Positions 1 to 64,000 of a stretch of DNA of 64,000 nucleotides are shown in pieces. Every line of letters starts with the position of its first letter. Position 1 is the first letter of the stretch. The stretch lies in assembly GCA_020161405.1 (NCBI GenBank), contig JAIUOD010000002.1:248001-312000 (forward strand). Reading direction: 5' to 3'. A program made the translations under genes and the position numbers. This DNA is from Pseudomonadota bacterium. Lineage in GTDB: Bacteria > Pseudomonadota > Alphaproteobacteria > Caulobacterales > Aquidulcibacteraceae. Below the pieces are notes generated by a model. It saw nothing but the letters and a program-made list of their open reading frames with translations. It had not been told where the DNA came from and ran no database searches.

Positions 1-1
1 A

Positions 2-187
2 GAAATTTCACAAATTGGTGAGCCATATCTGCATGGTCAAAGTAATGATGGAAGCCATAGATCAACCGGGCTTGGCCTGTCACTTGTAAAAAAACTTACT
101 GAAATGCAAGGTGGGAAATTTATTGTTCATTCGCAAATAGGCAAGGGAACAAATATGATTTTAGAATTTGCCCGAAAAGAGGTTTAG
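2..187 (+). CDS. sensor histidine kinase, C-terminal fragment
   Basis: The window opens inside a reading frame that ends with TAG at 185-187. The translated tail carries the ATP-binding G2 box of a HATPase_c domain (STGLGLSLVKKLTEMQGG), followed by the usual short beta strand and a K-G-T turn. This is the last part of a sensor kinase; sensor domain, phosphoacceptor helix and N-box lie upstream of the window. The TAG overlaps the stop codon of the convergent gene on the other strand (184-186), so the two genes share bases at their ends. Which kinase it is cannot be told from this fragment. Confidence 0.85.
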   Translation, partial: EISQIGEPYLHGQSNDGSHRSTGLGLSLVKKLTEMQGGKFIVHSQIGKGTNMILEFARKEV

Positions 188-1011
188 AATTCTGCACCCA
201 AGGCAAAGGCTGGTAACATATCGCCAACTTCTACTAAATATTTTTCGACATTTCCATTGCGTGTTACAAGTTCAATTTCAAAACATTCGCGCGGATCAAG
301 ACCAAGCAATTGCTGATTTAAATCTTTTGAAAAACTAATTAAAATTCCATTTCTTGGCTTTGAATTTACACGCTCTTTAGTTATCGCCTTATCAATTTGC
401 GATGCATTGGCGCTTAGTGCACCATTTCTTAAGGGTGCCATTAATTTCCCGTTTGTACGCGGAACTTGATAATGTTTTATATCGCGAAAATAAATTCGTG
501 CTGTTGAATAATTGGTGTTCACACTCTCGATTGCAAAAAACATTGCATTATCTTTTACGACAAATCCTGCCTTGATATTATTGCCAATATCTTGATATGC
601 GCGCCAACCGTCAACACCGCCACGCTTTACATGCCAAGTGCGCACGCTTCCTTTATAATCAGTGCTAATTTGCATTCGCCATGATTTATAAGATTTCTTT
701 ACACGCTCAATTTCGCTTTGAATTAATGGTTCGTTACATTGGTGCGCATAAGCGCCATTTTTGGCCTGTGCAGCCAAAAGCCTAATTCGTTGGTCGTCTA
801 TATCCATTTTAAGTAAATTGCCGCGTGCTTGCATCATAAAAGCGTATAATGCACGCTTTTCACCATCGTCGAAAATATGGCATTTGTCATTTATTGCCAA
901 TATTGCAACCCTATCTGCAAATAACCTTTCATGCGGCGATACTTGCGCAAAAGATGCTTGGGGTAATGTGCAAAATAAAATCGAAACTGGTAAAATATAT
1001 TTATTCAACAT
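184..1011 (-). CDS. hypothetical exported protein
   Basis: I do not recognise the family. The ATG at 1011 is preferred over an in-frame ATG at 1068 because it places a clean signal peptide at the N-terminus: Lys, then a hydrophobic core (YILPVSILFCTL) and an A-S-F-A cleavage site before QVS. The mature part is about 250 residues, mixed in composition, with two cysteines in the first half (one in NDKCHIF, one in AHQCNEP) that could form a disulphide. It is convergent with the sensor kinase and overlaps its stop codon. Probably periplasmic; function unknown. Confidence 0.6.
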   Translation of the reverse strand: MLNKYILPVSILFCTLPQASFAQVSPHERLFADRVAILAINDKCHIFDDGEKRALYAFMMQARGNLLKMDIDDQRIRLLAAQAKNGAYAHQCNEPLIQSEIERVKKSYKSWRMQISTDYKGSVRTWHVKRGGVDGWRAYQDIGNNIKAGFVVKDNAMFFAIESVNTNYSTARIYFRDIKHYQVPRTNGKLMAPLRNGALSANASQIDKAITKERVNSKPRNGILISFSKDLNQQLLGLDPRECFEIELVTRNGNVEKYLVEVGDMLPAFALGAEF

Positions 1012-1068
1012 CGCTATAAAATGATTAGACCGCTTTAATTTGAGGTTAATGAATGATAAAAAGCCCAA

Positions 1069-1419
1069 ATGATAAGAGATCTTAAAACGTCAATTTGGGT
1101 TAGTGCATTGATTAAACGCGCAGAAATTGGCGGGGCTTTTGCACATATTATACACAAAGGTGATGCAGATTTCGGAAGTGCCCTTATAAAAATCGTAATT
1201 TCACGCCAAGAAGCCAAATTATTAACCCCATCAAGGGATGGGAAAGGTGATTTGATTTGGGTAGATTTAAGCACCCAAATCACCAAAAATACTACACTTG
1301 GTTTAGAGGCTTCGATAGATGAATATATCAAAAAGCGTATAAGCCAAGATAGTGATCTTTGGGTTGTTGAAATTGAAGATACAAAGGGGCGCGATTTTTT
1401 AATAGAACGCGTAGAATAA
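1069..1419 (+). CDS. DUF1491 family protein
   Basis: The 116-residue product matches the small alphaproteobacterial DUF1491 family: it opens with L-K-T-S-I-W-V-S-A-L-I-K-R, continues with a GGAFAHIIHKGDADFGSALIK block, and ends with an acidic D-S-D-L-W-V-V-E-I-E segment before a D-F-L terminus. Members are about 110-120 residues and cytoplasmic, and no biochemical role is established. The start ATG lies 57 bases from the likely start of the divergent exported protein, so the two promoters must overlap. Confidence 0.8.
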   Translation: MIRDLKTSIWVSALIKRAEIGGAFAHIIHKGDADFGSALIKIVISRQEAKLLTPSRDGKGDLIWVDLSTQITKNTTLGLEASIDEYIKKRISQDSDLWVVEIEDTKGRDFLIERVE

Positions 1420-1483
1420 TTTCATTTCAATTGGGGAATAATTAACAATCATAATATATATTATAGCAACAAGGTTGGGAAGA

Positions 1484-1870
1484 ATGCTATTTTTATTGAA
1501 TGATTGCGTATTAATGATTTCTGGTGGAAAAGAATTGCTTGAACGCACTGGCTTTCCTATGAATTTTGTCGCCCATGCAAGTGCTTCAGACGCCGTCGTG
1601 GCAATGCAATCTGCAATTTATGAAAATCCAAATCTTTGGAATGAGAACCCTGATAAAGCGGCGGCCCTTTGCTGGCTTTTAAATGCAAAAACACAAGCAA
1701 ATTCTGCCATGTTTTTGCCAATAGCACCTAAAATTAAAAGCCCTAATCAAGTTGCATATAAACTTGGTAAAACCGATTTAACAACCTTGGGCGCATTATT
1801 ATCGTTGCAAAAACAAGGTCGTCTTAATAATCAAATTATCAATGATAGTGTTTGGAAGAAAGTAGCATAG
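1484..1870 (+). CDS. hypothetical protein, no family recognised
   Basis: A 128-residue frame starting at ATG 1484, with AAGG at 1471-1474 as a weak Shine-Dalgarno sequence; an in-frame TTG at 1475 is the alternative start. The protein has no clear signal peptide or membrane segment. It contains an alanine-rich helical middle (KAAALCWLLNAKTQANSAMF) and a leucine-rich end. No catalytic motif is seen. Coding appears real from its fit between DUF1491 and prfC on the same strand. It is followed after 6 nt by the first copy of the paired-hairpin repeat. Confidence 0.5.
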   Translation: MLFLLNDCVLMISGGKELLERTGFPMNFVAHASASDAVVAMQSAIYENPNLWNENPDKAAALCWLLNAKTQANSAMFLPIAPKIKSPNQVAYKLGKTDLTTLGALLSLQKQGRLNNQIINDSVWKKVA

Positions 1871-1876
1871 AGGTCT

Positions 1877-1966
1877 CAAATCGCCGCCCTCGGCCTTCGG
1901 CCTCACTTAGCGATTTGGTTTAAGCGGACACAAAAAATCAAAAAGCGTGGTTTTTGATTTTTTGTG
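1877..1966 (+). repeat. paired-hairpin element, copy R1
   Basis: Two consecutive palindromes. Hairpin A has arms CAAATCGC (1877-1884) and GCGATTTG (1910-1917) around a conserved core containing GGCCTTCGGCC and CTCACTTA. A linker GTTTAAGCGGA follows. Hairpin B has 16-bp perfect arms (1929-1944 and 1951-1966) closing the loop GCGTGG. The element starts 6 nt after the TAG of the 128-residue hypothetical gene. Loop and core sequences recur at 3675-3767, 3827-3913 (inverted) and 26391-26480, while arms differ but still pair. Confidence 0.9.
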
Positions 1967-2063
1967 GCATTTTTATTTTATTTTTTTAATTCGTAATTCA
2001 TATTGTTATTGCCTTTTGACCTTTTTGTGATTTGCGCTAAAAGGCGCCAACAAAGAGATTATT

Positions 2064-3668
2064 ATGAACGAGATTGCGCTTCAAACGAAACGTCGGCGGA
2101 CGTTTGCCATTATTTCACATCCCGATGCGGGTAAGACCACACTTACTGAAAACCTGCTTTTAACAGGTGGCGCCATTCGCATGGCGGGCGCAGTTCGCGC
2201 GCGTGGTGAGCAAAGACGTACGACTTCTGACTTCATGAATATTGAAAAAGAACGCGGGATTTCAGTTTCTGCATCGGTTATGACGTTTGAGCATCGTGAC
2301 CATATTATCAACCTTCTTGATACACCGGGGCACGAAGACTTTTCCGAAGATACTTATCGTACACTTACGGCTGCTGATAGCGCGGTAATGGTTCTTGATG
2401 CGGCAAAGGGTATTGAGCCGCAAACTTTGAAGCTTTTTGAAGTTTGTCGTTTGCGCGATATCCCTATCATAACTTTCATCAATAAAATGGACCGCGAAGC
2501 TCAAGACCCAATGGAATTATTGGATGAAGTGGCAAGTAAACTTGCGCTTGATCCCGCGCCAATTTTTTGGCCGCAAGGTTCGGGTAATCGCTTTAAAGGC
2601 ATGGTGGATTTGCGCAAAAATTCATTTGTTGCATTTGAACGCCCAACCCCAGGAATGGCCGGAACAATCACGCATGAGCGTGTTGATTTAGATAATGCAG
2701 GCGGAATTTTAAGCCCAGAAGAACTTGAAGAATTACAAATGGGCGCTGAATTAGTTCAGGGCGGTTATTCGCATTTTGACCTTCAATCTTTCCGTGAAGG
2801 GCATATGACGCCAGTATTTTTTGGTTCGGCATTGCGCCAATTTGGGGTTGTTGATTTGCTTGATGGTTTGGTTGATTACGCACCCGCGCCACATAATTCA
2901 ACCTGCGCAATTAAAGGTGTTGCCAGTGAAATTCATGCTGAAGACACTGAAGTTGCGGGCTTTGTATTCAAAATTCAAGCCAATATGGACCCTAATCACC
3001 GCGACCGCGTGGCAATGGTTCGCCTTGCATCGGGTAAATTTACGCGCGGTATGCGTTTAAAAACTGCAAGCGGGAAGCAAATTGGGGTTCACAACCCAAT
3101 GATGTTTGTCGGCCAAGACCGTGAACTTACGGATGAAGCATTTGCGGGCGACATTATTGGCGTTCCCAATCATGGCGTTTTGCGGGTTGGCGATAGTTTG
3201 TCGGTTTCGGGCAATATTTCTTTTGTTGGTATTCCAAACTTTGCGCCCGAAATTTTGCGCCGCGTATTTGTAAAAGATCCTTTGAAAGCCAAGCATTTAG
3301 GCAAAGCTTTGCGCGCATTATCCGAAGAAGGCGTAACCCAATTATTCAGCCCTGATATGGGTTCTGATATGATTGTTGGCGCTGTTGGCCCGCTTCAATT
3401 TGATGTTTTGGTGGAACGCATCAAAGCCGAATATGGCCTTGAAGCAACATTCGAAAATTGCCCTTATAATGCCGTTCGCTGGATAAAAGCCGAAAATAAA
3501 GCGGATATGGACGAATTTATGGACCGCAATAAATCAGGCATCGCCCGCGATATTGATGACGACTTAGTCTTCCTTGGCAAAAGCGCATGGGAAATCTCTT
3601 ATGTTGCCGAAAAATTCCCAAAAATCGCCTTCACCAATGTAAAAGAGAGAGAAGCGGGGAAAGCGTAA
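2064..3668 (+). CDS. prfC: peptide chain release factor 3
   Basis: RF3 is the translational GTPase that removes RF1/RF2 from the ribosome after peptide release. The 534-residue length is normal. G1 is HPDAGKTTLTE (about 19-29), the switch II motif is DTPGHEDF (about 86-93) and G4 is NKMD (140-143), followed by domain II and a C-terminal EF-G-III-like domain with the RF3-type Q-L-F-S-P-D-M-G-S-D stretch. The ATG at 2064 has AAAGAG (2052-2057) upstream. A paired-hairpin element begins 6 nt after the stop, and a strong terminator lies beyond it. Confidence 0.97.
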   Translation: MNEIALQTKRRRTFAIISHPDAGKTTLTENLLLTGGAIRMAGAVRARGEQRRTTSDFMNIEKERGISVSASVMTFEHRDHIINLLDTPGHEDFSEDTYRTLTAADSAVMVLDAAKGIEPQTLKLFEVCRLRDIPIITFINKMDREAQDPMELLDEVASKLALDPAPIFWPQGSGNRFKGMVDLRKNSFVAFERPTPGMAGTITHERVDLDNAGGILSPEELEELQMGAELVQGGYSHFDLQSFREGHMTPVFFGSALRQFGVVDLLDGLVDYAPAPHNSTCAIKGVASEIHAEDTEVAGFVFKIQANMDPNHRDRVAMVRLASGKFTRGMRLKTASGKQIGVHNPMMFVGQDRELTDEAFAGDIIGVPNHGVLRVGDSLSVSGNISFVGIPNFAPEILRRVFVKDPLKAKHLGKALRALSEEGVTQLFSPDMGSDMIVGAVGPLQFDVLVERIKAEYGLEATFENCPYNAVRWIKAENKADMDEFMDRNKSGIARDIDDDLVFLGKSAWEISYVAEKFPKIAFTNVKEREAGKA

Positions 3669-3674
3669 ACCCCT

Positions 3675-3767
3675 CAAAAAGCCACCTTCGCGCCTTTGGC
3701 GCTCACTCAGCTTTTTGGATTTATTACGACAATAATATATAAAAAGCGTGGTTTTTATATATTATTG
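3675..3767 (+). repeat. paired-hairpin element, copy R2
   Basis: Second copy, 6 nt after the prfC stop. Hairpin A arms are CAAAAAGC (3675-3682) and GCTTTTTG (3710-3717); the inner palindrome is GCGCC-TTT-GGCGC, a compensated change relative to GGCC-TTC-GGCC in R1. Hairpin B has 16-bp perfect arms (3730-3745, 3752-3767) and the same GCGTGG loop. The B arms (CAATAATATAT plus the A-tract) share almost nothing with R1 except the inner AAAAA/TTTTT, yet pair perfectly. Confidence 0.9.
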
Positions 3768-3778
3768 ACATATTAATT

Positions 3779-3811
3779 AAAATGGCTTGAAACTTAGTTT
3801 CAAGCCATTTT
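3779..3811. terminator. bidirectional intrinsic terminator between prfC and DUF2336 gene
   Basis: A perfect 15-bp stem, arms 3779-3793 and 3797-3811, with the three-base loop TTA. It begins AAAATGGC and ends GCCATTTT, so a U-run is produced in either direction. It sits centrally between two convergent genes and between two oppositely oriented paired-hairpin elements. Confidence 0.85.
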
Positions 3812-3826
3812 TAAAAATAAAGTAAG

Positions 3827-3913
3827 CAAAAAGCAAAAACCACGCTTTTTGATTTTTGTTTTCCATCTAAAACCAAAAGCCTGAGTGAGGCCGAAGGCCG
3901 AAGGTGGGCTTTT
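3827..3913 (-). repeat. paired-hairpin element, copy R3 (inverted)
   Basis: Third copy, on the minus strand and 7 nt beyond the stop codon of the minus-strand DUF2336 gene. Hairpin A arms are at 3875-3881 and 3907-3913 (AAAAGCC/GGCTTTT), with the conserved GGCCGAAGGCC core between them. Hairpin B arms are 3827-3839 and 3846-3858 with one mismatch; the loop read on the minus strand is GCGTGG. Orientation A-then-B follows the direction of the gene it trails, as in the other copies. Confidence 0.88.
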
Positions 3914-3920
3914 GAAATTT

Positions 3921-4997
3921 TTATGCTGCCGCTTTCATCTTAACTTGCATAAAGCGTATTGCGCGGCTTGCTGCATCTGGTGGAACGTCATTATACATAT
4001 TGCCAAGTCGTTCAGCTGCGCCAATTCCATCAGGGCCGAGCACAAAAACCGCCAATGTTACGAATAAAGCACGTGGGAAATCTTTTGCGCGGCAAACAAT
4101 TGCGATTGAATCAATGTCTTTTGCTTCAAAAGGGCGTGCAATATTTTGATAATCAAGGCCAGAAATTTCGGCAAGCATAAGATAAAATAATGTCTTATCG
4201 CCTTCACGCCAAATATTAGGCAATTGATTTTTATCAATTTTATTAGCAGCTTTCAATTCCTGAATTTTAGCCACTTTTTCTTCATAATCATCAGGAAGCG
4301 CTTTGTTAATGACACTTACGCGGGTTTTTGCACGGTCCAAAGCAGCATTGATTTCAGCTTCGCTAAAGTTTTTATATTTATCCAAAATCTCTTGACGCAT
4401 TGGGCCAGAAACGATTGAAAACATTTGATTTAAAACATCAACTGAAACACGTTTGCGTGTTACGATTGGACCATGTAAATCGCTATTTTCCTGTGCGCGA
4501 ACAATTACTTTGTCGAATGTATTTTCAGAAATATTGGCGCTTTGGTTTTGTAAAAGTGATTTAACAACATCATCATTACCATGATCAACCAATGCATCAG
4601 ATACGGTTTCCGACACATTAATGCGTTGCGAAACCGCGATTTGATATCTGGTTCCTTTTTCACTTACGATTTTTACCAAATCATCATCAGTGAAAGAACG
4701 TGTATTTCTTAAAATCGGCTCTGCTACTTCGATTTCATCATTTGCAAGTTTCAACGCAAGATTACGCGGGGCATAGCCTTGGTCAAAAGTTATTGCTAAT
4801 TCACGGCGCACTTCGGTATTAAGTTCGAATGCAATTTTCGAAATAAGATCCCCAAAAACAGAGTTTAAATCGGGTGTAGATTTATCCATATTTGCAAAAA
4901 ACATTGCAGTTACTTCATTCAAAAGTTCGCGGCGTTTTTCCGACGAATCTTCTGCTGCAATTTCTAGCAATTTACTATATTTCTGCCCGATATCCAT
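3921..4997 (-). CDS. DUF2336 domain protein
   Basis: The 358-residue protein is an all-helical, repeat-like protein of the alphaproteobacterial DUF2336 family, with recurring A-L-A-N-D-x-I-E-V-A-E-P-I-L and Q-x-R-I-x-V-S-E-x-V-S-D-A-L-V segments in the first 200 residues that resemble HEAT-type repeats. There is no signal peptide or membrane segment. In other alphaproteobacteria such genes often lie near cell-cycle or motility genes; no activity is proven. The gene is monocistronic, converges with prfC and ends 7 nt before a paired-hairpin element. Confidence 0.8.
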   Translation of the reverse strand: MDIGQKYSKLLEIAAEDSSEKRRELLNEVTAMFFANMDKSTPDLNSVFGDLISKIAFELNTEVRRELAITFDQGYAPRNLALKLANDEIEVAEPILRNTRSFTDDDLVKIVSEKGTRYQIAVSQRINVSETVSDALVDHGNDDVVKSLLQNQSANISENTFDKVIVRAQENSDLHGPIVTRKRVSVDVLNQMFSIVSGPMRQEILDKYKNFSEAEINAALDRAKTRVSVINKALPDDYEEKVAKIQELKAANKIDKNQLPNIWREGDKTLFYLMLAEISGLDYQNIARPFEAKDIDSIAIVCRAKDFPRALFVTLAVFVLGPDGIGAAERLGNMYNDVPPDAASRAIRFMQVKMKAAA

Positions 4998-5153
4998 TTT
5001 GGTCCCAAATTATTCTATTGCGCTTATTTTAAGCACATATTTTTACTCACGCGATGATAATTGCATAATTAGGTGAAAATTGGATTTCTAAACGTGGTTA
5101 AATATTTCTTTATGGCTGAAATTTTTCTATTTATTCTATGTGTTACTATTTAG

Positions 5154-6248
5154 CTAGCCTGCGCTTGAATGACGGCGTAATGGTCCAATTGAACTGCCAT
5201 CACTTTTCTGATCCTGCGGTTTATTAAATAATCCCAAAAAGCCTTTTTTGTCTTTTGATTGTGTTGATTTTTCAACGCCTTGAGTATCAGAATTTTTATT
5301 TGTTTCTTCTTTTGGCATTGGGATAGGTGTGGTATTTGTATAATCATATGATGGCGTATTTGTGCCATTTGCCATAGATTGCGCAACTTCATTCCATTCT
5401 TTTTGAACTGAATATCCACTTCCATTTTGTGCACTATTGCGCAATTGGGCGCGGCGCATTTCAGCAGCATCAACCATACCATCCGATCCAACAAATTGTT
5501 GCATATTTTGGGTTTGACCGCTTCTTAAAGGGCCGGCTGCACGTTTTTGGGTATTTTGATCTGGCTGAATTGGCATTGCAGATTTTTGTGAAAGCGATGT
5601 TGGCGAATTTGCCGCCATTCTTACTGGTTGTGTTTGCTGCACAGCTTCTTGAATTTGAACCTGCGGTTGTGGGTGTGGTTGTGTTTGTGGCAAAGGTTGA
5701 AATTGTGTTTGCGCAGCATATTGCGGCGCAGATTGCGTTGGCGGCGCAAAGCTTACACTTGCGTTATTTTTTTGTGGATTTTGAATTGGCTGTGTATTAA
5801 TTGGTTGATTTAAAACAATATTATTATTTGCCATTTTCGTTGCATTATTCAATGGCTTAACGGAATAATTGCCCTGATATAAATTATTATTAGATGTTGG
5901 CTTTTCACTTGGCACATTTGCAATATTAACATCAGCCACAGTATTTGATCGGCGAAGCGGAAGGCCCATTTGCGAACCTTGTGGGGCGCTTATATTGGAA
6001 CTATTTGAAAAATTACATTGACCAGTGCTTGCGCCCGTCGTTCCAATTTTGACAGGCGAATAAACCCATGCCGCACAGGTCATATCTGCGGTACATGCCA
6101 TTGCACATTCTTTTGCAGATGAGGTAAAAACCATACCAATTCGCGCATTTTGTGCAATTGCATCGGCGCTAATAAAGGCAAAGCCTGCACCAATCAAACC
6201 AAAAGCAATAGTTTTATTTTTTAATGAATTTTTCAAGGTCTGCCCCAT
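5154..6248 (-). CDS. exported PAN/Apple-domain protein with Gln/Asn/Pro-rich tail
   Basis: Residues about 10-33 form a signal peptide (TIAFGLIGAGFAFISADAIA). The next 75 residues form a PAN-like domain with Cys pairs in KECAMACTADMTCAAW and a fourth or fifth Cys in GQCNFS, typical of PAN_4 modules that bind protein or carbohydrate. The remaining 250 residues are low-complexity and rich in Gln, Asn, Pro and Ser, with many Q-P and Q-T-Q-P repeats; they are probably disordered or wall-spanning. No catalytic domain is visible. The gene lies alone, downstream of uup on the same strand with a 44-nt gap. Confidence 0.7.
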   Translation of the reverse strand: MGQTLKNSLKNKTIAFGLIGAGFAFISADAIAQNARIGMVFTSSAKECAMACTADMTCAAWVYSPVKIGTTGASTGQCNFSNSSNISAPQGSQMGLPLRRSNTVADVNIANVPSEKPTSNNNLYQGNYSVKPLNNATKMANNNIVLNQPINTQPIQNPQKNNASVSFAPPTQSAPQYAAQTQFQPLPQTQPHPQPQVQIQEAVQQTQPVRMAANSPTSLSQKSAMPIQPDQNTQKRAAGPLRSGQTQNMQQFVGSDGMVDAAEMRRAQLRNSAQNGSGYSVQKEWNEVAQSMANGTNTPSYDYTNTTPIPMPKEETNKNSDTQGVEKSTQSKDKKGFLGLFNKPQDQKSDGSSIGPLRRHSSAG

Positions 6249-6292
6249 GTTTCAACTGGACGTAAATATAGGGCAATGATTATGTTATTCGG

Positions 6293-8134
6293 TTAAGAAG
6301 AGCTTAAGGCCGCTTTCTTTTCTTCAAGCTCAAGCCATTCATATTCCATATTTTCAAGATTTTGCCGTGAGACTTCTAGTTCTTGGCTTAATTTGTCGAA
6401 TTTTGCGCGGTCTTTTTGGAATAATTGTGGGTCGTGCAATTGGGTTTCTAAAGATTTTATTCTTTCCTCAAATTGCGGCATTAATTTGCCCAATTCTTCA
6501 AGCCTGAAATTGTCTTTATAGGAAAGGCGGGTTTGCACTTTTGGCGGCGGAGGAGGAGGTGGTGGCGCTTTTTTTACAGAAGGGTTTTTATTAATTTTGC
6601 TTATTAATTTAAGCCCTTGACCCTCTAAATCAGACCAACCGCCAGAGGTTTCAAGCCAGCGCCCATCACCCAATGGCGCAAGGGTTGAAGTAACCACATT
6701 GTCCAAAAATGCCCTATCATGGCTTACAAGAATTATTGTGCCATCATAATTTGCCAAAACTTCTTCAAGGACGTCCAAAGTATCCATATCCAAGTCATTT
6801 GTCGGCTCATCAAGCACCAAAAAATTTGATTTTCTGGCAAGCGCAAGCGCAAGTAAAACGCGGTTTCTTTCCCCGCCCGAAAATGAACCGACGGGCTGGC
6901 GCAATTGGGCACTTGAAAATAAGAAATCCTTTGCATAGGCCGCGACATGGCGTTGATAATCTTGAACCCAAATCATATCGCCGCCATGTGGGGCAAAAGT
7001 TTCCCAAAGTGTAGCCTTGGGGTCAAGGCTAGAACGGCTTTGATCAAGATAAACAAGTTCAAGATTTTTGGCGCGTCTTATATTACCACTATCGGGTGCA
7101 ATTTCGCCAACAAGCATTTTTATAAGCGTTGATTTACCAACACCATTTGGCCCGACAATGCCAATTCTATCACCGCGCAAAATTCGAAGGTCAAAATCCT
7201 TGGCAATAATTCCACGATTTTCAAAGGATTTTTGAACATTTTTAACTTCAACAACTAATTTCGATGAAACATCACCTGATGCCGCACCAATATTGGCGGC
7301 GGCGCCTTTTAATGATGCCAAAACTTGCACGCGCTGTTCGCGCATTTCATAAAGCCTGCGCAGGCGGCCCATATTTCGTGTTCTACGTGCAGTTACACCG
7401 CGCGATAGCCAGTGATTTTCTTCTTTAAGGCGCAAATCAAGCTTTTCGAGTTGCTTTTGATCCTGCTCCTCCATGATTTGTGCCCATTCATCAAAATGGG
7501 TGAAGTTTTTATTGAGTTTTTTTGTTTTACCATTCCTAAGCCAGATGCAAGATGTCGAAACATTTTCCAAAAATTTCCTATCGTGGGAAATTAAAAGGAT
7601 TGCGCCTTTATAGTTTTTAAGGCGCTCCTCCAATTCTTCAATTGCCGAAATATCAAGGTGATTTGTCGGCTCATCAAGAAGCATTAATTCAGGTTCTGCG
7701 GCAAAAACCCGTGCCAATGCCGCGCGCCGCGCTTCGCCGCCCGATAGTTTTTCAATGTCTTTATTTTCTGAAAGTCCAAAACTTTCCAATGATGCCAATG
7801 CTTTGGCGCGCCTTGCGCCTTCATCACGATGTTCATCACCATGATCAATTGCAATATCTTGCATCACCCAATCAACAAGGTTTTTAAAGCCTTTGAAATT
7901 TGGTTCTTGATCTTGAACGGCAATATGCGCACCACTTGCTAAAACGCGCTCACCCTTATCGAATTCTAAAGTGCCAGATATAACCTGCAAAAGAGTTGAT
8001 TTACCTGCGCCATTTGAACCAACTAGCGCGGTTCTTTCGCGTGAATTAAGTGACATATCAACGCCCGAAAAAATCGGTTTCGCCCCACGGATAAGGCAAA
8101 TGTCTTTTAATTGTAGGACAATATCACGGCTCAT
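6293..8134 (-). CDS. uup: ABC-F family ATPase Uup
   Basis: A 613-residue soluble protein with two ABC domains and no membrane segments. Domain 1 has Walker A GSNGAGKST, signature LSGGEARRAALARV and Walker B LMLLDEPTNHLD; domain 2 has GPNGVGKST, FSGGERNRVLLALAL and FLVLDEPTNDLD. A run of eight prolines then leads into a C-terminal coiled-coil domain of about 70 residues, which is the mark of Uup among ABC-F proteins. Family members act on ribosomes, and Uup binds branched DNA or ribosomes. Its ATG overlaps the stop of the upstream penicillin-binding protein gene by one base, so the two are co-transcribed. Confidence 0.92.
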   Translation of the reverse strand: MSRDIVLQLKDICLIRGAKPIFSGVDMSLNSRERTALVGSNGAGKSTLLQVISGTLEFDKGERVLASGAHIAVQDQEPNFKGFKNLVDWVMQDIAIDHGDEHRDEGARRAKALASLESFGLSENKDIEKLSGGEARRAALARVFAAEPELMLLDEPTNHLDISAIEELEERLKNYKGAILLISHDRKFLENVSTSCIWLRNGKTKKLNKNFTHFDEWAQIMEEQDQKQLEKLDLRLKEENHWLSRGVTARRTRNMGRLRRLYEMREQRVQVLASLKGAAANIGAASGDVSSKLVVEVKNVQKSFENRGIIAKDFDLRILRGDRIGIVGPNGVGKSTLIKMLVGEIAPDSGNIRRAKNLELVYLDQSRSSLDPKATLWETFAPHGGDMIWVQDYQRHVAAYAKDFLFSSAQLRQPVGSFSGGERNRVLLALALARKSNFLVLDEPTNDLDMDTLDVLEEVLANYDGTIILVSHDRAFLDNVVTSTLAPLGDGRWLETSGGWSDLEGQGLKLISKINKNPSVKKAPPPPPPPPKVQTRLSYKDNFRLEELGKLMPQFEERIKSLETQLHDPQLFQKDRAKFDKLSQELEVSRQNLENMEYEWLELEEKKAALSSS

Positions 8135-10149
8135 TATTGCATTTTTGTTTGGTTATTTGGCATTGGTGCGGGCTTTACCGCATTTTGTGCCTGTGTACCA
8201 AGTGGCTTTAACATATTGCCGCCCGCCGCTTCAAACATATCGGCAAGGTTTTGGTAAAATTGCGCCATTGTTCTATTATCGGGGCGGCTTACATCATAAA
8301 CCGTTGGAAGTGGGCGATTTGGTAAGCCCTCATGCGCGCCATTCATGAATTTTGCCCAAATAATCGCAGGTACTGTACCGCCCGAAATATTGCGCATTGG
8401 CTGAAATTCATCATTTCCAACCCAAACCCCGCAAATAATATCAGATGTGTAGCCAATGAACCATGCATCACGGAAATTTTGCGATGTTCCGGTTTTCCCT
8501 GCTGCCTCACGCCCATTGGCTAATTGGGCGCGTTTACCAGTACCAACGGCGACAACATCGGAAAGCATGGCGGTCATTTGGCGCGCCTTCATTGGGTCAT
8601 AAACTTGGGTTGGAACATGTGATTGACGCTCATAGGCGATTGTATTTCTTGTTGTGTCAACACGCTCGATTAAATAAGGTTCAATCCGAACACCATCATT
8701 TGCCAGTGTTCCATAGGCGCGCGCCATATCCATTAATGTTACTTCGCCTGCGCCAAGCGAGATTGATAAATGGCGCGGTAATTTTGAATAAATCCCAAGC
8801 CTTCCTGCGGTTTGAATTAATTTATCAATTCCAATTTCGGCGGCAATTTCAACGGCAACAGTGTTGATAGAACGTGTCAAAGCACTTGAAAGCGTGACTT
8901 TGCCTGCATAAGAATTACCAAAATTCTTTGGTCGCCAACCATCAAAAACTACAGGTTTGTCTTCACGTATTGTATTCGGGGTCATTCCTGCTTCAAGCGC
9001 TGCGGCATAGACAATTGGTTTGAAGGTTGAGCCAGGTTGACGGCGCGCTTGGGTAACGCGATTAAATTGGCTATCTTTATAGGCGCGCCCACCCGCAATT
9101 GCCAAAATCCGCCCTTTTTTATCAAAGGCGATTAAGGCAGCTTGTGTTACACCTGAATTTGGACCCGCGACTTTTATTCCATAATTTAATGCATCAACTG
9201 CTAATTGGTTGATTTTTGGATCAATTGTAAGGCGCGCAATCCTGTCGGGGGCGATTTTGGTTTCAAGGCCTTCAATTTCTTTTTGTGCCATATCAATTGC
9301 ATATGCAAGTTCACCTTCATCTGGGTCGGGCGTTGTTTGAACTATAATTGGTTCTTGCATGGCAAGATTGGCGACATCTTGGCTAATAAAACCTGCCGCA
9401 ACCATACGCGCCAAAACCACATGTTGACGTTCAATAGATGCGGGGGCGTTTAAATCAAGTGATAGCCGCCCTGGCGCTTTTGGCAAGCCAGCAAGCATTG
9501 CCGCTTGTGCAAGGCTTAATTCTTGTGGGCGTTTTGAAAAATAATGCCATGTCGCAGCTTCAAGGCCATAGGCATTTTGACCAAAATAAATGCGGTTTAG
9601 ATAGACTTCTAAAATTTCTTTTTTGGGATATTTATTATCAATTTGCCACGCCAAAACCATTTCTTGAATTTTGCGTTTAAAGGTTTGCTTGGGGCTTAAA
9701 TATACGTTTTTGACCAATTGTTGGGTGATGGTTGATGCGCCCTGAACTGTATGACCTGCAATAAGATTTTCAAAGGCGGCACGCGCCACGCCAAAAAAGT
9801 CAACGCCTGAATGCTCAAAAAAACGTGCATCTTCAACCGCCAAAAATGCCTGAATTACATGCTTTGGAAGGGAATCAATCGCAACCTTGCGCCCAAATCT
9901 TGGGCCGCGATAGGCGATTGTATTGCCATCCTTATCAACAACCTCAAATGAAGTTGGGCGATTGGCAACCCATAATTCTTGTTCCGAATTTATTTTTGGC
10001 AAGTCGCCAAAAAAATAATTAAATGTCACGATAGAAAAAAATGCCAATCCACCCAAAATTGCGCCCATAGAAAGACCAAGCACCATTTGCTTTTTTTGGC
10101 GCGCTTTGGCTTTGTCGGTCATTAAATCGGCGCGATAGGCCTTTTTCAT
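8134..10149 (-). CDS. class A penicillin-binding protein (PBP1A family)
   Basis: A bifunctional murein polymerase, 671 residues. A cytoplasmic basic tail is followed by one membrane anchor (about 22-47). The glycosyltransferase 51 domain follows, with catalytic Glu in AVEDARFFEHSGVD (E106) and the QGASTITQQLVKN motif. The transpeptidase domain has the three penicillin-binding motifs: STFK (in RQPGSTFKPIVYA), SIN (in LTRSINTVAVE) and KTG (in GKTGTSQNFRDAWF). The protein works in the periplasm on lipid II and nascent glycan. It is first of a two-gene operon with uup. Confidence 0.95.
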   Translation of the reverse strand: MKKAYRADLMTDKAKARQKKQMVLGLSMGAILGGLAFFSIVTFNYFFGDLPKINSEQELWVANRPTSFEVVDKDGNTIAYRGPRFGRKVAIDSLPKHVIQAFLAVEDARFFEHSGVDFFGVARAAFENLIAGHTVQGASTITQQLVKNVYLSPKQTFKRKIQEMVLAWQIDNKYPKKEILEVYLNRIYFGQNAYGLEAATWHYFSKRPQELSLAQAAMLAGLPKAPGRLSLDLNAPASIERQHVVLARMVAAGFISQDVANLAMQEPIIVQTTPDPDEGELAYAIDMAQKEIEGLETKIAPDRIARLTIDPKINQLAVDALNYGIKVAGPNSGVTQAALIAFDKKGRILAIAGGRAYKDSQFNRVTQARRQPGSTFKPIVYAAALEAGMTPNTIREDKPVVFDGWRPKNFGNSYAGKVTLSSALTRSINTVAVEIAAEIGIDKLIQTAGRLGIYSKLPRHLSISLGAGEVTLMDMARAYGTLANDGVRIEPYLIERVDTTRNTIAYERQSHVPTQVYDPMKARQMTAMLSDVVAVGTGKRAQLANGREAAGKTGTSQNFRDAWFIGYTSDIICGVWVGNDEFQPMRNISGGTVPAIIWAKFMNGAHEGLPNRPLPTVYDVSRPDNRTMAQFYQNLADMFEAAGGNMLKPLGTQAQNAVKPAPMPNNQTKMQ

Positions 10150-10345
10150 CTTTTCCCCAATTGATTATTGCACATTTAGATAATGTGATTCACACGCTTT
10201 ATAGATGTTATTTGATGTGAAAAATAATTAAGTAAAATCAATATATTATTGTGATTGTAAATAATAATAGCATTATCTAATCCGCATCATTTTTAATTGC
10301 CCAATAATAAACCCATGATTTCACATCAAAGGTTTAAAAAAATGG

Positions 10346-11695
10346 ATGGCGAATTTGAAAAATGCCAAGCAAGGCGAAAAAAACGCAACGAATTATTCGC
10401 AGAACTTGAGCGCAGATTTAATCGCCTCAATGCCGCCAATGAAACGAAGGGAATTGCTGGTAAATCTAAATCTCAAGCAACTGGAAATGATTCAGAAGGA
10501 CTGGAATTTTTGGGCGCGCAAAAGCCAATTACCACCCAAAGGAAAATGGCGAACATGGGCATTTCTGGGCGGTCGCGGTGCAGGAAAAACCCGCGCAGCA
10601 AGCGAATGGATAGTTGAGAAGGTCGAAATGGGACAGGCACAATCAATCGCATTAATCGGCCCAACCTTCCAAGATGTTCGTGACATTATGGTCGAGGGGC
10701 AGTCAGGCATAATAAATATTGCAAAAAAAGATTTCAAACCAAAATTTGAACCATCAAATCGCCGCCTTATCTGGCCCAATGGCGCTAAAGCATTACTATT
10801 TTCCGCCGAAGTGCCCGATAGTTTGCGCGGCCCGCAATTTGATTTGGCATGGGGCGATGAATTTGCCGCTTGGCCTGATGGTGATGAAGTGATGGATGTT
10901 TTGCTTCCTGCGCTTCGTTTGGGTGAAAATCCACAAATTATGCTTACAACAACGCCAAAGCCTGTGCCTTGGGTTAAAAAACTTTTTGAAAATAAGAATT
11001 GCGTAATTACCCAATCTTCAACCCATGAAAATGCCGCCAATTTATCCGATGGCATTATCGAAGAAATGGAAAATCGCTGGCAAAATTCAATTTGGGCACG
11101 CCAAGAATTATTGGGTGAAATGATTGATGATCCAAAAGGTGCTTTATGGTCGCGCATTGATATTAAAAATGCACGCGCCAAGCCTGCGCCAACTGTATTT
11201 GATAAAATCATTATCGCAGTAGATCCACCCGCAACATCTGGCAAAAATGCCGATGCATGTGGGATTATTGTGGCAGGAAGTTTGGGTAATGAAGCCTTTA
11301 TTTTGGCTGATTTAACTACACAAGGCCAAACCCCAAATGAATGGGCAAAGGTAATTGCCAATGCCTATGATGAGTTTGAAGCAAATTTAATATTGGCGGA
11401 AGCCAATCAGGGCGGGGAAATGGTGCGCACAATCATATCGCTTTCTTCCCCTCAAGCGATGGTGCATTTGGTTCATGCCAAAGCCGCCAAAAGAACACGT
11501 GCAGAGCCTGTGGCGCTTTTATATTCACGTGGTTTTATTGGACATTTGGCGCATTTCCCCGCCCTTGAAGATGAGATGTGCCGCTTTGGCGCGCCTGATT
11601 TCAACCATAGTCCCGACAGAATGGACGCATTGGTTTGGGCAATTTCCCATCTTCTACTTAATCAAGGCGCGCCGCGCGCAAGAACAATTAATTAA
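10346..11695 (+). CDS. GTA large terminase (g2-like)
   Basis: The DNA-packaging motor ATPase/nuclease, 449 residues, close to the R. capsulatus g2 length. Walker A is GGRGAGKT (75-82), Walker B is LAWGDE (167-172), and the nuclease half begins with IIAVDPP, whose Asp is the first metal ligand; later acidic residues follow in AEANQGGE and SPDRMDALVWA. ATG 10346 gives M-A-N-L; AAAGG lies 14 nt upstream. No convincing small terminase precedes it in the 196 bases after the divergent PBP gene. Confidence 0.93.
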   Translation: MANLKNAKQGEKNATNYSQNLSADLIASMPPMKRRELLVNLNLKQLEMIQKDWNFWARKSQLPPKGKWRTWAFLGGRGAGKTRAASEWIVEKVEMGQAQSIALIGPTFQDVRDIMVEGQSGIINIAKKDFKPKFEPSNRRLIWPNGAKALLFSAEVPDSLRGPQFDLAWGDEFAAWPDGDEVMDVLLPALRLGENPQIMLTTTPKPVPWVKKLFENKNCVITQSSTHENAANLSDGIIEEMENRWQNSIWARQELLGEMIDDPKGALWSRIDIKNARAKPAPTVFDKIIIAVDPPATSGKNADACGIIVAGSLGNEAFILADLTTQGQTPNEWAKVIANAYDEFEANLILAEANQGGEMVRTIISLSSPQAMVHLVHAKAAKRTRAEPVALLYSRGFIGHLAHFPALEDEMCRFGAPDFNHSPDRMDALVWAISHLLLNQGAPRARTIN

Positions 11696-11726
11696 AAAAG
11701 CACAATAAAATAAACGAAAGAAGAAA

Positions 11727-12893
11727 ATGATAAATAACATCTTCAATTTCAACAAAAAACGAATGAATATTCATTCAGAGCAAAAATCGGATAATGTCTT
11801 TTTGGCTTTTTCCAACCTCGGAAATCCCATTTGGACACCGCGCGATTATGGCGCATTAGCAAAAGAGGGGTTTAGGCAAAATCCTGTTGCCTATCGCTGC
11901 GTGCGCATGATTGCTGAAAGTGTGGCTTCAATCCCTTTAGAAGTGCGCGGTGAAAATGGCAAAATACATGAATTACAAAATTTGCTTATAACCCCAAATT
12001 TTGAACAATCAGGGCCCGAACTAATCGAGGCTTTTATTGGGCATTTGCAAATCGCGGGTAATGCCTATCTGGAATTAATTTCAATTGATGAAAGACCCAA
12101 AGAATTATGCGTTCTTCGTCCTGATACAATGAAAATTATTCAAGGTGCAAATGGTTGGCCGATTGCATGGGAACAGCAAATTGGCAATCAAAAAAGGCGT
12201 CTCTGGCGTGATAATCTAAATGGCAAAAGCCAATGCCTGCATCTTAAATTATTCAATCCAAGCGATGATTTATATGGTCAAAGCCCTATCGAAGCCGCCG
12301 CAACCGCAATTGATATTCATAATGCAGGCGGGGCATGGAATAAGGCCTTAATTGATAATGCTGCCCGTCCATCAGGTGCATTAGTCTATAAAGGTGCAAA
12401 TGGTTATGAGCGTCTATCAGATGAACAGTTTGAGCGTTTAAAAACCGAACTTGCAATGGCGCACACTGGTGCTGCTAATGCAGGAAGGCCACTTTTGCTT
12501 GAAGGCGGCCTTGAATGGTCGCCCATGTCGCTTACCCCACAAGAAATGGATTTTGTGGAGGCAAGGCGTCAGGCGGCACGCGATATTGCCTTGGCATTCG
12601 GTATTCCGCCAATGTTATTGGGCATCCCTGGTGATGCAACATATTCAAATTATAAAGAAGCCAATAATGCATTTTGGCGCCAAGTTATTTTGCCGCTTTG
12701 TAATAAAATGTCCAATGCATTGGCAATGTTCTTAAGTGGTTGGGCAAATGAAAAACTAAGCATAATTCCCAATCTTGAAAATGTTACCGCATTAATCAAT
12801 GAGCGTGAAAGCCTTTGGGCGCGTTTGGAAAATGCAAATTTCCTTTCTCAAGACGAGAAGCGCCAATTGGCGGGGCTAAAGGCTGTGCCATGA
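11727..12893 (+). CDS. GTA portal protein, HK97 family (g3-like)
   Basis: A 388-residue portal of the phage HK97 type: the start of the fold is NPVAYRCVRMIAESVASIPLEV, followed by a G-N-A-Y-L-E block, PIEAAATAI and the conserved FGIPPMLLGIPGDATYSNYKEAN stretch seen in GTA g3 and related portals. It forms the dodecameric ring through which DNA enters the capsid and to which the tail joins. It ends in a 4-nt ATGA overlap with the next small gene. AAAGAAG lies just upstream of ATG 11727. Confidence 0.93.
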   Translation: MINNIFNFNKKRMNIHSEQKSDNVFLAFSNLGNPIWTPRDYGALAKEGFRQNPVAYRCVRMIAESVASIPLEVRGENGKIHELQNLLITPNFEQSGPELIEAFIGHLQIAGNAYLELISIDERPKELCVLRPDTMKIIQGANGWPIAWEQQIGNQKRRLWRDNLNGKSQCLHLKLFNPSDDLYGQSPIEAAATAIDIHNAGGAWNKALIDNAARPSGALVYKGANGYERLSDEQFERLKTELAMAHTGAANAGRPLLLEGGLEWSPMSLTPQEMDFVEARRQAARDIALAFGIPPMLLGIPGDATYSNYKEANNAFWRQVILPLCNKMSNALAMFLSGWANEKLSIIPNLENVTALINERESLWARLENANFLSQDEKRQLAGLKAVP

Positions 12894-13144
12894 TGGAAGA
12901 AAATAATCACAAATGGTTTGATCCACGCATTAATTCTGCATTTTTATTCGGGCTTTTTCTTCAGGCAATCACCGCCTTTATTTGGGTTGGTGCGGCATCA
13001 CAACGGCTACAAAGCCTTGAAAGCCGATTTGATGCTCAAGCCCCACTAAATGAGCGAATGGCACGTTTAGAAGCCGAAATGTCTGGCGCACGCCAAAGCC
13101 TTAGCCGTATCGAAAACCGCCTTGATAATGAGGTGAAGAAATGA
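12890..13144 (+). CDS. GTA small membrane/coiled-coil protein (g3.5-like position)
   Basis: An 84-residue product. Residues about 15-35 are a single membrane segment (SAFLFGLFLQAITAFIWVGA), followed by an amphipathic coiled coil with heptad-like Leu/Arg/Glu spacing (RLQSLESRF, RMARLEAEM, LSRIENRLD). The position between portal and protease equals that of the small g3.5 gene of R. capsulatus. It overlaps the portal stop (ATGA) and in turn overlaps the protease start (ATGA). Role unknown; it could tether capsid assembly to the membrane. Confidence 0.75.
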   Translation: MMEENNHKWFDPRINSAFLFGLFLQAITAFIWVGAASQRLQSLESRFDAQAPLNERMARLEAEMSGARQSLSRIENRLDNEVKK

Positions 13145-13572
13145 GCATTTTGCACATTGGCGGATATGCCAGCCTTTTTGGTGTGCGCGATTTAGCGGGC
13201 GATATTGTTGAACGCGGCGCATTTGCTTCAAGTCTTAAATCATTGCCTGCTGGTTCAATTCGCATGCTCTATCAACATGACCAAAGCCGCCCAATTGGCG
13301 AATGGGTAAAAGCCTTCGAGGATGAAATCGGCCTTTGGGTAGAGGGTAAGATTTATGATTCAGACCCCGATGGGCGTCTTGCGATTGCAATGATTAAGGG
13401 CGCGCAAATGGACGGGCTTTCAATCGGTTTTCGAACTTTAGACTTTGCCCCAACCAATGATGGGCGGGTTTTAAAGCAAATTGATCTTCGTGAAATCTCA
13501 CTTGTTGGGTTTCCGATGCTTCCTAGGGCGCGGCTTCGCGTGACTGGAAAAGATGCGGCAATCGCCGCCTAA
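13141..13572 (+). CDS. GTA prohead protease, HK97 family (g4-like)
   Basis: A 143-residue serine protease that trims the scaffold part of the capsid protein during maturation. Seen in the sequence: GGYASLFGVRDLAGDIVERGAF at the start, catalytic His46 in YQHDQSRPIGEW and Ser94 in MDGLSIGF, then the LREISLVGFP strand. It is shorter than many phage homologues because the C-terminal extension is absent. It is translationally coupled to the preceding coiled-coil gene and lies 14 nt upstream of the capsid gene. Confidence 0.92.
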   Translation: MSILHIGGYASLFGVRDLAGDIVERGAFASSLKSLPAGSIRMLYQHDQSRPIGEWVKAFEDEIGLWVEGKIYDSDPDGRLAIAMIKGAQMDGLSIGFRTLDFAPTNDGRVLKQIDLREISLVGFPMLPRARLRVTGKDAAIAA

Positions 13573-13586
13573 TATTAGGAGTAAAA

Positions 13587-14813
13587 ATGACAAATTTGGA
13601 ACAAAAAATCGCCCCTTCAAATATGAAGGCGGCACAGAATGAACTTATGGGTGTCTTTAATGCTTTCCAAGAAGCCAATGATGCACGCCTTGCGGAAATT
13701 GAAAAGAAAGTGGTCGCCGATATTCTTTTAGAAGAAAAAGTTGACCGCCTTGATAAAGCATTGAACCATGCGCAAGCAAGCCTTGATAAAATTGCACTTA
13801 TTAATGCGCGTAGTCCTGCTGCAACCGAGGCAAAATCAGTTTCAGAACATAAGCAAGCATGGTCACAATATATGCGCCGTGGTGATGATGCGGCATTAAA
13901 CCGAATTGAAGCAAAATCACTTTCGGTTGGTGTAAATTCTGATGGTGGTTATGTTGCCCCGCCAGAGGTTCAGGCGACAATTGATAGAATCCTATTTGCG
14001 ATTTCGCCAATGCGCCGCCTTGCAAGTGTGCGCCCAACATCGGCGGCAGTTTTCAAAAAGCCAATGTCAATTTCAACCGCACAAGCAGGTTGGGTCGCAG
14101 AAAGTGGCGCACGCACAACAACAAATACACCATCACTTGATTTAGTATCTTTCCCAATCGGTGAATTATACGCAAGCGCTGCGGCAACCCAAACAATTTT
14201 GGATGATGCATTGGTGGATATGGATAGTTGGCTTGCAGGTGAAATTGCGCAAAGTTTCGCAATTGCCGAAGGCACAGCATTCATAAGCGGCGATGGCGTC
14301 AATAAACCAAAAGGTATTTTGGCCTATACAATTGCTGCCGAGGGTTCGCAAACCTATGGTCAAATGGGCTATGTGGCAACAGGTGTTGCAGGTGGTTTTG
14401 CGGCAAGTAACCCAATTGATAAATTGGTCGATTTAACATATGCGCCGCGCACGCCATATCGTGCCAATGCATCCTTTATGATGAACCGTCGCACATTGGG
14501 TCAAGTTCGTAAATTCAAAGATACAACTGGTCAATATATTTGGCAGCCTTCATTAGTTGCAGGTCAACCAACAACCTTATTGGGTTTCCCCGTTTATGAA
14601 TGTGAAGACATGCCAGATATTGCCGCAAGCTCACATTCAATTGCTTTTGGCGATTTTGAAAAATCATATTTGATTGTTGACCGCACAGATTTGCGTGTTT
14701 TGCGTGATCCATATTCAAATAAACCATTTGTGATTTTTTATGTCACCAAACGTGTTGGCGGTGGTGTGCAAGATTATGACGCGCTTAAATTCCTTAAGTT
14801 TGCTGTAAGCTAG
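13587..14813 (+). CDS. GTA major capsid protein, HK97 fold (g5-like)
   Basis: 408 residues. An N-terminal coiled-coil delta domain of about 100 residues (to SHEVSEHKQA-type sequence ending near AWSQYMRRGDD) precedes the mature HK97-fold part beginning near KSLSVGVNSDGGYVAPPEVQ. GTA and HK97 hallmarks are GGYVAPPE, FKKPMS, GWVAESGARTTT and FGDFEKSYLIVDR. The prohead protease encoded just upstream presumably cuts near residue 110. A strong Shine-Dalgarno AGGAG lies 6-10 nt before ATG 13587, consistent with high expression. Confidence 0.95.
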   Translation: MTNLEQKIAPSNMKAAQNELMGVFNAFQEANDARLAEIEKKVVADILLEEKVDRLDKALNHAQASLDKIALINARSPAATEAKSVSEHKQAWSQYMRRGDDAALNRIEAKSLSVGVNSDGGYVAPPEVQATIDRILFAISPMRRLASVRPTSAAVFKKPMSISTAQAGWVAESGARTTTNTPSLDLVSFPIGELYASAAATQTILDDALVDMDSWLAGEIAQSFAIAEGTAFISGDGVNKPKGILAYTIAAEGSQTYGQMGYVATGVAGGFAASNPIDKLVDLTYAPRTPYRANASFMMNRRTLGQVRKFKDTTGQYIWQPSLVAGQPTTLLGFPVYECEDMPDIAASSHSIAFGDFEKSYLIVDRTDLRVLRDPYSNKPFVIFYVTKRVGGGVQDYDALKFLKFAVS

Positions 14814-14822
14814 GGGGCGCAT

Positions 14823-15359
14823 ATGTTGATAGTTTTGGCGGGGCCAAGTGAAGATCCAATAAGCCTTATTGAAGCACGCAATTATTTACGTATCGCCCAA
14901 GATTGTGATGACAATTCTTTATCGCTTCTTATCAAGGCAGCCACTGAGCGTGTGGAACAAAAACTCCATAAAGCATTGGTAACACGCAAGTTGCGCCAAA
15001 GCTATTCAAGCGTTGAAATCACCCGCGCATTGGAGTTTGCCAAACGGCAAAAAGGTAAGGTTGAACTTATTCCTGCTCTTAATGATGTAATATCAATATC
15101 TGCGGTTAGTAGTTTGAATGTTAATGGAAATATGGCTTCCACTTCACTATCTTTAATAAGTTTAAGTGATGGCAAATTCATCCTTAATAATTATTCTCAA
15201 GGTCTTGAAATTGAATATTTCGCAGGCTTTGGGGCGGCAGCAAATGTGCCCAATTCCTTCAAAATTTTGGTCTTGGAAGAATTGGGGCGCATCATTCAAA
15301 ACCGCGATAATGAAAAATATCAAACCGAAATTTCATCTGTTTTGGGGGCGCGTCTATGA
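14823..15359 (+). CDS. GTA head-tail adaptor (g6-like)
   Basis: A 178-residue protein of the phage gp6/phiE125 gp8 adaptor family, recognised by the opening SEDPISLIEARNYLRI and the helix DDNSLSLLIKAATERVEQ that binds the portal. The central part is a beta-rich insertion, and it ends with the helical LEELGRIIQNRDNEKYQ. It forms the first ring under the portal. GGGGG directly upstream of ATG 14823 is a plausible ribosome site. It overlaps the next gene by 4 nt (ATGA). Confidence 0.88.
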   Translation: MLIVLAGPSEDPISLIEARNYLRIAQDCDDNSLSLLIKAATERVEQKLHKALVTRKLRQSYSSVEITRALEFAKRQKGKVELIPALNDVISISAVSSLNVNGNMASTSLSLISLSDGKFILNNYSQGLEIEYFAGFGAAANVPNSFKILVLEELGRIIQNRDNEKYQTEISSVLGARL

Positions 15360-15751
15360 TTGAAGAAATCAAAAATGCAATCTTCACTTCATTATCGCAA
15401 AATGTTGGTGTGACCAATCAATTGGGTAATCCACTTCGGCTTTATGATGCGCCTGTTAAACATGCAGCTTTCCCATTCATGTTTTGGCGCAGGATTGAAA
15501 CCAAACCAATCGCCCAAGATTATTCAAGCGCAATGGAGATTACGGTAACCCTTGAAATAGTGTGCAAAAACACAGGCCAAGAAGCGGCAAAAAAAGCGGT
15601 GGAGGCAGTTTCAACATGGGCGCACAGTGCAAAGCCAAATGTTAGCGGTGTAAACATTGCACTTATTATGTGTGCCTATTCCGATGTTTTTCGCGCAATT
15701 GATGGGCGAACTTTTTTGGGTGTGGTCAGACTTAAGGTGATTGCGGAATAA
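15356..15751 (+). CDS. GTA tail terminator, DUF3168 (g8-like)
   Basis: A 131-residue DUF3168 protein, which caps the tail tube and joins it to the head. Typical features are the N-terminal helix, RLYDAPVKHAAFPFMFW, EITVTLEIVCKNTGQEAAKKAVEAV and the C-terminal RTFLGVVRLKVIAE strand. In R. capsulatus a stopper gene (g7) separates the adaptor from this gene; here adaptor and terminator overlap by 4 nt, so no room remains. It is followed by a hairpin-rich non-coding interval of 159 bases. Confidence 0.9.
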   Translation: MIEEIKNAIFTSLSQNVGVTNQLGNPLRLYDAPVKHAAFPFMFWRRIETKPIAQDYSSAMEITVTLEIVCKNTGQEAAKKAVEAVSTWAHSAKPNVSGVNIALIMCAYSDVFRAIDGRTFLGVVRLKVIAE

Positions 15752-15758
15752 ATATTCT

Positions 15759-15890
15759 GCTTCCCCATGATGGGGAAGCTGTATTGCAAAGCAAGACTGA
15801 AGGGGTTGACTGTTTTGGTGCAGCAAAACGTCGAAAACCCCTTTCGACGCGGGCTTTGCCCGCGCCACTTTCCCCAATTTTTGGGGAAAG
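15759..15890. repeat. tandem GC-rich hairpin array inside the GTA cluster
   Basis: Four consecutive palindromes fill the 159-nt gap between tail terminator and major tail gene: GCTTCCCC/GGGGAAGC (15759-15766 and 15772-15779), a long cruciform with AAGGGGTT/AACCCCTT outside and GTTTTG/CAAAAC inside (15800-15843), CGCGGGC-TTT-GCCCGCG (15848-15864), and a perfect 10-bp stem starting CTTTCCCC (15868-15877 and 15881-15890). It is GC-rich against its surroundings and is the only sizeable non-coding gap in the cluster. It could be an inserted palindromic repeat or an mRNA processing/attenuation site. Confidence 0.85.
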
Positions 15891-15910
15891 AGAAATCATG
15901 GAGAATTCAA

Positions 15911-16327
15911 ATGGCATTACAAGCGGGAAGGGATATACTTCTCAAAATATCGGATAATGCGCAAACGCCTGCCTTTGTAACAATTGGCGGTTTGCGCGCG
16001 CGTACAATTGCGCTTTCGGCAAAAACAATTGATGGAACATCTTCCGATTCAATTGGCAATTGGCGCGAGCTTTTACCAGGGGCAGGGCTTAAGGAAGCTA
16101 CAATTTCAGGCTCTGGCGTTTTTAAAGATTTAGCATCCGATGAAATGGTACGCATTGCGTTTTTCAATCAAGAGGCGCGAAATTGGCAATTAATCATTCC
16201 AAATTTCGGGCGCATCGATGGCAGCTTTATCATCACCCAATTAGAATATGCGGGCAATTATGATGCCGAAGCAAGTTTTTCACTAACCCTAATTTCTGCG
16301 GGTGCATTGGGGTTTGTGGCATTATGA
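15911..16327 (+). CDS. GTA major tail (tube) protein, TP901-1 family (g9-like)
   Basis: A 138-residue tail-tube subunit, equal in length to R. capsulatus g9. It opens with ALQAGRDILLKI, then AFVTIGGLRARTIALS, the SSDSIGNWRELLPGAG block typical of TP901-1 major tail proteins and a closing EASFSLTLISAGALGF strand. The ATG at 15911 is chosen because GGAG (15900-15903) lies 7 nt upstream and because the open frame further upstream runs through the hairpin array. Its stop overlaps the next start. Confidence 0.92.
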   Translation: MALQAGRDILLKISDNAQTPAFVTIGGLRARTIALSAKTIDGTSSDSIGNWRELLPGAGLKEATISGSGVFKDLASDEMVRIAFFNQEARNWQLIIPNFGRIDGSFIITQLEYAGNYDAEASFSLTLISAGALGFVAL

Positions 16328-16626
16328 TTGCAAATGAAAAACGCGGTGAAACCATTATTTCAATTAATGACAGGCCATATATTTTATGCCTTACACTTGG
16401 CGGTTTGGCAAAAATTGAAACCGCCTTTGGCATTAGCGGCCTTGAAAAATTGGATGCAAAATTTCAAAGTCTTAGTGCCAATGATGTGATTTTGCTTTTG
16501 GCAATTTTGCTTGAAGGGGGGGCAAACCCGCTTTCACTTGATGAAATAAAAAGCGCGAAAATTGATACAAAATCTGTGGTCGAAGCAATCTTAAAATGCT
16601 TTGCGCTTAATATTGGTGGGGCGTGA
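16324..16626 (+). CDS. GTA gp10-like tail assembly chaperone
   Basis: A 100-residue cytoplasmic protein with the GTA gp10 pattern: ANEKRGETIISINDRPYILCLTLGGLAKIETAFG at the start, then a helical domain with ALSANDV-like and ILLAILLEGGANPLS segments. This family corresponds to the phage tail tube chaperones that coat the tape measure during assembly. It overlaps the tail protein by 4 nt and shares one base with the following small gene (TGATG). Confidence 0.85.
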   Translation: MIANEKRGETIISINDRPYILCLTLGGLAKIETAFGISGLEKLDAKFQSLSANDVILLLAILLEGGANPLSLDEIKSAKIDTKSVVEAILKCFALNIGGA

Positions 16627-16790
16627 TGCCATTTGCCGAAATGTTACTTGCGGCAATTCGAATTGGCATTAATGCGCCTGATTTTTGGCGATTAAGTCTT
16701 TTGGAATGGCGCAATATTTTTGCCCCGCAATCACAAGATTTCACCCGCGCTGATTTAGATAAATTAATGCAAAACTTAAAAGAGGAATAA
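16626..16790 (+). CDS. GTA gp10.1-like small protein (phage_TAC_6/DUF2376 type)
   Basis: A 54-residue gene fitting exactly between gp10 and the tape measure gene: ATG 16626 overlaps the gp10 TGA, and its TAA (16788-16790) abuts the tape measure ATG. The product reads MPFAEMLLAAIRIG and then APDFWRLSLLEWRN, the typical F-W-x-L-x-x-x-E-W motif of the phage_TAC_6 family (rcc01693-like). It probably acts with gp10 as the second half of the tail chaperone pair. Such short genes are often missed in annotation. Confidence 0.85.
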   Translation: MPFAEMLLAAIRIGINAPDFWRLSLLEWRNIFAPQSQDFTRADLDKLMQNLKEE

Positions 16791-17306
16791 ATGGCAGATA
16801 ATCAAAGCCTTAATGATGCCCAAAATGCATTAAATGATTTTGCCAATCATGGCGCCAAAGATGCCGCCAATATGATTGCACGTTCATTTCATATAGCGGG
16901 CAAAGATATTGCTAATTCATTGGCAGATGCCGCAAAAAGTGGCGAATTATCATTCAAAAAACTTATAAGCACAATTTTGCGCGATCTTTCATCAATGGCA
17001 ATTCGCCAAAATGTTACCAAACCTATTGAAGGGGTTTTGGCACAGATTTTTTCGACCCTTCCCAAATATGGTGCGCGTGCATCTGGCGGGGCGGTAAATG
17101 CGGGGGGTGCGTATCTTGTGGGTGAAAATGGCCCAGAATATTTTGTGCCAAATCAGGCGGGATCAATTGAAACAGGTCTTGGCGGCGCAGTGCATATTCA
17201 TATTAATATGGCGCAAGGATCAAATTTGAATGATGTCAAAAAAAGCGCCAATCAGGTTTCAATGGCACTAGCCCGCGCGGTTGAACGTGGAAGGGGCAGA
17301 CTATGA
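16791..17306 (+). CDS. GTA tape measure protein, short (g11-like)
   Basis: 171 residues, shorter than the R. capsulatus counterpart (about 219). The first 65 residues are helical (LNDAQNALNDFANHGAKDAANM). The next part has the FKKLISTILRDLSSMAIRQNV segment, and the end is the conserved GGAYLVGENGPEYFVPN turn seen in tape measure proteins of lambdoid tails. Tape measure length sets tail length, so a short tail is predicted. The stop overlaps the DUF2460 start (ATGA). Confidence 0.85.
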   Translation: MADNQSLNDAQNALNDFANHGAKDAANMIARSFHIAGKDIANSLADAAKSGELSFKKLISTILRDLSSMAIRQNVTKPIEGVLAQIFSTLPKYGARASGGAVNAGGAYLVGENGPEYFVPNQAGSIETGLGGAVHIHINMAQGSNLNDVKKSANQVSMALARAVERGRGRL

Positions 17307-17935
17307 GCGCATTTCACGATATTATTTTTCCCATTAAAATGGCGCGTGGTGCTATCGGTGGGCCGATGCGTAATGCGCAAATTTTTACGCGAGCTAACGG
17401 CATTGAAGCACGCAATACAATTTTGCAAAATTCACGGCGCAAATGGAATATTGCATCGCGCGGCGCGCCACTTGATGAATTGCATGATTTATTAGCTTTC
17501 TATGAAGCGCGCATGGGGCAGATTTATGCCTTTCGCTTTCGTGACCCGATTGATAATAAATCCTGCAAGCCAAGCCAGATACCATCATATTTGGATCAAG
17601 AAATTGGCATAGGCGATGGAAATAATAAGGTTTTTCAAATTCAAAAAACCTATGGCGATGCGCAAAATTCTTATAAAAGAAATATCAAATTGCCAGTTTT
17701 GAATAGTGTTTCGATTTCTGTAAATGGTGTTTTAAAACCTGCCAATTCTTATAATATCGAATATCAAACTGGCCTCATTATTTTCCAAACTGCGCCGCCA
17801 AATGGGCAGAGTGTGAAATGCGGTTTTTCATTTGATTGTATGGCAAGGTTCAATAATGATGCCCTTGAAATATCTTTAGAAAGCCCATCAACAGGGCGTA
17901 TAAATGACATTGAAATTATTGAGGTTTTAACATGA
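17303..17935 (+). CDS. GTA distal tail protein, DUF2460 (g12-like)
   Basis: A 210-residue DUF2460/TIGR02217 protein; length matches R. capsulatus g12. Hallmarks: the start F-H-D-I-I-F-P, RKWNIASRGAPLDELHDLLAFYEAR, the YAFRFRDPIDNKS block, and GLIIFQTAPPNGQSVKCGFSFD near the end. It forms the distal tail ring to which the hub attaches. Translationally coupled to both neighbours by 4-nt overlaps. Confidence 0.93.
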   Translation: MSAFHDIIFPIKMARGAIGGPMRNAQIFTRANGIEARNTILQNSRRKWNIASRGAPLDELHDLLAFYEARMGQIYAFRFRDPIDNKSCKPSQIPSYLDQEIGIGDGNNKVFQIQKTYGDAQNSYKRNIKLPVLNSVSISVNGVLKPANSYNIEYQTGLIIFQTAPPNGQSVKCGFSFDCMARFNNDALEISLESPSTGRINDIEIIEVLT

Positions 17936-18777
17936 GAAATCTTGATATAGGTTTTCAAAACCGCCTTAATTCCCAAGTTTCAAGCCTTGCAAAATGTTGG
18001 ATCATTATTGGTAAAACTGGCAATGAAATTTGCATTACCGAACATGATGAAGACATTATTGCAATGGGTAAGACTTTTAAATCTGCCAATGCTTTTAATT
18101 CCGCAAATCTTGATTTGCAAAATCTTCCCAATTCCAATCGCGGCGCGATTGAAGGGGCGGTTGCAATAGATGGTATTAGTGAAAATGACATAATACTTGG
18201 CAAATTTGATAAAGCACAAATTGGGCTTTATCTGATTGATTGGCAAATGCCGCAATATTATGTGCAAATTTGGCAGGGCATTATTGGCGATATAAAATTA
18301 AATGGTCAGGTTTTTGAATTTGAACTTACAGGGCTTGAAAGCCAATTAAACAAAAATTTGGGGCGAAAATTTTCACGGATTTGTGATGCAGATTTGGGTG
18401 ATAATAAATGCACAATCAATTTCGAAAATTATGCCCAAGCGGGAAATGTAATTAAGAAATACTCCAACACCCAAATAAAGGTAAATTTTACGACTGCCCC
18501 AGTTTTCGAAAATTATAAAAATGGCAAATTAAAATTCACAAATGGCGCAATGCAAGACACTGAATTTTCAATTGCCAATATCGAAAGTGCGGGCAGTGCA
18601 TTTTTGATAATTTTTAAAACCCAAATTGCGCAATTTTTTAATATTGGCGATGCGATAAAAATCTATCAATCCTGTGACAAGAATTTTGCAACTTGCAAAA
18701 CGCGTTTTAATAATGGCGCAAATTTTCGTGGCTGTCCGCATATGCCAGGGGAAAGCATAATTTATGCAAGCCCGTAA
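17932..18777 (+). CDS. GTA tail hub protein, DUF2163 (g13-like)
   Basis: A 281-residue DUF2163/TIGR02218 protein. The first domain has LAKCWIIIGKTGNEICITEHDEDI, the middle has WQGIIGDIKLNGQVFEFELTG, and the C-terminal part carries the cysteine-containing CDADLGDNKCTIN and KTRFNNGANFRGCPHMPGE motifs that define the family and in other members bind an iron-sulfur centre or metal. All four expected cysteines are visible. It overlaps the NlpC/P60 gene by 14 nt. Confidence 0.93.
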   Translation: MRNLDIGFQNRLNSQVSSLAKCWIIIGKTGNEICITEHDEDIIAMGKTFKSANAFNSANLDLQNLPNSNRGAIEGAVAIDGISENDIILGKFDKAQIGLYLIDWQMPQYYVQIWQGIIGDIKLNGQVFEFELTGLESQLNKNLGRKFSRICDADLGDNKCTINFENYAQAGNVIKKYSNTQIKVNFTTAPVFENYKNGKLKFTNGAMQDTEFSIANIESAGSAFLIIFKTQIAQFFNIGDAIKIYQSCDKNFATCKTRFNNGANFRGCPHMPGESIIYASP

Positions 18778-19123
18778 AATAATTTCGCGTGCACATGAAT
18801 TTATTGGAACCCCCTATATTGAAAATTGCGCGTTAAAAAATGTGGGTTGTGATTGCCTAGGTTTGATTGCGGCGGTTTTTGAAATTGACGAAGATTTACG
18901 CAAATTGGGTTTTGAGGCGACAATTGAAAAATACTTTTCACCATGTTCGCAAAACTCTGCCAAGGTTTTAGCCTTTAGGGTGAATGATAATTTTCACTTT
19001 GGCATAATGGTTGAAAATAACCAATTTATCCACGCCCATTGGTCACAAGGTATAGTCAAAAACACTTTTGGAAATTGGTTTAAGGCGCGTTTTATTGGCG
19101 CGTATGAAAAGAAAGATTTATAA
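18764..19123 (+). CDS. GTA NlpC/P60 cell-wall peptidase (g14-like)
   Basis: A 119-residue peptidase expected to locally open the peptidoglycan of the recipient. Catalytic Cys31 lies in GCDCLGLIAAVF. The His is H79 in FHFGIMVENNQ or H91 in FIHAHWS, both at places conserved in the family. It is shorter than the roughly 150 residues of most relatives. ATG 18764 begins M-Q-A-R-K-I-I within the end of the DUF2163 gene; the stop shares a base with the megatron start. Confidence 0.9.
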   Translation: MQARKIISRAHEFIGTPYIENCALKNVGCDCLGLIAAVFEIDEDLRKLGFEATIEKYFSPCSQNSAKVLAFRVNDNFHFGIMVENNQFIHAHWSQGIVKNTFGNWFKARFIGAYEKKDL

Positions 19124-22100
19124 TGGCTTCGATAATTTTGGCAAATGTTGGCGGCGCAGCCTTTGGTCCAATTGGCAGTGCGATTGGCGCATTAGTTGGC
19201 GCAAAAATTGATGGCGCATTGCAATCAAGCCTTAATGGGCGCACTTCAAGCGGTTCAAGGCTTGGCAATTTAAGCGTGCAATCATCAATTGATGGCGCAT
19301 TCATGCCAAAAATATTCGGTAGCGCCAAAATCGCAGGGCAGGTTATATGGGCCGATAATTTCAAAGAAACCACAATCAAAAGAACGGTCGGTGGCAAGGG
19401 CGGGCAAAAGGTCAAAGAATATAAATATACACTTTCTTTTGCCATCGGCCTTTGCCAAGGGACAATTTCACGCATCGGGCGTTCATGGGCCAATGGCAAA
19501 GAAATTGATTTAAACCAATATAATTACCGCCTTCATACTGGCAATAACCCAAACCCTGACCCATTATTAGAGGCAATTTTGGGTATTGATAATTGCCCTA
19601 ATTATAATGATATTGCCTATATAGTTTTTGAAGATTTACCATTGGATGTTTTTGGTGATAGGATCCCCCAATTTTCATTTGAAATTTTTGCCCAAGAAAA
19701 TGACGCCAAATCACTTGAGAATTTGATAAAGGGTGTATGCCTTATCCCCGCCACTGGTGAATTTGCCTATGCGACAACGCCAATTATTGAACAGGTTTCG
19801 AGGGGAAATGAAAATTACCTAAATTCACATCACGACCATGAAAAAACTGATTTTGTATGTGCTATTGAAAATCTTGAAAATGATCTTCCCAATGCAAAAA
19901 GCATTTCACTCGTAAATGCATGGTTTGGCACATCAATTGATGCCGCCAATTGCCAAATCATTCCGAAGACCGAAATTAATGTGCGAAATTGTAAGCCAAG
20001 GAATTGGAATGTCGCAGGATTATCACGCAATAATGCCGACCGTGTTTCACAAATTAATGGTCAAAATGCTTATGGTGGTTCGATTGATGATAAATCAATA
20101 ATTGAATCAATAAACCATTTAAATTCAAAGGGGTTTAAGGTAACGTTTAATCCCTTTATTATGATGGATTGTGCCAATTATCCTTGGCGTGGGCGCATTA
20201 AAATTGCACCGAATTTGGAAAATAATACTGGCGCAAATACTGCGATAAACGCATTTTACGGCAATGTTTTGGCAAGTCATTTTGCAGTCTCTGGGCAAAA
20301 TATTTCTTATTCTGGGCCAAATGAATTTTCTTATTCGCGCTTCATACTGAATCAGGCAGCTTTATGTAAAGCGGCGGGCGGTGTTGATAGCTTCCTTATA
20401 GGCTCCGAATTAATTGGTTTAACACGGGCGCGAAGTGCGCAAAATATTTTCCCCTTTGTTGATAAATTAATTCATCTTGCAGGGCAGGTGAGGGCGATTT
20501 TAGGGGCAAATTGCAAAATTGGTTATGGCGCCGATTGGACAGAATATGGTGCATATGTTGCGGGCAATGATGTAACATTTCCATTGGATAAATTATGGGC
20601 CGATAATAATATTAATTTTATCGGCATTGATTATTATGCCCCCATTTCCGATAGGGCAAACACCGATGCCCCGCTTTCAATTGCACAATTACAAAGCAAT
20701 ATAGAGGCAGGGATTGCCTATGATTATTATTATGTCGATGAAAATGCCCGCAATTTAAGGCAAAAAACCCCCATAACTGATGGCGCATATAATGAGGCAT
20801 GGATATATCGCCAAAAGGATTTGCGCAATTTTTGGCAAAATAGCCATTATCCACGCTTTAATGGCGTGCGCAACGCAAGCCCGACCCAATGGATTGGAAA
20901 GTCAAAACCCATCCGCCTTATGGAACTTGGCTATCCCGCGATTGATAAGGGTGCAAATCAGCCAAGTGTTTTTCCAGATGCAAAGTCGATTGAAAATGGC
21001 ATTCCACCATATTCAAATGGTAATCGCGATGACTTGGAGCAAAGACGCGCTTTATATGCATTCCTAACTTATTGGGATGATAGCAAAAACCCTGTTTCAA
21101 ACCTATATTCAGGGCGTATGATTGATATAGAATATACCCATATTTGGGCATGGGATGCGCGCCCTTATCCACAATTTCCTAGCCTGAAATCTGTTTGGGG
21201 TGATGGCGATAATTATGCCAAAGGTCATTGGCTTATGGGGCGTTTGGGTGGTGGAAAAATCGCCGATTTACTCAAATATATTCTGCAAGAATGTGAAATC
21301 ACCAATTATGAAATTCAAGGATTAGAACGGGTTTTCAATGGTTTTGTAATAGAGAACCAAACAAATGCACGTGCGATTTTAAATGAATTAATTCAAGTCT
21401 TTAATATTGGTTTCTATATAAAGAATGGCAAGTTTATTTTTACGGATTTGGCATTTGCAAATGTTGTGCAATCAATAAATCAAAATGATTTAATCCTATT
21501 TGATGATGGCACAAAAATTCAAAAATCTTTTGCAAAAGAGGATGAAATTGATGGCCTTAATCTAAGGCTTTATTCAATCGAAGATGACTATGATACAATA
21601 AATATGTTTGCAGGCGCTAATGGCAAAAATATTGATTTTGCTTTGCCTTTAACATGTGGGCGCAATATGGCGGCATCACTTGCCAACGGGATTTTGCAAA
21701 ATGCCAAGAATTTGAATTTGATTTATAAAATCAGGCTTGAAAATTCGCGCGCACTCGTGCTTGAAATTGGTGATATTATTGACATTGGTTTAGAGGGAAC
21801 TTTTGCGATTGACGCAATTGAATATGGTGCAATTTGCGAATTAAGCCTAAGCAAGTTAGGGAAAATTTCAAATGAAATAAATTCAATCGCCACGCAAAAC
21901 CCAAAACCAAGCCCAATTTATTTTTGTGAACCATTGGCCTTTGCATTAGATTTGCCAATGCCCTTTGGCGGCGTAGGGAATGGCGCGCAAATTTATATTG
22001 CCAGCAATAATTTTGACAATATTGATGTGCGCTTGGGCGATAAATCACTTGGAATTTGTTCACGCGCCGCATCTATTGGTAATTTGCTAAACCCAATTCC

Positions 22101-22788
22101 CTCAAGTGCGGTTTCGCAAAATATTCGCGCGATTTTGGGCGTTAAAATGCTATTTGGTGCAAAATTGCCCAATAATGGAAATATGGCAATTTTGCGTGAT
22201 AATCAAATTGTGGACATTATAAATTTTCAATCGGCAAATCTAATTGCCAAAGATACATATAATATAACAAACTTTGTGCGTGGTCTTAATGGCATTAATG
22301 AAGCGCCAAATTTGCAAATTGGTGATTATGCAATTTTGCTTAATGAAGCCTGTGTTAATGCCGATATAGACGCCGAACTTTGGGGCGCAGAAGTACTGAT
22401 TGATTTACAATCAAATATCGTAAATCCGCCAATTTCTTATCAATTGCCATGCACATTTTTTGGCAATTACCAAAAGCCTTGGGCGGTTTGCCATATAAAG
22501 GCAAAGCGTATTGGAAATTCGATTGAAATCTCATTCTTACGCCGTATGCGCGGTGATAATGATAATTGGCAAACTGATATTTTAAGCCAAGAAAGCAATT
22601 ATGAAATTCGTATTTTGGATAATTTTGGTGCGTTAAAACGCAAAATCCAAAGCACAAATAATATTGCACTTTATAATGATGAATTGCCTGATTTTGGCAC
22701 CAAGCAATCATCATTAGAGCTTGAAATTATTGAGTTTAATCAATCAATCGAGGGTTATAAAAACCGCCAAAATATTGCTATTCTTTAG
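19123..22788 (+). CDS. GTA host-specificity/megatron protein (g15-like)
   Basis: 1221 residues, slightly below the R. capsulatus g15. It begins with a glycine/alanine-rich membrane-like segment (VGGAAFGPIGSAIGALVGAKI). The centre has the GTA TIM-barrel-like region (INFIGIDYYAPISDRANTDAP, LMELGYPAIDKGANQPS, YSGRMIDIEYTHIWAWDARP), and the C-terminal half has the phage-tail_3 and fibronectin-like parts. It caps the baseplate and carries receptor-binding domains. It ends the cluster and overlaps the 3' end of the convergent msrB by 11 nt. Confidence 0.93.
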   Translation: MASIILANVGGAAFGPIGSAIGALVGAKIDGALQSSLNGRTSSGSRLGNLSVQSSIDGAFMPKIFGSAKIAGQVIWADNFKETTIKRTVGGKGGQKVKEYKYTLSFAIGLCQGTISRIGRSWANGKEIDLNQYNYRLHTGNNPNPDPLLEAILGIDNCPNYNDIAYIVFEDLPLDVFGDRIPQFSFEIFAQENDAKSLENLIKGVCLIPATGEFAYATTPIIEQVSRGNENYLNSHHDHEKTDFVCAIENLENDLPNAKSISLVNAWFGTSIDAANCQIIPKTEINVRNCKPRNWNVAGLSRNNADRVSQINGQNAYGGSIDDKSIIESINHLNSKGFKVTFNPFIMMDCANYPWRGRIKIAPNLENNTGANTAINAFYGNVLASHFAVSGQNISYSGPNEFSYSRFILNQAALCKAAGGVDSFLIGSELIGLTRARSAQNIFPFVDKLIHLAGQVRAILGANCKIGYGADWTEYGAYVAGNDVTFPLDKLWADNNINFIGIDYYAPISDRANTDAPLSIAQLQSNIEAGIAYDYYYVDENARNLRQKTPITDGAYNEAWIYRQKDLRNFWQNSHYPRFNGVRNASPTQWIGKSKPIRLMELGYPAIDKGANQPSVFPDAKSIENGIPPYSNGNRDDLEQRRALYAFLTYWDDSKNPVSNLYSGRMIDIEYTHIWAWDARPYPQFPSLKSVWGDGDNYAKGHWLMGRLGGGKIADLLKYILQECEITNYEIQGLERVFNGFVIENQTNARAILNELIQVFNIGFYIKNGKFIFTDLAFANVVQSINQNDLILFDDGTKIQKSFAKEDEIDGLNLRLYSIEDDYDTINMFAGANGKNIDFALPLTCGRNMAASLANGILQNAKNLNLIYKIRLENSRALVLEIGDIIDIGLEGTFAIDAIEYGAICELSLSKLGKISNEINSIATQNPKPSPIYFCEPLAFALDLPMPFGGVGNGAQIYIASNNFDNIDVRLGDKSLGICSRAASIGNLLNPIPSSAVSQNIRAILGVKMLFGAKLPNNGNMAILRDNQIVDIINFQSANLIAKDTYNITNFVRGLNGINEAPNLQIGDYAILLNEACVNADIDAELWGAEVLIDLQSNIVNPPISYQLPCTFFGNYQKPWAVCHIKAKRIGNSIEISFLRRMRGDNDNWQTDILSQESNYEIRILDNFGALKRKIQSTNNIALYNDELPDFGTKQSSLELEIIEFNQSIEGYKNRQNIAIL

Positions 22789-23143
22789 GCGAAAAATCCA
22801 AAACTGCACCATTAATACAATAGCGTTTATTGGTTGGCATCGGACCATCATCAAAAACATGACCAAGATGGGCTTTGCATTTATTGCAATGAACTTCGAC
22901 ACGTGGGCTGGCAAGTTTTAAATCCTGCGAATAGCCCACTGCATCTTCAGATATTGGCGCAAAATATGATGGCCAGCCAGAACCAGAATCATATTTGGTT
23001 TCACTTGAAAACAAAGGCGCATCACAAGATGCGCAATAATAAATGCCATCACGTTTTTCAAAATTTAAGTTTGATGAAAATGGCATTTCTGTGCCATGAT
23101 GTTTGGCAATACGAATTTGTTCAGGATTAAGTTCTTTTGTCAT
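22778..23143 (-). CDS. msrB: peptide-methionine (R)-S-oxide reductase
   Basis: Repairs the R-epimer of methionine sulfoxide using thioredoxin. The 121-residue length is the plain MsrB domain. It shows both zinc-binding pairs (Cys37 and Cys40 in CASC; Cys86 and Cys89 in CNKC), the substrate pocket GSGWPSYF, and catalytic Cys109 in RYCINGAVLDF. There is no export signal, so it acts in the cytoplasm. It converges on the GTA cluster and overlaps it by 11 nt. Confidence 0.95.
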   Translation of the reverse strand: MTKELNPEQIRIAKHHGTEMPFSSNLNFEKRDGIYYCASCDAPLFSSETKYDSGSGWPSYFAPISEDAVGYSQDLKLASPRVEVHCNKCKAHLGHVFDDGPMPTNKRYCINGAVLDFSPKE

Positions 23144-23181
23144 TTTGAGTATCTTTCTTTTATCTCACGCTTATATTCGGG

Positions 23182-23251
23182 GCATTTGCTTGTCGCAAAT
23201 GCTAATCCCTCATCGCTCCGATGGGGCGGCGCACTTGCGCCGACGCGCCGA
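23182..23251. repeat. tandem hairpin array between dinB and msrB
   Basis: Four palindromes follow one another: GCATTTGC/GCAAATGC (23182-23189, 23195-23202), CATCG/CGATG (23211-23223), CGGCGCA/TGCGCCG and ACGCGC/GCGCGT ending at 23251. The region is GC-rich compared with both neighbours. It lies in the 135-nt gap after the dinB stop and before the msrB start. It may be a repetitive extragenic palindrome cluster or a terminator region for dinB; no U-run follows. Confidence 0.75.
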
Positions 23252-23278
23252 TTTGCGCGTATCATTCTAAAATTTAAG

Positions 23279-24550
23279 TCATAGTTTGTCAGATTTTTTC
23301 GTTCCTAAAATATCTTTGCCAAATTTATCAATGATTTTGTCCAAGGCTTTTTCAAGTCTTAGATTTTTTTGCGCATTTTGATTTATTAAATCGCCACGAT
23401 CTGCCAATTCCTCATCGCATAATTCACTTATGCCAATTCCGATAAGGCGAAATGGTGCCCGCTTTAATTCGCCATCAAGTAATGGTTTCACAGTTTCATA
23501 CATTGTTTTTGCCGTCTGCGTTGGTTCAGATAGGCTAATTTGACGTGTGATACTTACAAACTTCGCAGTTTTTAGCTTTAAGGTTACAGTTCGCCCTGCA
23601 ATTTTTTTCTGTCTTGCTTCGCGTGCAACCCTATCGGCCAGTTTTTTTAAAGTAGTGGCAAGGGTTTGTGCATCACTCACATCATCAAAAAATGTGGTCT
23701 CAGATGATATACTTTTGCGCTTGGTTTCGGTTTCAAGCGATCGGTCATCTTCGCCATTTGCCATTTTTTTAAGGCGAACAATATTGGGACCAAATTCTTT
23801 AAATAGCGAACGTTCATCAATATGTGCCAATTGCTCAATTGTTATAAGGCCAAATTTTTCAAGTTTTTTTACGGTAGCAGGGCCAACGCCATGCAAAAAC
23901 CCAATTTTCTTTGGCCAAATAATTTTTGGAACATCCGCTTTTGATAAAGCAAAAAAACCGCGTGGCTTATCCATATCTGACGCAGTTTTTGCCAAGAAAC
24001 GATTTTCTGAAAGCCCGATTGAAACCGTAATTCCAACCTCATTTTCAATTTTTAGTGCAAGTTTGGCCAAGGATTGACAGGGTGCTGCTTTATGAAGGCG
24101 CTGTGTGCCCGATAAATCCAAATATGCCTCATCGATTGAAACCGAATGCACGATTGGGGTTAATTCGCGCATTAAATTTTTAATAATTTTTCCAGTTTGT
24201 GCATAAAGTTGAATATTAGGCTTAATAACTACGGCTTTGGGGCAAAGTTTCATTGCTTGAAACATCGGCATTGCTGATTTAACCCCATAAGAACGGGCAA
24301 TATAACATGCCGTTGAAACTACACCGCGCTTTCCGCCACCAATAATAACAGGTTGGTTTAAAAGACTTTTATCATCCCTTTTGTGTATTGCGGCATAAAA
24401 TGCATCGCAATCTATGTGTGCAATTGACAATTTATCAAGATTTGGGTGGCAGATGATGCGATGCTTGTGACAATTAGGGCATTTTTCATCCTTTGGCGCT
24501 ATAGTTTGCGCTTCAAATATGAAAAAGCAGTCACGGCACATATAAATCAA
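23279..24550 (-). CDS. dinB: DNA polymerase IV with N-terminal zinc ribbon
   Basis: A Y-family translesion polymerase, 423 residues. An N-terminal extension carries two cysteine pairs (Cys5/Cys8 in MCRDC, Cys24/Cys27 in KCPNC), a zinc ribbon known from some alphaproteobacterial DinB proteins. The polymerase core starts at [10 protein letters not shown] (metal ligand Asp47) and includes SIDEAYLDL (Asp140, Glu141); the helix-hairpin-helix and little-finger domains follow. No beta-clamp motif was identified with certainty. I saw no clear GTTC-N7-GTTC LexA box in the short divergent region shared with divK. An ATG at 24541 is an alternative start. Confidence 0.93.
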
Positions 24551-24628
24551 TTTGGTCTTAACCCGTTCGTAGTAACCTTAATGTATAACATATATAATAA
24601 AACAGATTTTAGTGGGAGTGCAAACCGG

Positions 24629-25018
24629 GTGGGTGAGGCGAAAACCAAAGCGGCAAAGAAAAAAGTGATGATAGTTGAAGATAATGAATTAAATCTTCGA
24701 CTATTTCGCGATTTATTGTCTGCTTTTGGTTATGAAACCGTTGAAACTCGCGATGGTTTAAAGGCGCTTGAGCTTGCCAAAGTTGAAATGCCAGATTTAA
24801 TTTTAATGGATATTCAGCTTCCACATGTTTCTGGCCTTGATGTTACACAATGGATTAAGGCTGATAAAGCCACTAAAAAAATACCAATTATTGCGGTTAC
24901 AGCTTTTGCTATGCGTGGTGATGAAGAACGCATAAAAGAAGGCGGTTGCCAAGCATATCTTTCAAAACCCATTCAGGTTCAGTCTTTTATTAAGACTATA
25001 AAGGATTTTATAGGCTAA
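24629..25018 (+). CDS. divK: single-domain cell-cycle response regulator DivK
   Basis: The product is one receiver domain of about 129 residues, with the acidic pair in IVEDNELNL, phosphoacceptor Asp61 in LILMDIQLP, the [13 protein letters not shown] signature and LSKPIQV. These are close to Caulobacter DivK. The frame is open far upstream, but GTG 24629 is chosen because GGGAG (24614-24618) lies 10 nt before it and the length then fits the family. DivK relays signals from PleC and DivJ to the CtrA pathway. It lies 2 nt upstream of pleD. Confidence 0.92.
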
Positions 25019-25020
25019 AA

Positions 25021-26385
25021 ATGACTGCACGTGTATTAGTTGTCGATGATGTTGAACCAAATGTAAGGCTTTTAGAAGCCAAACTTCAACATGAATATTA
25101 CACAGTAATAACCGCATTTTCAGGTGAGCAGGCAATTGTTAAAGCTGCCACTGAAAATCCTGATGTCATTCTACTTGATGTTATGATGCCGGGGCTTGAT
25201 GGTTTTGAAACCTGTAAAAGATTAAAGGCAGATCCAAAAACATCACATATTCCAATCATTATGGTCACCGCGCTTGACCAAAAAGAAGACAGAATACTTG
25301 GCTTAAAAGTTGGGGCAGATGATTTTCTTTCAAAACCAATTGATGACGTATTGCTTTTGGCACGTGTGCGCTCTTTATCGCGGTTTAAAACATTAAGTGA
25401 TGAATTAAGAACGCGTGAAGCAGTTGGGCGAAGGTTCGGCGTAATCGAAAATCTTCATTATTTAGAAGATGGCCTAAGTGCGCGTATTCTTATTCTTGAA
25501 GATGATAATCGCCGCGGTGAAAGAATTAAACGCGTTCTTGCATCTGAACAAAGGCCATTACTAATGAGTGAGGCCAATGAATTAGGGCCAGAAGGTCATG
25601 CGTCGGTTGAATTAATGATTGTTTCAACTTCGGGAACTTCATTTGATGGCTTAAGACTTGCGGCACATATTCGTTCACAAACCGCAACGCGTAATCTTCC
25701 AATTCTTGCAATTGTTGATAATCATGAACGTGATAAGGCCTTACGCGCACTAGAGCTTGGGGTTAATGATTTTATTGATCGCCCACTGGATGAAGAAGAA
25801 TTATTGGCGCGCGTTAAAACCCTTGTTCGCCGCAGGCGCTATATAGAGGCTTTACGCGAAAGCGTTGATCAAACTATGGAAAAAGCGGTGACCGACCAAT
25901 TAACAGGTCTTCACAATCGCCGTTATATGGAAAGCCAGCTTAAAGCCTTGCTTGAACGTATGCAAAGAGGCGGGCAGCCAGTTTCGGTTCTTATTGCCGA
26001 TATTGACCATTTTAAACGCGTTAATGACCTTTTTGGACATGATGCAGGTGATGATGTTATTCGTCAATTCTCTGAACGCCTTGCATCTAATTTTAGGCCG
26101 CGTGACCTTGCATGTCGCTTTGGTGGTGAAGAATTCGTGGTAATAATGCCAGATACTTTGCCAGAAGATGCAATGCAAATTGCCGAACGCTTAAGACATT
26201 CTATAGCAGCTGCGCCATTTTATATCGGGCGCAATCGCGAACAATTAGAAGTCACTTGTTCAGTCGGGGTTTCAGTTGGAAATCAAGTTTCTGATATCCC
26301 TGAAACAGTTCTTAAACGCGCAGACCAAGCATTATATTCTGCAAAACAATGCGGAAGAAACAGGGTTATGGCGCAGGCGGCGTAA
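25021..26385 (+). CDS. pleD: response regulator diguanylate cyclase PleD
   Basis: 454 residues, the same as Caulobacter PleD: a receiver domain with Asp53 in VILLDVMMPG and Lys in FLSKPID, a second adaptor receiver domain, and a GGDEF domain with the GGEEF active site. The product-inhibition site R-x-x-D (in RPRDLACRF) is kept five residues before GGEEF. It makes cyclic di-GMP at the cell pole and controls the motile-to-sessile switch. Operon with divK. A paired-hairpin element starts 5 nt after its stop. Confidence 0.97.
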   Translation: MTARVLVVDDVEPNVRLLEAKLQHEYYTVITAFSGEQAIVKAATENPDVILLDVMMPGLDGFETCKRLKADPKTSHIPIIMVTALDQKEDRILGLKVGADDFLSKPIDDVLLLARVRSLSRFKTLSDELRTREAVGRRFGVIENLHYLEDGLSARILILEDDNRRGERIKRVLASEQRPLLMSEANELGPEGHASVELMIVSTSGTSFDGLRLAAHIRSQTATRNLPILAIVDNHERDKALRALELGVNDFIDRPLDEEELLARVKTLVRRRRYIEALRESVDQTMEKAVTDQLTGLHNRRYMESQLKALLERMQRGGQPVSVLIADIDHFKRVNDLFGHDAGDDVIRQFSERLASNFRPRDLACRFGGEEFVVIMPDTLPEDAMQIAERLRHSIAAAPFYIGRNREQLEVTCSVGVSVGNQVSDIPETVLKRADQALYSAKQCGRNRVMAQAA

Positions 26386-26390
26386 AAACT

Positions 26391-26480
26391 CAAATTGCCG
26401 CCTTCGGCCTTAGGCCCACTTAGCAATTTGGATTCAAGCGGACAAAACAATCTAAAAAGCGTGGTTTTTAGATTATTTTG
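26391..26480 (+). repeat. paired-hairpin element, copy R4
   Basis: Fourth copy, 5 nt after the pleD stop. Hairpin A arms are CAAATTGC (26391-26398) and GCAATTTG (26423-26430) around GGCCTTAGGCC and CACTTA. The linker GATTCAAGCGGA is nearly identical to that of R1. Hairpin B arms are 26443-26458 and 26465-26480 with one mismatch and loop GCGTGG. It is 22.6 kb away from the other three copies. Confidence 0.9.
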
Positions 26481-26530
26481 ACAAATTTTTAAAAATTTTC
26501 TGTTTTCAAGTTTGGGGCGGTGGAAAATGC

Positions 26531-27064
26531 CTAATTCTTGCCTTTGAAAAGTTCAGGGAATTTTTGGGAATATTCAGTTAGGGTAGTTTGGCAGTCTTTC
26601 ATTGTCGAATCTATGTAATTTTGATGCGTGCCAAGTGTTCGATATGTCCAATAGGCGGATTTGAAAGAATTAACGCCACTTGTAAAAGATTCAGAAGCAA
26701 AAGGCTGCGCAGTTTTTAAATCAATTTTTCTGTCAACCATAAGGCGTTGTACGCCAAAATTAGCAACCAAGGTACCGTTATTCTTTAAAATTTTGGCTTT
26801 TTCTGGATCTTCGCTTGTAAGCTCCCCCAATCCATAAATTTTCCCGCCGCAATATGTCAATTCACGCCACCATTCCATTTTGATAATTTTGCCATCCTTA
26901 TTTTTTATTTCGCGCATTCTATCTGTTGAAATTGTAACATTGGCTGAATCAACTTGCTTTGTCGCTTGTGGTTTTGGCGCTGTGGTTGGTTTTTTAATGG
27001 TATCACCAAAAGAAGATGTTGCGCATAATATTGAAATTAAAGGAATTAGATATAGGGGCTTCAA
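26531..27064 (-). CDS. hypothetical exported protein
   Basis: No family recognised. The TTG at 27064 is proposed as start: GGAGA sits 7 nt upstream, and the product then opens with a textbook signal peptide (KPLYLIPLISILCATSSFG, cleavage before D-T). A longer frame from a TTG at 27136 would bury this signal. The mature protein is about 157 residues, with a Lys/Pro/Thr-rich linker, two cysteines far apart (LTYCGGK, MKDCQTT) that may pair, and a basic C-terminus. Probably periplasmic, function unknown. Confidence 0.55.
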   Translation of the reverse strand: MKPLYLIPLISILCATSSFGDTIKKPTTAPKPQATKQVDSANVTISTDRMREIKNKDGKIIKMEWWRELTYCGGKIYGLGELTSEDPEKAKILKNNGTLVANFGVQRLMVDRKIDLKTAQPFASESFTSGVNSFKSAYWTYRTLGTHQNYIDSTMKDCQTTLTEYSQKFPELFKGKN

Positions 27065-27212
27065 TATTAATCTCCAAAAATTATAGAAATTGGTTTGCTT
27101 ATTTTTCTGTTTGTATTTAACATAATTCTTACGCAAATGGTAAATTGTTTTTTACAAATGCGTAAGCCTTAAATTAAATAATTCTGGATGCTTTAGCTGA
27201 TAAATTCCCCAA

Positions 27213-27569
27213 ATGAACCAGATAAAATATAATGAATTTTGTAAAAACCTTGAACATGCAACACATGTCTATCAATGGGATGCAGATGTTTGGAAAATCG
27301 GTAATAAGGTTTTTGCAATTGGCGGATGGGAAAAAGAGGATGCTGAATTTACTGTTATTTTCAAATGTTCCGAAATTGCATTTGAACTTAATAAAGACGA
27401 AAAAGGCGTGCGCCCCGCGCCATATCTTGCATCGCGCGGTCTAAAATGGCTTCAAGTATATAATAATGAAACTTTTAGCGATGAACAAATTTTCGAATTT
27501 ATAAAAGATAGTTATAAAATGATTGCCGATGCATTGCCAAAGAAAATCAAGAAAGAGTTTATGACCTAA
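27213..27569 (+). CDS. MmcQ/YjbR family protein
   Basis: A 118-residue protein with the MmcQ/YjbR (CyaY-like) fold: NEFCKNLEHATHVYQWDADVWKIGNKVFAIGG at the start, a middle beta strand pair, RPAPYLASRGLKWLQV, and a final helix with EFIKDSYKMIADALPKK. The family resembles a double-wing DNA-binding domain; its role is not proven. It is a single gene and converges with phoH across a strong terminator. Confidence 0.88.
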   Translation: MNQIKYNEFCKNLEHATHVYQWDADVWKIGNKVFAIGGWEKEDAEFTVIFKCSEIAFELNKDEKGVRPAPYLASRGLKWLQVYNNETFSDEQIFEFIKDSYKMIADALPKKIKKEFMT

Positions 27570-27574
27570 TATGA

Positions 27575-27602
27575 ATAATGCCCATTTTTCAATGGGCATT
27601 AT
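27575..27602. terminator. bidirectional terminator between mmcQ-like gene and phoH
   Basis: A perfect 12-bp stem, arms 27575-27586 and 27591-27602 (core AATGCCCATT/AATGGGCATT) with the loop TTTC. It starts 5 nt after the stop of the plus-strand gene and lies 11 nt beyond the stop of phoH on the other strand, so it may serve both. Confidence 0.75.
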
Positions 27603-27613
27603 CATGACTAATT

Positions 27614-28360
27614 CTATAATTTCTTAATCATCTTTGCCACAAGTGGGTGGCGAACGATGTCGCGTTCTTCAAGTTGGACGATTGAAATATCTTCAACGCC
27701 ATCAAGTTTTTCAGCAATTTGCGCAAGGCCAGACATTTCAGGTAGTAAATCGGTTTGTTGCGGATCACCCGTTACCACCATTGTTGAATTCCAACCCAAA
27801 CGCGTCAGTAGCATTTTCAATTGCCCATAAGTACAATTTTGCGCCTCATCAATAACCACGAACGAATTATTAAGTGTGCGACCGCGCATAAAGCCAACAG
27901 GGGCAATTTCAATAATTCCCTCGCTCATAAGCATTTTTAGGCGTTTCGGGGATAATCTATCGGCAAGTGCATCAAGCAATGGGCGCAAATATGGCGCTAA
28001 TTTATCCTCAACATGCCCAGGGAGATAGCCAAGATTTTCACCCGCCTCAACCGCAGGGCGCGATAAAATAATACGTGATACCTGATTTGATTCAAGTGCC
28101 TCAACCGCTTTTGAAACCGCAAGATAGGTTTTACCAGTTCCCGCAGGGCCAACCGCAATAATAAGGGGAGATGAATCAATTGCATTCATCAATTGCTCCT
28201 GCCCCTCAGAACGGGGTTTAACATGGCGCAAAAACCTTTGATCACGAATGCTGTCATCATCGCTACCTAAAGGCGACCAACCGAATAATGAACGAACATT
28301 ATTGTCGTCACTATGGTGTTCATTGTCTTTAAAACGTCTTGTATTTGGTCGTTTTGCCAT
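27614..28360 (-). CDS. PhoH family protein
   Basis: A 248-residue P-loop ATPase of the PhoH family. Walker A is GPAGTGKT (71-78), Walker B is FVVIDEAQN, and a downstream GDPQQTDL motif completes the helicase-like core. No KH or PIN domain is fused. The start at 28360 (M-A-K-R-P) is selected because GGAGGT lies 6 nt upstream; an in-frame TTG at 28372 would itself overlap that ribosome site. PhoH proteins are linked to RNA metabolism near ybeY, but no ybeY is next to it here. Confidence 0.92.
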   Translation of the reverse strand: MAKRPNTRRFKDNEHHSDDNNVRSLFGWSPLGSDDDSIRDQRFLRHVKPRSEGQEQLMNAIDSSPLIIAVGPAGTGKTYLAVSKAVEALESNQVSRIILSRPAVEAGENLGYLPGHVEDKLAPYLRPLLDALADRLSPKRLKMLMSEGIIEIAPVGFMRGRTLNNSFVVIDEAQNCTYGQLKMLLTRLGWNSTMVVTGDPQQTDLLPEMSGLAQIAEKLDGVEDISIVQLEERDIVRHPLVAKMIKKL

Positions 28361-28932
28361 ATTAACCTCCAATTGTTGGGGTGCACTACATATTTAAGTA
28401 TGCAGGGCGAGAAATGCAAATTTTGTTACAAAGTTTTTTATTGGCTTTTTTCGCCAAATATAGAATTGCAATTTGGGTAAAATCCCGCGCTGCCATTATA
28501 TGTAATTCCAAAGGGTCAAAACCATAATCCCCTCTTAATTTGTAATTAGCAAAATTTTTGTGACAATTTGCAATTTATATGAAAAATCGACTCATCAATT
28601 TTGCCAAATAGATTTTGCAGGTCAAAGTCTTAAGCAAAGGTTAATTTTGCAAAATGTTCACAAAACATACCCAAATTGTATAAATTGATAAAAAAAGCAT
28701 CAAATTTTATTAAAAAGCAAAAAATTAACCATATTTGCCAATTCAATTTTAATCACCACAATATACTAAGGGTGCACTGGAATTTGAAGAGTTTCCGGCG
28801 GTATTTATAGGGCACAAAAAGTGCGTTCCAAAGATTTTAGAACTTAATCGCAATTTTTGTGCCCATTTTTTAACTTATATCTAATTGCAATTTTGAAGTT
28901 TGCCGCATATCAAAATGGCAAAGGATTGATAT
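28361..28932. other. 572-bp intergenic region with a CtrA box and a structured segment
   Basis: No gene is visible. The region is very AT-rich. It holds a perfect TTAA-N7-TTAA box (28630-28644), an isolated TTAACCAT half site near 28725, and at 28810-28864 an 11-bp perfect stem (GGGCACAAAAA with its complement) followed by a T-run. The 33-nt loop of that stem contains further pairable segments (TGCG/CGCA). A TATACT hexamer near 28762 could start a short RNA ending at the T-run. This is a candidate small RNA or leader only. Confidence 0.45.
28630..28644. promoter_or_regulatory. CtrA-type box TTAA-N7-TTAA
   Basis: Exact TTAA, seven bases (GCAAAGG), TTAA. This is the consensus of the alphaproteobacterial cell-cycle regulator CtrA. 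It lies 270 bp upstream of phoH and 290 bp upstream of the carbonic anhydrase gene, so which it controls is not clear. In AT-rich DNA chance matches are possible. Confidence 0.45.
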
Positions 28933-29460
28933 ATGCCAATTTATTCGCTTTCAAATGATGCCCCACAATTCCCACAATCAGGCAATTATTGGGTTGCGCC
29001 AAATGCAACCTTAATAGGAAAAGTAATATTGCATGAAAACGCCTCTATTTGGTGGGGGGCGGTTTTGCGTGGTGATAATGAACCTATTATAATTGGTGAA
29101 AATACTAATGTTCAGGATGGTTCAATATTGCATAATGATATTGGTATCGGTCTTAGAATTGGTAAGAATGTGACAATTGGGCATATGGCAATGCTTCATG
29201 GATGTGAAATTGGTGACAATTCACTAATTGGAATTGGCGCAGTTATTATGAACCGTGTAAAAATTGGCAAAAATTGTATCATTGGCGCAAAAGCACTTAT
29301 TCCAGAGGGCAAGGAAATTCCCGATAATTCACTTGTAATGGGCGCGCCGGGTAAAATCATTCGTGAAGTCACAAAAGAGCAGGAAGAATTTCTTTTGGCA
29401 TCCGCTGCGCATTATGTTGGTAATTGGAAACGCTATAAAAGTGATTTATCACAAATATAA
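28933..29460 (+). CDS. gamma carbonic anhydrase family protein
   Basis: A 175-residue left-handed beta-helix protein with hexapeptide repeats (NATLIG, NASIWW, TNVQDG, KNVTIG, NSLIGI, KNCIIG). The three zinc-binding histidines of gamma carbonic anhydrases are present: His67, His84 and His89 in [16 protein letters not shown]. It probably assembles as a trimer in the cytoplasm; many such YrdA/CaiE-like members have weak or unknown activity. It stands alone after a long intergenic region. Confidence 0.9.
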
Positions 29461-29463
29461 TAC

Positions 29464-29492
29464 TTGACAGTGTCGTCACTTTACCTTGTTAT
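29464..29492 (+). promoter_or_regulatory. putative sigma-70 promoter of the GMC oxidoreductase gene
   Basis: TTGACA at 29464-29469, a 17-nt spacer, and TGTTAT at 29487-29492. The perfect -35 and optimal spacing make this a convincing housekeeping promoter about 100 nt upstream of the GMC oxidoreductase start. Confidence 0.6.
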
Positions 29493-29592
29493 TACATGAA
29501 ATAATAAAATGATGGGGCGCACGTGAATCAGGCAAATTATGAGTTTTCGATATTATTCCTAAAACAAGCTGACAATATAAATCGTTATTCAA

Positions 29593-31188
29593 ATGATTGA
29601 AAAATTTGATTATATTGTAATTGGCGGTGGCTCTGCTGGGGCGGTTCTTGCATCGCGGCTTTCCGAAGATGGGCTTTATGATGTTTTACTCATTGAGGCG
29701 GGGGGTAAGAATGATGATTTATTGGTCAATATGCCCGCAGGTGTGGGCGAAATCCTGCCAACAAAAAACCGTTATAATTGGGGCTTTTATACCGAGGCCG
29801 AACCAAATTTAAATAATCGCAAACTTTATTGGCCGCGTGGTCGTGGTCTTGGCGGGTCTTCTGCTATTAATGCGATGATTTATACGCGCGGTCATCCAAT
29901 TGATTATGATGATTGGGGACGTCTTGGAATAAAGGGTTGGGATTTTAAAACCCTTTTAAAATATTTCAAAAAAGCCGAAGATTTTGAACTTGGTGAAAGC
30001 CAATATCATGGCAAGGGCGGCCCTTTGCATGTTAGCGTGCCAAATTCTTCGCATCATGGCTTCAAAATGTTCCAAGAAGCAACAATGCAGGCACAATTAC
30101 CGCAAACCCAAGATTTTAATGGTGCAAGCAATGAAGGCTTTGGAAAATATCATCTTACCATTAAAGATGGAAAAAGATGGTCCAGCTTTATGGGATATTT
30201 AAAACCAAATCTTGGGCGCAAAAATCTAAAAATTATTGCCAAGAAAATTGTTTCTAAAATTATAATTGAAAATAAGCGTGCAATTGGTGTTGAATATTAT
30301 GATGCATCTAATGGCGTTTCTAAAAAAGTATTTGCAAAGCGCGAAATTATATTAAGCGCCGGCGCAATTGGTTCGCCGCAAATTTTACTATTATCTGGAA
30401 TTGGCCCTGCTGATGAATTAAAAATGGTTGGTATTGAACCTGTTTTAAATCTTCCAAGTGTTGGGAAAAATTTACAAGATCACCTTGATATTTCAATGTT
30501 ACAGGAAACCTCATTGCCAATTACCTATAATTCGCTGGCAAGTGGGTTAAGGCAAATTAAAATTGGGCTTGAATATATTTTCTTGAAGAAAGGCTTTGGG
30601 CGCGAAAACTTCCTTGAAATGGGCGGTTTTGCTAAGTCACATGATGAATTACATCGCCCAAATTTACAATTTCATTTTATGAATGGCCTATTTAAAAACC
30701 ATAATAAAACTAAAATTAGGAAAGATGGTTTCACGCTTCATGTGTGTAATCTTTATCCTGAATCGCGCGGTGAAATTTGCCTTAAAAGTTCAAATCCAAA
30801 TGTTGCGCCGCGTATTGTGGCTAATTATCTTGCCACCGAAAAAGATATGGAAATTATGCGTCTTGGGGTGAAAATGGGGCGGCGTATTTTTGCGCAACCC
30901 GCGTTTGAAAACTCTAAAGAATACGAACCTGGCGTAAAAGTTCAAAGTGATGATGAAATTGATAATTTCATCCGTACAAATGCCGAAACCATTTATCACC
31001 CTGTCGGAACATGCCGCATGGGCGCTGATGAAGAATCTGTGGTTGATGAAAAATTACGCGTGAGAAATATCGAAAATCTTCGTGTAATTGATGCATCAAT
31101 CATGCCCCGCATCGTGGGCGCCAACACAAATGCCCCAACAATTGCCATCGCCGAATATGGCGCGGACATGATTTTGGGTATGGTATAA
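29593..31188 (+). CDS. GMC family FAD-dependent oxidoreductase (choline dehydrogenase-like)
   Basis: 531 residues. The FAD-binding motif is VIGGGSAGAVLASRLSE at the N-terminus, the GMC signature 1 is RGRGLGGSSAINAMIYTRG, the second signature is GAIGSPQILLLSGIGP, and the C-terminal catalytic His lies in HPVGTCRMG. It oxidises an alcohol to an aldehyde; choline, another primary alcohol or a polyethylene-glycol-like substrate cannot be told apart by sequence. No betaine aldehyde dehydrogenase is adjacent. Its own promoter and a terminator frame it as a single-gene unit. Confidence 0.92.
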   Translation: MIEKFDYIVIGGGSAGAVLASRLSEDGLYDVLLIEAGGKNDDLLVNMPAGVGEILPTKNRYNWGFYTEAEPNLNNRKLYWPRGRGLGGSSAINAMIYTRGHPIDYDDWGRLGIKGWDFKTLLKYFKKAEDFELGESQYHGKGGPLHVSVPNSSHHGFKMFQEATMQAQLPQTQDFNGASNEGFGKYHLTIKDGKRWSSFMGYLKPNLGRKNLKIIAKKIVSKIIIENKRAIGVEYYDASNGVSKKVFAKREIILSAGAIGSPQILLLSGIGPADELKMVGIEPVLNLPSVGKNLQDHLDISMLQETSLPITYNSLASGLRQIKIGLEYIFLKKGFGRENFLEMGGFAKSHDELHRPNLQFHFMNGLFKNHNKTKIRKDGFTLHVCNLYPESRGEICLKSSNPNVAPRIVANYLATEKDMEIMRLGVKMGRRIFAQPAFENSKEYEPGVKVQSDDEIDNFIRTNAETIYHPVGTCRMGADEESVVDEKLRVRNIENLRVIDASIMPRIVGANTNAPTIAIAEYGADMILGMV

Positions 31189-31190
31189 AA

Positions 31191-31212
31191 ATACCCCCGA
31201 AATCGGGGGTAT
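31191..31212. terminator. bidirectional terminator
   Basis: ATACCCCCGA (31191-31200) pairs with TCGGGGGTAT (31203-31212), flanked by AAAA on the left and GTTTT on the right. It lies 3 nt after the GMC gene and 4 nt beyond the PAS_5 gene on the other strand, so both genes share it. Confidence 0.85.
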
Positions 31213-31215
31213 GTT

Positions 31216-31758
31216 TTAATTAGTTGCAACCACTTTCAATTCAGGCCTTGCCGGCATTTGTGGGTCGGGTGGTAAAAGTGCCGTAAGTGAAAAGCGCAAA
31301 GCAGGGCGTGAAATTGAAACATTTGCCGCAATTGGTTGGAATAAACCAAGCACACGTTTTGTGCCATTTTTTTCCAAAAGCGGAAGGAAAACCAATTCAA
31401 TATCTGTTCTTTGGCCAATTCCTGCGCCAAAGGCTGCAACACGTGCCATAGCAGGCCCAGGTGTTGAAACCGCACTTTCTAATAATGCGCGAATTAAAAC
31501 CTTATCTGGCCCAAAGAATAAAGAACCAATTTCATGATCGCGCAAATCACGACCAGTCCAAACTTTAAGCTCTTTACCGATAGTTGTGAAAGTAAAAATG
31601 CCTTCGCCGACACGTTGTGCCATAAAAAGCCTATCAACTAAAGATGATGCATCGCGCGATTTAATATTTTGCGCAATCTCATCATTTTCGATACCATTTA
31701 ATGCGCGCCATGAATTTAGCATAAGGCGGGTTTCAGGGTGTAGGGCAGCAAATTGCAT
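31216..31758 (-). CDS. PAS_5 domain protein (MopJ-like)
   Basis: A 180-residue protein made of one PAS_5-type sensory domain (about 1-145) and a proline-rich tail. It opens with HPETRLMLNSWRAL and contains DRLFMAQRVGEGIFTFTTIGKELKVWTGRDLRDHEIGSLF, the family signature. The known Caulobacter relative MopJ is a polar modulator of cell-cycle signalling, so a cell-pole role is possible here. A sigma-54-type promoter lies 38-52 nt upstream of the start. Confidence 0.8.
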   Translation of the reverse strand: MQFAALHPETRLMLNSWRALNGIENDEIAQNIKSRDASSLVDRLFMAQRVGEGIFTFTTIGKELKVWTGRDLRDHEIGSLFFGPDKVLIRALLESAVSTPGPAMARVAAFGAGIGQRTDIELVFLPLLEKNGTKRVLGLFQPIAANVSISRPALRFSLTALLPPDPQMPARPELKVVATN

Positions 31759-31795
31759 TTATATAATCCTAATAAAAACTTACCCGTTGATAATT

Positions 31796-31810
31796 GCATT
31801 TTGCGTGCCA
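31796..31810 (-). promoter_or_regulatory. sigma-54-type promoter of the PAS_5 gene
   Basis: Read on the minus strand: TGGCACG-CAAA-ATGC. The -24 part is perfect and the -12 part matches TTGC except the first base. The expected start of transcription is about 25 nt before the PAS_5 ATG, with an AGGA ribosome site between them. The 373-bp region 31759-32131 otherwise has no gene. Confidence 0.6.
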
Positions 31811-32083
31811 CAACTTTTGGGCTTATTGGCACAATTTTTTCACACCATTTAGTTGAATTTAGCATCATTTTGACGCGCAAAGTCAATTTTGCATCAAAAT
31901 TGGACTGTTTGGTAACAAATCAATTCCAATAGCTGAAATCATCTTTTATGCTTAATAATCTATGAAATACGGGATAAAGGAATTGAAACCTTTCTTTGCT
32001 AATAAAGATGCTGAATAAAATATAATGAAGAGCAAAACTTTTTAATTAAATACAATCCTAAGTTTTCACCAAAATAGAGAAAC

Positions 32084-32099
32084 TGGCATTGAATTTGCA
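32084..32099 (+). promoter_or_regulatory. sigma-54-type promoter of the glycine-rich protein gene
   Basis: TGGCATTGAATTTGCA: TGGCA at -24 and TTGCA at -12 with the exact spacing of the sigma-54 consensus; the two bases after TGGCA differ (TT for CG). It lies 33 nt upstream of the start codon, with GGAG in between. Together with the minus-strand site 275 bp away it makes a divergent sigma-54 control region. Confidence 0.6.
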
Positions 32100-32131
32100 T
32101 AGAGGTTTTGTAACTTTCGTGGAGAAGATAA

Positions 32132-33058
32132 ATGAGTGTTTCAATTCGATACATAACAGCGGGTGCATTATTATCGCTTTTAAGTGGTGCAGCATTTGCG
32201 GGTGATTGCTGTGGCTCTGGTAGCTTTACTGGTGGCATTACTAATATTCCTGTAGTTTCTGGAAATGGTGGTTGCTGCGGTACTGCTAATAGTCAGATTG
32301 TTGGCGTCCCTGGAATTTATGTTCCATCATCAAATGTTGGTGTGAATGTTGGCGGCACTTATGTTGGCGGCACAAATTATAATGTTGGTGGCACTGTGAT
32401 TGGCGGCAATAATGTTGTTGTTGGCGGCAATACTTATATGAGTTCTGGTGCCTCTTATGGTTCTTATTCTTCTGGTGGTGGCGTTGCTTATTATGGCGGC
32501 GGCGGCGGTGCTTATATGGCGCCAGCTCCAGTTTATAATGGCATGATTGAAGGTCTGAATGTTGGCGGTGGTCAGGCTGCTGCTAGTATGGAACAAGTAA
32601 CAGAAACTAAAACTGTTACTGAAATTGTTCCAATTCGTGCCGTTTGTATGGATGATAAAGGCGTTCCACATCCTGCATCACGCGTGAATGGTGATGATAA
32701 AGTTGGCGCTGAATTTAATGGCGAAGTTTATCGCTGTATGGCTGGTACATATTTGGAAGTGACTATGGGGCGTATGGTAGATGGTAAAGCTGTTTTTGAC
32801 GGTGGCAAAAACCTTACATGCACCAAAGGTCAGGCTTTGTCTTATAAAGGTGGAAATGTTACATGCGTTGCGCAATTGCCTGCGGCAAATTGTAATGAAC
32901 GTTCATTGCTTCGCCGATTTGGCCCAGGTATCAAATATCTAACGCTTGCACGTCAACAAACTTATACACGCCAAGTACAAAGCCAACAATCAAGCCAATA
33001 TACAACATTCAAATCAAGCATGTATGTTGACGGTGGCGTTGGTCAAGGCGTTTATTAA
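32132..33058 (+). CDS. exported glycine-rich repeat protein with Cys-containing C-terminal domain
   Basis: 308 residues. A signal peptide ends at SGAAFAGD. The mature N-terminus has two C-C pairs (GDCCGSG, GGCCGTA) and then a run of VGG-x repeats (NVGGTYVGGTN, NVGGTVIGGNN, VVVGGNT) with a Gly/Tyr-rich stretch to about residue 135. The C-terminal half is a compact domain with several cysteines (AVCMDDKG, YRCMAGT, LTCTKG, VTCVAQ, ANCNERS) and a Gln/Ser-rich end. This is a surface-structure type of protein; I do not recognise a named family. A sigma-54 promoter precedes it and a strong terminator follows. Confidence 0.7.
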   Translation: MSVSIRYITAGALLSLLSGAAFAGDCCGSGSFTGGITNIPVVSGNGGCCGTANSQIVGVPGIYVPSSNVGVNVGGTYVGGTNYNVGGTVIGGNNVVVGGNTYMSSGASYGSYSSGGGVAYYGGGGGAYMAPAPVYNGMIEGLNVGGGQAAASMEQVTETKTVTEIVPIRAVCMDDKGVPHPASRVNGDDKVGAEFNGEVYRCMAGTYLEVTMGRMVDGKAVFDGGKNLTCTKGQALSYKGGNVTCVAQLPAANCNERSLLRRFGPGIKYLTLARQQTYTRQVQSQQSSQYTTFKSSMYVDGGVGQGVY

Positions 33059-33078
33059 TTAAATTCTTCTTCACGAAA

Positions 33079-33107
33079 AAAAAGGCCACCAATTTGGTGG
33101 CCTTTTT
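33079..33107. terminator. bidirectional terminator
   Basis: AAAAAGGCCACC (33079-33090) and GGTGGCCTTTTT (33096-33107) form a perfect 12-bp stem with loop AATTT. It lies between the glycine-rich protein gene and the convergent chemoreceptor gene. Confidence 0.9.
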
Positions 33108-33123
33108 GTTTAGTGTCGAAAAA

Positions 33124-34512
33124 TTATTTTCTTTCGTTTTCTGCGATTAATGCGTCAAGTTTTGCAACAACTTCGTCAGATGCTGCATCCATTTTATAGA
33201 AAGCTTCAAAAGCGCCCATTCTATCGCCGGCATTATAAAGCCTTGCCGCTTCTTTGCCGTTTTCATGAACGCGTTTGTGCGGTTCCTCAATAGCTAAGAA
33301 GTTTGGAGATAGAATGTTTGAACTAGATTTAAAGTTATTCCACCATTTTCCAAGGCGGCACATGTGATGATCTGTCAAATCGCTTTCGCTTAATGTTGAC
33401 ATGCCAGATAATAGAGCCGCTAATCGTTTTTTCCACATAATGTGATCTGATTTTGCGCGATATAAAACATAATTTTCAACGCCAAGTTGCTCAAGATTAT
33501 CTAATTCTGCTGTTATTTCTTTTTCAGATGCATTTACGGTTTCGGCTGATTTTTCAATCAGTCTTTTTGCATCTTTTGAAGATTGCGCAGCGCGGTTGAT
33601 GCCTTCGCTTAATTCATTAACAGCTTGCGATTGCTCAGATAGAACTTGTGCAACATTTGCAACGCCTTCAGCACCAAATTGAACTCCTTGCGATGCTTGT
33701 GTTACGCTTTCGCTGGCCTTTGATGCAGCATCCTCGGCATCATTTGCTGCAGATTTTGCTGAATTTATTGCACCAAAAATTGCATTGAGTGCCGCTTCTA
33801 AGCGGCCAATACGTGCACGAATATTTTCAGTAGATTTTGCGGTTTGTGCAGATAATTGTTTAACTTCTTGGGCAACAACAGCAAAGCCTTTGCCGGCTTC
33901 ACCTGCGCGTGCAGCCTCAATTGTGGCATTAAGTGCAAGAAGATTGGTTTGTGAAGCAATGGCATCGATTTCTTGTGCCATGTCTTTAATATCAATTGCT
34001 ACTGCATTTAAATTATTTAAATCTTGGTCAACAAGTGAAAGTGCTTGCGTTACGCTTTGGCTCGATTTTGCCGCAATTTGCACTTCTTGTGCACCTTGGT
34101 TTGCCTTGCTTGCAGATTCTTCAAGTGACTGATCAGTTCTTTGTGCCAAATCAGCGATTTGGCTAATTGATGCGGTTAATTCTTCAACGGCAGCCGCCAT
34201 TACGCTAATTTCAGACTCGCTTTTTGTAACTTCTGCATATGCGCGGGCAACTGATGCCTGAAAATTACTTGCATTTGTAGAACAATTTACAACAGATATA
34301 AGTGCACTTCTATCAGATTGTGCCAACCTATCATGCGCTAATTTTACAAGGCTTAGGATTTTTGGTGACGTAGTATCTAAATCTATTTTCTTGCGATTCA
34401 ATACACTTTCAAATGGTGACAAATCAATTTGTTCGAATTTTGGAGCCGCGAAATTAATTTGTTCAGTTACTTGTAAGTTACTATCTTTTTGCTTTTTCAA
34501 TATATTAAACAT
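33124..34512 (-). CDS. soluble methyl-accepting chemotaxis protein with CZB domain
   Basis: 462 residues without a membrane segment. The signalling domain has the invariant hairpin tip ([15 protein letters not shown], then [11 protein letters not shown]-x-EVK). A C-terminal chemoreceptor zinc-binding (CZB) domain of about 110 residues follows, with the expected ligands in [18 protein letters not shown] and [11 protein letters not shown]. The N-terminal 70 residues show no known sensor module. It acts in the cytoplasm on CheA/CheW; zinc, oxidant or pH sensing through CZB is an inference from the family. A perfect CtrA box lies 37 bp upstream. Confidence 0.93.
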
Positions 34513-34548
34513 ATTATCACCTATCTGATTTCTTATTATATTTTAAGT

Positions 34549-34563
34549 TTAAAATTTGCTTAA
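34549..34563. promoter_or_regulatory. CtrA-type box upstream of the chemoreceptor gene
   Basis: TTAA, seven bases (AATTTGC), TTAA, at 37-51 bp upstream of the minus-strand start codon at 34512. CtrA controls flagellar and chemotaxis genes in Caulobacterales, so the position over a chemoreceptor promoter agrees with known practice. Confidence 0.55.
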
Positions 34564-34769
34564 TGTTATTAGAAGAAACTAAAATAAGGATGTGATTCTT
34601 ACGTATGTAATTTGAAATTTAATATGATTTAAAAAACATTTCATGGCTTTGTAGATAAATGGATAAGTTGAAATGCGTTCACAGGGCGCAATCATGGAGA
34701 TGAGCCCAATTGTATTTTTACGTTTCAACAGCCAAAGTATTTAAATTTCTTATAGTGGAACTTAGGGTA

Positions 34770-36908
34770 TTACCCCAATCGATTATTTAATATATCAATC
34801 AATTCAAGCGCGGAAGTTGAAATAATTGTCCCTGGCGGATAAACGCTTGCCGCGCCCATTTGTTTTAAAACTGGCACATCATCGGGTGGAATTACGCCGC
34901 CCACCACAATCACAATGTCCGAACGATTAAGTTTGGCAAGTTCAGACCGCAATTCAGGAACAAGGGTTAAATGACCTGCCGCAAGTGAGCTTGCGCCCAC
35001 CACATGAACATTTTCTTTGGCGGCAAGTTCTGCGGCCTCTTGTGGGGTTTGGAATAATGGGCCAAGCACAACTTCAAAACCTAAATCGGCATAGGCGGTT
35101 CCAACAACTTTTTGACCCCTATCATGCCCATCTTGCCCCATTTTGGCGACCATGACTTTTGGTGGGCGTCCGTATTTTTCAGTAAAGGCGGCAACTTTGG
35201 CTTTGGCGGCTTCAAAATTTGGTTCGGTTTTACCCATAGTATCGGCATAAATACCGCGTGGCATTTTTGGTATTGCTTCATGGCGCCCAAATACTTTTTC
35301 AAGCGCGTAGGATATTTCGCCAACACTTGCCTTTGCGCGCGCCGCATCAATTGAGAGCGCAAGTAAATTGCCAATTCCAGTGCGTGCGGCATCGGTTAGG
35401 GCTGCCAAACATTGAATAACTTGGGCTTCATCACGCTCGGCACGTAGTTTTGCCAATTTCTCAAGCTGCGCCATGCGAACGGCAGTATTATCAACCTTAA
35501 GAACGGGTGGTAATTCTTCATTTTCAACTTGATAGCAATTGACACCAACTACCATTTGTTTGCCACTATCAATTGCGGCCTGTGTTCTTGCGGCGGCTTC
35601 TTCGATGCGAAGTTTTGGTATGCCTGCTTCAATGGCTTTTGCCATGCCGCCCGCTTTTTCAACTTCTTCGATATGTTTCCATGCTTTGGCCGCTAATTCT
35701 TGGGTAAGGGCTTCAACATAATAACTACCGCCCCAAGGGTCTATTGGCGTGGTTGCGCCACCTTCTTTTTGCAAAACAATTTGCGTATCGCGCGCGATTT
35801 TTGCCGATGCATCGGTTGGTAATGCAATTGCTTCATCAAGTGAATTTGTGTGAAGTGATTGGGTGTGTCCATGCGCCGCCGCCATCGCCTCTACAGCGGT
35901 GCGGGTGACATTATTATAAACATCCTGCGCAGTTAATGACCAGCCAGAAGTTTGGCTATGGGTTCGCAATGGCAATGATTTTGGGTTTTTTGCGCCCATA
36001 TTTTTTACAATTTTTGACCAAAGGCCGCGCGCCGCGCGCATTTTAGCAACTTCCATAAAAAAGTTCATACCAATTGACCAAAAGAAGGAAAGGCGCGGGG
36101 CAAAAGTATCAATATCCATTCCCGCATTAATACCAGCACGCAAATATTCCATGCCATCTGCCAATGTATAGGCTAATTCCAAATCCGCCGTGGCACCTGC
36201 TTCTTGCATATGATAGCCAGAAATTGAAATACTATTGAATTTCGGCATATTTTTTGAAGTATATTCAAAAATATCGGAAATGATTTTCATTGAAGGCAAT
36301 GGCGGGTAAATATAAGTATTACGCACCATAAATTCTTTTAGAATATCGTTTTGAATTGTGCCTGTTAATTGCGCGGGCGCAACGCCTTGCTCTTCACCGG
36401 CCACAACAAAAAGCGCAAGAATTGGCAAAACTGCGCCATTCATTGTCATTGAAACCGACATTTTATCAAGTGGGATACCATCAAATAAAGTGCGCATATC
36501 AAGGATTGAATCAATCGCAACACCCGCCATTCCAACATCGCCAGTCACACGTGGGTGATCGGAATCATACCCCCTATGGGTTGCCAAATCAAAGGCGATT
36601 GAAAGCCCTTTTTGCCCTTGCGCTAAATTACGTTTGTAAAATGCATTGGATTCCTCGGCGGTGGAAAAGCCCGCATATTGGCGAATTGTCCAAGGTTGAC
36701 CAACATACATTGTTGGATATGGGCCGCGAATGAATGGCGCAAGCCCTGGAAGGGTGTTTATATATTCTTGGGATTGAATATCACTTGGGGAATAAGATTT
36801 TTTAACCTCAATCCCTTCAGGGGTTTTCCAATTTTCGCCCGAAACCTCTTGGCTTGGTGCGTTAATTTCTTCAAATGATATATTTGCAAAATTAGGTAGC
36901 TTTCCCAT
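34770..36908 (-). CDS. mutB: methylmalonyl-CoA mutase large subunit
   Basis: 712 residues. An adenosylcobalamin enzyme converting (R)-methylmalonyl-CoA to succinyl-CoA, the last step of propionate, odd-chain fatty acid and Val/Ile breakdown. The substrate barrel opens with [22 protein letters not shown]. The C-terminal cobalamin domain has the [10 protein letters not shown] motif, whose His is the lower axial ligand, and [11 protein letters not shown]. It directly follows mutA with adjacent stop and start. No meaB or epimerase gene is in the window. Confidence 0.96.
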
Positions 36909-38120
36909 TTATTCCCCCAATTTCTTTGCAATAAAGCCAGATTTGATGGCTTTTGAAAAACCGCCTGCTTTTTCAATTTCTTGAACAATGCCCCATGCAG
37001 ATTTTGCGATTTCGCTTGTTAATGTTTCGAATGCAAATGAACCGCTTGCAGGGTCATTTGCCCGCGCAATATTTGATTCATTGGCAAGAATGATTTGCGT
37101 ATTGCGTGCAATACGGCGCGTAAATTCGCTTTCTTTTTCAGGGTCGGGTTCGAAAGAGCGTGTGGTAATTATATTCGCACCACCTGTACCCGCCGCAAAA
37201 CATGCATTGGCAATTCGTAAAATATTTGTGTGTGGATGCTCATCCTCAAGCATTTGAGATGAAACAATTGCCTGTAAATCCATTGGAAGGTTTTCGCCAA
37301 TTGCTGCGCCAACTTTTGCCCATAAAGTGCGAATTGCACGTAATTTTGCGATTTCTAAAATAACCTGCCCGTCAATGCCGATTTGGAATAAAAGCGCTTC
37401 ATTGATTTGCGATGGGCTAAAGCCTTTACTTTCGCCCGCGCGTAAATATTCAATTCCCGACGCGATTAGGATTGCAACCTGTAATGCCCGGCTTGCATCA
37501 ATACCAAGCATCCAATCAGCGCTTGCACAAAGGAATTTTGCCTTTGGCGCTTTACCAATATTTTCGCCATAGAATGCCAATGTATCATCAAGATTATAAT
37601 TATCAAAACCCGTTAAATTAAGGCTTAGGGGGTCAAGATTAAATGACAAAAGTGATTTTTCTAATTTTTCCTTTGGTGTTTGGCCAATTATATTTTTGGC
37701 AATTTCAAGGCCATTTTCGTGGCCAATAATTCCAATACTTGCCAAATCATCAAAAATGCCATTGCTTAGGGCTGCAAAATCAAATTTCGTATCGCTGATT
37801 TCAAAATCAATTGAATTTGCGCCATTTTCTAATTCATTAAGTGCGATTTTATTCGCTTCATTTTCAGCTTCAACCAAAACTCTCTGGCGAATATCCCACA
37901 AACCGTCATTATTAGTTTTAGGCGCAAGCGCATTTGGTGCGCCAACATCTTGCGCAGTGTAAAGTGGGTGAATGGCAATGCCATCATCCGAAGTTTTTTC
38001 AAGGGTTTCAAAAGCTTCACCCTTAAGGGCTTTAACGGCAGTTTCGCGCCAGCTTTCAAGTGTAACTTGGTTATATAACTCGGCGGGTTCAAATGGCGAA
38101 TTTACAGGGCTTTGTGTCAT
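36909..38120 (-). CDS. mutA: methylmalonyl-CoA mutase small subunit, no cobalamin domain
   Basis: 403 residues. It shows the partner-subunit barrel with degenerate active-site residues: SFNLDPLSLNLTG, ASADWMLGIDASRALQVAIL and EDEHPHTNILRIANACFAAGTGGANIITTRSFEPD, the last close to catalytic subunits. The protein ends after the barrel (KSGFIAKKLGE), so the C-terminal B12 domain of larger MutA proteins is absent. Translation into mutB is coupled: the TAA lies at 36909-36911 and the mutB ATG ends at 36908. Confidence 0.9.
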   Translation of the reverse strand: MTQSPVNSPFEPAELYNQVTLESWRETAVKALKGEAFETLEKTSDDGIAIHPLYTAQDVGAPNALAPKTNNDGLWDIRQRVLVEAENEANKIALNELENGANSIDFEISDTKFDFAALSNGIFDDLASIGIIGHENGLEIAKNIIGQTPKEKLEKSLLSFNLDPLSLNLTGFDNYNLDDTLAFYGENIGKAPKAKFLCASADWMLGIDASRALQVAILIASGIEYLRAGESKGFSPSQINEALLFQIGIDGQVILEIAKLRAIRTLWAKVGAAIGENLPMDLQAIVSSQMLEDEHPHTNILRIANACFAAGTGGANIITTRSFEPDPEKESEFTRRIARNTQIILANESNIARANDPASGSFAFETLTSEIAKSAWGIVQEIEKAGGFSKAIKSGFIAKKLGE

Positions 38121-38200
38121 GCTACCACATGAACAAAACTGTGCTTTTGGTCAAGTATATTTTTGCAAAATCAATATGCACCTTTGGTCGCATATTGAAT

Positions 38201-40390
38201 TTACCCCCTTCTTTCAATCGCCCAAAGTGCGAAGGCTTGTGCGTCGGCGATTTCGCGTAATCTATCAAAACGCCCTGATGCGCCGCCATGCCCTGCATCC
38301 ATATTTACATGTAGCATGAAAGGGCCAGCCTGCGGTGAGGTGTCGCGTAATTTTGCAATCCATTTTGCCGGTTCCCAATATGTCACCTGACTATCAGAAA
38401 GGGCGGTTTGCGCAAAAATTGGCGGATAGGCGCGGGTTTTCACATTATCATAAGGTGAATAGGCCGCCATTGTATCATAATCTTTGGCACTTTTTATTGG
38501 ATTTCCCCATTGCGTCCATTCAGGTGGGGTAAGTGGTAAGGTTGCATCCGAAATTGTGTTCATCATATCAACAAAGGCAACACCTGCGATAAATCCTGCG
38601 AATAAATCTGGGCGCTGATTGGCAACCACACCCATTAATAGACCACCAGCAGAGCGCCCTTCGCCAATTATATAGCTTTTACCTGCATAGCCTTCTTCAA
38701 TCATTGCCTCGGCAGCTTTAATATAATCGGTGAATGTATTTTGTTTTTTACGCATTTTGCCATCAAGATACCATTGATAGCCGCGTTCCATGCCGCCGCG
38801 CATATGCGCAACCGCACAAATAAAGCCACGATTAACAAGGTTCAAAATATTGGCATTAAAGCTATCAGGCATTGAAATGCCGTATGAGCCATAACCATAA
38901 AGATATGCAGGGGATGTATTATCCGTTTTTGTATCTTTTTTATAAAGTATGGTAACAGGAACTTTCGCGCCATTAGTTGATGGGGCATTTATGCGTTTTA
39001 CAACATAATCATCCTTATTATGCCCTGAAGGTATTTCTTGGCGCTTTATAAGTTTTCTCGCGCGCGTTGCCATATTATATGAATAGGTTTCACTTGGAGT
39101 TGAAGGCGATGAATAAGTGAAATAAGTGGTTTTTGTTGCATATTCAAAACCACCCATTGAACCTAAATCATAGGCTTCTTCGGGGAATTTGATTGCATGT
39201 TCTTTACCACCTTTCATTTCGTGAATAATGATGCGCGGCAATGCATCATACATTTCACTTCTGACCATGAAGTCACGATAAAGGCCAAAATCTTCAATCA
39301 ATGTGCCCTTGCGATATTTAATAAATTCAACCCAATTTTCAGGGGCAGGGGTCGATGCCTTAGTGCGCATGATTTTATAATCTTTTGCGCCATCCTTATT
39401 AGTTCTTATATAAAATTGTGTGCCATGATGGTCGGGATAATATTCAAAACCCTCTTTGCGCTTGGCGAATAATTTAGGCTTATTATATGGCTTATTAAGC
39501 GATAGGAAGCGGCATTCACTATTATCGGTTGCCGATGAAATAAGGATAAGATATTTTTGCGATGATGTTTGGCTTATGCCAAGGAAATAGGCATGATCTT
39601 TTTCTTCATAGACCAAAACGTCTTTTTCCTGCGCAGTTCCCAAAATATGGCGCATAACTTTTATTGGGCGCACATTTTCATCATTTTGAACATAGAAGCA
39701 GGTTTTATTATCTTTAGCAAAAACCAATTCGCCAGTAGTATCTTTTAAGGTTTCTTCAAACTCACTATTATCTTTGCAATGTCTAAAGCGAATATCGCAA
39801 TTTCGTGCGCCTTCAAAATCAACTGCATAGGCAATGATATTCTGGTCGTGGCTTAATTCCCAATTGGTAAGTTTCCAGAATTTTTTACCCTTTGCCGCTT
39901 CATCGCCATCAAGAAGAATAGTTTCATCACCGCTTTTTTCTTCGGTTTTTGGATTGATTGGATAACGGGCAATTATTGGATATTGGCCACCTTCACGGAA
40001 TTTGCGATAATAAGCAAAACTGCCGTTTGGCATTGGTGGGGTTGAATCATCTTCTTTAATGCGCCCCTTCATTTCATTAAATAAAACTTCGCGCATGTCT
40101 TTTTTAGGGTTTAATAAAATCGCGTCCGTATATGCGTTTTCGGCATCTAAATGTGCGCGAATTTCGGGATCTAATTTACTTGGATCATTTAATACATCTT
40201 GCCAATTTTTATCGCGCATCCATGCATAATCATCATGCCTTATGCGGCCTAATTGTTTAATTGTTGTCGGGATTTTTTTTGCATGGGGTGGATTAATTGC
40301 GTTCATTTTTTCCTGTGCAATAGCAAATTTAGGCAAAAGGGCACTTATCCCGATTGCACTTGTAAGTGATGTAAATTGGCGACGATTCAT
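38201..40390 (-). CDS. exported S9 family oligopeptidase (prolyl oligopeptidase/oligopeptidase B type)
   Basis: 729 residues. The N-terminus is a Tat-like signal (N-R-R-Q-F then a hydrophobic stretch to A-I-A-Q), suggesting a folded periplasmic enzyme. A seven-bladed propeller precedes the alpha/beta hydrolase domain with catalytic Ser580 in GEGRSAGGLLMG, Asp666 in ALSDSQV and His701 in DAGHGGASGR. The G-Y-G-S-Y-G-I-S-M-P-D motif is that of oligopeptidase B. It cleaves short peptides after basic or proline residues. Single gene. Confidence 0.92.
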   Translation of the reverse strand: MNRRQFTSLTSAIGISALLPKFAIAQEKMNAINPPHAKKIPTTIKQLGRIRHDDYAWMRDKNWQDVLNDPSKLDPEIRAHLDAENAYTDAILLNPKKDMREVLFNEMKGRIKEDDSTPPMPNGSFAYYRKFREGGQYPIIARYPINPKTEEKSGDETILLDGDEAAKGKKFWKLTNWELSHDQNIIAYAVDFEGARNCDIRFRHCKDNSEFEETLKDTTGELVFAKDNKTCFYVQNDENVRPIKVMRHILGTAQEKDVLVYEEKDHAYFLGISQTSSQKYLILISSATDNSECRFLSLNKPYNKPKLFAKRKEGFEYYPDHHGTQFYIRTNKDGAKDYKIMRTKASTPAPENWVEFIKYRKGTLIEDFGLYRDFMVRSEMYDALPRIIIHEMKGGKEHAIKFPEEAYDLGSMGGFEYATKTTYFTYSSPSTPSETYSYNMATRARKLIKRQEIPSGHNKDDYVVKRINAPSTNGAKVPVTILYKKDTKTDNTSPAYLYGYGSYGISMPDSFNANILNLVNRGFICAVAHMRGGMERGYQWYLDGKMRKKQNTFTDYIKAAEAMIEEGYAGKSYIIGEGRSAGGLLMGVVANQRPDLFAGFIAGVAFVDMMNTISDATLPLTPPEWTQWGNPIKSAKDYDTMAAYSPYDNVKTRAYPPIFAQTALSDSQVTYWEPAKWIAKLRDTSPQAGPFMLHVNMDAGHGGASGRFDRLREIADAQAFALWAIERRG

Positions 40391-40441
40391 GTTTGCCTCT
40401 TATAATAAAAAGAAGCTAACAGGAAAATTATTTTTTCCAAG

Positions 40442-41593
40442 TTAATTACGTGTTTTAATGCGCATTTTCCATTTTGGATAATCAGTATCAATAAGTTTTT
40501 GAGGCCAATATCCATACCAATTATAGCCCGTCCGCCGTTCGATATTGATTTTATCATAAGCGTCAACGCGAATTGAATCACGATTGGCAAGGACAATGGA
40601 ATTATCATTTAAATCATAAAACCTTGCCCATAATAGTGGGGCGTTTTCATCTTTTACAATTCGCCTATCAAAATCCACATTGTGATATTGAAATTCTTGC
40701 TTGTTTTCCAGCTTAAAGGTTTCAAGCCTTTGTCCTTTAATTGACGATTTTTTTAACCATGCAATGCCAGATTCAATCGCCAAAATCTGATCTTTGTTTG
40801 GCTTTTCGATATTCATAAGATAGTGCAAAATTTCCACGCTCTCTTGTGAAACAATGCTTGGAAGTTCGAATTTGCGGCCCATTGATGGTTGCAATGTGTC
40901 TTTGTCATATTGCCCCGCCCATCCAGTTAAAACCCCATTTTGCCTTATTTGAAGGCGCAAAATACATTCATCGGCCTTGTTTAACGCAATTTGCGCTTTT
41001 GATTTCACACTTTTATCAAGCGAAGCAAAAGGGGATTTACCTAAAGAAATATTTCGAAGGTTCTGGGCGTTTCCACTAAAAACCTCGTCGGCAATTGTGA
41101 TTTTATCGTGATAAGATTGGGTTGCAGGCAATGTATGCGGCCAGCCGCCACAATTTTTATATTGATTACTTATTGTGAAATTTATCCCACTTATCGCGGC
41201 ATTTTTATATTTAATATCTTTAGTGATTTCATAAACATTCATCAAATATGTGATTTGCGAATAGATATTACGATTATCAAAGCTACCGCTATTTTTTGAT
41301 TTATCATTGATGAATTGATTTATTTCATCTTGATTGAAAATTTTACTTGGGTCTAAATTTTCTTCCCAGCCGCCATTATCATGTTGTAGCAAAATAATAT
41401 TATCGGCTATCTTAACAAAATCGCCTTCATTATAGCTTTGATATTTTGCCTTTTTAGAGCGATAATGATTTATCGCATCATTAAATTGTCCAAGGCTTGG
41501 TATTTTATCATTTTTATAGGTGGGGTCGCCAAAGCTTGCGATTGGAATAAAAGCGCAAAAAAGGGCGATATTTATACAAATCAACTTTCTCAT
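40442..41593 (-). CDS. pectate lyase, polysaccharide lyase family 10
   Basis: 383 residues with a signal peptide (ICINIALFCAFIPIASFGD). Family 10 motifs are visible: LLQHDNGGWEENLD, SFDNRNIYSQITYLMNVY, NCGGWPHTLP with SYHDKITIADEVF, and GWAGQYDKDTLQPSMGRKFELPS ahead of S-Q-E-S-V-E-I-L-H-Y-L-M. These enzymes cut polygalacturonate by beta-elimination using Asp and Arg residues; the usual Q in GGWPQ is H here. Secretion points to feeding on plant or algal pectin. No transporter or uronate pathway gene is adjacent. Confidence 0.9.
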   Translation of the reverse strand: MRKLICINIALFCAFIPIASFGDPTYKNDKIPSLGQFNDAINHYRSKKAKYQSYNEGDFVKIADNIILLQHDNGGWEENLDPSKIFNQDEINQFINDKSKNSGSFDNRNIYSQITYLMNVYEITKDIKYKNAAISGINFTISNQYKNCGGWPHTLPATQSYHDKITIADEVFSGNAQNLRNISLGKSPFASLDKSVKSKAQIALNKADECILRLQIRQNGVLTGWAGQYDKDTLQPSMGRKFELPSIVSQESVEILHYLMNIEKPNKDQILAIESGIAWLKKSSIKGQRLETFKLENKQEFQYHNVDFDRRIVKDENAPLLWARFYDLNDNSIVLANRDSIRVDAYDKINIERRTGYNWYGYWPQKLIDTDYPKWKMRIKTRN

Positions 41594-41635
41594 AAGCTGA
41601 ATTTGCTTTAAAATGATACCGGTGTCAAATGCTAT

Positions 41636-42589
41636 CTATAGTGATAAATATTTTTTTGCCGCTTCGCCATAAAAATTCTGTTTAAACGGCCCAAACCATA
41701 AAACCTTGCCAAGGCCGCGCAACATTTTATCATAGGCCCAAGCACGCTTTTTATGCCCAATTATCCAAAGTCCAAGGGCAATCGGCGCCATAACAATTGT
41801 TTGCAAACTTCCGCGCGCCATTGAAATTAAACCCGCAATATAATTTGGGTTTTTCTTATCAAAACATTGCGATGTTGTATTGTGACCAAAGGCAAAGGCA
41901 CGCGGTGTTAGATATGCATATGATGCGCGGTGGCGCGGCACATCTTCATAAACCCATGCTTGTTTTGACCATGCAAATTTGCCGCCTTTTGCCTCAACTT
42001 CGCGGAAAAGTAAGTCATCTTCGCCGCCGGTTTCGTTGGTTATTGGATTAAAAGGTGTTTCTCCACTTAAGACAAATTCGCGGTGCATAAGGCTATTGCC
42101 GCAGCCATAATGTTTTGTGATAAATCCCTCATCCCAATCATCTGGTCTTGAGAAAAAGGATTGAAAATATTCACTTGGCGCATCTGAACCTTGTGAAAGA
42201 CGCGCTTCGATTGGGCCAAATATTACATGTGCTTTTGTGTTTAGTGCTGTCTTATAAAGTTTTTCAAGCCAATCGGGAAAAGCAACCTCATCATCATCAA
42301 GGAATGCTACATATTCACCACTTGCAAGTTTTAATGCGCAATTTCGTGCATTGGCAACGCCAGGATTAGGTTCAACCGAATATTGGAATTTAATGCCGTG
42401 ATTTTGTGCCTTCTCCGCCAATTCATCAGCAATTGCTTTTGCGCTTTGTGCCTTGTCATTATCCACCAAAATAATTTCAAACTTTGGCGCATCTTCTTGG
42501 CAAAGCATGCTTTCAACCGCCATTTTTGCACCTTGCGGGCGGTGGAATGTTGGAATTATTACGCTTATAATTGGTTCATTAGCTTTCAT
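41636..42589 (-). CDS. family 2 glycosyltransferase
   Basis: 317 residues. A GT-A fold enzyme: ISVIIPTFHRPQGAKMAVESML at the start, the nucleotide-sugar site IILVDND, the DDDE metal motif in VAFLDDDEVAFPDW, and an ETGGEDDLLFREVEAKGG acceptor motif. A hydrophobic helix near the end (LQTIVMAPIALGLWIIG) suggests membrane association. It probably adds sugars to an exopolysaccharide or lipid-linked glycan. Same strand as the next glycosyltransferase, 49 nt apart. Confidence 0.9.
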   Translation of the reverse strand: MKANEPIISVIIPTFHRPQGAKMAVESMLCQEDAPKFEIILVDNDKAQSAKAIADELAEKAQNHGIKFQYSVEPNPGVANARNCALKLASGEYVAFLDDDEVAFPDWLEKLYKTALNTKAHVIFGPIEARLSQGSDAPSEYFQSFFSRPDDWDEGFITKHYGCGNSLMHREFVLSGETPFNPITNETGGEDDLLFREVEAKGGKFAWSKQAWVYEDVPRHRASYAYLTPRAFAFGHNTTSQCFDKKNPNYIAGLISMARGSLQTIVMAPIALGLWIIGHKKRAWAYDKMLRGLGKVLWFGPFKQNFYGEAAKKYLSL

Positions 42590-42637
42590 TTTTATAATTT
42601 AGCTTAAATTCTAATATATTTTATTAAAGCGGCTGAA

Positions 42638-43576
42638 TTAATTATGTCTAAGCTGTTTTAAACTATCTGATGCCCAAGAGGCGCGCCAAAATTTAATTGC
42701 CATGCGACGTAAAAATACCGGCATTATTTTTAATTTATCCAAAGTTACAAATTTGGCGATAGGTCGTAAAAGCCTGTGAATAGGCAATTTGCCAACGATT
42801 ATAGCGGTTTTTACAGCTAAAAATCGATTTGCGAATTTATGTTTTTTTACCATGATTGCAAGATTAGCACCGGCCTCACGATATTTTTTTAACATAGTTA
42901 GAGACGTATCAAGTCCAAGATGAAGCGCCGGATTATCAATATGCAACAGTCCAAAGCCAGAATTTGTGACGCGAATTGACCATTCAGTATCTTCCCAGCC
43001 CCAACCTTTAAAGCTTGAATCAAAAGGCTCGCGTTCGAAAACTTTCTTTAGTGCCATTAGATTATTGCTTGCAACCGCATATGCGCCGCGATTTGCCCTA
43101 TATTTTGCTGGCTGGCAATCAGATCGCATCGCAAGATCGTGGCAAAGCATTAAATCGTGTTCTACATTTTCATGCGGTACTTCAAAGCCACCAAATACAA
43201 TTGCCGCAGATTTTTTGTCTATTATTTCGAAATAGCGCTCTAGAAAGTCGTCATGGGCGGGAACCATATCGGCATCAATAAAAAGAATATATTCGCCCAA
43301 TGCATGTTCGACTGCAAGATTACGCGCTTTTGAACGGCCGACATTTTTTTTAAGCATTAAACGTATCGCAGGCCCAGGCCATTTATCAATTAGGGCACAT
43401 ATATTTGCATCAGTAGCATCATTATGTGTTCCATCGTCGATAAGAATAATCTGAACATCTTTTGCAAGTGGCGAAGAAATAAGCTTTCTTATCCAAGGAG
43501 ATGGATCATCGTTCAAATACGGCGACGCAATTGTTAGTTTAGCGTCGTTTTTGCTTTTATTTTTGTGAATATGCAT
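42638..43576 (-). CDS. family 2 glycosyltransferase
   Basis: About 312 residues from the ATG at 43576 (M-H-I-H-K-N-K); an in-frame ATG at 43606 would add 10 residues. GT2 features: LTIASPYLNDDPSPWIRKLI, IILIDDGTHND, GRSKARNLAVEHALGEYILFIDADMV with the metal-binding DAD, and a galactosyltransferase-like GWGWEDTEWSIRV acceptor site. Probable partner of the following glycosyltransferase in glycan assembly. The start choice is uncertain because neither ATG has a strong ribosome site. Confidence 0.88.
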   Translation of the reverse strand: MHIHKNKSKNDAKLTIASPYLNDDPSPWIRKLISSPLAKDVQIILIDDGTHNDATDANICALIDKWPGPAIRLMLKKNVGRSKARNLAVEHALGEYILFIDADMVPAHDDFLERYFEIIDKKSAAIVFGGFEVPHENVEHDLMLCHDLAMRSDCQPAKYRANRGAYAVASNNLMALKKVFEREPFDSSFKGWGWEDTEWSIRVTNSGFGLLHIDNPALHLGLDTSLTMLKKYREAGANLAIMVKKHKFANRFLAVKTAIIVGKLPIHRLLRPIAKFVTLDKLKIMPVFLRRMAIKFWRASWASDSLKQLRHN

Positions 43577-43665
43577 TACCCAAACATTTCCATATCCACA
43601 AAACATACATATTTTACATGAATAAATGATAAATTAGATAAAAATTTTTGCAGAAAATAAGAAAA

Positions 43666-43693
43666 GGGCGCTATTCCGATTGGAATAACGCCC
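43666..43693 (-). terminator. terminator of the 40-residue peptide gene
   Basis: GGGCGCTATTCC (43666-43677) and GGAATAACGCCC (43682-43693) form a 12-bp stem with one wobble or mismatch position; on the minus strand it is followed by a T-rich tract. It lies 25 nt beyond the stop of the small gene. Confidence 0.8.
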
Positions 43694-43717
43694 TTGCTCT
43701 TGCAATTATAATACTAA

Positions 43718-43840
43718 TTAATGGCCAGCAACTTTTGCCGCCATTACAGCAAGTGGGCCCCAAAGGGCTGCCATAATTACCATAGCTGCGAATATGCTAC
43801 TAAGGTGGGGAACGTGTAAATCATTATGTAATTTGTTCAT
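43718..43840 (-). CDS. 40-residue single-span membrane peptide
   Basis: ATG 43840 (AGGA about 13 nt upstream) opens a 40-codon frame ending in TAA. The product begins M-N-K-L-H-N-D-L-H-V-P-H-L, has a hydrophobic helix from about residue 14 to 37 (SSIFAAMVIMAALWGPLAVM), and ends K-V-A-G-H. The frame fills the space up to its own terminator and has no competing gene. The His-rich N-terminus and short helix resemble small subunits of membrane complexes, but the family is unknown. Confidence 0.6.
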   Translation of the reverse strand: MNKLHNDLHVPHLSSIFAAMVIMAALWGPLAVMAAKVAGH

Positions 43841-44004
43841 GGGGAGAAATCCTATTTTTTATATATGGCGTGCATATAGAATATTTTCCCCAAAAAGTCA
43901 ATGAACGATTTGTAAAATGTTCAGTGTTCAATGCTGTATTGCAAAAAAGCATGGTTAATATGTGTGTTAATCGAATATTTACTATAAATTATAGATTTTT
44001 TCTA

Positions 44005-44592
44005 CTATTTTGAAGCGATGCCGCTTGTGATTAGGTCTAAAACCAAATCCAAATCATGTGCAATTGTCTCGAAATCTGCATTTTGTGGTAGGTAGCCATA
44101 GCGAAAACGCATAGTCGCGCATTGAAAAGCAAGCGCAGTTTCGTTTAAATCACCGTTTATTGATAATGATTTTGCTTCAATTCCTTGCTCAAAAATCTGT
44201 ACAAGCAATTTTCTTTCACGTTCTAGGCGACGATTAGCATATTGTGGTCGTTCATTAATTATTACTTGGGCGATTTCGTAAATTTTCTTGCTTTCGGCTA
44301 TATGATCATATGTATCTTTGAAGATACGAAAGGCAAATTTACGTAATTTATCGATTGATGGAATATCTTGTTGAACGATGTTTTCGAGTGCGTAAAATTC
44401 AACATTTTCACTTTTAATTGCCAATGCCTCAGCAATATCAAGTTTAGACGGATAAAACCGATAAAGATTTCCAGTGGACATGGATAAATCACGCGCAATT
44501 TCGTTCATAGTGGTTTTTTGATAGCCATAATGTAAGAAACGTTTAGACGCTGCATCTAATATTCGCAGCGATGTTGCTTGCTTTTCGTCCAT
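44005..44592 (-). CDS. TetR family transcriptional regulator
   Basis: 195 residues. The N-terminal HTH is typical (ILDAASKRFLHYGYQKTTMNEIARDLSMSTGNLYRFYPSKLDIAEAL). The C-terminal ligand domain is divergent and gives no clue to the inducer. It is divergent from gpsA; a 22-bp palindrome between the two starts is the probable operator, so it likely represses itself and perhaps gpsA. Confidence 0.9.
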   Translation of the reverse strand: MDEKQATSLRILDAASKRFLHYGYQKTTMNEIARDLSMSTGNLYRFYPSKLDIAEALAIKSENVEFYALENIVQQDIPSIDKLRKFAFRIFKDTYDHIAESKKIYEIAQVIINERPQYANRRLERERKLLVQIFEQGIEAKSLSINGDLNETALAFQCATMRFRYGYLPQNADFETIAHDLDLVLDLITSGIASK

Positions 44593-44641
44593 GATTTGCC
44601 CAAAATCTGTGAATTAATGGGTTCGCTGTAACATAAAATAT

Positions 44642-44663
44642 TGAATGGTCAATAAACCATTCA
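44642..44663. promoter_or_regulatory. probable TetR operator
   Basis: TGAATGGT and ACCATTCA, perfect 8-bp inverted arms separated by CAATAA. It lies 49 bp upstream of the TetR gene start and 24 bp upstream of gpsA, a typical place for an autoregulatory TetR site. Confidence 0.6.
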
Positions 44664-44687
44664 GCTATTATAGGGTTGGAAATAGAA

Positions 44688-45707
44688 ATGTCGCAAACAA
44701 ATTCAGGCAATTCACAAAAAACAATCGGCATTTTAGGGGCGGGTGCATGGGGTACTGCGCTTGCACAAGTTGCGGCAATGGCGGGTAATAAAGTTATTTT
44801 ATGGGCTTTAGAGACCGAAGTTGCCAAAGATATTACTGAAAAACATCAAAATAGCGCATTCCTACCCAATATAAATTTATCTAAAAACATAATTGCAACC
44901 AATAAATTGGACGATATTGTCGAAGTTGATGCAATATTGGCGGTAATTCCGGCGCAATTTATGCGCAAAACCCTTGAACAAATTGGCCCAAAATTACGCG
45001 ATAAAATGCCAATTGCCCTTTGTTCAAAAGGAATTGAACAAAAAAGCCTTGAGATAATGACAGAAGTTTTGGCGCAAAGCGTTCCGCAAGCGACACCAAT
45101 TGTTATTTCAGGGCCTTCATTTGCAAAAGATGTTGCAATTGGCTTACCCACTGCGGTCACTTTGGCATGTCCCGATAAAGAAATTGGCGAAAAGATTGTA
45201 AATTTAATCGGCATTTCAACTTTCAGGCCATATTGGGTTGATGACTTAATTGGCGCTGAAATTGGCGGCGCGGTTAAAAATGTTCTTGCAATTGCATGCG
45301 GCATGGCAGAAGGGCGCGGCCTTGGCGAAAGTGCGCGTGCAGCATTAATAACCCGTGGTTTTGCCGAAATGGTGCGCCTTGGGGTGAAAATGGGTGCAAA
45401 GGCACAGACTTTAAATGGTTTATGCGGCCTTGGTGATTTGGTTCTAACTTGTAGTTCCAAAAGTTCACGTAATTTCTCGCTTGGTTTTGCTTTGGGGCAG
45501 GGGCAAACATTTGAAGAAGCGCAAAAAGGCAAAAATTCGGTAGCAGAAGGCGCGGCAACCGCACCAGCATTGGCGCAATTAGCAAAAAAATACGAAGTTG
45601 ATATGCCAATTTGCGCTGCTGTAGCCGCAATTTTAGATGGCAGGCTTGCAGTTAATGAGGCCATAGAAGCGCTATTGAACCGCCCATTCAAACAAGAAGG
45701 CCAATAA
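44688..45707 (+). CDS. gpsA: glycerol-3-phosphate dehydrogenase [NAD(P)+]
   Basis: 339 residues from ATG 44688; an in-frame TTG at 44676 would add four residues. It makes sn-glycerol-3-phosphate from dihydroxyacetone phosphate for membrane lipids. The NAD site is GILGAGAWGTALAQ, followed by IALCSKGIEQ, VISGPSFAKDVA, the catalytic Lys in GGAVKNVLAIACG and GARAALITRG-like sequence (SARAALITRGFAEM). The divergent TetR gene and operator raise the possibility that lipid-precursor supply is regulated here. Confidence 0.96.
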   Translation: MSQTNSGNSQKTIGILGAGAWGTALAQVAAMAGNKVILWALETEVAKDITEKHQNSAFLPNINLSKNIIATNKLDDIVEVDAILAVIPAQFMRKTLEQIGPKLRDKMPIALCSKGIEQKSLEIMTEVLAQSVPQATPIVISGPSFAKDVAIGLPTAVTLACPDKEIGEKIVNLIGISTFRPYWVDDLIGAEIGGAVKNVLAIACGMAEGRGLGESARAALITRGFAEMVRLGVKMGAKAQTLNGLCGLGDLVLTCSSKSSRNFSLGFALGQGQTFEEAQKGKNSVAEGAATAPALAQLAKKYEVDMPICAAVAAILDGRLAVNEAIEALLNRPFKQEGQ

Positions 45708-45857
45708 ATAGGGCATTATTAATTCGAATTATCTAATGTTATCGATTACCGCATGTTTTTTGTGGTAAATATTGCTATGATTGCGGCATATTGTCCAATC
45801 GCTTTATATATTCACTATAGCTTATAGACGCTGCATTAATGTAAAAAGAAGCAAAAC

Positions 45858-47372
45858 ATGACTAATGAAAACCCTGAATTAGATAAAGATAAAGCTGGGT
45901 CAATTCCACAGCAGGCCGCAGACGGCATTGAAAAACATGACGTTACCGCGGTTAATTCGGCTGTTGGGCGTGAACTATACAATAAAAGACAGCAAATTTA
46001 TCCAAAAATCATTCATGGTAAGTTTCGATTTGTAAAATGGCTTGCGCTTGGTGTCTTGCTTGCAATTTATTATATTGCGCCTCTTTTGCGTTGGCCGCGT
46101 GAAGGTTCTGCTTCTGATCAATTCGTTTTGGCTGATTTTGCTGGTCGCCGTTTTTATTTTGGCCCAATCGAAATTTGGCCCCAAGAAGTTTATTATATTA
46201 CTGGCCTTCTAATTCTTGCAGGGGTTGGCCTATTTTTGGCAACTTCTTTATTTGGGCGTATTTGGTGCGGTTATGCTTGCCCACAAACCGTTTGGACAGA
46301 CTTATTCATTTTAGTCGAACGTATTTTCGAAGGTGATAGAAACCAACGTATCCGCCTTGATAAAGCACCTTGGTCTTTTGATAAAGCGTGGCGCAAGATT
46401 GGCAAACATATTGTTTGGATTATAATTTCATTACTTACTGGCGGTTGGTTCGTTATGTATTTTAACGATGCCTATGAAGTTTTGGGCGGTTTTTTAACTG
46501 GTAAAGCGCCAATCGGTTCGTATATTTTCGCAATATCATTGACCGCAACCACTTATTTGCTTGCTGGTACTTCGCGTGAACAAGTTTGCACCTTTATGTG
46601 CCCTTGGCCACGTATTCAGGCGGCAATGCTTGATCATGATGCTTTGTCTGTAACCTATCGCTATGATCGCGGCGAACCGCGTGGCCCGCATAAAAAAGGC
46701 CAAAGTTGGGACGGTCGCGGCGATTGCGTAGATTGTAAACAATGTGTTGCAGTATGTCCTGCGGGTATTGATATTCGTGATGGCCTTCAGATTGAATGTA
46801 TCAATTGCGCATTGTGTATTGATGCATGTGATGAGATTATGGTCAAACTTGGCCGTCCTACTGGTCTTATTGCTTATGATACCGAAGATAATATTGTTCG
46901 CCGTTCAAAAGGTGAAAAACCATTCTTTAGATTCATACGTGGTCGCACAATATTCTATGGTGGCATATTTATAATTGTAAGTGCAATTATGGCTTTTGGG
47001 CTTTTAAACCGCAAAACAATGGATGTGAATGTTATACGTGACCGTGCGCCATTATATGTAACATTGGATGATGGCAAAGTTCGTAATGCTTACACAATTA
47101 AAATCCTTAATATGGCTGGTACAAAGCGAACTGTTGAAGTTGGTATTGAAGGCATAACTAATGGTGTTCTTTCATCTGATGATAGCAAAGTTGTAAATAA
47201 TAAACTTATTGTTGAAACCCAACCAAATAAAGTTTCGCAAGACCGTTTATTTGTTGTTGCTGACCCTGCCGAGCAAAAAGCACCATCTGTCAAAGTTCGT
47301 GTCATTGTGTTAGATAAAGAAAAGAACCAAACTGCTGTACAAAAATCAGTATATATTAGCGGCAAACAATAG
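45858..47372 (+). CDS. ccoG: cytochrome c oxidase accessory protein CcoG (FixG)
   Basis: 504 residues. Five or so membrane segments (WLALGVLLAIYYIAPLL, VYYITGLLILAGVGLFLAT, IVWIIISLLTGGWFVMYF, IFAISLTATTYLLAG) surround a cytoplasmic ferredoxin domain with CVDCKQCVAVCP and CINCALCIDACD, two [4Fe-4S] sites. The C-terminal immunoglobulin-like domain faces the periplasm. CcoG reduces copper for cbb3-type oxidase assembly. First gene of ccoG-fixH-ccoI-ccoS. Confidence 0.96.
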   Translation: MTNENPELDKDKAGSIPQQAADGIEKHDVTAVNSAVGRELYNKRQQIYPKIIHGKFRFVKWLALGVLLAIYYIAPLLRWPREGSASDQFVLADFAGRRFYFGPIEIWPQEVYYITGLLILAGVGLFLATSLFGRIWCGYACPQTVWTDLFILVERIFEGDRNQRIRLDKAPWSFDKAWRKIGKHIVWIIISLLTGGWFVMYFNDAYEVLGGFLTGKAPIGSYIFAISLTATTYLLAGTSREQVCTFMCPWPRIQAAMLDHDALSVTYRYDRGEPRGPHKKGQSWDGRGDCVDCKQCVAVCPAGIDIRDGLQIECINCALCIDACDEIMVKLGRPTGLIAYDTEDNIVRRSKGEKPFFRFIRGRTIFYGGIFIIVSAIMAFGLLNRKTMDVNVIRDRAPLYVTLDDGKVRNAYTIKILNMAGTKRTVEVGIEGITNGVLSSDDSKVVNNKLIVETQPNKVSQDRLFVVADPAEQKAPSVKVRVIVLDKEKNQTAVQKSVYISGKQ

Positions 47373-47380
47373 GTAAAATT

Positions 47381-47869
47381 ATGTCAAATGGTGAAGCGAA
47401 ACTTACTGGTTTTCATGTTTTAATGATTTTATTAGCTATGTTTGGCGTTGTTTTTGCCGTGAATGGTTATTTCATATATATGGCAAATAAGACCAATAGC
47501 GGTGAAATTGGACACGCATATCTTGAAGGTTTGAAATTTAATGAAAAGCTTGAGGCACGTGCGAAACAATCTGAATTAGGTTGGTCAATGGAATTAGGTT
47601 TTCAACGCGGCGCAGGTGGCGATGCATTATTCATCGCGGATGTAAAAGATCGTGATGGAAAACCTGTAACTGGCGCTATTATGAATGGCAAAATTGGGCG
47701 TTTAGTTGAATCCAAAGATGATAAAAATCTTGATTTTAAAGAAATAGAGCCTGGTAAATATTCCGCGCATCTTTCAAATTTAGAATCTGGAAAATGGAGT
47801 TTTACGGCAAGCGCAGTCAAAGATAATTTGCCAAAATTTGAGACGGAGACAAGGCTATCAATACGTTAA
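47381..47869 (+). CDS. fixH: FixH family protein
   Basis: 162 residues. One N-terminal membrane anchor (FHVLMILLAMFGVVFAVNGYFIYM) is followed by a periplasmic domain with GWSMELGFQRGAG and PGKYSAHL, the FixH (CcoH-like) pattern. It supports cbb3 oxidase maturation. Eight nt separate it from ccoG. Confidence 0.92.
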   Translation: MSNGEAKLTGFHVLMILLAMFGVVFAVNGYFIYMANKTNSGEIGHAYLEGLKFNEKLEARAKQSELGWSMELGFQRGAGGDALFIADVKDRDGKPVTGAIMNGKIGRLVESKDDKNLDFKEIEPGKYSAHLSNLESGKWSFTASAVKDNLPKFETETRLSIR

Positions 47870-47871
47870 AT

Positions 47872-50085
47872 TTGGATGATAGGGGTTGCCCTTCTGGCCT
47901 TGAAATTGCCGAGCCGATTTCAAACGCAGCTGATCCGCGCGCCTTTGTTAAAACCCAAGCTGATGGTGGATATTCCTTAGAGCTTTTGGTTCGTGGTGCA
48001 AAATGCGCGGGTTGCCTTGGCCGTATTGAGGGTGCGGTTAGGTCGATTGAAGGTATTGAAGTTTCAAGATTAAATCTTTCAAATGGTCGCTTTACCGCCG
48101 AATGGCACAAAAAAGACCTTGAACCAAGGCAAATAGTTCAAAATATTGTTGACCTTGGTTATGGCGCAATGCCATTCCAATCACAGACTGCTGATGCGCA
48201 AAAAGATAAGGATGCACGCGAATTATTACTCGCCATGACTGTTGCTGGTGTTGCAAGCATGTTTGTAATGATGTTTTCCGAACCAATTTGGATTGCCAAT
48301 AAATATGGCGAAATGGGAACTGGAACGCGTACATTATTTCACTGGCTTTCGGCATTAATCGCATTACCTGCTGGTGCTTATTCGGGGCGTCCATTCTTTA
48401 AAAGCGCGTGGGCGGCACTTTCAAAGGGGCATGCCAATATGGATGTGCCAATATCTTTGGCAATCATCCTTACGGCATTTTTAAGCCTTTATGCTACAGC
48501 AAATAGGGGGCAGCACGCGTTTTTTGACGCGATTGTAATGCTTGAATTTTTCTTGCTTATTGGGCGCTATCTTGACCATAAATTACGCCAACGTTCACGC
48601 ATCGCTGCACAAGAATTATTGGCATTACAAGCGGTAACGGCGCAACGTCTTAATGCGGATGGAACAACAACCTCTGTTGCCGTTGGCAATATTGAAACTG
48701 GCGACACACTTATAATTTTACCCGGCGATAGATTCCCTGTTGATGGCATTGTATTAGATGGCACAACACAGGGCGATTTTTCAATGATAACTGGCGAAAC
48801 GGCGCCGGTTTTAATTGGCGAAGGTTTTGAAGTTCGTGCTGGTGTTTTAAATATTTCGGGCCGCGTTACTTATAAAGCTACAAAACGCTCCGATGATAGT
48901 TTTCTTTCTGAAATTGCGCGCCTTATTGAGGCGGGTGAACAATCAAAAAGCAAATATGTTCGCCTTGCTGATAAAGCGGCAAGTGCCTATGTGCCTGTTG
49001 TTCATGGTGCGGCGCTTATAACTTTTGTTGGTTGGCTATTGGTTGGCGCAGGTTTTGAAAAAGCGATTTGGAATGCGTGTTCGGTTTTGATTATTACATG
49101 CCCATGCGCGCTTGGCTTGGCGGTTCCTGCGGTTCAGGTTGTTGCATCGGGGCGTTTGTTCAAATCGGGTATTTTGGTCAAAGCAGGCGATGCACTAGAG
49201 CGTTTGGCAAATGTTACCAATGTGGTTTTTGATAAAACTGGCGTTTTGACTTTGGGGCAGCCGCATCTTGTAAATCAAAGTGAAATTTCGCCGAGTGATT
49301 TGGCAAATGCCGCGCTTCTAGCCCGTGCATCACGCCATCCGCTTGCGCGTGCGATTGCCCGCCTTGCTGGCCCTGGGAAAAGCGTAAAATCAGCAAATGA
49401 AGTTCCAGGCTTTGGCATAGAGGGTGAGATTGAAGGCAAAAAGGCACGTATGGGCCGTGCCGAATGGGTTGGCGCAAAAATCGACGAACAATCTGAAACC
49501 GAACTTTGGTTCAAATTGGGTGATGAAAATCCAATCTGTTTTAAGTTTGAAGATACATTACGCAAAGATACGCCAAAAACTATAAAAGCCCTAAAAGATA
49601 TGGGCTTTGAAGTTGAAATTCTTTCAGGTGATAGAAAGGCTGCGGTTGAAAAAGCCGCCATTGAAGCTGGAATTGAAAATTATCGTGCCGAATTATCACC
49701 ATTTGATAAAGCCGCAAGGCTTGATGAATTAAAAGCCCAAGGCAAAAATGCCCTTATGGTTGGTGATGGCCTTAATGATGCACCAAGCCTTGCCAAAGCC
49801 TATGTTTCGATTGCCCCTGCGGCGGCGGCGGATGCGTCGCAATCGGCATCAGACCTTGTATTCCAAGGTGATGAATTGGGTGCGGTTTTGGAGGCAATAA
49901 AAGTTGGTAAACTTGCCAAAGCGCGGGTTCTTGAGAATTTCTATTTCTCTGCGGCATATAATTTAATTACGGTTCCAATTGCTATTTTGGGGCATATAAC
50001 GCCGCAATTTGCCGCAATTGCAATGTCCACGTCTTCTATTATAGTGTCGCTTAACGCGCTTAGATTATATAAAGCAAAGAAATAA
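47872..50085 (+). CDS. ccoI: copper-exporting P-type ATPase for cbb3 oxidase (CcoI/FixI)
   Basis: 737 residues. An N-terminal heavy-metal domain carries CAGC (Cys45, Cys48), then eight membrane helices with the metal-translocating CPC in ITCPCALGLAVP, the phosphorylation site DKTGVLTLG, GDGLNDAP, and the A-domain TGET. It delivers copper to the oxidase. The start is a TTG at 47872, two nt after the fixH stop; an in-frame TGA at 47839 leaves little room for another start, and a weak AAGG at 47851 is the only ribosome site seen. Confidence 0.94.
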   Translation: MDDRGCPSGLEIAEPISNAADPRAFVKTQADGGYSLELLVRGAKCAGCLGRIEGAVRSIEGIEVSRLNLSNGRFTAEWHKKDLEPRQIVQNIVDLGYGAMPFQSQTADAQKDKDARELLLAMTVAGVASMFVMMFSEPIWIANKYGEMGTGTRTLFHWLSALIALPAGAYSGRPFFKSAWAALSKGHANMDVPISLAIILTAFLSLYATANRGQHAFFDAIVMLEFFLLIGRYLDHKLRQRSRIAAQELLALQAVTAQRLNADGTTTSVAVGNIETGDTLIILPGDRFPVDGIVLDGTTQGDFSMITGETAPVLIGEGFEVRAGVLNISGRVTYKATKRSDDSFLSEIARLIEAGEQSKSKYVRLADKAASAYVPVVHGAALITFVGWLLVGAGFEKAIWNACSVLIITCPCALGLAVPAVQVVASGRLFKSGILVKAGDALERLANVTNVVFDKTGVLTLGQPHLVNQSEISPSDLANAALLARASRHPLARAIARLAGPGKSVKSANEVPGFGIEGEIEGKKARMGRAEWVGAKIDEQSETELWFKLGDENPICFKFEDTLRKDTPKTIKALKDMGFEVEILSGDRKAAVEKAAIEAGIENYRAELSPFDKAARLDELKAQGKNALMVGDGLNDAPSLAKAYVSIAPAAAADASQSASDLVFQGDELGAVLEAIKVGKLAKARVLENFYFSAAYNLITVPIAILGHITPQFAAIAMSTSSIIVSLNALRLYKAKK

Positions 50086-50094
50086 GGACGCAAA

Positions 50095-50250
50095 ATGGAA
50101 TCTATAATTTACCTTATCCCGATTGCATTTTTTGTTGCAGCAATCGGCCTTGGCGCCTTTATTTGGACGGTTAAAAGCAAACAATATGAAGACCCAAAGG
50201 GCGCGGCAAATCGCATTCTTATCGAAGATGACGACAAACCACTTTTGTAA
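50095..50250 (+). CDS. ccoS: cbb3-type oxidase assembly protein CcoS
   Basis: A 51-residue gene with one membrane helix (SIIYLIPIAFFVAAIGLGAF) and the typical CcoS continuation: W-x-V-K-S-K-Q-Y-E-D-P-K-G-A-A-N-R-I-L-x-E-D-D. It begins 9 nt after ccoI, with AAGGA upstream, and directly abuts the stop codon of the convergent DUF2189 gene. CcoS is needed to insert heme and copper into the cbb3 oxidase. Confidence 0.93.
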   Translation: MESIIYLIPIAFFVAAIGLGAFIWTVKSKQYEDPKGAANRILIEDDDKPLL

Positions 50251-51012
50251 TTAGTCGATTAATTGGCGGTATGCACACCATGTTGCATGTCCCAACCATG
50301 GGAATACAATTACAAAAGGCACGAAAAAGAAAATACTTGAAATTATAACAAGTGTTGCAATTATAAATGCCCAAACTAACATCGGTAGTGGGTTTATAAT
50401 TAATGCCTTAACTGACAATGCCATTGCAGTAAGTGCATCAATATCCCTATCAAATGCCATTGGCAAAGAAATTGCACTTATTCCAAAGCAAATAAGCCCT
50501 AAAAATATTGCAAGGCTGCCACCTAAAAATAAAACCAACAGACCGCTTGGGGTGGTGAAAATAAAGTTTAAGAATTGCGCTTCATCTACATTACGCCCAA
50601 GGCCAACTGCCATTGACCATATAAGATGCGTGAAAATTGCCCATGTTATAATGATAAAGAACAAACAAAACCCAATATAACCCAATTGTGATTTTGAATA
50701 AGGCTGCATCACAATTTTTGGAAAACCACTAACATTGCCTTCTGTTTCGGTTATTCGTGCTAAATTGTAAATTGAGGTTGCCAATAATGGCGCAATAAAA
50801 ACAAAGCCACCAACCGCCGCCGGTATCAAAGTTCCAAAATTAATAAGCCTTAAAAAGCCAACAATTGCCCATGATACAAAAACAATCGCAAAGCCAATTG
50901 CAAAACTTGGTATAAAGCTTGTGCGAAAAGTTTTGAAACCCTTGAGCATCCAGTGCCAATGAGCGTCAGATTTAAGTTTATTTACAATAATTTTCTTCTT
51001 AGGTTGATCCAT
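50251..51012 (-). CDS. DUF2189 integral membrane protein
   Basis: 253 residues with about six membrane helices. It shares the family marks with the next gene upstream: an N-terminal DAHWHWMLKGFKTFR segment, LLATSIYNLAR, the DRDIDALTAMALSVKALIINPLPM loop and the terminal FPWLGHATWCAYRQLID. DUF2189 proteins are predicted membrane proteins often encoded near cytochrome oxidase genes; function is unproven. It is a paralogue of the 51156-51938 gene, 143 bp apart and in the same direction. Confidence 0.88.
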   Translation of the reverse strand: MDQPKKKIIVNKLKSDAHWHWMLKGFKTFRTSFIPSFAIGFAIVFVSWAIVGFLRLINFGTLIPAAVGGFVFIAPLLATSIYNLARITETEGNVSGFPKIVMQPYSKSQLGYIGFCLFFIIITWAIFTHLIWSMAVGLGRNVDEAQFLNFIFTTPSGLLVLFLGGSLAIFLGLICFGISAISLPMAFDRDIDALTAMALSVKALIINPLPMLVWAFIIATLVIISSIFFFVPFVIVFPWLGHATWCAYRQLID

Positions 51013-51067
51013 ATTTTTTCCGCTTAATTAATAAAGCGGCATTCGGGGAAGAAGCTATTTATAGATG

Positions 51068-51097
51068 TTTCCCAAAAAGTGGGAACCGGTTTTGGGA
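51068..51097. repeat. palindromic motif of the type common in Rhizobiales intergenic DNA
   Basis: Overlapping inverted repeats: TTCCCA-AAAAG-TGGGAA, and outer TCCCAAAA pairing with TTTTGGGA around the centre GTGGGAACCGG. This arrangement (TTCCC-x-AAAAGTGGGAACCGG-TTTT-x-GGGA) is a familiar intergenic palindrome in Rhizobiales genomes as I recall them. A single copy was noticed here, between the two DUF2189 genes. Confidence 0.55.
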
Positions 51098-51120
51098 TAA
51101 GAAAATCTACAATCAAAGAA

Positions 51121-51160
51121 ACTAGTGCCCTTTTCGTTTCAATCGAAAGCGGGCGCTAGT
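51121..51160 (-). terminator. hairpin overlapping the stop of the upstream DUF2189 gene
   Basis: ACTAGTGCCC (51121-51130) and GGGCGCTAGT (51151-51160) pair with one wobble, with an inner TTTCG/CGAAA stem. The right arm includes the stop codon (51156-51158) of the gene it trails. It may end transcription or protect the 3' end. Confidence 0.55.
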
Positions 51161-51938
51161 CAACCAAGTCACGATAGGCGCACCATGTTACATGCCCAAG
51201 CCAAGGGAAAATAACAATCATAGGCAAGAAAAAGAAAAATGCCGAAAATGCAACCGAAACAGAAATAACAAAGGCCCATGATAACATTGCCGTTGGATTT
51301 CGCATTACAGCTTCAACAGATGCAGCCATTGCGGTTAATGCATCGACATCACGATCAAAGGCAAGTGGAATTGAAATAGCGGCAATTGAAAAACCAAATA
51401 AAGCCAGAACACTTCCAACTGCTGTACCCAAAACACCCATAATTAGGCCGCGAATATCATTAAGTGCAAAACTAATAAAGTCTAGCAAATTCAAAGGTGC
51501 AGTTCCACCAATTGTAAGTGCATAAATCAAAAGTGCCATCAATGCCCATGTCAAAACTAAAATAAGCAAGGTAAAGCCAATAAATCCAACTTGTGATGGT
51601 GAATTTGGACGCATATTAACCGTTCTAAGGCGCTTAACTTTGCCATCTTCTTCTAATTTGCGTGAAATACCATAAATTAAAGTCGCAATAACAGGGCCAG
51701 TTAGTGCAAAGGCAGCATAAGCAGCAGGAATAAAGGCACTAAGCCCCATATTCCATAATATCGCCAAAATAGCCAGCGAAACACCAACCACAATAGCGCC
51801 AATTTTTAAACTCGGTTTTTGGGTAAGGCGGAATGCTTCCCAGCCTTCTTTCATCCATTTCCAATGCGCATCGCGTTTAACACGGTTGATAAGGTAACCG
51901 TTAACACGAAATTGATTATTCTCCATAGCCAATTTCAT
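51156..51938 (-). CDS. DUF2189 integral membrane protein
   Basis: 260 residues, about six membrane helices. It is clearly homologous to its neighbour over the whole length: DAHWKWMKEGWEAFR near the start, PVIATLIYGIS, DRDVDALTAMAASVEAVMRNPTAM, and FPWLGHVTWCAYRDLVD at the end. GAGG 7-8 nt before the ATG at 51938 supports the start; a second Met four residues on is an alternative. The duplication looks old, as identity is moderate. Confidence 0.88.
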   Translation of the reverse strand: MKLAMENNQFRVNGYLINRVKRDAHWKWMKEGWEAFRLTQKPSLKIGAIVVGVSLAILAILWNMGLSAFIPAAYAAFALTGPVIATLIYGISRKLEEDGKVKRLRTVNMRPNSPSQVGFIGFTLLILVLTWALMALLIYALTIGGTAPLNLLDFISFALNDIRGLIMGVLGTAVGSVLALFGFSIAAISIPLAFDRDVDALTAMAASVEAVMRNPTAMLSWAFVISVSVAFSAFFFFLPMIVIFPWLGHVTWCAYRDLVD

Positions 51939-52130
51939 TTCATCCTCGCTTGAATAATTTTATTTTTTAGCATTGGCTCATTAGTTGCGCTGCGTTGTCA
52001 AGCGATTTTTTTCGTAAAGACAAAGAAATTGCTTCAAACGCGAATATTTTACCATTTTTCAACCAAAAGATGTGAAAAATTTTATTAATTCTTAATAGGC
52101 ATCGGTAAATATATGCCCATGGAGAATTAA

Positions 52131-53285
52131 ATGTGGTCTGCGACTTTTGAAACGCTAAACAATGAAATCTCAATTCCGGGCGCAAAAAACGCAAGTTCTC
52201 TACCTGACTTGATTGTTTTATTTTGTGATACAGATTTGCTTTCAAGTTCAACTATACCTCAAAAATTACAACTTGCCTTTCCGAAGGCAAAGGTCGTTGG
52301 ATGTTCAACTGGTACAAGTGTTGTTAATTCTCACCTAAGCGATAATGCAATAAGTGGGATTGCAATAGGTTTTGATAGTTCACGCGTTGAAATTGCAAGC
52401 TGTGAAATAAATTCTGCAAAAGATAGTTTTAAAGTCGGAACCCAATTAGGCGGCGAATTGCGGGGGCAAGACTTAGTTTGCGTATTTGTTTTATCCGCAG
52501 GGCTTAATGTAAACGGCTCTGATATTGTAAATGGTATATTATCAGTAGTTGGTTCTAAAATAAGTGTATTTGGTGGTCTTGCTGGTGATGGTGCAAGATT
52601 TGAAAAAACTATTGTTATTGAAAACGGGCAAACCGTTGAAAATCGCGTGATTGCAATTGGCTTGTATGGGAAAAAACTTGCTGTATCGCATGGATCAGAA
52701 GGTGGCTTGCTTGATTGTGGTTACGAATGGGAAATCACAAAATCTGATGGCAATGTCATGATGGAACTTGATGGTAAAAATGCTTATGAAACCTATTGCG
52801 AAAAACTGGGTGACAAAGCCAAAGATTTACCAAGTTCTGGCCTTTTATATCCATTGAAAATTTGGCATCCAGATTATGAGCAACATGATGTTGTAAGAAC
52901 ACTTTTGTCGGTTGATAAGGAAAAAGGGACGCTAACATTCGCTGGCGATGTAACAAAAAATTGGCGCGCCGCTTTAATGTTTGGCAATAAGCAAGATTTA
53001 ATATTAGGTGCACAATCAGCAACAATTAAATCAATCGAAAACTTCAAAATTGCAAATCCAGGTGTAATGCCGAATGTATGTTTTATGGTTTCTTGTGTCG
53101 GCCGACGCCTTCTTTTGGGTGATGATACTAAAACCGAAGTTGATACAGTTTTAAGATTATTGCCAAAAGGAATTGGTTTATTGGGTTTTTATTCTTATGG
53201 TGAAATTGCGCCGCATAAATTGACCAAATTATGCAGCCTTCATAATCAAACACTTACACTGACCTTAATTGGCGAAGCAAAATAA
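52131..53285 (+). CDS. FIST domain protein
   Basis: 384 residues forming a FIST_N and FIST_C pair: PDLIVLFCDTDLL, KAKVVGCSTGTSV, the GLAGDGARFEKT segment, SHGSEGG, and the FIST_C end with CVGRRLLLGDDT and GFYSYGEIAPHK. FIST is a ligand-sensing domain, possibly for amino acids, usually found with kinases, cyclases or receptors; here it stands alone and could act as a soluble sensor that binds a partner. GGAG 6 nt before ATG 52131. Its stop shares a base with the next start (TAATG). Confidence 0.9.
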   Translation: MWSATFETLNNEISIPGAKNASSLPDLIVLFCDTDLLSSSTIPQKLQLAFPKAKVVGCSTGTSVVNSHLSDNAISGIAIGFDSSRVEIASCEINSAKDSFKVGTQLGGELRGQDLVCVFVLSAGLNVNGSDIVNGILSVVGSKISVFGGLAGDGARFEKTIVIENGQTVENRVIAIGLYGKKLAVSHGSEGGLLDCGYEWEITKSDGNVMMELDGKNAYETYCEKLGDKAKDLPSSGLLYPLKIWHPDYEQHDVVRTLLSVDKEKGTLTFAGDVTKNWRAALMFGNKQDLILGAQSATIKSIENFKIANPGVMPNVCFMVSCVGRRLLLGDDTKTEVDTVLRLLPKGIGLLGFYSYGEIAPHKLTKLCSLHNQTLTLTLIGEAK

Positions 53286-53824
53286 TGTGGGAATTATATA
53301 TTACACGTATTCAAGACCAAGAATATAATGGCCGAGCGCGAACATTGTCGCGATATAAATTACTAATCAATGGACAAATCACAAATATAAAAGGTTATAT
53401 GTGCGAACCCTGTGGGCCAAGTTCTAATGAAACAAAGGGAAATAGAATTGGCGTTGGCACTTATGGCGTTTCAACACAATTTGGAAAATATGTATCAATT
53501 GATTATAGCGAAACGCCTATCGCACAATCAGGAAAAATGCCAAGTTTTAGGCTTTTGGACACAGGCAATAGAAGCGATATTTTGGTTCATAATGCGCATA
53601 CAAAAATAGAGGATGGGATTTCTGATTTATGGCTTTCTTCAATAGGTTGCTTTAATCCAACCGAAAGAATTAAGCCAAATCAAGAAATGGATTTTAATGA
53701 TACTTGGCGAAAAACAATTCAATTAATCGAAAGTCTGAAGTCTTTTGCACCAATTGTTTTTCAGGGTGAAAAGTTAAATCAGATTATACCAAATGCATTT
53801 GCGATTGTGGATGATGATTTATAA
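53285..53824 (+). CDS. DUF5675-like protein
   Basis: 179 residues, no signal peptide or membrane helix. Weak resemblance to DUF5675: a short L-Y-I-T-R start, R-T-L-S-R-Y-K-L-L-I-N-G, the isolated CEPCGP motif, IGVGTYGVSTQFG and the segment DILVHNAHTKIEDGISDLWLSSIGCF, which mirrors the I-H-x-G-N-x-x-x-D-x-x-G-C-I pattern of that family. Coupled to the FIST gene. The role is unknown; it may be the effector of the FIST sensor. Confidence 0.5.
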   Translation: MWELYITRIQDQEYNGRARTLSRYKLLINGQITNIKGYMCEPCGPSSNETKGNRIGVGTYGVSTQFGKYVSIDYSETPIAQSGKMPSFRLLDTGNRSDILVHNAHTKIEDGISDLWLSSIGCFNPTERIKPNQEMDFNDTWRKTIQLIESLKSFAPIVFQGEKLNQIIPNAFAIVDDDL

Positions 53825-53893
53825 TTTTGGGTCAGTTTATTTGTAAAACAAATCATGTCATTTATTTTTTAAAGTGATAGAATTGGGAATTTC

Positions 53894-54904
53894 ATGATGA
53901 TTTTGGCATCAATGGCTTTGGGATTTGCATTATTTGCGGATGATGAACATAAAGCATCAAACCCACCTGCGCATGAAGAAAAACAAGTTTCTTCGCACGA
54001 ACCACAAAAAGTGGAATTTACCAATCATTCTGCAAAATCAATTTCAAATGTTCACTTGGATAATCATCCAAATATTGATGCCCAAATGTCGGAAAAAATC
54101 TTGCAAACAAATATGGGGCAATTGCGTGAATTATTAAATGGTGAATTTTCCAATTTTGCACAGGTTTTTTTTGCCCCTGAAATTGGCATCAAAGAAGAAG
54201 TTCCAAAAATATATTTATCAATAAAGCAACTTGCCAATTCAAACCCGCAAAAGCCCAATATAAATTTGGAATATCATTTTGATAATGAAAATGGCCGTAT
54301 TATTCGCCAAAGGATTTGGCGATTGGGTGTTGATACAAATGAATTTGCAATTCGCGCAAAACAGTTTGAACTTAATCCACTTGATAAAAATGATGTAAAA
54401 TATATCGAAAATTGCGATATTTTATTTACAAAACGTGGTTTTGGCTTTTCTGGAAGGTTGCAAAGTGAATGTAAACACCCAATTGGCGGTGGTAATTTTG
54501 CAAAGCTTTCTGAACGATATGAAATAGATAATAAAACATTCGAAGTTACAGATCTTGCGATTGATGAAAATGGCAAAAAAATCTTTGGAAATATTGATAA
54601 TTTCCCATCTATTTATAAAAAATCACATTCTTATTCATGCTGGGCATCATTTGGTTCTAAAATTGTAAATGATATTAAACTAGCCGATCAAGGCGGTGAG
54701 GCGAAAATTGATATTTCAGGGAAGAAGTTTCGCATAAGACTGTCTGAAATTGAATGGCCATATGGTGAAAACCGCCCATCTTTAACTTTATATCTTTTTA
54801 CCAATAATGATAATTACGCGCAATTCTATACATGGACGGAAATTGATGCGCCGCGAATTGCACTTGCATATAATGAATATCAAGCAAGTTGTACGCGCCA
54901 ATGA
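53894..54904 (+). CDS. CpcT/CpeT-like protein
   Basis: 336 residues. After a hydrophobic start (ILASMALGFALFA, probably a signal peptide or anchor) and a polar linker, residues about 70-240 follow the CpcT/CpeT layout: LLNGEFSNFAQVF, LEYHFDNENGRIIRQRIWRL, DVKYIENCDILFTKRGFGFSGRLQSECKHP and YEIDNKTFEVTD. CpcT/CpeT lyases attach bilins to phycobiliproteins in cyanobacteria; here no phycobiliprotein exists and the protein appears to be exported, so another ligand is likely. Overlaps the RusA-like gene by 4 nt. Confidence 0.7.
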   Translation: MMILASMALGFALFADDEHKASNPPAHEEKQVSSHEPQKVEFTNHSAKSISNVHLDNHPNIDAQMSEKILQTNMGQLRELLNGEFSNFAQVFFAPEIGIKEEVPKIYLSIKQLANSNPQKPNINLEYHFDNENGRIIRQRIWRLGVDTNEFAIRAKQFELNPLDKNDVKYIENCDILFTKRGFGFSGRLQSECKHPIGGGNFAKLSERYEIDNKTFEVTDLAIDENGKKIFGNIDNFPSIYKKSHSYSCWASFGSKIVNDIKLADQGGEAKIDISGKKFRIRLSEIEWPYGENRPSLTLYLFTNNDNYAQFYTWTEIDAPRIALAYNEYQASCTRQ

Positions 54905-55260
54905 TTGAGCCGAATCAATGGATTGGCGGGGCGGTGGTTCGTGGGTGTCAATTATCAACGCATCATGAATTTGAAATCAATGAAGTAACTTCACAGGCGC
55001 GCGTCTATAAACAAGAATTGCATAAATTTTTTCGCGCTCATTTCCCTGTTCGCCCCAAATGGGGTGAATTTGAAGTTGATATAAAGATTCACCTTAATCC
55101 AAACTTTCCACAAATCGATGTTGATAATGTTGCTAAGGCGGTTTTAGACGGAATAAAGGGGCATGTTTTCTTTGATGATAGTCAAATTATGCGTCTTTTG
55201 GTCGAAAAATTACCAAGTGATTGTGAAAAATTGAATATAATTGTTCGTAAAAGAACATAA
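54901..55260 (+). CDS. RusA-like Holliday junction resolvase
   Basis: 119 residues from ATG 54901, which overlaps the previous TGA (ATGA). The catalytic region reads QIDVDNVAKAVLDGI and VFFDDSQI: Asp73, Asp75 and Asp92/93 fit the spacing of the three essential Asp residues of E. coli RusA (70, 72, 91), and a D-N-x-x-K motif is present. RusA cuts four-way DNA junctions and is usually phage-borne; no phage gene lies next to it here. An in-frame TTG at 54889 is an alternative start. Confidence 0.85.
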   Translation: MIEPNQWIGGAVVRGCQLSTHHEFEINEVTSQARVYKQELHKFFRAHFPVRPKWGEFEVDIKIHLNPNFPQIDVDNVAKAVLDGIKGHVFFDDSQIMRLLVEKLPSDCEKLNIIVRKRT

Positions 55261-55377
55261 TTTATTTACATAAAGTGTCCCAAAATAAACCAGAATTTTA
55301 ACATTTTACGCTAAAACCACTATAAATAAGGGGCAAAAGCCCAAAACAACCAAAAATATGGTTAAGTGGTGGTAAAT

Positions 55378-56862
55378 ATGAGTAAGACGGTATTAATCGT
55401 TGATGACGATCCGGCACAACGTCGCCTTTTGCAGGCCGCAGTTGAACGCCAAGGCTTTGCAACCCGCATGGCAGAGGATGGCGAACAGGCCATTGCACAG
55501 GCTGCTGACCCTGCGGTTGATGTAATGCTTTTGGACTTAATCATGCCAGGGGTTTCAGGCATGGAAGCATTGGCACAAATCCGACAAAAACGCGAAGATT
55601 TGCCTGTTGTGGTTCTTACCGCTTCTGGTGGTATTGATACTGTTGTAAAGGCAATGCAGGCGGGTGCGAATGATTTCTTTGTTAAACCTGCAAGCCCTGA
55701 ACGTGTTTTGGTTTCAATTCGTAACGCCTTAAAAGTTGGCGAACTAACCACCGAGGTTAGACGTCTTAAAAAACGTTCAACAGGTTCTTTGACTTTTGCC
55801 GAAATGGTTGGCGCATCACCAAGTATGAAACAAGTTATGCGCCTTGGACAACGCGCGGCGGCAACCAATATTCCTGTTTTGATTTTGGGTGAATCTGGTG
55901 TTGGTAAAGAAGTAATCGCGCGCGCAATACATGGTGAATCTGAACGTTCGCATAAACCAATTATTACGGTCAATTGCGGCGCTATCCCTGAAAATTTGGT
56001 TGAATCAATCCTATTCGGTCACGAAAAAGGTTCATTCACTGGTGCAAATGATCGCCATTTAGGTAAATTCCAAGAGGCCGATGGCGGTACGCTTTTCCTT
56101 GATGAAGTTGGCGAATTACCACTTGATATGCAGGTGAAATTACTTCGTGCCTTACAGGAAAGTGAAGTTGACCCAATCGGTTCAAAACGCCCAATTAAAG
56201 TTGACGTTCGCATCGTTGCGGCAACGAATAAAGATTTGGCACGCCTTGTTCAAGAAGGGCGTTTCCGTGAAGATTTATTCTATCGCTTGAATGTATTTCC
56301 AATCGATGCGCCGCCATTACGTGATCGCAAAGAAGATATTCCTGCGCTTTCAAAACATTTTATTACGCGTTTCAATACTGATATGGGTAAAAAAGTTTTG
56401 GGTGTTGCCCCATCTACAATCGGGCTTTTGCAAAGCTTTGATTGGCCGGGTAACGTTCGCCAATTAGAAAATACAATTTATCGCGCAATGGTTTTATGTG
56501 ATGGCGATTTCCTTCAAAATGAAGATTTCCCACAAATTGCGGCTGCATTGCCTGATATAAAAGCGGCAAATGAAATGCCGCAAATGGAATTTAAAGAAAT
56601 TGCCAATTCTCCACTTCCTGCAGAAATGCCAGTATTCGCCGCAAGTGGCGAATTAGCGCAAAAAATCGACTTATTCGATAGGGGCGGGCATTTGCGCAAA
56701 TTAGAGCAAATCGAAAAAGATTTAATCGAATATGCAATTGACCTTTACGCAGGCCATATGACAGAGATTGCAAAACGCCTTGGCATTGGTCGCTCTACAC
56801 TTTATCGCAAGCTAAAAGAATATGATTTAGAAGATCATCTTTTAAGCGCAGGTGCAAAATAG
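55378..56862 (+). CDS. NtrC-family sigma-54-dependent response regulator
   Basis: 494 residues from ATG 55378; a GTG at 55366 is an alternative start. A receiver domain with Asp53 in VMLLDLIMPG, then an AAA+ domain with Walker A GESGVGKE (171-178), the sigma-54 contact loop GSFTGA (218-223, Ser replacing the usual Ala) and Walker B TLFLDEVG, then a Fis-type HTH (EIAKRLGIGRSTLYRKL). It activates sigma-54 promoters such as those seen at 31.8-32.1 kb, though a direct link is unproven. No cognate kinase is adjacent. Confidence 0.95.
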   Translation: MSKTVLIVDDDPAQRRLLQAAVERQGFATRMAEDGEQAIAQAADPAVDVMLLDLIMPGVSGMEALAQIRQKREDLPVVVLTASGGIDTVVKAMQAGANDFFVKPASPERVLVSIRNALKVGELTTEVRRLKKRSTGSLTFAEMVGASPSMKQVMRLGQRAAATNIPVLILGESGVGKEVIARAIHGESERSHKPIITVNCGAIPENLVESILFGHEKGSFTGANDRHLGKFQEADGGTLFLDEVGELPLDMQVKLLRALQESEVDPIGSKRPIKVDVRIVAATNKDLARLVQEGRFREDLFYRLNVFPIDAPPLRDRKEDIPALSKHFITRFNTDMGKKVLGVAPSTIGLLQSFDWPGNVRQLENTIYRAMVLCDGDFLQNEDFPQIAAALPDIKAANEMPQMEFKEIANSPLPAEMPVFAASGELAQKIDLFDRGGHLRKLEQIEKDLIEYAIDLYAGHMTEIAKRLGIGRSTLYRKLKEYDLEDHLLSAGAK

Positions 56863-56865
56863 ATT

Positions 56866-56891
56866 AAGCCCCGCAATGCGGGGCTTTTTTT
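56866..56891. terminator. intrinsic terminator
   Basis: AAGCCCCGC-AAT-GCGGGGCTT followed by a run of seven T. It lies 3 nt after the response regulator stop; the T-run overlaps the stop codon of the convergent GST gene. Confidence 0.95.
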
Positions 56892-57594
56892 ATGTATTTG
56901 GAAAATATAATTCATTCATTCGTTTTATATATGCCATAAGGTGCTTATTCTCTCTTAAATATTCGCCAGCTTTAATTTCAAAATGGGGCGTTGCAAGGCC
57001 TGATAATGTGGCAAAAATACTTGCATCATAGCCGCATGGCTCTTCACCAAGGATGAAATTATTATCACCCAATGCTTCGCTTAAGGCATCAATATCCATT
57101 TTTGCGAGTTGGAAAATTTCTTCTTCACTATGGCGGCTAATGCCATGTGCCATTTGGCCATTTTTTATACGTTCACGTACTTCTTTGATAATATTTTCAC
57201 GTAAATGTTCTGGCGCATTCATAAAGAACATGCGTGGGCCTTTGTCGAAATTGATATCATTAAGCCAACGCCCATGGGTTAAAATCCAATTTAAATGATT
57301 TTCGCAAAGACGTTCCATCGCATAGCCATATGCCAATTCTTTTTTCGAATAATTTGCGTCAAAATTTACGCAATGTTCCTCTTCAAGATATTTTCTAATG
57401 AATGTACTGTCTTGAATTATTTCATTATTTTCAAGTTGTATATATGGCGCTTTATGCTTTGAAACGCTTTCCAAATCTGCCATTTGCTTATCAAATTCGA
57501 TATTTGCCATTTTGAATAGCGTCATTGCTTTTAGCACATATGGGCTAACATCTATTAAGCCCCACGCAGGCATAAAACCGTATAATTTAATCAT
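56890..57594 (-). CDS. glutathione S-transferase family protein (FAX/metaxin-like)
   Basis: 234 residues from the ATG at 57594, supported by AAGGAG 8 nt upstream. The N-terminal thioredoxin-like domain begins IKLYGFMPAWGLIDVSPYVLKAMTLFKM and has the APYIQLENNEIIQDSTFIRKYLEEE motif, typical of the failed-axon-connections (FAX) branch of GSTs. The C-terminal helical domain includes NWILTHGRWLND. Likely a cytoplasmic enzyme for electrophilic compounds; the substrate is unknown. Divergent from the WYL regulator, which may control it. Confidence 0.85.
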   Translation of the reverse strand: MIKLYGFMPAWGLIDVSPYVLKAMTLFKMANIEFDKQMADLESVSKHKAPYIQLENNEIIQDSTFIRKYLEEEHCVNFDANYSKKELAYGYAMERLCENHLNWILTHGRWLNDINFDKGPRMFFMNAPEHLRENIIKEVRERIKNGQMAHGISRHSEEEIFQLAKMDIDALSEALGDNNFILGEEPCGYDASIFATLSGLATPHFEIKAGEYLRENKHLMAYIKRMNELYFPNT

Positions 57595-57635
57595 CAAAAT
57601 CACTCCTTAGCTTGATTTTGTCACTATAATGGCAG

Positions 57636-57674
57636 TATGCTGACAGCATGGTGTCAGCATAGTTTTGCTATGCT
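57636..57674. promoter_or_regulatory. operator region with three TATGCTG half sites
   Basis: TATGCTGACA-GCATGG-TGTCAGCATA is a perfect 10-bp inverted repeat (57636-57661). Its right arm also pairs with CTATGCT (57668-57674) across TTTTG. The half site TATGCTG thus occurs three times in 40 bp, between a divergent GST gene and the WYL regulator gene. Probable binding site of that regulator. Confidence 0.65.
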
Positions 57675-57693
57675 GTGTAAAGAAAGTTAAACA

Positions 57694-58413
57694 ATGCGTA
57701 GAGCGGACAGACTACTCCAAATCATTCAAATCCTAAGGCGGCATAGAAAACCTGTGGCGGGGAGTGTGATTGCGCGTGAATTAGAAGTTTCGTTGCGCAC
57801 TATTTACCGCGATATTGAAACCCTTATGACCGATGGCGTTCCAATAACGGGTGAGGCGGGGGTTGGATATGTTTTGGGCGATGGGTATGATTTACCGCCC
57901 CTAATGTTCAAAGCCGATGAAATAGAGGCAATAATATTGGGGCTTCAATGGATAAAAAGGCGTGGCGATGACGCTTTAATCACAGCTGCAGATGACGCTA
58001 TTGCCAAGGTTGGAACTATTTTACCAAAAGAATTGCGCCCCATACTTTATGATTCAGGCCTTGTTGTTCCACCAAATTTTGCGATCGAAAAAGATAATAT
58101 TGATGTTTCATCTGTAAGGCGTGCAATTAGAACCCAAAATAAAATCAATTTCGATTATGCGCGAGAGGATGGAACAAAAACCAACCGCACGATTTGGCCG
58201 ATTGCAATTTCATATTTTGAAAAACAACGCCTTATCATTGCCTTTTGCGAGCTACGCCAAGATTTACGAAGTTTTCGAACTGATAGGGCTAATAATCTTG
58301 TTATTTTACCTGAAAAATATCGCGGCAATCGCCAAAGACTTTTGAAAGAATTTATTGAAAAAATGCGCTGTGAGTTTTTGAACCAAACTTTTAATGCGGG
58401 TACAAATCCTTGA
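57694..58413 (+). CDS. YafY-type HTH/WYL transcriptional regulator
   Basis: 239 residues. An N-terminal HTH_11 domain (RRADRLLQIIQILRRHRKPV then LEVSLRTIYRDIETLM) is followed by a linker and a WYL domain (INFDYAREDGTKTNRTIWP, IAFCELRQDLRSFRTDRANN). WYL domains bind nucleotides or nucleic acid ligands; this YafY subgroup often controls a neighbouring gene. Neighbours are the divergent GST and, convergent, a VOC protein whose coding end overlaps by 23 nt. Confidence 0.92.
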   Translation: MRRADRLLQIIQILRRHRKPVAGSVIARELEVSLRTIYRDIETLMTDGVPITGEAGVGYVLGDGYDLPPLMFKADEIEAIILGLQWIKRRGDDALITAADDAIAKVGTILPKELRPILYDSGLVVPPNFAIEKDNIDVSSVRRAIRTQNKINFDYAREDGTKTNRTIWPIAISYFEKQRLIIAFCELRQDLRSFRTDRANNLVILPEKYRGNRQRLLKEFIEKMRCEFLNQTFNAGTNP

Positions 58414-58819
58414 TTATAATTTTGCCCATTTTCATCATTGCGTTATGGGCATATTGCGCCTTTTCTTTATCGGGGTGTGAGAGCAATTCAACTAATTCTG
58501 ATGGCGTAACTTGCCATGTAACGCCATATTTATCTTCGCACCAGCCGCAGTGGCTTTCCTTGCCATCTCTGGTTAGGGCATCCCAATAATAATCTGTTTC
58601 TTCTTGGTTTTTGCAATCAATCATAAGCGAGAATGCGGTGGTAAGTTTAAACATTGGGCCGCCATTTAAGAAAAGCAGATTTTGCCCAAATATTTCTATT
58701 GTGCCAGTGAATGAATTTTGTGAAATGATTTTGGCATCTTTAAAAACGCTTTTGTAGAATGCGAAAACTTCTTCGATATTATTATCAATCCAGATGAATG
58801 GTTTTAATTTTTCGCTCAT
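58391..58819 (-). CDS. VOC family protein, PhnB type
   Basis: 142 residues. The single 3-dmu-9_3-mt (PhnB) domain: KPFIWIDNNIEEVFAFYKSVF, QNLLFLNGGPMFK, SLMIDCKNQEETDYYWDAL and CGWCEDKYGVTWQVTP. These proteins are dimeric, metal-dependent or metal-free vicinal oxygen chelate proteins of unknown substrate. Its ATG overlaps the stop of the next VOC gene upstream (ATGA). The gene ends inside the 3' end of the WYL regulator gene. Confidence 0.9.
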   Translation of the reverse strand: MSEKLKPFIWIDNNIEEVFAFYKSVFKDAKIISQNSFTGTIEIFGQNLLFLNGGPMFKLTTAFSLMIDCKNQEETDYYWDALTRDGKESHCGWCEDKYGVTWQVTPSELVELLSHPDKEKAQYAHNAMMKMGKIIIKDLYPH

Positions 58820-59286
58820 GACGCAATTGCTTCCTCTATTTCTTTTATAATTATTTTCTTCATTTGCATTATTGCCCCCATGCCTTTGGCATTTTTTGTT
58901 TCATCTTGGCTTTCAATAATATCCATCCACATTTTAGGAACAATTTGCCATGAAACACCATATTTATCTTTAAGCCAACCGCATTGAACCTCTTTACCTT
59001 CTTTGGTTAGGCTTTCCCAATAATGGTCTATTTCTTCTTGGTTTTCGCATGAAATTAAAAAAGAAACACAATCACTAAATTGAACATGCGGGCCGCCGTT
59101 TAAAATGCCAAATTGTTGACCAAATACTTCAATTTGCCCCACCATCATTTCACCCTCAGGCAGCATTGAATTAGCGGGGTAGCGGTTGATTATTTTGGTT
59201 TTTGCGTTTGGAAAAATTGCCTTGTAATAATTAAGGGCTTCTTCGCCATTACCTTCAAACCATAAAACAGGTAGTATTTTTTGCAT
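58816..59286 (-). CDS. VOC family protein, PhnB type
   Basis: About 156 residues from the ATG at 59286, where the family's usual start (M-Q-K-I-L-P-V-L-W-F-E-G-N) occurs; an in-frame ATG at 59325 overlaps the upstream TGA and would add 13 residues. Domain motifs: GEEALNYYKAIFPNAK, QQFGILNGGPHVQFSD, SFLISCENQEEIDHYWESL and CGWLKDKYGVSWQIVP. A paralogue of the following gene, with which it is translationally coupled. Confidence 0.88.
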   Translation of the reverse strand: MQKILPVLWFEGNGEEALNYYKAIFPNAKTKIINRYPANSMLPEGEMMVGQIEVFGQQFGILNGGPHVQFSDCVSFLISCENQEEIDHYWESLTKEGKEVQCGWLKDKYGVSWQIVPKMWMDIIESQDETKNAKGMGAIMQMKKIIIKEIEEAIAS

Positions 59287-59321
59287 TTTATTTAGCCCTA
59301 TAATTGGCAATATTGCCATTA

Positions 59322-59702
59322 TCATTTTGCGTTTTCATCAACTTGGAAAATGCCAAAAACATTGCCTTCAGTATCAAGGAAATAACCTTGCCAACAAGTG
59401 CCAGGGATTGCCATTTTAGGAAGTGCAACAATGCCACCATTATTCATAATTATTGATGCGATAGCATCAAAATCTTCAACTTCAAGCGAGCAGCAAAAAG
59501 CATTTGTGCCGCACATTTTAGGTGGCACTTGTGCTGGGCGTTTTAAAAGTCCGCCACGTGAACCACCAGTTTCAATATGATAATATTCAATTGGCGCATG
59601 TGGGTTAAGGGTAAATTCCCAACCAAACACGTTTTTATAAAAAGAAATTGCGCGATTTACATCATCAGCTTGAATTTCAAAATAAATATGACCATGTGCC
59701 AT
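59322..59702 (-). CDS. VOC family (glyoxalase-like) protein
   Basis: 126 residues with one glyoxalase/bleomycin-resistance fold: HGHIYFEIQADDVNRAISFYKNVFGW at the start, EYYHIETGGSRGGLL, NAFCCSLEVEDFDAIASIIMNNGG and ALPKMAIPGTCWQGYFLDTEGNVFGIFQ. Such YdeN/CatE-like proteins bind a metal and a small ligand. First gene of a three-gene VOC operon, divergent from a TetR gene; the shared palindrome suggests control by that regulator. Confidence 0.9.
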   Translation of the reverse strand: MAHGHIYFEIQADDVNRAISFYKNVFGWEFTLNPHAPIEYYHIETGGSRGGLLKRPAQVPPKMCGTNAFCCSLEVEDFDAIASIIMNNGGIVALPKMAIPGTCWQGYFLDTEGNVFGIFQVDENAK

Positions 59703-59736
59703 TTTGACCTACCTTTTTAAAAAACTATTGTTTTAA

Positions 59737-59752
59737 TATAGCGAACGCTATA
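59737..59752. promoter_or_regulatory. probable TetR operator between VOC operon and TetR gene
   Basis: TATAGCG-AA-CGCTATA, a perfect palindromic pair of 7-bp arms, 48 bp upstream of the TetR ATG and 35 bp upstream of the VOC operon start. Size and symmetry fit a TetR/AcrR-type site. Confidence 0.65.
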
Positions 59753-59799
59753 AAAAGAAAAAGCCTGTGTCAAGTATTTATTTAGTGAACAATACAAAA

Positions 59800-60417
59800 A
59801 TGTCTGAAATTAGTAAAACCAAAGGTCGCCCGCGTAAATTTGATAAAGAAAATGCGCTTAAAATCGCGCTACATCTTTTTTGGCGTCATGGGTTTGAAGG
59901 TGTTTCTGTGGCAAATCTTGCAAGTTCGATGGGCATTAATGTTCCAAGCCTTTACGCAGCTTTTGGCAATAAGGAACAATTATTTTTCAAATCTGTTGAA
60001 CTTTATGGAAAAACTAATGCCAATATTTATGCGCCCGCTTTGGCGCTTGATACCGCCTATGAGGTCGCGCAGGCCATTTTATTAGGGGAAGTTGATTTAG
60101 TTACAAACCCCGAAGCACCCGACGGCTGTTTAATGGTTCAGGGTGCCTTGGTCACAAGCCCTGAATCGCAAGAATTATCAGATATGATGTCAAAACTAAG
60201 ATTAACGGCAGAAGGCTGGATGGCTGATAGATTTGAAAAAGCAATCGAGGATGGTGATTTACCCAAAAATGCCGATGCCAAGGCGCTTGCATGTTTTATA
60301 ATGACCGTAAATTCAGGTATTGCTGTACAGGCGAAAACAGGCGTTAAGCGTCATGAATTATTGAAAATTGTTGATTATTCGCTTTTGGCATTTCGCAAAA
60401 TCGCAATGTTAGATTAA
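59800..60417 (+). CDS. TetR/AcrR family transcriptional regulator
   Basis: 205 residues from ATG 59800; a GTG at 59767 is an alternative. N-terminal HTH: GRPRKFDKENALKIALHLFWRHGFEGVSVANLASSMGINVPSLYAAFGNKEQLF. The C-terminal domain has GCLMVQGALVTSPESQEL, close to the TetR_C_16-like group typical of regulators next to small redox or detoxification genes. It most likely represses the divergent VOC operon. Confidence 0.9.
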   Translation: MSEISKTKGRPRKFDKENALKIALHLFWRHGFEGVSVANLASSMGINVPSLYAAFGNKEQLFFKSVELYGKTNANIYAPALALDTAYEVAQAILLGEVDLVTNPEAPDGCLMVQGALVTSPESQELSDMMSKLRLTAEGWMADRFEKAIEDGDLPKNADAKALACFIMTVNSGIAVQAKTGVKRHELLKIVDYSLLAFRKIAMLD

Positions 60418-60418
60418 T

Positions 60419-60760
60419 TTATAGATCTTTGAGCTTTAAACTAATTTCGATTTCATCGCCTGCGCCGATATTTTCAGCTTTCCTAACTTTGGCATTAATA
60501 GGCAATAGATAGGTTTTATCTTTAGAATTTGGAAAAATTGAAGTTTCAAAATAGCTTTTGCCAATCTGTACATTAACCTTTATTGAACCGAAGCCACGCC
60601 GTTGACCATAGTTTCTAAGCTTAGTTGAAAAATGGATTTCGTTTGAAATTTCCGACGGAATTGTAAAAAAATGCCAAGAGCCTTTTTCGCCATTCCAAAG
60701 CCATAATTTGCCTTTTATATTATAATTTTTAGCCTCTTCATCAAACATTAAAAAATCCAT
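60419..60760 (-). CDS. DUF1905 domain protein
   Basis: 113 residues. The DUF1905 beta-barrel signature is clear: KGKLWLWNGEKGSWHFFTIPSEISNEI, RRGFGSIKVNVQIGKSYFETSIFPNSKD, and TYLLPINAKVRKAENIGAGDEIEISLKL. Cytoplasmic, no known activity. Convergent with the TetR gene (one base between stops). A start four residues later is possible. Confidence 0.88.
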   Translation of the reverse strand: MDFLMFDEEAKNYNIKGKLWLWNGEKGSWHFFTIPSEISNEIHFSTKLRNYGQRRGFGSIKVNVQIGKSYFETSIFPNSKDKTYLLPINAKVRKAENIGAGDEIEISLKLKDL

Positions 60761-60861
60761 TCTGTATATTTGCTATATAAGAGTGATAAATTCTATAATT
60801 GAAGTTGATTTTACACCTGCTTGGATATTATCTAGTCAAATAAATTCGAAAAGGTAGGAAA

Positions 60862-61677
60862 ATGGTTGTTATTTATTCTGAGGTTGCAAAATTATTGCAA
60901 TCCTTTGACCCTATTTTCGCCTTTTCAGGTTTCTTAGTTGGTACGCTTGTTGGTCTTACTGGGGTTGGTGGCGGCTCTTTAATGACACCAATCCTTGTTT
61001 TATTTTTTGGAATAAACCCAACAACAGCGGTCGGAACCGATTTAATCTATGCGGCAATAACAAAAATGTTTGGCACAATAGTTCATCATAAAAGAAAATC
61101 TGTTGATTGGAAAATTGTTGGCCTTTTGGCGCTTGGTTCCGTTCCAGCAACGATTTTAACACTTTATGCGATTAAAGCGCACGGACAAACCCCTGAATTT
61201 GCAAGTATGATTAAGAAATTTCTTGGCTTTACATTATTTGCAACCGCTGCACTTGTAATTGGGCGCGGCTATATTGTTAAACTTTCCAAAGACTATTCGC
61301 ACGGGGCAAATGCAAAGGCTAATGTAATTCTGACAATTATTACGGGCGTATTTCTAGGGGGGCTTGTTTCGCTTACATCTGTTGGCGCGGGCGCAATTGG
61401 TGTTACCGCCCTTATTTTATTATTCCCACAGCTTTCAACTCTAAGAATTGTTGCAAGCGATATTGCCCATGCTGTTCCGCTTACTCTTTTAGCAGGTATT
61501 GGCTATATTTTTATGGGGCAGGTTAATTTTGGGCTTTTGATTTCGCTTTTGGTTGGTTCAATTCCAGGAATAATAATAGGCTCAGTTTTCGCGCCAAAAA
61601 TACCAGAAAAGATATTGCGCACGATTTTGGCTATAGTTCTTTGCTTGGTGGGTTATAAATTACTGGCTTCAAAATAG
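60862..61677 (+). CDS. TauE/SafE family sulfite/sulfonate exporter
   Basis: 271 residues, about eight membrane helices. The two family repeats are visible: FLVGTLVGLTGVGGGSLMTPIL near the start and FLGGLVSLTSVGAGAIGVTALILL in the middle, each with the G-x-G-G/A-G loop. It exports sulfite, sulfonates or other small organic anions. No sulfur-metabolism gene is adjacent. Single gene with AGG just before ATG. Confidence 0.92.
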   Translation: MVVIYSEVAKLLQSFDPIFAFSGFLVGTLVGLTGVGGGSLMTPILVLFFGINPTTAVGTDLIYAAITKMFGTIVHHKRKSVDWKIVGLLALGSVPATILTLYAIKAHGQTPEFASMIKKFLGFTLFATAALVIGRGYIVKLSKDYSHGANAKANVILTIITGVFLGGLVSLTSVGAGAIGVTALILLFPQLSTLRIVASDIAHAVPLTLLAGIGYIFMGQVNFGLLISLLVGSIPGIIIGSVFAPKIPEKILRTILAIVLCLVGYKLLASK

Positions 61678-61713
61678 ATTCAGCTAATTTTTACTTGTTT
61701 ATTATACTATATA

Positions 61714-62244
61714 ATGATGAGTAATTCTAAGTCCGCAACTAAAAATTTAACAAATACCTCAAAAACTGCGCAAAATGATAATTTTTGTTGTATTGATAGG
61801 TCGAAAATCCCTCAATATATTGAAGAATTAAATAGGATTCGTGGTACTTTTATTTCTAATTATGCAAAATATGAATTTGCATTATCAAAATTATATGTTG
61901 AATTATTACCGGTAAAAATTGAAGGCGTAGGATTGAATTCTGCGAATACCACATCGCAAAAATCTGAGGCTTTAATTAAGTTTGTCGAAAGTCAAAAAAA
62001 GAACTCAAAACAAATTATAGACAGCGTTGAAATAATACGCGATGTTAAAAAATATGAAACCTTGAGGAATAGCTTGGCGCATGGAGTTGCAGAAATTCTT
62101 TTTGATGAAAACGCAAATCCTTTTTTTGTTTTAAAATATTTTTTGCAAGGCATTAATCAAAAAGTTGAATGCCAAATTATTAGTCGTGATGAACTAAAAA
62201 AAATGACCAATGACCTTAAATCATTGGTCACAAAAATAGTTTAA
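61714..62244 (+). CDS. hypothetical helical protein with a HEPN-like R-x4-H motif
   Basis: 176 residues. A polar, disordered N-terminus precedes a helical body: YIEELNRIRGTFISNYAKYEFALSKLY, a middle helix, then KKYETLRNSLAHGVAEI. The RNSLAH motif (Arg118, His123) is the R-x4-H active-site pattern of HEPN ribonuclease domains. No antitoxin (MNT/NTase) gene is next to it. Function is unproven; a simple unknown helical protein is the alternative. AT-rich codon use is slightly stronger than in the neighbours. Confidence 0.5.
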   Translation: MMSNSKSATKNLTNTSKTAQNDNFCCIDRSKIPQYIEELNRIRGTFISNYAKYEFALSKLYVELLPVKIEGVGLNSANTTSQKSEALIKFVESQKKNSKQIIDSVEIIRDVKKYETLRNSLAHGVAEILFDENANPFFVLKYFLQGINQKVECQIISRDELKKMTNDLKSLVTKIV

Positions 62245-62251
62245 TGATATC

Positions 62252-63433
62252 TTATTTCGTCAAAAATTCTTTGATTTTTGCAATAATATAATCTTGGGTT
62301 TCTTTGTCCAAATATGGGTGCATTGGTAGGGACATAACCACATCGGCTTTATTTTCGGTAATTGGTAAAGTCCCATAACCTGTATTTACAAAGCCCAAAT
62401 ATGGCCCTTGAACATGCATAGGTATTGGATAATAGGCCGCAGATGGAACGCCATTTTCGCGTAAGTGTGCCATTAATCCATCGCGATTTGGAACTTCAAT
62501 TGTATATTGTGCCCAATTTGAAACACCATTTTCAATCACAACTGGCGCAACACAAACGTCTTTTAAGCCTTCATAATAATAAGCGGCAATTTCATTGCGC
62601 TTTTCAATTTCTTCTTCATAAATTGCCAATTTTTCGATTAAAACTGCGGCCTGAATTGTATCAAGGCGGCTATTCATACCGATGCGCATATTCATATATT
62701 TAGGATCATGGTCGAAAGTTTTGCCTTCTAAATCACCCGCAACCGCTTTGCCATGAACGCGCAAACTATCCATTAAATCCCAATCTTCTTGAGAATTTGT
62801 AATTACTGCACCACCATCGCCATAACAGCCAAGTGGTTTAGCAGGGAAGAAACTTGCGGTTTGGCAATCGGCCCATTCAATTGGATGTTTGCCATTTAAA
62901 GTACAACCAAAACCTTGGGCAGAATCGGAAATAAGCTTCATTCCATATTTATCGCAAATTGCGCGAATCTTTGGGTAATCTGCGGGCTGACCAAATAAAT
63001 CAACCGCAATAACAACTTTGGGTTTTAACTTGCCTTCAGCAATTACTTTTTCGATTGATGCCTCAAGGTGGGCAACATCCATATTATAAGTGTCTTGATA
63101 AACATCAACAAACACACCTGTTGCGCCTACCCATGGTATAACTTCCGCAGTCGCTGCAAAAGTAAATGAAGGACAGAAAACAGCATCACCTTCGCCAACA
63201 CCCCATGCCATTAGGGGTAAAGCAATTGCATCGGTTCCATTTGCGCATGAAAGTGCGTATTTCGCGCCGGCAAATTGCGCCATTTTCGCTTCAAATTCGC
63301 GAACTTGCGGGCCCATAATGAAGGCACATGAATTTACGACATTATTGATTGCATTATCAATTTTAACGCCAAGATATTCGCGTTGTGCCTTAAGGTCGAT
63401 AAAATTAATTGGTTTTGATGGTTGAGTGTTCAT
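62252..63433 (-). CDS. DegT/DnrJ/EryC1/StrS family sugar aminotransferase
   Basis: 393 residues. A PLP-dependent aminotransferase making amino sugars for surface glycans. Seen: FIDLKAQREYLGVKIDNAI, SCANGTDAIALPLMAWGVGEGDAVFCPSFTF, SDSAQGFGC with the PLP-contacting Asp, the Schiff-base Lys in FFPAKPLGCYGDGGA, and MRIGMNSRLDTIQAAVL. It probably acts on a UDP- or dTDP-4-keto sugar. The glycosyltransferases 20 kb away may share the pathway; no direct neighbour supports this. Confidence 0.93.
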   Translation of the reverse strand: MNTQPSKPINFIDLKAQREYLGVKIDNAINNVVNSCAFIMGPQVREFEAKMAQFAGAKYALSCANGTDAIALPLMAWGVGEGDAVFCPSFTFAATAEVIPWVGATGVFVDVYQDTYNMDVAHLEASIEKVIAEGKLKPKVVIAVDLFGQPADYPKIRAICDKYGMKLISDSAQGFGCTLNGKHPIEWADCQTASFFPAKPLGCYGDGGAVITNSQEDWDLMDSLRVHGKAVAGDLEGKTFDHDPKYMNMRIGMNSRLDTIQAAVLIEKLAIYEEEIEKRNEIAAYYYEGLKDVCVAPVVIENGVSNWAQYTIEVPNRDGLMAHLRENGVPSAAYYPIPMHVQGPYLGFVNTGYGTLPITENKADVVMSLPMHPYLDKETQDYIIAKIKEFLTK

Positions 63434-63627
63434 TTTCTACCTTTTTTTTGCCTAATGCCAAAAAATCGGGAACTTTTAAAATCAATTTATATTTTCAACT
63501 GTTTCGTTACGTAAATAGTTATTTTAAAAAATAAAACCCAAGGTTTTAATTACAGTTTATTTACTATTGGAATTTATAAAGGTTTAAAAGTTAACTTCTA
63601 AGTTAAAAGAAGCGAAAGAGGAAAAAG

Positions 63628-64000
63628 ATGCTATTTCCACCTAAAAATGATGATCTACAAGCAACCATTGACGCGTTAAACGCGTCACAGGCCGTAATTG
63701 AATTTAAACCATCAGGTGAGATTATTCATGCAAATGAAAACTTCCTCAATGCTGTCGGTTATAGTCTTTCAGAAATTGTTGGAAATCACCACAGGATTTT
63801 TTGCGATTCAAAATATGTGAACACAAATGATTATAGCAGATTTTGGCAAAATCTTTCGAATGGCATTTTTCAAGCCGGCGAATTTAAACGCTTTGCAAAA
63901 GGCGGTAAAACAATATGGCTACAGGCTTCTTACAATCCAATTAAAAATAAAAAAGGTGAAGTTATAAAAGTCATTAAATTTGCTTCTGATATTACCGAAG
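63628..64000 (+). CDS. PAS-domain methyl-accepting chemotaxis protein (start only)
   Basis: The first 124 residues are in the window. ATG 63628 has AGAGGA 5-10 nt upstream. The product begins directly with a PAS domain (ATIDALNASQAVIEFKPSGEIIHANENFLNAVGYSLSEIVGNHHRIF) with the aerotaxis/BdlA-type H-H-R-I-F-C turn and WLQASYNPIKNKKGEV. Such domains precede soluble MCP signalling domains in BdlA-like receptors. The remainder lies outside. An imperfect TTAA-N8-TTAA lies just upstream. Confidence 0.8.
   Translation, partial: MLFPPKNDDLQATIDALNASQAVIEFKPSGEIIHANENFLNAVGYSLSEIVGNHHRIFCDSKYVNTNDYSRFWQNLSNGIFQAGEFKRFAKGGKTIWLQASYNPIKNKKGEVIKVIKFASDITE

Follow-up and report, generated by a model that had tools for sequence, protein, structure and literature searches.

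Divergent sigma-54 promoters and a putative TacA operator in the first codons of a glycine-rich protein gene of Caulobacterales

Two genes facing away from each other in a 3.0 Mb genome of the order Caulobacterales, one for a PAS_5 protein and one for a glycine-rich protein, raise the question of which promoters and which activator switch them on. They lie in a window of 64,000 nucleotides (the whole stretch of DNA analysed), with a G + C content of ~40%. The PAS_5 gene (31216–31758, minus strand, ATG at 31758) encodes a single-domain protein of 180 aa, recognized by Pfam PF07310 with an E value of 3.2e-12. The second gene (32132–33058, plus strand, ATG at 32132) encodes a glycine-rich protein of 308 aa, predicted to be secreted. 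A gap of 373 bp separates the two. From its relatives in GTDB, their alignment and an AlphaFold2 model, the glycine-rich protein has a signal peptide, a disordered glycine-rich middle and a conserved beta-rich C-terminal domain with a cysteine, ending in DGGVGQGV. The C-terminal domain, with pLDDT mostly >90, was the sole confident part of the model. No family match was found in Pfam or NCBIfam, and the fold search against PDB gave no hit with E <0.07 and no confident match. Convergent to this gene, at 33124–34512, the window encodes a soluble chemoreceptor with a C-terminal zinc-binding CZB domain.

The pair is widespread. Relatives of the glycine-rich protein were present in 55 of the 101 genomes searched, and 339 stretches of GTDB genomes encoded them when the alignment was used as query; a contig scan with the single protein had given no match. 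They were found in Hyphomonadaceae, Maricaulis, Robiginitomaculum, Brevundimonas, Phenylobacterium and Asticcacaulis. Of 122 loci, 114 had a PAS_5-like gene next to the glycine-rich gene and divergent from it.

An earlier note on this DNA had reported a sigma-54 site in front of each gene, with the right spacing and orientation, and this was confirmed: both sites have TGGC/TTGC-type elements in the GG-N10-GC spacing. The predicted PAS_5 promoter, TGGCACGCAAAATGCA, lies on the minus strand at 31810–31795, 36–37 nt ahead of the ATG. The predicted promoter of the glycine-rich gene, TGGCATTGAATTTGCA, lies on the plus strand at 32084–32099 and ends 32 nt ahead of the ATG. Transcription from sigma-54 promoters starts ~12 nt downstream of the GC, and with this usual geometry the glycine-rich transcript is predicted to begin at ~32110, with a 22-nt leader. 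The motif by itself is not rare, TGGCN7WTGCW having 9 matches in the window versus 7.4 expected, which is not above chance, and therefore the case rests on the comparison among relatives. It is in use in this genome, since perfect sites of like form stand upstream of the flagellin genes. The genome also encodes one RpoN, together with competent activators (TacA-like and FlbD, see below).

Poor conservation in relatives would have spoken against the two sites, according to the same note; both proved conserved across Caulobacterales, at fixed places upstream of the genes. Among 97 distinct loci, the forward site stood at −48 in 56 and at −47 in 16. The choice of start codon in the G-numbered loci depended in part on whether this site was present. 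A less biased figure comes from relatives in which the protein N-terminus was the main guide to the start codon: 36 of 56 had a forward site scoring at least 12.4, almost all exactly at −48 or −47. The reverse site reached at least 12.4 in 68 of the 97 distinct loci, versus 3.25 expected from shuffles. The loci are related, so these counts overstate their independence, and the scores, for promoters and for the dyad below, are simple consensus scores. The distance of the reverse promoter from the ATG was quantised (−75, −84/−87, −95/−97, −105/−109, −115/−118 and −137/−141), with a best period near 10.6 bp, in a set of loci thinned by hand.

Conservation at the nucleotide level did not stop at the start codon of the glycine-rich gene. 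The conserved columns run on into codons 3–7, where a near-palindrome, GTTTCAATTCGATAC (GTNYCR-N3-YGRNAC; 32138–32152), lies at about +29 to +43 of the predicted transcript; this pattern had one match in the window, versus 0.24 expected. In 85 distinct homologs the codons were strongly constrained compared with the rest of the same genes. Ser4 was encoded by TCA in 62 of 63 cases (11% elsewhere), Pro4 by CCA in 22/22 (14%), and Arg6 by CGA or CGG in 78/81 (13%). Tyr, His or Asn at position 7 had the C-ending codon (TAC, CAC or AAC) in 81/81, versus 35–43% elsewhere. The constrained bases spell GTNYC-N5-GRNAC, and the dyad was present in 81 of the 97 loci. The earlier note had proposed a search for an activator site between the promoters; a candidate was found, but within the glycine-rich ORF rather than between them. 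Nine loci scored without a forward promoter while the ORF held the dyad and a PAS_5 reverse site was adjacent (Robiginitomaculum species, Pseudaquidulcibacter, TMED5 and Woodsholea, the last with a weak forward site), and the reverse promoter was kept in all nine. In a tenth such locus, Robiginitomaculum L202, the reverse site was at −106, outside the search range. A match at C5:271701 of the genome was rejected as a second copy of the element, being a chance match inside another gene. In locus L004 of the same genome, a strong sigma-54 site ahead of an ArsC-like gene has a perfect palindrome, GTTTCATTTTGAAAC (1427–1441), 74 bp upstream of it.

Four strong NtrC-family proteins are encoded in the genome. 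We read them as a TacA-like protein, FlbD (beside flhA), and NtrX and NtrC, each encoded next to a histidine kinase. The gene of the TacA-like protein lies within the same window, 23 kb from the dyad (55366–56862, plus strand), and encodes a response regulator with an AAA+ domain (PF00158, E 1.5e-73) and a Fis-type HTH; its reading as TacA comes by elimination and resemblance. The GAFTGA-type (L1) loop, which an activator requires to act on sigma-54, was kept in only two of the four, the TacA-like protein (GSFTGA) and FlbD (GAFTGA). NtrC and NtrX, in which the loop is absent, were excluded as sigma-54 activators. The same split of the loop among these activators was reported for Caulobacter (PMC10274813).

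In Caulobacter, spmX and staR are targets of TacA (PMC7010744), and the dyad recurs at the homologs of both in several genera. GH24 (SpmX-type) homologs had a dyad in the leader, at 41–43 nt counted from where the sigma-54 site starts; such homologs were those of Pseudaquidulcibacter (G001), Aquidulcibacter, Robiginitomaculum-type genomes and other genera. In staR-like XRE genes of Pseudaquidulcibacter, Aquidulcibacter and allies, a dyad, exact or with one mismatch, was found at 41–42 nt. The element is degenerate in the window's own genome, where the dyads of spmX (L280) and staR (L365) are imperfect, unlike those of relatives, and the −12 element of the staR promoter is degenerate as well. 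The large genus g12 had no strict dyad downstream of the promoter at staR (L380–L387) and dyad-like sequences upstream instead; several of these loci carried GCGCCRNNNCGGNGC ~85–95 bp upstream of the sigma-54 site. No comparable dyad stood at a matching distance at the flagellin promoters of the window's own genome (L002, L003 and L061). Since only TacA and FlbD are competent, and the dyad is present at spmX and staR homologs and absent from the flagellin promoters, TacA is the economical reading. A description of the TacA binding site was not found in the open-access papers searched.

We therefore read the locus as a pair of divergent sigma-54 promoters under a dyad operator in the first codons of the glycine-rich gene, with TacA as the protein most likely to bind there and the pair switched on together with spmX and staR; we give this a probability of roughly 0.72. 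TacA-P would occupy a fixed helical face at the dyad, the centre of which lies ~36 bp inside the transcribed region, and would open the sigma-54 holoenzyme at the forward promoter from the downstream side. From the same dyad, which to the PAS_5 promoter would be an ordinary upstream enhancer, TacA-P would open that promoter as well, and both genes would come on with spmX and staR as swarmer cells turn into stalked cells. The sharing of the dyad with these TacA targets points to membership of the pair in the programme that builds the stalked cell pole, where both proteins would act. The divergent sigma-54 control and the co-regulation of the two genes that the earlier note proposed are supported, and so is its link to a polar or developmental programme, the putative activator site being common to spmX and staR homologs, TacA targets in Caulobacter (PMC7010744). 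The note's idea that the glycine-rich protein is part of a polar surface structure has become more plausible but is still a guess.

The distance between the PAS_5 promoter and the dyad, ~330 bp here versus ~100–150 bp in most relatives, counts against this mechanism in the window genome, as do the degenerate dyads of its own spmX and staR; the missing strict downstream dyad at staR of genus g12 also speaks against the reading. Here a possible second, weaker dyad, GCATCATTTTGACGC (31862–31876, 8/10 match), lies ~51 bp upstream of the PAS_5 −24 element and may serve this promoter; the close relative G003 has a perfect inverted repeat, GCATCATTTTGATGC, at the same element. Among genes with a dyad 95–125 bp upstream of a promoter, none was recurrent except the PAS_5/glycine-rich pair.

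The dyad also reveals a wider class of promoters. TGGCN7TTGC-N20..50-GTNYC-N5-GRNAC had ~117 matches in 120 genomes, versus 12 for the reversed control. The total length of the pattern peaked at 56–58, 67–69 and 78, with empty troughs at 60–62 and 72–75. With the glycine-rich genes left out, 51 representatives had a 10.5-bp periodicity (R 0.57) that none of 20000 uniform draws reached, and the inner positions that the dyad pattern leaves unspecified were R and Y in 34 of the 51 (p 4e-10). The genes behind the class, named from sequence, include staR, spmX, a WecG/TagA-type glycosyltransferase, secreted pentapeptide-repeat proteins and an acyl-homoserine-lactone-synthase-like gene. The glycosyltransferase genes of family f5 (L342–L345), which we take to resemble the holdfast gene hfsJ, have the sigma-54 site and the dyad at a total length of 78. 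In Henriciella-type genomes (L327, L328, L331, L332 and L333), the dyad of the genes for secreted pentapeptide-repeat-like proteins overlaps the leader and the start codon. The acyl-homoserine-lactone-synthase-like gene, with a sigma-54 site and a downstream dyad, was found in Aquidulcibacter (L324 and L325) and may connect quorum signalling with the stalked-pole programme.

Could another protein sit at the dyad? Both promoters could depend on sigma-54 while a different dimeric regulator, for example a repressor, acts inside the transcribed region to tune the transcription that TacA or FlbD drives. A place downstream of the start site is usual for repressors, and the geometry of two five-base half-sites with N5 between them resembles the SciP palindrome of Caulobacter, GCGNC-N5-GNCGC (PMC4287350), although its bases are not those of the dyad. 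The 17-bp Fis-type geometry, the helical phasing and the tie to sigma-54 promoters suit an activator better, and a repressor would have no need of a fixed helical face. Moreover, some lineages have the dyad upstream of the promoter: where the ORF holds none, as in Caulobacter/Phenylobacterium-type loci (G073, L183, L217, L225 and L226), a perfect copy stands between the genes, 19–51 bp upstream of the glycine-rich promoter. We consider this alternative unlikely.

FlbD, the flagellar activator, is encoded next to flhA and keeps the GAFTGA loop, so that it could in principle drive the pair. Its binding site should then recur at flagellar sigma-54 promoters; the flagellin promoters of the genome itself lack the dyad at a matching distance, whereas the spmX and staR homologs have it. 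This disfavours the flagellar role raised in the earlier note, and we regard control by FlbD as quite improbable.

The codon conservation could also reflect an element of the mRNA (a hairpin or a small-RNA target) or a constraint on the signal peptide, rather than a DNA operator. The element sits in the first codons, and V3, S/P4 and R6 are conserved as residues, yet the constraint on third bases far exceeds codon usage. A hairpin was rejected: in the in-ORF dyads positions 3 and 13 pair in 10% and positions 6 and 10 in 1%, and the dyad relocates. In seven Brevundimonas-type loci (G061, G065, G081, G085, G097, L228 and L232) it is gone from the glycine-rich ORF, and a perfect 10/10 copy lies at the start of the PAS_5 ORF; the chance of such a dyad is ~2% per locus (random 1.2 kb stretch). 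A perfect copy elsewhere was the usual finding where the in-ORF dyad is lost; some loci, e.g., in Hyphobacterium, had no dyad at the pair at all. The element thus shifts among one ORF, the other ORF and the gap, leaving the glycine-rich transcript in other lineages, and is therefore a DNA operator; an mRNA or protein signal is very improbable. That both sigma-54 motifs are chance matches, as their number in the window would allow, is contradicted by their conservation at specific positions across genera and families and has a negligible probability.

With a DNA operator bound by TacA as the preferred reading, we tentatively extend it, with more doubt than confidence, to the class as a whole. 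TacA-type sigma-54 promoters of Caulobacterales may be a class with the activator sitting on DNA that the polymerase is going to transcribe, in many cases the first codons, on a constant helical face and at distances that change by single turns. From this downstream position it would touch the polymerase with no long loop in between, and each polymerase that passes would dislodge it, so that transcription would come in short, self-limiting bursts, as would suit a narrow window of the cell cycle. Sigma-54 promoters and activators of this kind are already known; new are the operator within a gene and the phased class that it reveals. The dyad would provide a sequence signature for a developmental activator that had no binding site in the papers searched, and make the TacA regulon predictable across hundreds of species. 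It would also connect the stalked-pole programme with an uncharacterised conserved pair, the PAS_5 protein and the secreted glycine-rich one, and offers a test case for sigma-54 activators that work from downstream coding DNA at distances quantised by the helix.

Several known systems resemble parts of this arrangement. The enhancer sites of NtrC are TGCACC-N5-GGTGCA. The dyad shares with them the 17-bp length and the N5 between half-sites, which suits a Fis-type HTH dimer; the bases of the half-sites differ, and the NtrC of this genome is without the GAFTGA loop. The PAS_5 protein, called MopJ-like in the earlier note, resembles Caulobacter MopJ (CCNA_00999) only at the level of the domain, a PAS_5 domain standing alone (E 3e-12). 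The likeness does not extend to control: mopJ of Caulobacter answers to GcrA and ppGpp, and no sigma-54 promoter is described for it (PMC4432633), unlike the PAS_5 gene here, which has one. Closer in spirit is the downstream activation by FleQ of Pseudomonas, a sigma-54 activator that binds near or downstream of the flhA, fliE and fliL promoters and is reported to act there with no looping (Jyot et al. 2002, cited in PMC6120874). FleQ is a different protein, with no agreed consensus, unlike the clear dyad, the helical quantisation and the coding location described here. Most similar are the TacA-dependent sigma-54 promoters of Caulobacter spmX and staR: homologous loci carry a sigma-54 promoter and the same dyad, and TacA-like, RpoN, SpmX-type and StaR-like homologs are all encoded in this genome. 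Unlike at those promoters, the dyad here lies within coding sequence and serves a divergent pair.
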